A stretch of DNA of 18,219 nt, from contig JAAFIT010000007.1 of assembly GCA_013298745.1 (NCBI GenBank), positions 1-18,219 on the forward strand, written 5' to 3'. The notes beneath the pieces were generated by a model. It was not told the origin of the DNA, made no database searches, and saw only the letters and a list, made by a program, of their open reading frames with translations. The stretch is from Sphingomonadales bacterium. Its GTDB lineage: Bacteria > Pseudomonadota > Alphaproteobacteria > Sphingomonadales > Sphingomonadaceae. Below are positions 1 through 18,219 of the stretch, one piece after another. The stretch's first letter is position 1. Every line of letters begins with the position of its first letter. The position numbers were made by a program, and so were the translations under genes.

Positions 1-872
1 AGATTTTGCCAGATCAGGGGCTGATCGGGCTGGCGGGCAAGAAGTCGCCGGTAAATGTCGCGGGCGCTTTCCTGATCGCCAAGGCGAACGAGCACCGATG
101 CCTTGATCAGATCATAGCCAGGGCTTTTGACCGGCGACGTGCCGAGCGTTTCGGCATGCGCCAGTGCTTCGGGCAGGCGGTTGGTCTGCAGCAGCAGCCG
201 GATCAGGAACTCGCGCGCCAGATCGAATCCCGGGGCGAGGTCCACCGCGCGTTCGACCAGCGTCAACGCCTCGGTGATGTTGCCCTGGCGCCATTGGAGT
301 TCGCCAAGCAGCCGACACGCCGGCGCATCATCGGGCGTGCGTTGCAATCGCGCGTCGAGCATTGCCTTGGCGGCATCGAAGCGATTGTCGTTCATCGCCA
401 TCGCGGCGTCGAGCAGTTCGGGATCACGTGACGACGCATGAACCCCCGACAGATCGGCGTGCCACGCCGCCTCGGTGCGGCCGAGCTTGCGCAACTCCTT
501 CGCCATCAACATCCAGCCGCCCGGCACCGCCGGAAGCTGACGGGTCAGGCGTTCGAGCGCCGCAACGGCGGTTTCGCTGTCCCCGGCTTCACTGGCCGCC
601 TGCGCCAGCTCCCAACTCACCGCCGGCACACGCGGCTGCGCTTCGGCCAGCGCCGCCAGCCGCGCCATCGCCGCTTTTGGCTGCCCCAATTGCCGCAATG
701 CCTGGCCAGCGAGCAGTTCGGCAGCCGGAACGTTCGGTGATTGTGCGATTATGGCTTCGGCGGCAGCAAGCGCTGCGGCCGGCTGGCTGGCCAGCAACTG
801 GTTCGCTCGCGCCAGTGCGTGTTCGGTCGAGCCTGGGGTGGCCGATGATGAGGATGAGCGCGTTGCGGGCAT
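1..872 (-). CDS. TPR-repeat protein, probable N-terminal part of a TPR-sulfotransferase (3' end outside window)
   Basis: The frame stays open on the minus strand from ATG 872 to the left edge, 290 codons with no stop. An in-frame TGA lies about 50 bases upstream, and AGAAGG sits 6 bases before the ATG, so the start is well supported. The visible part is a series of helical TPR-like units of about 34 residues, for example ALARANQLLASQP near the start, then AVAALERL, and SARDIYRRLLARQPDQPLIW near the edge. There is no signal peptide. The pattern of repeats, including the late 'KASVLVRLGD...YRRLL..P.QP..W' block, matches my memory of TPR-containing sulfotransferases, whose sulfotransferase domain would follow beyond position 1. 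That domain is not visible here, so the enzyme call is family inference; the TPR call is direct. The gene diverges from a TonB-dependent receptor, a neighbour I recall for such genes in sphingomonads. It could also be a TPR protein with no enzyme domain. Confidence 0.8.
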   Translation of the reverse strand, partial: MPATRSSSSSATPGSTEHALARANQLLASQPAAALAAAEAIIAQSPNVPAAELLAGQALRQLGQPKAAMARLAALAEAQPRVPAVSWELAQAASEAGDSETAVAALERLTRQLPAVPGGWMLMAKELRKLGRTEAAWHADLSGVHASSRDPELLDAAMAMNDNRFDAAKAMLDARLQRTPDDAPACRLLGELQWRQGNITEALTLVERAVDLAPGFDLAREFLIRLLLQTNRLPEALAHAETLGTSPVKSPGYDLIKASVLVRLGDQESARDIYRRLLARQPDQPLIWQN

Positions 873-898
873 CGGCGACCTTCTGTGATGACCCGAAA

Positions 899-927
899 AC
901 GATAGTGAGGATTTCGCAGCCGCACAA
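899..927 (-). promoter_or_regulatory. Candidate sigma70-type promoter for TPR gene
   Basis: Read on the minus strand: TTGTGC, a 17-base spacer, then TATCGT (3 of 6 and 4 of 6 consensus bases), with the -10 ending 27 bases before the ATG at 872. Spacing and position fit, but the boxes are weak, so this is a candidate only. Confidence 0.25.
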
Positions 928-958
928 TCGCGCGGCGATGGCGTTACTCAAAAGCCAC

Positions 959-986
959 TTGACTCTGCGTTGTGTTGTCGCATTAT
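959..986 (+). promoter_or_regulatory. Candidate sigma70-type promoter for TonB receptor
   Basis: TTGACT at 959-964 (5 of 6 consensus bases), a 16-base spacer, then CATTAT at 981-986 (4 of 6). If used, transcription would start near 993 and give a leader of about 230 bases before the receptor ATG, which is long. A promoter nearer the gene was not seen. Confidence 0.3.
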
Positions 987-1043
987 CCAATTCAGGACAA
1001 CCGTCCGAAAAGGCGGTAATCCATTGATAATGCTGGTTTTATT

Positions 1044-1061
1044 GGTGCTTTGGCACCTTTT
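1044..1061 (+). terminator. Small hairpin plus T run in receptor leader (possible attenuator)
   Basis: GGTGC (1044-1048) pairs with GCACC (1053-1057) around a TTTG loop and is followed directly by TTTT. The stem is only 5 base pairs, so this is a weak intrinsic-terminator-like element. It lies downstream of the candidate promoter and upstream of the receptor start, where an attenuator would sit. Confidence 0.2.
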
Positions 1062-1221
1062 GACCGATTGATGCAAAAACCGCGTTGGTCTTTGCAGGCT
1101 GTGTGCAAGCGCACCGAGTGACGTCGAAAACGACGCCTCGGCCGGGGAATGACGGGGCGTTGGCGCAGAGTTGAAGATTGCAGTGGGGAGGAGCTCTCGA
1201 TGTTTCAGGGGGTCTCTATCT

Positions 1222-3888
1222 ATGATGATGCAATCACGCCGCAAATCGCCATTTTTGAAGCTGTTGGGGTTGACGACAATCCTGTCCGGGATCGCCGTTC
1301 CAGCCACCGCCAATACGGTCGAGGCCGCTACCGATGCGGCGGCCGATGCTGCTGCTGAAGCGGCTCCCGAGGAAGGACTTGGCGAGATCATCGTCACGGC
1401 CACGCGGTCGTCGCAAAGCATTCAAAGGGTGCCAATCTCGATCACGGCGCTGACCGGCGACACGCTCGCCCAGCGCCAGGTCAAGGGCCTCAGCGATTTC
1501 GCAACATTGCTGCCGTCGGTGTCGTTTGCCGGCCTTGGCCCTGGTCGAAACGAGATTTTCTTCCGCGGCATCGTTCCGGCCGGCGGCGCCTATGCCTCGG
1601 TCGGCTTCTATCTCGACAATATTCCGATCGCCGGCGCCGGCCCGCCCGATATCCATGTCTATGATATGGAGCGCATCGAAGCGCTTTCGGGTCCGCAGGG
1701 CACGCTGTTCGGCGCCAGTTCGCTTGCGGGCACGATCCGCTTCATCACTAACAAGCCCAAGCTCGGCGAGTTCGAGGCGGGCTATGATCTTGAAGGCAAC
1801 AAGTTCGGCCCGGGCGGTTTCGGCGGTCAGATTCAGGCATTCGTCAACGTACCCGTCAGCGAAACCATCGCCGTGCGTGCCATGGGTTATTACCGCCGCG
1901 ACGGGGGTTATGTCGACAACACCCCCAACAACGGCACGTTCAACAATGGGGCGCCGGCGGTGCTGACGCTGGGCGACAACAATCCCGCCACCTTCTTCAA
2001 CCTCGACAACTCGGCGATCGCCAAGGACAATTACAACACTATCGATGAAGTCGGCGGCCGCTTGACCCTGCTTTGGGAACCCGCTGACGGCTGGCAGATC
2101 ACGCCGTCAATCACCGCGCAGCAGCAGATCTCGCGCGGCTATTTCGGCTTCGATCCGCGTCTCAGCGATCTCGAGGTTCATGACTATGAAACGACCCGTA
2201 ATCAGGATCGCTGGTATCAGGCATCGCTCAGCATCAACGGTCACATCGGTGACTGGGAAGTCGTTTCAGCGACAGGCTATTATTCGCGCAACGTCAAACT
2301 TCTCAACGATTACACCTATTATACCGTCACCTATGATGGCTTCGGCGCTGGTTACGAAAGCTATCTGCAATTCTTCGACAAGAGCGGCTGCACGGGCGCC
2401 GGTGTGACGCTGAAGTGCAGCAAATTGCTCAACCCGACGCAGTTTTTCAGCAACAACAACAATGATCGTCAATTCACCCAGGAAGTGCGGTTGAAGACGC
2501 CATCGTCATGGCCCTTCGACGTCACCATCGGCGGCTTTTTCCAGGATTGGAAAACCGAAGCCAACAATGATTATGCCATTCATGGGCTCTCCGACATTGT
2601 CGGGTATACAGCGGCAGGCGGTGGCGATGACCCCAACTTCGCCAACACCTTCGGGGTTCCAGAAGCCAATGGCGGCACCATGGTACTCGGATCGCCGGCC
2701 GTGAAGCGCGACGCTTTCTACATGACCGAGCAGGATCGGCATTACAAAGACTATGCCATCTTCGCCGAAGGCCATTACAACATCACACCGGAATTGAAGA
2801 TCACCGGCGGCATTCGGTATTTCTGGACGGAATCGACCGTTGTCGGCTTTGCCGGCGTTCAGGGGTCCGCCGCGAACACCGTCACCTCGCTGTTCGTGCC
2901 GACCAATACGCAGGGCTGCCCGACACCGTTCCCCGACAAGCGATTGCAGTGCCTCAACTCCAACTTCCTCGCGGCCGACCAGGTTGGCCGCTACAAGGAA
3001 CAGGGTGAAACCCACAAGATCGTGCTCGACTGGGAGTTCGCACCGTCGAAAATGGTCTATGCCAACTATTCAACGGGCTTCCGGCCCGGCGGCTTCAACC
3101 GGCCACTGCGCATCCGCGGCGTCGGCATTGCTGAAGTGCCACCGTTCGAATCCGAAGATCTGACCAACTATGAAATCGGCATCAAGACGACGTGGAACAA
3201 CATCTTCCGCTTCAACGCCGCAATGTATTTCCAGAAATGGAACAACATCCAATATGGCGTCGTTGTCTCGGGCGCCCAGGGCGCCGGCATCACCGGCAAT
3301 GCCGGCGTCGCGGAAGTCAAGGGTATCGAATATGATGCCAATCTGAAGCTCGGCGCGGTGACCATTTCGACATCGGGCGCTTACAACGATGGCAAGTTGA
3401 AGGGCGATTTCTGCAACTTTGCCGTCGACCGGACGACGCTGAAGATTTCGCAGCTTCAGACCTGCACGCTCGGCGAATTCGTTCCCGGATCAAGCCCGCC
3501 AACACCGCAGGTTGCCGCAGCCGATGGCACACGCCTGCCGCGTCAGCCGCGGTTCAAGGGCAACACATCGGTTCGTTATGACACGGAGTTCGACAAGTAT
3601 TCGGCCTATATTCAGGGTGCCGCCCTTTATCAGACCGATGCAACCTCGGATCTGAACGTCTCCGACAATGCCTTGTTCGGGAACACACCTGGCTTTGTCT
3701 CGTTCGATTTTTCGGCGGGTATCCGGCGCGACACCTGGAGCGTAGACCTGTTCCTCAACAATGCTTTCGACAAGCGCGGCGAATTGTCGAGGAACACCTT
3801 CTGCTCGATCACCTTCTGCTCGGGTTCTACACGCACCTTCGTCATCCGGCCGCAGTTCTTCGGTGTGCGCTTCGGCCAGCGCTTCTAA
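1222..3888 (+). CDS. TonB-dependent outer-membrane receptor
   Basis: This 888-residue protein would import a bound ligand across the outer membrane using TonB/ExbBD energy. I chose ATG 1222 because it gives a clean signal peptide (MMMQSRRKSPFLKLLG..., likely cleaved after ATA near residue 30) and has AGGGGG nine bases upstream. A TTG at 1171 in the same frame would bury the signal. After an Ala/Glu-rich linker (about residues 33-54) comes a TonB-box-like EIIVTATR (55-62). The plug domain follows, with VPISITAL, the FFRGI region, and YDMERIEALSGPQGTLFGASS ending in GTIRFITNKP. The long beta-barrel ends in VRFGQRF with the terminal Phe usual for outer-membrane barrels. Length fits the family. 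The ligand is unknown: no siderophore gene is nearby, and the downstream iorAB-like pair suggests an organic substrate, which is inference. Confidence 0.93.
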   Translation: MMMQSRRKSPFLKLLGLTTILSGIAVPATANTVEAATDAAADAAAEAAPEEGLGEIIVTATRSSQSIQRVPISITALTGDTLAQRQVKGLSDFATLLPSVSFAGLGPGRNEIFFRGIVPAGGAYASVGFYLDNIPIAGAGPPDIHVYDMERIEALSGPQGTLFGASSLAGTIRFITNKPKLGEFEAGYDLEGNKFGPGGFGGQIQAFVNVPVSETIAVRAMGYYRRDGGYVDNTPNNGTFNNGAPAVLTLGDNNPATFFNLDNSAIAKDNYNTIDEVGGRLTLLWEPADGWQITPSITAQQQISRGYFGFDPRLSDLEVHDYETTRNQDRWYQASLSINGHIGDWEVVSATGYYSRNVKLLNDYTYYTVTYDGFGAGYESYLQFFDKSGCTGAGVTLKCSKLLNPTQFFSNNNNDRQFTQEVRLKTPSSWPFDVTIGGFFQDWKTEANNDYAIHGLSDIVGYTAAGGGDDPNFANTFGVPEANGGTMVLGSPAVKRDAFYMTEQDRHYKDYAIFAEGHYNITPELKITGGIRYFWTESTVVGFAGVQGSAANTVTSLFVPTNTQGCPTPFPDKRLQCLNSNFLAADQVGRYKEQGETHKIVLDWEFAPSKMVYANYSTGFRPGGFNRPLRIRGVGIAEVPPFESEDLTNYEIGIKTTWNNIFRFNAAMYFQKWNNIQYGVVVSGAQGAGITGNAGVAEVKGIEYDANLKLGAVTISTSGAYNDGKLKGDFCNFAVDRTTLKISQLQTCTLGEFVPGSSPPTPQVAAADGTRLPRQPRFKGNTSVRYDTEFDKYSAYIQGAALYQTDATSDLNVSDNALFGNTPGFVSFDFSAGIRRDTWSVDLFLNNAFDKRGELSRNTFCSITFCSGSTRTFVIRPQFFGVRFGQRF

Positions 3889-4057
3889 CCACCCAGCGGC
3901 CATGGTCCGGGGCATGCCTCGCATCATGGCCGTCCCTGCCCCGGCGTGCGGGAACCAGAAGCGGCCAAAGCCGCCCCCGAAACACCGGACGGGACTTCTG
4001 CAATTCATGTGATAGGGTAGCACCGTCGGTGGAGACCCCTTGGGGAGACTGGTTTCG
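3889..4057. repeat. Intergenic segment with two interleaved 8-bp inverted repeats
   Basis: Two perfect stems overlap in an a-b-a'-b' order: CGGCCATG (3897-3904) with CATGGCCG (3925-3932), and CCGGGGCA (3907-3914) with TGCCCCGG (3937-3944). They could form alternative hairpins or a pseudoknot, not two nested stems. A third short stem, GCGGC/GCCGC, lies at 3961-3974. No T run follows, so a classical intrinsic terminator is not supported. The rest of the segment is the iorA leader, with GGGGAGA (4042-4048) as ribosome-binding site. Confidence 0.4.
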
Positions 4058-4515
<458 letters not shown>

Positions 4516-4519
<4 letters not shown>

Positions 4520-6681
4520 GCGGGATCGATCGGCGGCTGGTGCTGAAGGCAGCGCTGCTCACCGGCGGCGGATTGACGTTCAACGTCTCTGTGCCCGTCG
4601 CGGCGGCCAACACCGCGACGCGGCTCAATGCCTTCATCACCATCGCGCCCGACAACAAGGTCACCATCGGCGGCAGCTATCCCGAAATCGGCCAGGGAGC
4701 GCGGACGATGCTGCCGATGCTGATCGCCGAGGAACTGGATCTCGATTGGGCGCAAGTGCAGGCTGTTCCGACGCTCGCCGACGAAAAGGCCTTTGGGCAG
4801 CAGATCACCGGCGGCAGTGAAACAACACCGACGACATGGCTGCCGATGCGCAAGGTCGGCGCGGCGGCGCGGCAGCAATTGGTCATGGCGGCGGCCGCAA
4901 CCTGGGGTGTCGATGCCGCCAGCCTGACGACCGCCGCCGGTCATGTCAGCCATGCAGCCAGCGGGCGGCGGATTTCCTATGCGGCGCTTGCCGAAGCGGC
5001 CGCCAAGCAGCCGCCGCCGACCGATGCCAGTATCGTTCTCAAAAAGCCTGCGGATTTCCGCATCATTGGCACGTCGCGGACCGGCGTCGATACGCCGGCC
5101 ATCATCGCCGGCAAGCCGTTGTTCGGTATCGACACCAGCCTGCCCGGTATGGCCTATGCCGCGATCGAGATGTGCCCGGCGTTCGGCGGCACCATCGCCA
5201 AGGCCGATCTCGCCAAGGCGCGTGCCCTGCCCGGCGTGCGGCATGTGCTGACGCTCAATACCGGCATCAAGCCCGATGGCGCCGATGATGCTGTGGCGAT
5301 CGTCGCCGATAGCTGGTGGACCGCCGACAAAGCGCGCGCCGCGTTGCAGATCACCTGGGACGATGCCGCGCAGCGCCGCCATTCCACCGCCGGCTATGCC
5401 GACGCCGCTGCGAAGCTGATGGGTGCAAAGCCCGAAAAGGACTTGATCCGCACCGGTGATGCCGCGGCTGCACTGGCGAAATCGGCCAAGGTCATCGAGG
5501 CGGATTATCATTACCCCTTCCTCGCCCATGCCACGCTCGAGCCGCAGAACTGCACCGCGCTGTTCAAGGATGGCGCGATCGAAATCTGGGCGCCGACGCA
5601 ATGGCCCGAGGATGGCCGCGGGCTGGTCGCCAAGGCGCTTGGCCTCAAGCCAGAGGCGATCACCATCCATCTGGTGCGCGCCGGCGGTGGCTTCGGTCGG
5701 CGACTGCAGAATGATTACATGGTGCAGGTGGCACAGATTGCACGTGCTGTACCTGGTGTGCCGGTCAAGCTGATCAACAATCGCAGCGACGATATCCGGC
5801 ATGATTTTTACCGCCCTGCCGGCTGGCACCGGTTGAAAGCCGGCATCGACCCGAACGGCAAATTGCTGGCGATGACCAATCATTTCATCAGCTTCGGCGC
5901 CAATGGCAAGACGGTGCGCGCTGCCGAGTTCAACCCGGCCGAATTCCCGCTGCAACTGCTCGGCGATGTTCATGTCGGCCAGACGCTGATGGCGACGACC
6001 ATGCCGACCGGATGGCTGCGCGCGCCGACGTCCAATGCGATGGGTTTCGTCTTTCAAGGCTTCCTCGATGAAGTCGCGGTGGCTGGTGGGCGTGATCTGC
6101 CGACGCTGATGCGCGAACTGCTCGGCGCCCCGCGCGCGCTGCCGGATATGGACGGCATGCCGGGGTTCAACACCGGCCGGGCACGCGGCGTCATCGACAA
6201 GGTCTGCGCGATGGCGGGCTGGCCGAACACCCCCGCCGGCAAATCACGCGGCTTTGGCTTCTACTTCAGCCACCGCGGCTATTTCGCCGAAATCGTCGAA
6301 ATCAGCCTCACCGCCGGCGAAATCAAGGTTGAAACGGTTTTCGTCGCTGCGGATATCGGCAGCCAGATCATCAATCCGGTCAACGCCCGCCACCAGGTCG
6401 AAGGTGCGATCATCGATGGCCTTGGCCAGGCGCTGGCCGGGCAGGCGATCGAACTGGTCGATGGCGCCGTGACGCAGGCCAATTTCGACAGCTATCCGCT
6501 GCCCCGCATCGAGACGACGCCAAAGATCATCCTCGAATTTCTTGTCACCGATTTTCCTCCAACAGGCCTTGGCGAACCGTCGTTGCCGCCTGTCATCCCG
6601 GCATTGGCCAATGCCATTCATGCCGCCACCGGCAAACGCCTTCGCAGCCTGCCGATTTCCACGTCGATCACCACGGCCTGA
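4516..6681 (+). CDS. iorB: Isoquinoline 1-oxidoreductase beta-type molybdopterin subunit, Tat-exported
   Basis: This 721-residue catalytic subunit would hydroxylate an N-heterocycle or oxidise an aldehyde at a molybdenum-cytosine-dinucleotide site. The N-terminus has a Tat-type signal, DRRLVLKAALL (residues 5-15), and then VAAAN, so it is probably periplasmic. Moco-binding motifs are GGGFGRR (390-396) and the C-terminal GLGEPSLPP (684-692), whose E687 is the expected catalytic glutamate of the xanthine oxidase family. Length and order fit IorB-type proteins, which carry no FAD domain; electrons would leave through IorA and probably a cytochrome not encoded here. GGGAG lies seven bases before the ATG. 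No XdhC/CoxI-type Moco chaperone is in the window. Substrate is unknown; many homologues are named isoquinoline oxidoreductase without test, and aldehyde dehydrogenase activity is an alternative. Confidence 0.92.
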
Positions 6682-6742
6682 TGGCGAATGGCCTGATGCG
6701 ACACATGACCAGGGTGTGGAACGAAAGCGGAGCATTGCGGCA

Positions 6743-6771
6743 GTCCGGCTGCTCCTAAGCTGCAGCCGGGC
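6743..6771. terminator. Hairpin between convergent genes, possible bidirectional terminator
   Basis: CCGGCTGC (6745-6752) pairs perfectly with GCAGCCGG (6762-6769) around a nine-base loop. A G-T wobble and a further G-C pair extend it to 10 pairs. It lies midway in the 147 bases between the converging iorB and TIR genes, where a shared terminator would be expected. Neither strand has a T run after it, so an intrinsic mechanism is doubtful. Confidence 0.35.
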
Positions 6772-6828
6772 ATGAAGGCGGAAGCCAAGCGGCATCGCGC
6801 CAATGAACCGGATTGTTCGAAAGCCCGT

Positions 6829-9800
6829 CTAGGCCGCTTGGGATTTCAACCGGATAGCGTGTGCTGCGGCACCCCGCGTCAGGTGCAGCGCCGCCGCTTG
6901 CTCATAAAGCCCGCGACTGCCGGGCTCGTCTCCCTGCAGTTTGGCAAGCTCGGCCCGCCATTCCAGCGCCCAGGGCCGCAACGCCTCGGCACCGGTGCGG
7001 GTCAGCACAGCTTCGACGCGATCAAGGACATGCTCGGCGGCAGCAACATCGCGGTCTCGGCGCATGAGGATAAGGACACGGACTCCGAGCGCTTGCAGTT
7101 CATACTGCCCGACCTCGCAATCGGCACATTGGCGGATTGCGTCATCGGCCCATTCGAGCGCTTCGGCATAGCGGCCAGCACCGAAATGGACGCGTGCCAT
7201 CAGCGTGGCGCCAACGCCGGCCCAATGCTGTTCGATCCGCTTGAAGACATCGACGGCCGCCTCCGCATAAGGATGCGCCGCCGCGTGGTCGCCGCGACCG
7301 AGATGCGCCCAAGTATAGGCAATATGGCGGTATGACGCGAGCAAGGGTGACCCCAATGTATCGCTGATTTCCTCGATGGCGCGGGCGTTTTCGAGGGACT
7401 TGGCGAAATCGCCCATCAGATAACCGACAGTCGCGAGCTGGAACGAACACCACCCCGCGACTTCGGGTGTACCATCGGCGAAGGCGAGCGTGCGGGCCTC
7501 CACAAGTTGTGCCTCCGCCTCCTCGAGCCGGCCCATCCAGCTCAATGTCACGCCGTTCATGAAGGCAAAGAAGCTATGGGGATTGAAGCCGGTGATCCAA
7601 TATTCCCGCGCAGTCTCGACAGGATAGGTCACCAGCAGAGTCTCGAGCAATTCCAGTGCCTGCGGAAAGCGGCAACTGTGGACGAGCGCATCGACGTAAA
7701 GAATGTTGGCGATGACCTTGAGCGCAAAATCATCGGTCTGCATCGCGGCGGCATGGTTTTCACTCGCCAGCGCGACATAGCCCTTCACATCGGCCGCACC
7801 GCACAACACCCGCGAGAAACAGATCGACAGCATCAGCGCGAGATCGGGCAGGCCCGCGGCAGTGGCGAGGCCTTGCGCCTCGGCGAGCACCGCCTCGGCA
7901 GCAGCTCGGTCAATGCCAACGCGGTAATTCATGTTGAGCAGCTGGATCGAAGCGGCGACCATGAAACCGAACGCCGCAGGGTCCGGCAGGCTGGTGCGCG
8001 CCAACACCCGCACCCGCTCCCAATGCCATGCCGACGTCGGAAAATCGGTTCGCGCCACGCGCTCGGCGGCCTTCTGGTGCCAGCCAGCGGCGATCAACGC
8101 CTCGCCCGCTTCCTCCCAGTGCATCGCCAGCGTCGCCGCGCGCTGATCGAGCCGATCGGCGTCTTCGGCCTCGATGCCGCGTGCAACCGCGGCGTTGATG
8201 GCACGGCGCTGGCCCTTCACCAGTGTCGAATGCGTCACTTCAAGTGTCAGCGGGTGCTTGAAGCCATATTCGGTGACGGGGAACACCGATTGTTCAACGA
8301 TGAACTCGTTGCGTCGCAGCGCTTGCAGCGCCGCCGCCAGCTCCGCCATTGGCATCGCGGTCGCGGCGGCGAGCAAGGGTTCCGAAAACACCCCGCCAAT
8401 CACCGACGCCACCTGCAGGACATTTTTCTCGCGCTCGCCAAGCCGATCGATACGGGCTTCGACCACCGCCTTGACCGTTGCCGGCACTTCGAGCCGATCG
8501 AAGCTGCCAACCAGCTTCCAGGCGCCACGATCGCCGACAATGTGACCGGTCTCGACGAGTGTCTGGAGAATTTCCTCGATGAAATAGGGGTTGCCCTTGG
8601 TCAGTGCGGCAATCGGCTGGCGCAGCACGGTGACACTGGGATCACTGCCGAGCAGTTCCGCCAGCAGCGCATCGACCGCCGTTTCGCCCAGCGGCAACAG
8701 CGAAATCTGTCGGCAGGCGCTGTGCTGCATCCAGTCGGCACGAAATTCCGGCCGGTAATTGAGCAGGATCAGGTAGCGGGTGCCGCTCTGCTGTTCGACC
8801 ATGGCTTCGAGGAACGCCCGGCTGGCGTCATCGATCCAGTGCAGATCCTCGATGAGCATGACCAGCGGATGATCGGCGCTGGCCAGCATGAACAAATGCC
8901 GGACCAGCGCGACGAGCTGGCGTTGCCGGGCTTCAGGATCGAGCGGCGGCATCGGGCGCTCCGGATCGGGAACCCCAAGGAAATCGAAAAGCGTCGGCAA
9001 CGCCGTTGCGAGGCGCGGATCGAGCTGGGTCAGTCGCGCTTCGATGCGGTCCCGCGCTGCCGCGTCGGGATCACGCGCATCAATGCCGAAAAAGTCCTTC
9101 AGCATCTCGATCATCGCCAACAAGGGCACATTGCGACCCTGCTGGGTGGCGCTGCCGCGATAGAATTGCGCCCCCGTATGGCGGCAATGTTCGGCGAATT
9201 CAAAGCACAACCGGCTCTTGCCGGCCCCGGCTTCGGCCATGATGCCGATGACCTGCCCGTTGCCGGCGGCGGATTTATCAAGCGCTTCGATAAGGGTGTT
9301 CAATTCGGTACTGCGACCGACAAATGGCGACAGGCCACGCGCCTGTGACAGATCGAACCGCGTATGCGTATCGGCTTCGCCAGTGACGGTGAAGGCGCGG
9401 GCGCCGAGTCGTTCGAGCTGGAAATAACCGCCGGCCAATCGCGCGCAGGCAACGCTGATCACCAGGCTGCCCGGCTCGGCCTGGGTCTGCAACTGGGCGC
9501 TGCCGTCCATTGCCGGGCCAGCCGGCAGGGCGCCGCTGCCGCCAATCACCACCGGGCCGCAATCGATCCCGATGCGCGCCAGAAACGGGCCGGCGCCCGC
9601 CAGCTTGAAGCCGGGCATCGCCGCATGAAGCGCGCGCCCGGCCAGAACGGCGCGCAAGGCATCATCCTCGCGGGTCGCATCGGCACCAAAAACCGCCGTC
9701 AGGCTTCCGCCCGCTCCGGGAAGGACCTTGCCGTCGAACGCGGCGACCTTGTCGGCAACGAGTTTGCGGAACCCTTCGGTGGCCTCGTGCCAGTCTTCCG

Positions 9801-10329
9801 GATCGGCTTCGCTGTCACCAACCAGCGCTGCGCTGAGAATCGCCACCTGCCGCCGCGCCTGCACCGATCGCGCCGGCGCCGGGGCGACAGGCTTGCTAGC
9901 CGCAGGCTCCGGCGGATTGCCGGCAAGACGCGCCGCACGACTGCCGATATGTGTCGCCACATCGGACCCAAACGCCAGCCAGCGTGGATCGGCAAGATCA
10001 CCGGCCCAGCCGCGCAGATCGGCCGATTGCGTGAGCTCGAACATGACCGGACGCTGGCAATCGTCGATCATCACGGGAACAAGACTGCCATTGCGCTGGG
10101 CAACCGTCGCTTCGGCACGCACCCAGCGCGAATCGACCGACCGCTTCGACCACAAGACGACAACGGCACCAGCCTCGTGCAGCGCGCGCTCGGTGACGCG
10201 GTCATAGTCCTGACCGCTCATCAGCGCGACGTCCCACCAGACATCAAAACCTTGCGCCATCAAGGCTTCGGCGAAAAAACGGGCTCTCGGCTGGTCATCC
10301 CGACTATATGATAGAAAGATATCCGGCAC
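6829..10329 (-). CDS. TIR domain / degenerate cyclase / AAA ATPase / TPR-like signalling protein
   Basis: This is a 1166-residue cytoplasmic multidomain protein. Residues 1-115 are a TIR domain (IFLSYSRDD at 4-12) with a WxxxE motif, W69 to E73; that glutamate is where TIR NADases have their catalytic residue. Residues about 160-325 align with class III cyclases (GIDCGPVVIG, QAEPGSLVIS), but key residues are changed, so it is probably inactive. Residues about 335-600 are an AAA/STAND-type ATPase: Walker A AEAGAGKS (365-372) and Walker B LVMLIEDLHWID (489-500). A winged-helix-like part contains YGFKHPLTLEV (688-698), and helical TPR-like repeats run to the end. The start is GTG 10329: an in-frame TAG lies 12 bases upstream, and AGGGGG precedes it. 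The helical repeats would sense a ligand, the ATPase would switch, and TIR would be the effector; that is inference. Regulation or defence are both possible. Confidence 0.88.
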   Translation of the reverse strand: MPDIFLSYSRDDQPRARFFAEALMAQGFDVWWDVALMSGQDYDRVTERALHEAGAVVVLWSKRSVDSRWVRAEATVAQRNGSLVPVMIDDCQRPVMFELTQSADLRGWAGDLADPRWLAFGSDVATHIGSRAARLAGNPPEPAASKPVAPAPARSVQARRQVAILSAALVGDSEADPEDWHEATEGFRKLVADKVAAFDGKVLPGAGGSLTAVFGADATREDDALRAVLAGRALHAAMPGFKLAGAGPFLARIGIDCGPVVIGGSGALPAGPAMDGSAQLQTQAEPGSLVISVACARLAGGYFQLERLGARAFTVTGEADTHTRFDLSQARGLSPFVGRSTELNTLIEALDKSAAGNGQVIGIMAEAGAGKSRLCFEFAEHCRHTGAQFYRGSATQQGRNVPLLAMIEMLKDFFGIDARDPDAAARDRIEARLTQLDPRLATALPTLFDFLGVPDPERPMPPLDPEARQRQLVALVRHLFMLASADHPLVMLIEDLHWIDDASRAFLEAMVEQQSGTRYLILLNYRPEFRADWMQHSACRQISLLPLGETAVDALLAELLGSDPSVTVLRQPIAALTKGNPYFIEEILQTLVETGHIVGDRGAWKLVGSFDRLEVPATVKAVVEARIDRLGEREKNVLQVASVIGGVFSEPLLAAATAMPMAELAAALQALRRNEFIVEQSVFPVTEYGFKHPLTLEVTHSTLVKGQRRAINAAVARGIEAEDADRLDQRAATLAMHWEEAGEALIAAGWHQKAAERVARTDFPTSAWHWERVRVLARTSLPDPAAFGFMVAASIQLLNMNYRVGIDRAAAEAVLAEAQGLATAAGLPDLALMLSICFSRVLCGAADVKGYVALASENHAAAMQTDDFALKVIANILYVDALVHSCRFPQALELLETLLVTYPVETAREYWITGFNPHSFFAFMNGVTLSWMGRLEEAEAQLVEARTLAFADGTPEVAGWCSFQLATVGYLMGDFAKSLENARAIEEISDTLGSPLLASYRHIAYTWAHLGRGDHAAAHPYAEAAVDVFKRIEQHWAGVGATLMARVHFGAGRYAEALEWADDAIRQCADCEVGQYELQALGVRVLILMRRDRDVAAAEHVLDRVEAVLTRTGAEALRPWALEWRAELAKLQGDEPGSRGLYEQAAALHLTRGAAAHAIRLKSQAA

Positions 10330-10350
10330 CCACGCCCCCTAGTTGCCCGG

Positions 10351-10379
10351 ATTCTAGTCCCATCGCCGCGAGGCGTCGA
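10351..10379 (-). promoter_or_regulatory. Candidate sigma70-type promoter for TIR gene
   Basis: On the minus strand: TCGACG (4 of 6), a 17-base spacer, then TAGAAT (5 of 6). The predicted start point near 10344 leaves about 15 bases of leader containing the AGGGGG ribosome-binding site before the GTG at 10329. Spacing, box quality and location agree, though this is by eye. No equally good plus-strand promoter for the FAD operon was found in 10380-10497. That stretch is locally AT-richer around 10441-10472. Confidence 0.4.
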
Positions 10380-10497
10380 GCCGCAAAGACGAATTTGAAA
10401 GATGTGATAGTTGGCGCTTGCGTTCGGCTGCCGGCTCGCACACATTTTGCGATAACAATATCTTGTAGTTTGCAAGTGACCGGGGGGTCGGGGCGGC

Positions 10498-12171
10498 ATG
10501 AGCGCTTTTCGGATCATCATTCTTGGCGGCGGAGTCGCGGGAATGAGCGCAGCACATGAACTCATCCACCGCACCGGCCAGTCGGCTGACTTCGAGATCC
10601 ACATTTTCGAAAAGCGCAGTGAAACCGTTGGCGGCAAGGCACGCTCGATCCCGGTGCCCGGCTCTGCCACCGGCGGCCGCGCGCCCCTGCCCGGTGAGCA
10701 TGGCTTTCGCTTTTTTCCCGGCTTCTACAAGCACTTGCCGGATACAATGGCGAGCATCCCCTATGGTGAAAGCACCGTTGTCGACAATCTTGTCGTGGCG
10801 GACCGGCTGGAAATCGCCCAGTTCGACAAGGACCCGATCGTCGTTGCCGCGCGCTTTCCGCGCACGCTCGATGATCTGATCACCGACATCGAAGCGATCT
10901 TCGGCGAGAACACCGGCCTCTTGCCGGGGGAGGCGCGGTTTTTCGCCGGCAAGCTCTGGCAGGTGCTGACCTCGTGCCAGGAGCGCCGGTTGGCAAGCTA
11001 TGAGAAGATCACCTGGTGGGATTATCTCGAAGCCGACACGCACTCCCCCGCTTACCGCAACCTTCTCGTCTCGGGGCTGTCGCGGTCGTTGCTCGCCAAT
11101 GATCCGACCAAGGCGAGCGTGCGCACGGTTGGCGACACGAACATCCAGCTGTTTCTCGGCATTCTCGAACCCGGACACCCGACCGACCGGCTTCTCAACG
11201 GCCCGACCAGCAAGGTCTGGCTCGATCCCTGGCGCCAGCACCTCGAACAACAGGGCGTCATCTTTCACATGGACAGCCCGGCCGCACGGATCGCGGTCGC
11301 CAACGGACGAGTTTCCGGTGTCACCGTGACGACGCCGCAGGGTGAGCGGACGGTGACGGCCGACGCCTATATCTGTGCGCTGCCGGTCGAGCGGATGGAA
11401 GAGCTCCTCGAAGCAAGCCGCGGCCCCGGCGATCCGGTCAAGGCCGATCCGTCGCTGGCCCATATCGCGGCGCTTGCCAAGGAAGTCAGCTGGATGAACG
11501 GCATCCAGTTCTTCCTGAAAACCGATGTGCCGATCACCCACGGCCATGTGCTTTACGCCGATTCACCCTGGGCACTGACATCGATTTCCGAAGCCCAGTT
11601 CTGGAGCAACGAGCATTTGCCCGGATGTGGCGACGGCACCGTCAACGGCATCCTGTCGGCCTGCATTTCGCAATGGGACACCCCTGGCATCCTCTATGGC
11701 CTGCCGGCGCGGCAGTGCACCCGCGCGCAAATTGCTGACGAAGTCTGGGCGCAGATCAAGCGATCGGTCAATGTCGGCGGCAAGACGCTGCTCACGGATG
11801 CCAATCGACACAGCTGGTTCCTCGATCCGGACCTGACCGAAACGGCCAACGGCGGGATCGAGATCAGCGATGCCGAACCGCTGTTCATCAACGTCACCGA
11901 CAGTTGGGCCATCCGCCCCGAAGCCGTGACAGCGATCCCCAATTTGTTGCTGGCATCGGATTATGTTCGCAGCTTTACCGATGTGGCGTGCATGGAAGCC
12001 GCCAACGAGACAGCGCGTCGTGCCGTCAACCAGATCCTCAAACTGGCAGGCAGCAATGCCGACCCCTGCACGCTCTGGCCGCTGCATGAACCCGACTGGC
12101 TGGCGCCGTTTCGCTGGCACGACAAGGTGCGGTTCGAGCTTGGATTGCCGTGGAACGGCCATTTGATTTGA
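10498..12171 (+). CDS. FAD-dependent oxidoreductase, amine-oxidase / phytoene-desaturase-like
   Basis: This 557-residue flavoprotein is the first gene of a three-gene operon. The N-terminal Rossmann motif is GGGVAGMSAA (10-19), with acidic E38 at the end of the second strand. Then come GGKARS (45-50) and GEHGFRFFPG (66-75), as in carotenoid-desaturase and hydroxysqualene-oxidoreductase-like flavoenzymes. The second FAD-binding segment is near the C-terminus, around IPNLLLASDYVRSF (480-493), followed by a helix rich in Ala. There is no signal peptide or clear membrane span. The family removes or adds hydride and often acts on hydrophobic substrates; the exact substrate cannot be read from sequence. 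Upstream G-rich sequence (10482-10496) serves as ribosome-binding site. The next start follows 13 bases after the stop, so co-transcription is nearly certain. Amine oxidase, desaturase and dehydroxylase activities are all open. Confidence 0.85.
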   Translation: MSAFRIIILGGGVAGMSAAHELIHRTGQSADFEIHIFEKRSETVGGKARSIPVPGSATGGRAPLPGEHGFRFFPGFYKHLPDTMASIPYGESTVVDNLVVADRLEIAQFDKDPIVVAARFPRTLDDLITDIEAIFGENTGLLPGEARFFAGKLWQVLTSCQERRLASYEKITWWDYLEADTHSPAYRNLLVSGLSRSLLANDPTKASVRTVGDTNIQLFLGILEPGHPTDRLLNGPTSKVWLDPWRQHLEQQGVIFHMDSPAARIAVANGRVSGVTVTTPQGERTVTADAYICALPVERMEELLEASRGPGDPVKADPSLAHIAALAKEVSWMNGIQFFLKTDVPITHGHVLYADSPWALTSISEAQFWSNEHLPGCGDGTVNGILSACISQWDTPGILYGLPARQCTRAQIADEVWAQIKRSVNVGGKTLLTDANRHSWFLDPDLTETANGGIEISDAEPLFINVTDSWAIRPEAVTAIPNLLLASDYVRSFTDVACMEAANETARRAVNQILKLAGSNADPCTLWPLHEPDWLAPFRWHDKVRFELGLPWNGHLI

Positions 12172-12184
12172 AGGCGAGACTATC

Positions 12185-13180
12185 ATGACCAGCAGCACGA
12201 CACGCACTCTGCCCGATTATGTCGTCCGGCCCGGCGATGCCTGCCATCTTCAGCCCTATGCCTGCCGAAATACCCAGCTCTATGGCTTTTTCCTCCAGGC
12301 GGATGCGGCAACCATTCAGGCCCGGCTCGTCGATCCGATCCTGAATGCCCCCAGCGGTGGCGCCATCAACTATCAGGTGCTGACCGGGCTCGTGCAGGTA
12401 ACCTATGCCTTTGCGGCGCAAGGATCGTCGACCCTGCCGCCCGACAATGGCTTTGGCTTCGTGCCGGAAAACAGCTGGACGATCTGGGTGCCGCTCGCGG
12501 TCATCAAGCATGAACTGGGGATCCCGTTCATCGAGCGGATCGTATTCTACCCGGCGTGGATCTGCGTCGACAACAGCTGGTCACTCGCGGCCGGCCGTGA
12601 AGTCTATGGCTTTCCCAAGGGCTATGGCCCGCTCGCCATCCCCAAGGCCGGCGAAGACCCGGCGGCATTTTCGGCGTCGACGCTGGTGCTGCCCGCCTAT
12701 GCGCCGGGCAACGAAGGCGCCATCGCACCGCTGATGACAGTGACACGCACCGCGCGCGGTGATGAAGCCGCGGAAATCTGGACCGATATCAAGCAAGCCA
12801 TCGCCGAAATCGCTGGCCTCTGGTCACATGGCGCTGGTCATTGGGCCCTGCCCAGCCTCAATCTCATCCTCGATATCGCCGGACTCATCCGCCACGAACA
12901 AGTGCCTGGCGTGTTTCTCAAGCAGTTCCGCGACGCGGCCGACGGCCACAAGGCGTGCTATCAGGCGATTGTCGAGGCTGCTTCCGGCGTCGACAAGCTG
13001 CACAGCGGCGGCCTGTTGACCGGCACTTATCAAGCGACCCTGCACAATTATGCCAGCCATCCGCTGGCAGACACGCTTGGGGTCAGCAGTGGCCCGCAGC
13101 CGCTGCTGTTTCCCTATTGGGTGAATTTCGATTTCACCATCGGTACCGGCACCACAGTCTGGAGCAGCAGCAATGGGTGA
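12185..13180 (+). CDS. Acetoacetate-decarboxylase-superfamily enzyme
   Basis: This 331-residue protein has the acetoacetate decarboxylase (ADC) signature GREVYGFPK (137-145). K145 matches the Schiff-base lysine of ADC. The classical enzyme has a second lysine next to it that lowers the first one's pKa; here it is G146. The superfamily also includes aldolase-dehydratase-type members using the same lysine, so decarboxylation of acetoacetate is not assured. The protein is longer than the classical ADC (about 245 residues), with a C-terminal extension of a few dozen residues ending near PLLFPYWVNFDF. It lies between two FAD oxidoreductases: 13 bases after the first, and overlapping the second by 8 bases, so all three should be made together. 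AAGGCGAG precedes the ATG. A role in making or processing a beta-keto or aldol intermediate passed to the flavoenzymes is inference. Confidence 0.82.
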   Translation: MTSSTTRTLPDYVVRPGDACHLQPYACRNTQLYGFFLQADAATIQARLVDPILNAPSGGAINYQVLTGLVQVTYAFAAQGSSTLPPDNGFGFVPENSWTIWVPLAVIKHELGIPFIERIVFYPAWICVDNSWSLAAGREVYGFPKGYGPLAIPKAGEDPAAFSASTLVLPAYAPGNEGAIAPLMTVTRTARGDEAAEIWTDIKQAIAEIAGLWSHGAGHWALPSLNLILDIAGLIRHEQVPGVFLKQFRDAADGHKACYQAIVEAASGVDKLHSGGLLTGTYQATLHNYASHPLADTLGVSSGPQPLLFPYWVNFDFTIGTGTTVWSSSNG

Positions 13181-15377
13181 TCCATCACCGCGGCGGAAGA
13201 TTGCCATTCTCGGTGGTGGCGTCGGCGCCATGACGGCGGCGTTCGAACTGACATCGGTGCCTGACTGGCAATCGAAATACGAGATCACCGTCTATCAGAT
13301 GGGGTGGCGGCTGGGCGGCAAGGGCGCCAGCGGCCGCAACCGCGCCCGGCATGATCGTATCGAGGAGCACGGCCTGCACCTGTGGTTCGGCTATTATGAA
13401 AACGCCTTCAACATCATCCAACGATGCTATGCCGAACTGGGTCGCTTGCCCGGTGAACCACTGGCGACCTGGCGTGACGCCTTCAAACCGCATTCGCTGT
13501 TCATCCTGATGCAGTTTCATGAAGCGAAATGGACGGAATGGCGGCTCAGCCCGCCGACGAACACACAAACACCGGGCGATGGCGTCGTGCCACCTTTCTG
13601 GGAGATCATCGACAAGCTTTTGAGCTTGCTCCATGTTCACTACGAGAACGAAGCAACACCGGCGGTGCGCGCGCTGGTGAACACGCCCGAGCATCATGAT
13701 CACCCGGGCTTTCTGGCGGGCCTTGTCGCCCATGTTCGGGACTGGCTGAGCGACAAGGCTGTCGAGGCAGCGGGACTGCTCACGGCCCGCAAGCTGGTTC
13801 AGGATGTTGCCGCGGCGCCGAACAATCCGGCAGCACACGCGGCCCTTGCCGATGCGGTCACCGGGCTGGAACATTTTGCCGGCGCAGTGCGCAAGGCGGT
13901 CGAAGCCAGCATCGGCGGCTTGATCGACGACCTTGCCGGGGATTTTCCGTTTCTGGCGCGTCTCGTCAGCCTGATCGAACTGGGTCTGGCGATGCTGCGC
14001 GGCATCATTGCCGACGATGTCGCCCGCAAAGGGTTCGATCAGCTTGATCACCTCGATCTGCGCGAATGGCTGGCCAGCCATGGTGCCGGGCAACTGGCAC
14101 TGGACAGCGACACGCTGCGCGCAGCCTATGAAAGCATCTTCGCCTATTCGCAGGGCTCCTATGAGCTTCCCAACCTCGCCGCCGGCACCGGCCTGCGCGG
14201 CTTGTTGCGCCTGTCACTGACCTACAAGGGGGCCTTTGCCTGGAAGATGCAGGCCGGAATGGGCGACACGATCTTTGCGCCCTTCTATCAGGTGCTCAAG
14301 CAGCGCGGCGTGAAGTTCGAATTCTTCAAGGCGGTCCGCGATATCGTGCCATCAAGCGACGGCAGCCGCATCGAAAAACTGGTGATCGGGCACCAGGCCA
14401 CGGTCATCAATGGCGAGTATAATCCGCTTTATAATGTCAATGGCCTCCCATGCTGGCCTTCGACCCCGGATTTCAGCCAGTTGAAGGAAAAGGACAAGCT
14501 CGAAGCCGGCAAGATCAACCTTGAATCGCACTGGACGCCGTGGGCTGATGTCGGCCAGACCACGCTTGTCGCCGACGTCGATTTTCATGAAATCGTGCTC
14601 GGCATTTCGCTGGGGGGGCTGCCGCATGTGGCACCCAAGCTGATTGATCAGAAGCCGGACTGGCAGGCGATGATCAAGAATGTCGAAGCCATCCAGACCC
14701 AGGCCTTCCAGATCTGGACGAAGCCCGATGCCGCCCATATGCGCACGCCGCGGCATGGTACGCATGACAATCCCGACGCCGAGCCACCGGTGTTCGGCGG
14801 GTTTGCCCAGCCGCACAATACCATTGCCGACATGAGCCATTTGTTGCCGCGCGAAAGCTGGCCGCCATCAACCGGGCCGCGCGCTGTCTATTATTTCTGC
14901 GGCCCCCTGTCCCAGCCGGCGGTGATGCCGCCGCGCACCGAGGCCGAATTTCCCCGGATTCAATCGATCAAGGCCAGCGCACGGGCATCGGAATGGCTGC
15001 GCAGCAACGCCCAGTTCGTGCTGCCGGGATCGATGTTTGCCGGTTACCCCGAAAGCTTTCCCGATACCTTCAACTTCAGCCTCTTGTACGATAGTGAGGG
15101 CCCGCAAGTCCCGGCCGTGGACCAGTTCGATCGGCAATTCTGGCGCGCCAACAGCGACCCGACCGAACTTTATGTGCTTTCGACAAAGGGCAGTACCAAA
15201 TTCCGTCTGCGCGCTGCGGCATCGGGCTATAGCAATCTCAAACTGGCGGGCGACTGGACGTACACCGGGCTCAACTATGGCTGTGTCGAGGCTGCAACAA
15301 TGTCAGGCATGGAAGCGGCGCGCGCCATTTGCGGATCACCCACGATCATCTTTGGCGAGAATTTTCCATTGCCTTGA
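13173..15377 (+). CDS. Large FAD/NAD(P)-binding oxidoreductase, amine-oxidase-like
   Basis: This 734-residue flavoprotein ends the three-gene operon. Its N-terminus has the dinucleotide motif GGGVGAMTAA (14-23), and YQMGWRLGGKGASGRN (41-56) replaces the usual acidic-residue-plus-GGR segment; Q42 stands where Glu or Asp is normal. EEHGLHLWFGYYENAF (64-79) follows. A helical insertion of about 180 residues (roughly 120-300) separates this from the substrate domain. The C-terminal FAD segment is LKLAGDWTYTGLNYG (689-703), then CVEAATMSGMEAARAI. No signal peptide is seen. The start ATG overlaps the upstream stop by 8 bases, with GGAG eight bases before it, giving translational coupling. It belongs to the same broad fold as the first operon gene but is clearly a different subfamily. 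Chemistry is unknown; desaturation, dehydroxylation or amine oxidation are possible. The gap to the convergent porin gene is only 9 bases. Confidence 0.85.
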   Translation: MGDPSPRRKIAILGGGVGAMTAAFELTSVPDWQSKYEITVYQMGWRLGGKGASGRNRARHDRIEEHGLHLWFGYYENAFNIIQRCYAELGRLPGEPLATWRDAFKPHSLFILMQFHEAKWTEWRLSPPTNTQTPGDGVVPPFWEIIDKLLSLLHVHYENEATPAVRALVNTPEHHDHPGFLAGLVAHVRDWLSDKAVEAAGLLTARKLVQDVAAAPNNPAAHAALADAVTGLEHFAGAVRKAVEASIGGLIDDLAGDFPFLARLVSLIELGLAMLRGIIADDVARKGFDQLDHLDLREWLASHGAGQLALDSDTLRAAYESIFAYSQGSYELPNLAAGTGLRGLLRLSLTYKGAFAWKMQAGMGDTIFAPFYQVLKQRGVKFEFFKAVRDIVPSSDGSRIEKLVIGHQATVINGEYNPLYNVNGLPCWPSTPDFSQLKEKDKLEAGKINLESHWTPWADVGQTTLVADVDFHEIVLGISLGGLPHVAPKLIDQKPDWQAMIKNVEAIQTQAFQIWTKPDAAHMRTPRHGTHDNPDAEPPVFGGFAQPHNTIADMSHLLPRESWPPSTGPRAVYYFCGPLSQPAVMPPRTEAEFPRIQSIKASARASEWLRSNAQFVLPGSMFAGYPESFPDTFNFSLLYDSEGPQVPAVDQFDRQFWRANSDPTELYVLSTKGSTKFRLRAAASGYSNLKLAGDWTYTGLNYGCVEAATMSGMEAARAICGSPTIIFGENFPLP

Positions 15378-15386
15378 ACGCGACGT

Positions 15387-16625
15387 TCAATACACCCACT
15401 GCCCGCGCAGCAACAGGCTGTCGGTACGGCCACGGATGCCGGCCTGTCGCGACCATGTCCGGCCGGCAACCGCCCCCCATTTCCACCGCGTCGTTGCCCA
15501 CCAATTGGCGCCGAACTCGATCCGGTCAAAGCTGCCGCCTCGCACGCTGCCGCTATCGAGATCGACCGCCGAATAGCGCGCCATCAGTTCGGGCGCCCCC
15601 CATCGCCCCGTCGGCGTCAAGCGGCGCGCAAGGCCGGCTGAGCGATCATAGGGACGGTTCTCGCCGGTCAGCACCCAGCTGCCGACGACATAAAAGCCCT
15701 GAAACATCGGATTGCCACGCTCCGGCGCCGACACCAGTGCCAGCACATATTCGCCCTGCACCGACATGCCGCCATTCGACCAGAGCCCCTCGACACCCAG
15801 GTGATTGGCGCCCTGCGCTGCAAAGTCACCAGTATCGACGAAATTGCTCGCCACATTGGAGCCAGGCCGGCCGCGATAGCGGATGACGCCATCGTCATCG
15901 GGGCGATGCCGCCAGCCAACCCCGACATGCAGGTAGCGACCAGCGTCCGACTCATCCCACAACAAGTGCGTCAGCCGCGCCGTGGCGCCGGTTCCGCTGC
16001 CCGAAAAGCCGAAACTGTCGCGGTAAATCCCCGCAGAGACCGTCCAGTCACGGTCCTTTCCGAACACATGCGTCGCCGAAATGCCAATGTTGCGCGACGC
16101 GGCGAACAGCCCGATCACCCGTTCACTTTGCGGCATGCTCGATGTGCTGGCGAGCGTTTCATAGGAAAAGGTCTCGCGGATCTGGCCGACATTGACGCGT
16201 GTTCCGGCGCTGTTGAACAGCCAGGTTGCCGACAGATCGGTCACATCCCAGTTGCGCTGCGGATCGATATCGAAGCCGCGATACTGCGCCGCGACCCGGT
16301 AGCTCAACCGGGTGTTATCCCAGATCTGGCCGGTCAATTGCAGCCGCGCGCTGCGCACTTCGAAACGGTCGTTCTGCACGCCGTGCAGCGCAACGCTCTG
16401 GGCGTCCTGATTGAAGCCGGTCCAGTCGGTGATCATCTCGGCGCTCCAGCGCGCCGTGAAACGTTGCAGCGCCAGATCGGGCAGAAGCCGTTGACCAACG
16501 GCGAGATCGGGAAAGGCAAAGCGCACGGGCGGCGGTGGTGGCGGCGCCTCCCCCTCGTCATCGCCTGGCGCGGCAGCGGCGCCACTCGCCACAAGAACCG
16601 CTGCCAACGCCAACCAGCGTTTCAG
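15387..16625 (-). CDS. OprO/OprP-like outer-membrane porin, probable CTG start
   Basis: This is a 412-residue beta-barrel protein of the phosphate-selective porin O/P type. The mature part is rich in alternating polar and aromatic strands: FEVRSARLQLTGQIWDNTRL, VNVGQIRETFSYETL, then FYVVGSWVLTGENRPYD, which is typical of the family. It ends in RGQWVY, with a terminal aromatic. A Pro-rich stretch (APPPPPP) follows the signal. The first ordinary alternative start, TTG 16613, would leave the signal with no positive charge. Extending to CTG 16625 gives MKRWLALAAVLVASGAAAA, a normal signal peptide, and the CTG overlaps the TGA of the upstream DUF202 gene as CTGA. No ATG or GTG exists between these. 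Despite the family name, the solute is not known to be phosphate. It is co-transcribed with the DUF202 gene. Confidence 0.85.
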   Translation of the reverse strand: MKRWLALAAVLVASGAAAAPGDDEGEAPPPPPPVRFAFPDLAVGQRLLPDLALQRFTARWSAEMITDWTGFNQDAQSVALHGVQNDRFEVRSARLQLTGQIWDNTRLSYRVAAQYRGFDIDPQRNWDVTDLSATWLFNSAGTRVNVGQIRETFSYETLASTSSMPQSERVIGLFAASRNIGISATHVFGKDRDWTVSAGIYRDSFGFSGSGTGATARLTHLLWDESDAGRYLHVGVGWRHRPDDDGVIRYRGRPGSNVASNFVDTGDFAAQGANHLGVEGLWSNGGMSVQGEYVLALVSAPERGNPMFQGFYVVGSWVLTGENRPYDRSAGLARRLTPTGRWGAPELMARYSAVDLDSGSVRGGSFDRIEFGANWWATTRWKWGAVAGRTWSRQAGIRGRTDSLLLRGQWVY

Positions 16626-17071
16626 AACGGCCCCGCACGGAAGATGATGCTGAGTGCCGTCGCCAGGCCCACCAGCGCCAGCAGGAAGGCGGTGACCAGC
16701 GTCAGCGAAATCGGGAACTCCTCATCCGGTGGCAGCAAACCCTGGGCGATGAAGTCGCGCCGTTGATCACGCACCGCCATCATGTAGCGATAATGGTTGG
16801 CGATCCCCAAAGCGAGCAGCAGCGTACCAAGGATGATCATCGTCAGGGCAAAGCGCGTCGGCGCCTGCTGCGGTAGCAGCCCCATCGCGCCATCGCGTTT
16901 GATGAAGTTGGTGGTGAAGGTATAAAGCGTGAAGCCGAAACCGATCATCGACAGCGACGTGCGCATTATCGCCATCAAGGTGCGATCGGCGGCGAGCCGG
17001 TTGCGGTGAAACGCCAGCGCGGTGCGCATCGCCGCCATCTTGTCGCCATTGCCAAGCTCATCATACTTCAT
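16622..17071 (-). CDS. DUF202 (YidH-type) small membrane protein
   Basis: This 149-residue inner-membrane protein of unknown function is the first gene of the minus-strand pair with the porin. The family signature is RNRLAADRTLMAIMRTSLSM (23-42) leading into the first membrane helix (about 33-54). Helices two and three are near 76-96 (FALTMIILGTLLLALGIANH) and 121-145. The conserved basic residues near the first helix are retained. ATG 17071 has GAGGAAA about ten bases upstream. Its TGA overlaps the proposed CTG start of the porin gene, so translation of the porin could depend on it. It is divergent from the DUF1622 gene across 136 bases. Family function is not established; the position beside a porin suggests an envelope role, which is inference only. 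Confidence 0.85.
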   Translation of the reverse strand: MKYDELGNGDKMAAMRTALAFHRNRLAADRTLMAIMRTSLSMIGFGFTLYTFTTNFIKRDGAMGLLPQQAPTRFALTMIILGTLLLALGIANHYRYMMAVRDQRRDFIAQGLLPPDEEFPISLTLVTAFLLALVGLATALSIIFRAGPF

Positions 17072-17207
17072 GCGCGGGCGGTTTCCTCTGCGACGCCGAT
17101 GCGGGATGCATTACGCCAGCAACGAACGCAAGATTGTCCAAATCAGGAAGGTGTTGCCAGCGAAATCGCTTATGGCGCAGTAAAGGCGTGGCAACGAGGG
17201 GACGGGC
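17072..17207. promoter_or_regulatory. Divergent control region of the porin and DUF1622 operons
   Basis: These 136 bases lie between two divergent starts and must hold both promoters. TTGCCA (17154-17159) and TTGTCC (17134-17139) resemble -35 boxes, but no acceptable -10 box follows at 16-18 bases. GAGGGG just before GTG 17208 is the clear ribosome-binding site for the plus-strand gene. Confidence 0.35.
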
Positions 17208-17594
17208 GTGATCGAGGAACTGTTTCAGGAGATCGCCGGCGGTGTTGCGCTGGCGCTCGAAGCAATGGTCGTGCTGATCATCGCCGGTGCCGCCATCAAG
17301 GCCATCATTCGCATGGCCCCCCTGCTCTTCCATGACGATCTGCTCGTCGAAGCGCGCCACGACATCTGGATGCGCTTTGCCACGACGATCATCCTGGCGC
17401 TCGAATTCACCTTGGCGGCCGACATCATCCGTTCCGCCGTGGCACCGACATGGGATGCCATCGGCCGGCTTGGCGCAATTGCCGGCATCCGGATCGCACT
17501 CAACTTCTTCCTGGCGCGCGACATCGAAACCCTCGCCGAAGGCCGGAAGCGGCGGATGGAGGCCGCCAAGGAGACTGGCAAGAGCGATGACTGA
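17208..17594 (+). CDS. DUF1622 small membrane protein
   Basis: This 128-residue protein has three predicted inner-membrane helices, at about 10-32, 53-75 and 84-104. The segment LALEFTLAADIIRSAV followed by GIRIALNFFLARDIE is the DUF1622 pattern. The C-terminus is basic and hydrophilic (EGRKRRMEAAKETGKSDD), probably cytoplasmic. GTG 17208 is the start: GAGGGG lies six bases upstream. The stop overlaps the next start by 8 bases (17587-17594), so the two genes are coupled. Function of the family is unknown. It is divergent from the DUF202-porin pair, suggesting a shared condition of expression. Confidence 0.85.
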   Translation: MIEELFQEIAGGVALALEAMVVLIIAGAAIKAIIRMAPLLFHDDLLVEARHDIWMRFATTIILALEFTLAADIIRSAVAPTWDAIGRLGAIAGIRIALNFFLARDIETLAEGRKRRMEAAKETGKSDD

Positions 17595-18219
17595 GCCTGT
17601 CGACGAAACCCGCCTGCTGCGCCGCATCGAGGTTACGACCGCGATCCTGCTATCTCTGGCCGGGCTGGTGAGCGCCTGGGCCAGTTATCAGGCCTCGCTA
17701 TGGGGTGGCGTGCAAGCCAGCCACTATGCCTATGCCAGCGCCAAGGTGACCGAAGCATCGCGGCTGTCGATCCTCGATGGTCAGGCCTTTGGCAAGGATG
17801 CCCAGATTTTCATGGCCTGGCTCGATGCCGCGGCAGAAGGCGACGACGCCCGGATGAACTTCTTCGAACATCGCTTCAGCCCCGAATTGCGTTCCAAATT
17901 CGATCCGTGGCGCGCCACCCATCCGGGTGATTTGCGACGCCTGAAGATGGACCCCGATGCACCGACAGAATTCCCGCGGCCTGAGCACAAGGAAGGCATC
18001 CAGGCCCGCGCCCTGCAACGCGCCGCCGATGCCGAGTTCGAAGAAGGCGAACAGGCCAATCGCATCAGCGATCGCTATGTCGCCGCCACAGTCGTGCTCT
18101 CCACTGTGCTGTTCCTCGGCGGGATCAGCCCGCTGTTGAAGGGCGCGCGCATCCGCATGGCGATGCTCGCACTCGCCTCGGTGCTCGGCATCGCCGCTTG
18201 CATCTTCATCTTCTCGCTG
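17587..18219 (+). CDS. DUF4337-like membrane protein (3' end outside window)
   Basis: The frame is open from ATG 17587 to the right edge, 211 codons, no stop. An N-terminal membrane helix (about 17-36, AILLSLAGLVSAWASYQASL) is followed by a 125-residue soluble part. Two more helices follow at about 164-184 (YVAATVVLSTVLFLGGISPL) and 190-210. The motif ASYQASLWGGVQASHYAYA resembles the start of DUF4337-type proteins; I am only moderately sure of the family. The soluble part is charged, rich in Glu, Asp and Arg. Its start lies inside the last codons of the DUF1622 gene, so it is translated with it. It probably ends soon after the edge, since the third helix is nearly complete. Function is unknown. 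Confidence 0.75.
   Translation, partial: MTEPVDETRLLRRIEVTTAILLSLAGLVSAWASYQASLWGGVQASHYAYASAKVTEASRLSILDGQAFGKDAQIFMAWLDAAAEGDDARMNFFEHRFSPELRSKFDPWRATHPGDLRRLKMDPDAPTEFPRPEHKEGIQARALQRAADAEFEEGEQANRISDRYVAATVVLSTVLFLGGISPLLKGARIRMAMLALASVLGIAACIFIFSL

Follow-up and report, generated by a model that had tools for sequence, protein, structure and literature searches.

This study focused on a compact operon of a Sphingomonadales bacterium, in which an acetoacetate decarboxylase (ADC)-like enzyme is encoded between two FAD-dependent flavoproteins, FADa and FADb. It lies in an 18,219-nucleotide stretch of DNA (the window, G000:C493:1-18219), equal in length to its contig C493, from a draft genome of 525 contigs (78.8% complete, 5.3% contamination). 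Two families that are annotated merely as 'acetoacetate decarboxylase family protein' and 'NAD(P)-binding protein', here ADC and FADb, were found to form one unit, which is fused into a single protein at some loci and is tied to a gene for a STAND-class signalling ATPase. We give about an even chance to the reading that this is a conserved, scattered metabolic module, in which the Schiff-base chemistry of the ADC-like enzyme and the redox chemistry of FADb act on the same hydrophobic molecule under STAND control. No description of the ADC-FADb pair was found in the open-access collection searched.

The first-pass annotation had described three closely spaced genes on one strand (10498-15377), and this was confirmed, with a gap of 13 bases between FADa and ADC (12172-12184) and an overlap of 8 bases between ADC and FADb (13173-13180). 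The two flavoproteins had been placed in different subfamilies, which agrees with BLAST (E≤1e-4) aligning just their first ~75-80 residues. The closest loci with this gene set were those of two Novosphingobium genomes (L003, L004), where FADa, ADC and FADb occur in identical order at 54-68% identity; because both genes and order were kept, the group is unlikely to be a chance arrangement. Among the nine window proteins scanned with Pfam, no polyketide or terpene synthase was recognised, as stated earlier, but the accompanying statement that no transporter is adjacent has to be withdrawn, as an outer-membrane porin gene (Porin_O_P, 15387-16613, minus strand) is convergent with FADb. Along with this porin, Pfam recognised TonB receptor and molybdo-hydroxylase-type genes in the window.

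Features of the operon and its divergent neighbour (positions in the window)
Feature	Position	Strand	Basis or remark
STAND signalling protein, 1166 aa: TIR - degenerate nucleotide cyclase - AAA_16 - TPR	6829..10329	-	Pfam TIR_2, AAA_16, TPR_12
AAA_16 ATPase domain, residues 335-522	8764..9327	-	Pfam
TIR domain, residues 4-108, conserved SRWVRxE glutamate	10006..10320	-	Pfam
Divergent intergenic region, 168 bp, possible shared control region	10330..10497		between STAND gene and FADa
FADa	10498..12171	+	557 aa; FAD-dependent amine-oxidase/HpnE-type flavoprotein; variable extra member
ADC-like lysine (Schiff-base) enzyme	12185..13180	+	331 aa; core member
Lys145 codon, predicted Schiff-base lysine, in GREVYGFPK	12617..12619	+	alignment
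FADb	13173..15377	+	734 aa; large phytoene-desaturase-fold flavoprotein (predicted); core member

An ADC-alignment scan of one genome per species gave at least 36 loci, and FADb was present inside the fetched flanks at 24 of the 36 ADC loci listed. At 20 of these 24, both genes were on the same strand with no more than 171 bp between the matches; at L016 and L018 a STAND gene stood between ADC and FADb, while looser pairs were seen in L034 (1.1 kb) and L035 (4 kb, opposite strands). The other 12 comprised nine Chloroflexota loci, three of them on contigs shorter than 7 kb, and three distant ADC-superfamily matches (L036-L038), of which the ADC profile finds L038 alone, weakly, and which enter no category of the STAND counts given below. 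The nine Chloroflexota loci formed one side of a split (support 0.988) in an ADC tree that took in 33 of the 37 linked loci, fragments having been dropped. L001, L002, L039 and the short loci L040-L069 were removed before counting. In the whole genomes of the 24 linked hosts, the shared locus accounted for most FADb and ADC matches; G452, G453, G465 and G466 had additional copies or fragments. The pair occurred in records titled as ten phyla, several of them metagenome bins, with the loosest loci in Rokubacteria and Gemmatimonadota.

Phylum samples were searched for ADC and FADb separately, avoiding selection by linkage. Among 195 Myxococcota genomes, ADC was detected in 15 (17 genes, E≤1e-10) and FADb in 23 (E≤1e-60), and all 17 ADC genes lay 5-99 bp from a FADb match; the hypergeometric probability of this co-occurrence was 5e-17, without phylogenetic correction and with two previously known carriers (G452, G462) included. 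The 244 cyanobacterial genomes yielded the identical seven for ADC and for FADb, one of them (G446) being the seed, with six gaps of 74-154 bp and one of 1320 bp (co-occurrence 1e-13). The first-pass annotation had proposed looking for the families as neighbours in other genomes: every ADC gene in the two phylum samples was near FADb, the reverse of homologues that rarely occur together. FADb without a detected ADC was found in 8 of the 23 Myxococcota genomes (of the 23, 17 were read in longer stretches, 20 in all, and G462 as L029; the remaining five are G484, G563, G564, G567 and G568). Among 385 alphaproteobacteria, ADC was found in one, the window genome itself, and FADb in three, the two others being without a detected ADC and one of these lying on a 4.7-kb contig. 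Some of the loci scored as FADb without ADC may nevertheless hold one, because the divergent ADC domain of L092 escapes the ADC profile.

At 12 loci, both domains were encoded in one stop-free frame, or 13 if L092 is counted, where the fusion was recognised by Pfam. The order was ADC-FADb in L006 and L073 and FADb-ADC in the ten others, some of which are close relatives. Several fused proteins were also present in the database, such as P0166, and P0238 with an additional TerB domain. That both fusion orders occur speaks for selection having repeatedly favoured closeness of ADC and FADb.

FADa is the variable member. It lies beside the ADC-FADb pair in the window and in L003 and L004 (66-68% identical), while an Anaerolineaceae locus (L030) with the order STAND-FAD-ADC-FADb carries a flavoprotein 24% identical to FADa over 276 residues. 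Elsewhere a second FADb stands in place of FADa, for example in L021, L033, L070-L072, L083 and L091. Two flavoproteins with one ADC is a recurring but not universal form, since FADa or a second FADb is present at some loci. Of the earlier proposal that all three enzymes act in one pathway, the part concerning the ADC-like enzyme and FADb is retained, while FADa is not a constant partner. FADa relatives of 41-47% identity were found on 15 plasmid records, in which no ADC match was detected.

The middle protein matched the Pfam ADC family (PF06314) with 34.3 bits (cut-off 29.8), and is predicted to have the ADC fold of the ADC-like superfamily. Lys145 was invariant in 26 of 26 aligned sequences and, in ADC-superfamily enzymes of solved structure, its counterpart is the first Lys of GFPKK; the earlier designation as a lysine Schiff-base enzyme is, by alignment, consistent with this residue. 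The second active-site lysine of true acetoacetate decarboxylase, which we take to be Lys116, is missing: residue 146 is Gly in the window enzyme, and Lys was seen there in 0 of 26 sequences, being replaced by Gly, Glu, Asn or other residues. Compared with ADC, MppR, Sbi_00515 and Swit_4259 (about 244-266 aa), the window enzyme has 331 aa, its family has conserved C-terminal motifs (VFLKQFRD and ACYQAIVE), and identity to the solved superfamily members was 10-20%. A single-sequence search of solved-structure sequences gave no match at E≤1, while the ADC profile matched ADC-superfamily chains weakly (best E 0.0026).

FADa matched Pfam Amino_oxidase (8.8e-16) and NAD_binding_8, and FADb matched NAD_binding_8 (1.4e-8) and Amino_oxidase (1.8e-7). 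FADb, which has at least 6361 homologues in the database, is predicted to adopt the phytoene-desaturase fold, its model being closest to the plant enzyme. It is 734 aa in length against 470 in phytoene desaturase 5mog, and we take a largely helical stretch, at about residues 140 to 350, to contain most of the extra length. Matches to known flavoprotein families were far below their cut-offs: hydroxysqualene dehydroxylase HpnE (TIGR03467) was matched in part by FADa (68.3 bits) and FADb (46.9 bits) against an equivalog cut-off of 283, and of the two zeta-carotene/phytoene desaturase models, TIGR02732 gave 38 and 45.1 bits, respectively, against 622, and TIGR02731 gave 31.3 bits for FADa against 569, with FADb not among the matches. 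Single-sequence searches of solved-structure sequences with FADa and FADb returned nothing at E≤0.001, and the FADb profile gave no match. Unlike phytoene desaturase and HpnE, FADb at the loci examined is usually found with ADC, with a STAND gene or with both. In L093, FADb is followed by a gene for a 317-aa protein without a Pfam match.

The STAND gene, a recurrent divergent partner, had been overlooked in the first-pass annotation. Its product carries the AAA_16 domain (3e-26) and TPR repeats of a STAND ATPase, although the TPR_12 match (1.2e-6, 29.0 bits) was slightly below the cut-off of 30.1. A STAND profile identified such a gene at 23 of 37 ADC-FADb loci, within 2.1 kb of ADC or FADb and mostly adjoining one of them, at 8 of 12 loci with FADb alone, and at one of nine with unlinked ADC, 7 kb off; eight of the proteins counted were used to build the profile and match by construction. 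All six further cyanobacterial loci had the gene, or seven of seven in the cyanobacterial sample with L005. The domain layouts varied: kinase, AAA_16, GAF and histidine kinase in L005, L091, L107 and L112; kinase, AAA_16, GAF and cyclase in L026; cyclase, AAA_16 and TPR in L012 and L092, the latter followed by a Crp/Fnr gene; TIR and AAA_16 in the window and L020; and AAA_16 with no recognised output domain in L016. Both cyclase Asp residues, presumably the metal-binding pair of class III nucleotide cyclases, are missing from the proteins of the window, L004 and L020 and present in those of L012, L092 and L026. The three proteins without the pair retain the TIR glutamate, the role of which is likewise presumed. 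Between the STAND gene and FADa, a promoter-like match (9 of 12) at 10379-10351 on the minus strand points to the STAND gene, but the 168-bp region gave a total of two such matches against a shuffle mean of 1.4, and counts of promoter-like and terminator-like matches showed no excess over shuffles.

Several clues to the substrate, each partial, jointly favour a hydrophobic, perhaps isoprenoid, molecule. Accessory genes were sought by tblastn over the first-collected loci and by BLASTP in eight added later. In the cyanobacterium G863, a squalene/phytoene synthase gene lies between ADC and FADb. Its relatives were absent from the other loci examined (no match below E 0.2) and from the other 60 genomes of its family (0 of 60, E≤1e-25), and a general link to squalene/phytoene synthases was rejected on these grounds. 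SQS_PSY matches in 21 of 21 host genomes are a weak indication, because 7 of 14 controls had them also. Polyprenyl synthetase genes adjoin FADa relatives in two Ruegeria and two Streptomyces records, were not annotated in three archaeal records with FADa relatives, and occur at six myxobacterial FADb loci without ADC (L076-L080, L088), where they are 46-49% identical to the neighbour of Ruegeria FADa. A further bacterial record with a FADa relative came without gene annotation. The Ruegeria FADa cluster continues with acyl-CoA-type genes (acyl-CoA dehydrogenase, acetate-CoA ligase, carnitinyl-CoA dehydratase), which would fit breakdown equally well. In L016, L026 and L091 the pair has a FadL/TodX outer-membrane transporter gene as a neighbour, and a TonB receptor gene adjoins FADb in L035.

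In the STAND-controlled module that we propose, the ADC-like enzyme would bind a keto (or beta-keto acid) group of its substrate as a Schiff base on Lys145, and FADb, presumably acting second, would desaturate, dehydrogenate or isomerise the same hydrophobic molecule. An unstable intermediate may be handed directly from one to the other, which would explain the ADC/FADb fusions, and in sphingomonads FADa could supply a second redox step. The substrate would most likely be a polyprenoid or similar long hydrophobic molecule, either taken up via FadL in some hosts or made from prenyl diphosphates. The STAND protein would sense a cue or metabolite and, if control runs in this direction, would regulate the module through phosphorylation, a cyclic nucleotide or TIR signalling, depending on the lineage. 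This provides a testable hypothesis for many uninformative annotations, and ties the pair to a STAND-class signalling ATPase; if the substrate is isoprenoid, it would put Schiff-base chemistry to a new use in the metabolism of terpenoids or lipids. A bolder possibility, offered tentatively, is a new signal-gated metabolic class, in which a STAND protein with exchangeable outputs governs a fused ADC-like/desaturase-like machine for making or breaking down a protective lipid or a signal derived from polyprenoids, and which has spread horizontally over many phyla.

The FadL and TonB receptor genes would also suit a module that breaks down a hydrophobic compound from outside the cell (a terpene, steroid or fatty-acid-like molecule), imported by these routes and with a MalT-like STAND protein as the inducer sensor, as would the TonB receptor, molybdo-hydroxylase-type and porin genes of the window and the acyl-CoA-type genes beside the Ruegeria FADa cluster. 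However, relatives of the three FadL genes and of the window porin and TonB receptor were not found at the other loci, in a search of limited sensitivity that missed the L035 TonB receptor as well, and genes for prenyl-chain synthesis lie at the Ruegeria and Streptomyces FADa loci and in G863; we consider breakdown rather unlikely. Another explanation is that the pair belongs to an NLR/STAND-type signalling or anti-phage system, in which the STAND protein would sense invasion or stress, with ADC-FADb as the effector that makes or destroys a redox metabolite. The TIR-AAA_16-TPR architecture with its conserved TIR glutamate, the rare, scattered distribution (a single carrier of ADC among the alphaproteobacteria sampled), the presence of the pair or of FADb on large plasmids, the Rufibacter stretch with its PDDEXK nuclease and recombinase genes, and the swapping of kinase, cyclase, histidine kinase and TIR domains around a constant ATPase would all be in keeping with defence. 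Yet PADLOC returned just weak, domain-level matches to the TIR part (best 1.1e-8) and none for ADC or FADb, it is the enzymes that are constant and the STAND protein that is variable or absent, and the FadL and Crp/Fnr genes at some loci better match metabolism, making this an improbable reading.

The least probable of the explanations is that the enzymes act on unrelated small substrates, the flavoproteins on amino acids or amines and ADC on acetoacetate, and are kept together for co-regulation only. It would leave unexplained why the two genes have fused repeatedly, with either one first, and why, in two phylum samples, ADC is never found without FADb, and the second lysine of true ADC is missing in all 26 sequences. 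Polar amines or acetoacetate were rejected as the first choice of substrate on the basis of fold, the missing lysine and the fusions.

Among known systems, the window STAND protein shares its cyclase-AAA_16-TPR layout with TOMM kinase/cyclase fusions (TIGR03903), but differs in having an N-terminal TIR domain and in the loss of both catalytic cyclase Asp, and its score of 266.2 bits is far under the cut-off of 705.75, so that TOMM identity was rejected. The three cyanobacterial partners scanned share an N-terminal Ser/Thr kinase, GAF domain and C-terminal histidine kinase with the cyanobacterial dual kinases cbSTKIII/HstK, as far as these are described in the available part of PMC2176072, which mentions no ADC-FADb link; the window protein has neither kinase. 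A TIGR03903 search of 21 whole genomes gave a single match at E≤1e-30 in the window genome (78.8% complete), namely the STAND neighbour, and the same was true of G445, G457 and G465. The single match in G453 adjoins a partial ADC match (C110), and that in G444 lies on a different contig (L003 ends within its STAND gene). G446 had one match, G447 none above threshold, and the other 13 genomes had from 2 to 20.

The two Ruegeria plasmid clusters carrying a relative of FADa, the first flavoprotein of the module, also encode an adenylate/guanylate cyclase protein, a Linocin_M18 encapsulin shell, DUF3237 and a polyprenyl synthetase, and possibly represent an encapsulated prenoid-processing flavoenzyme. 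Among the six Myxococcota loci that combine a polyprenyl synthetase with FADb, the phytoene-desaturase-fold flavoprotein, a saccharopine-dehydrogenase-like gene was present in four, and two uncharacterised ORFs (413 and 213 aa) were common to five.

Nine Chloroflexota proteins resembling ADC, the lysine (Schiff-base) enzyme, formed a separate clade (L009, L010, L015, L019, L023, L024, L025, L028 and L031), and FADb was absent beside these nine genes within the stretches examined. Further domain fusions involved both families: FADb was joined to a TerB domain (PF05099) in P0230, without ADC, and in P0238, with ADC also present, while P0100 carried an N-terminal PF10604 domain fused to ADC.

Within the window, the [2Fe-2S] subunit and the large ORF are candidates for a molybdo-hydroxylase-type enzyme. 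A convergent FadL-type gene was found 3' of ADC in Azospirillum (L091) and Microvirga (L016).

Features flanking the module in the window, and related clusters in other genomes
Feature	Location	Strand	Remark
TonB-dependent receptor, [2Fe-2S] subunit, large ORF (721 aa), in that order	window 1171-6681	+	
Porin_O_P outer-membrane porin	window 15387-16613	-	convergent with FADb
DUF202	window 16622-17071	-	
DUF1622	window 17208-17594	+	
Ruegeria plasmid cluster with FADa-type flavoprotein	L094:3021-11190		
Ruegeria plasmid cluster with FADa-type flavoprotein	L101:7026-15190		
Polyprenyl synthetase, FADb, kinase/cyclase-type STAND (signalling ATPase) protein (Myxococcota)	L076:7079-18521		likewise L077-L080, L088
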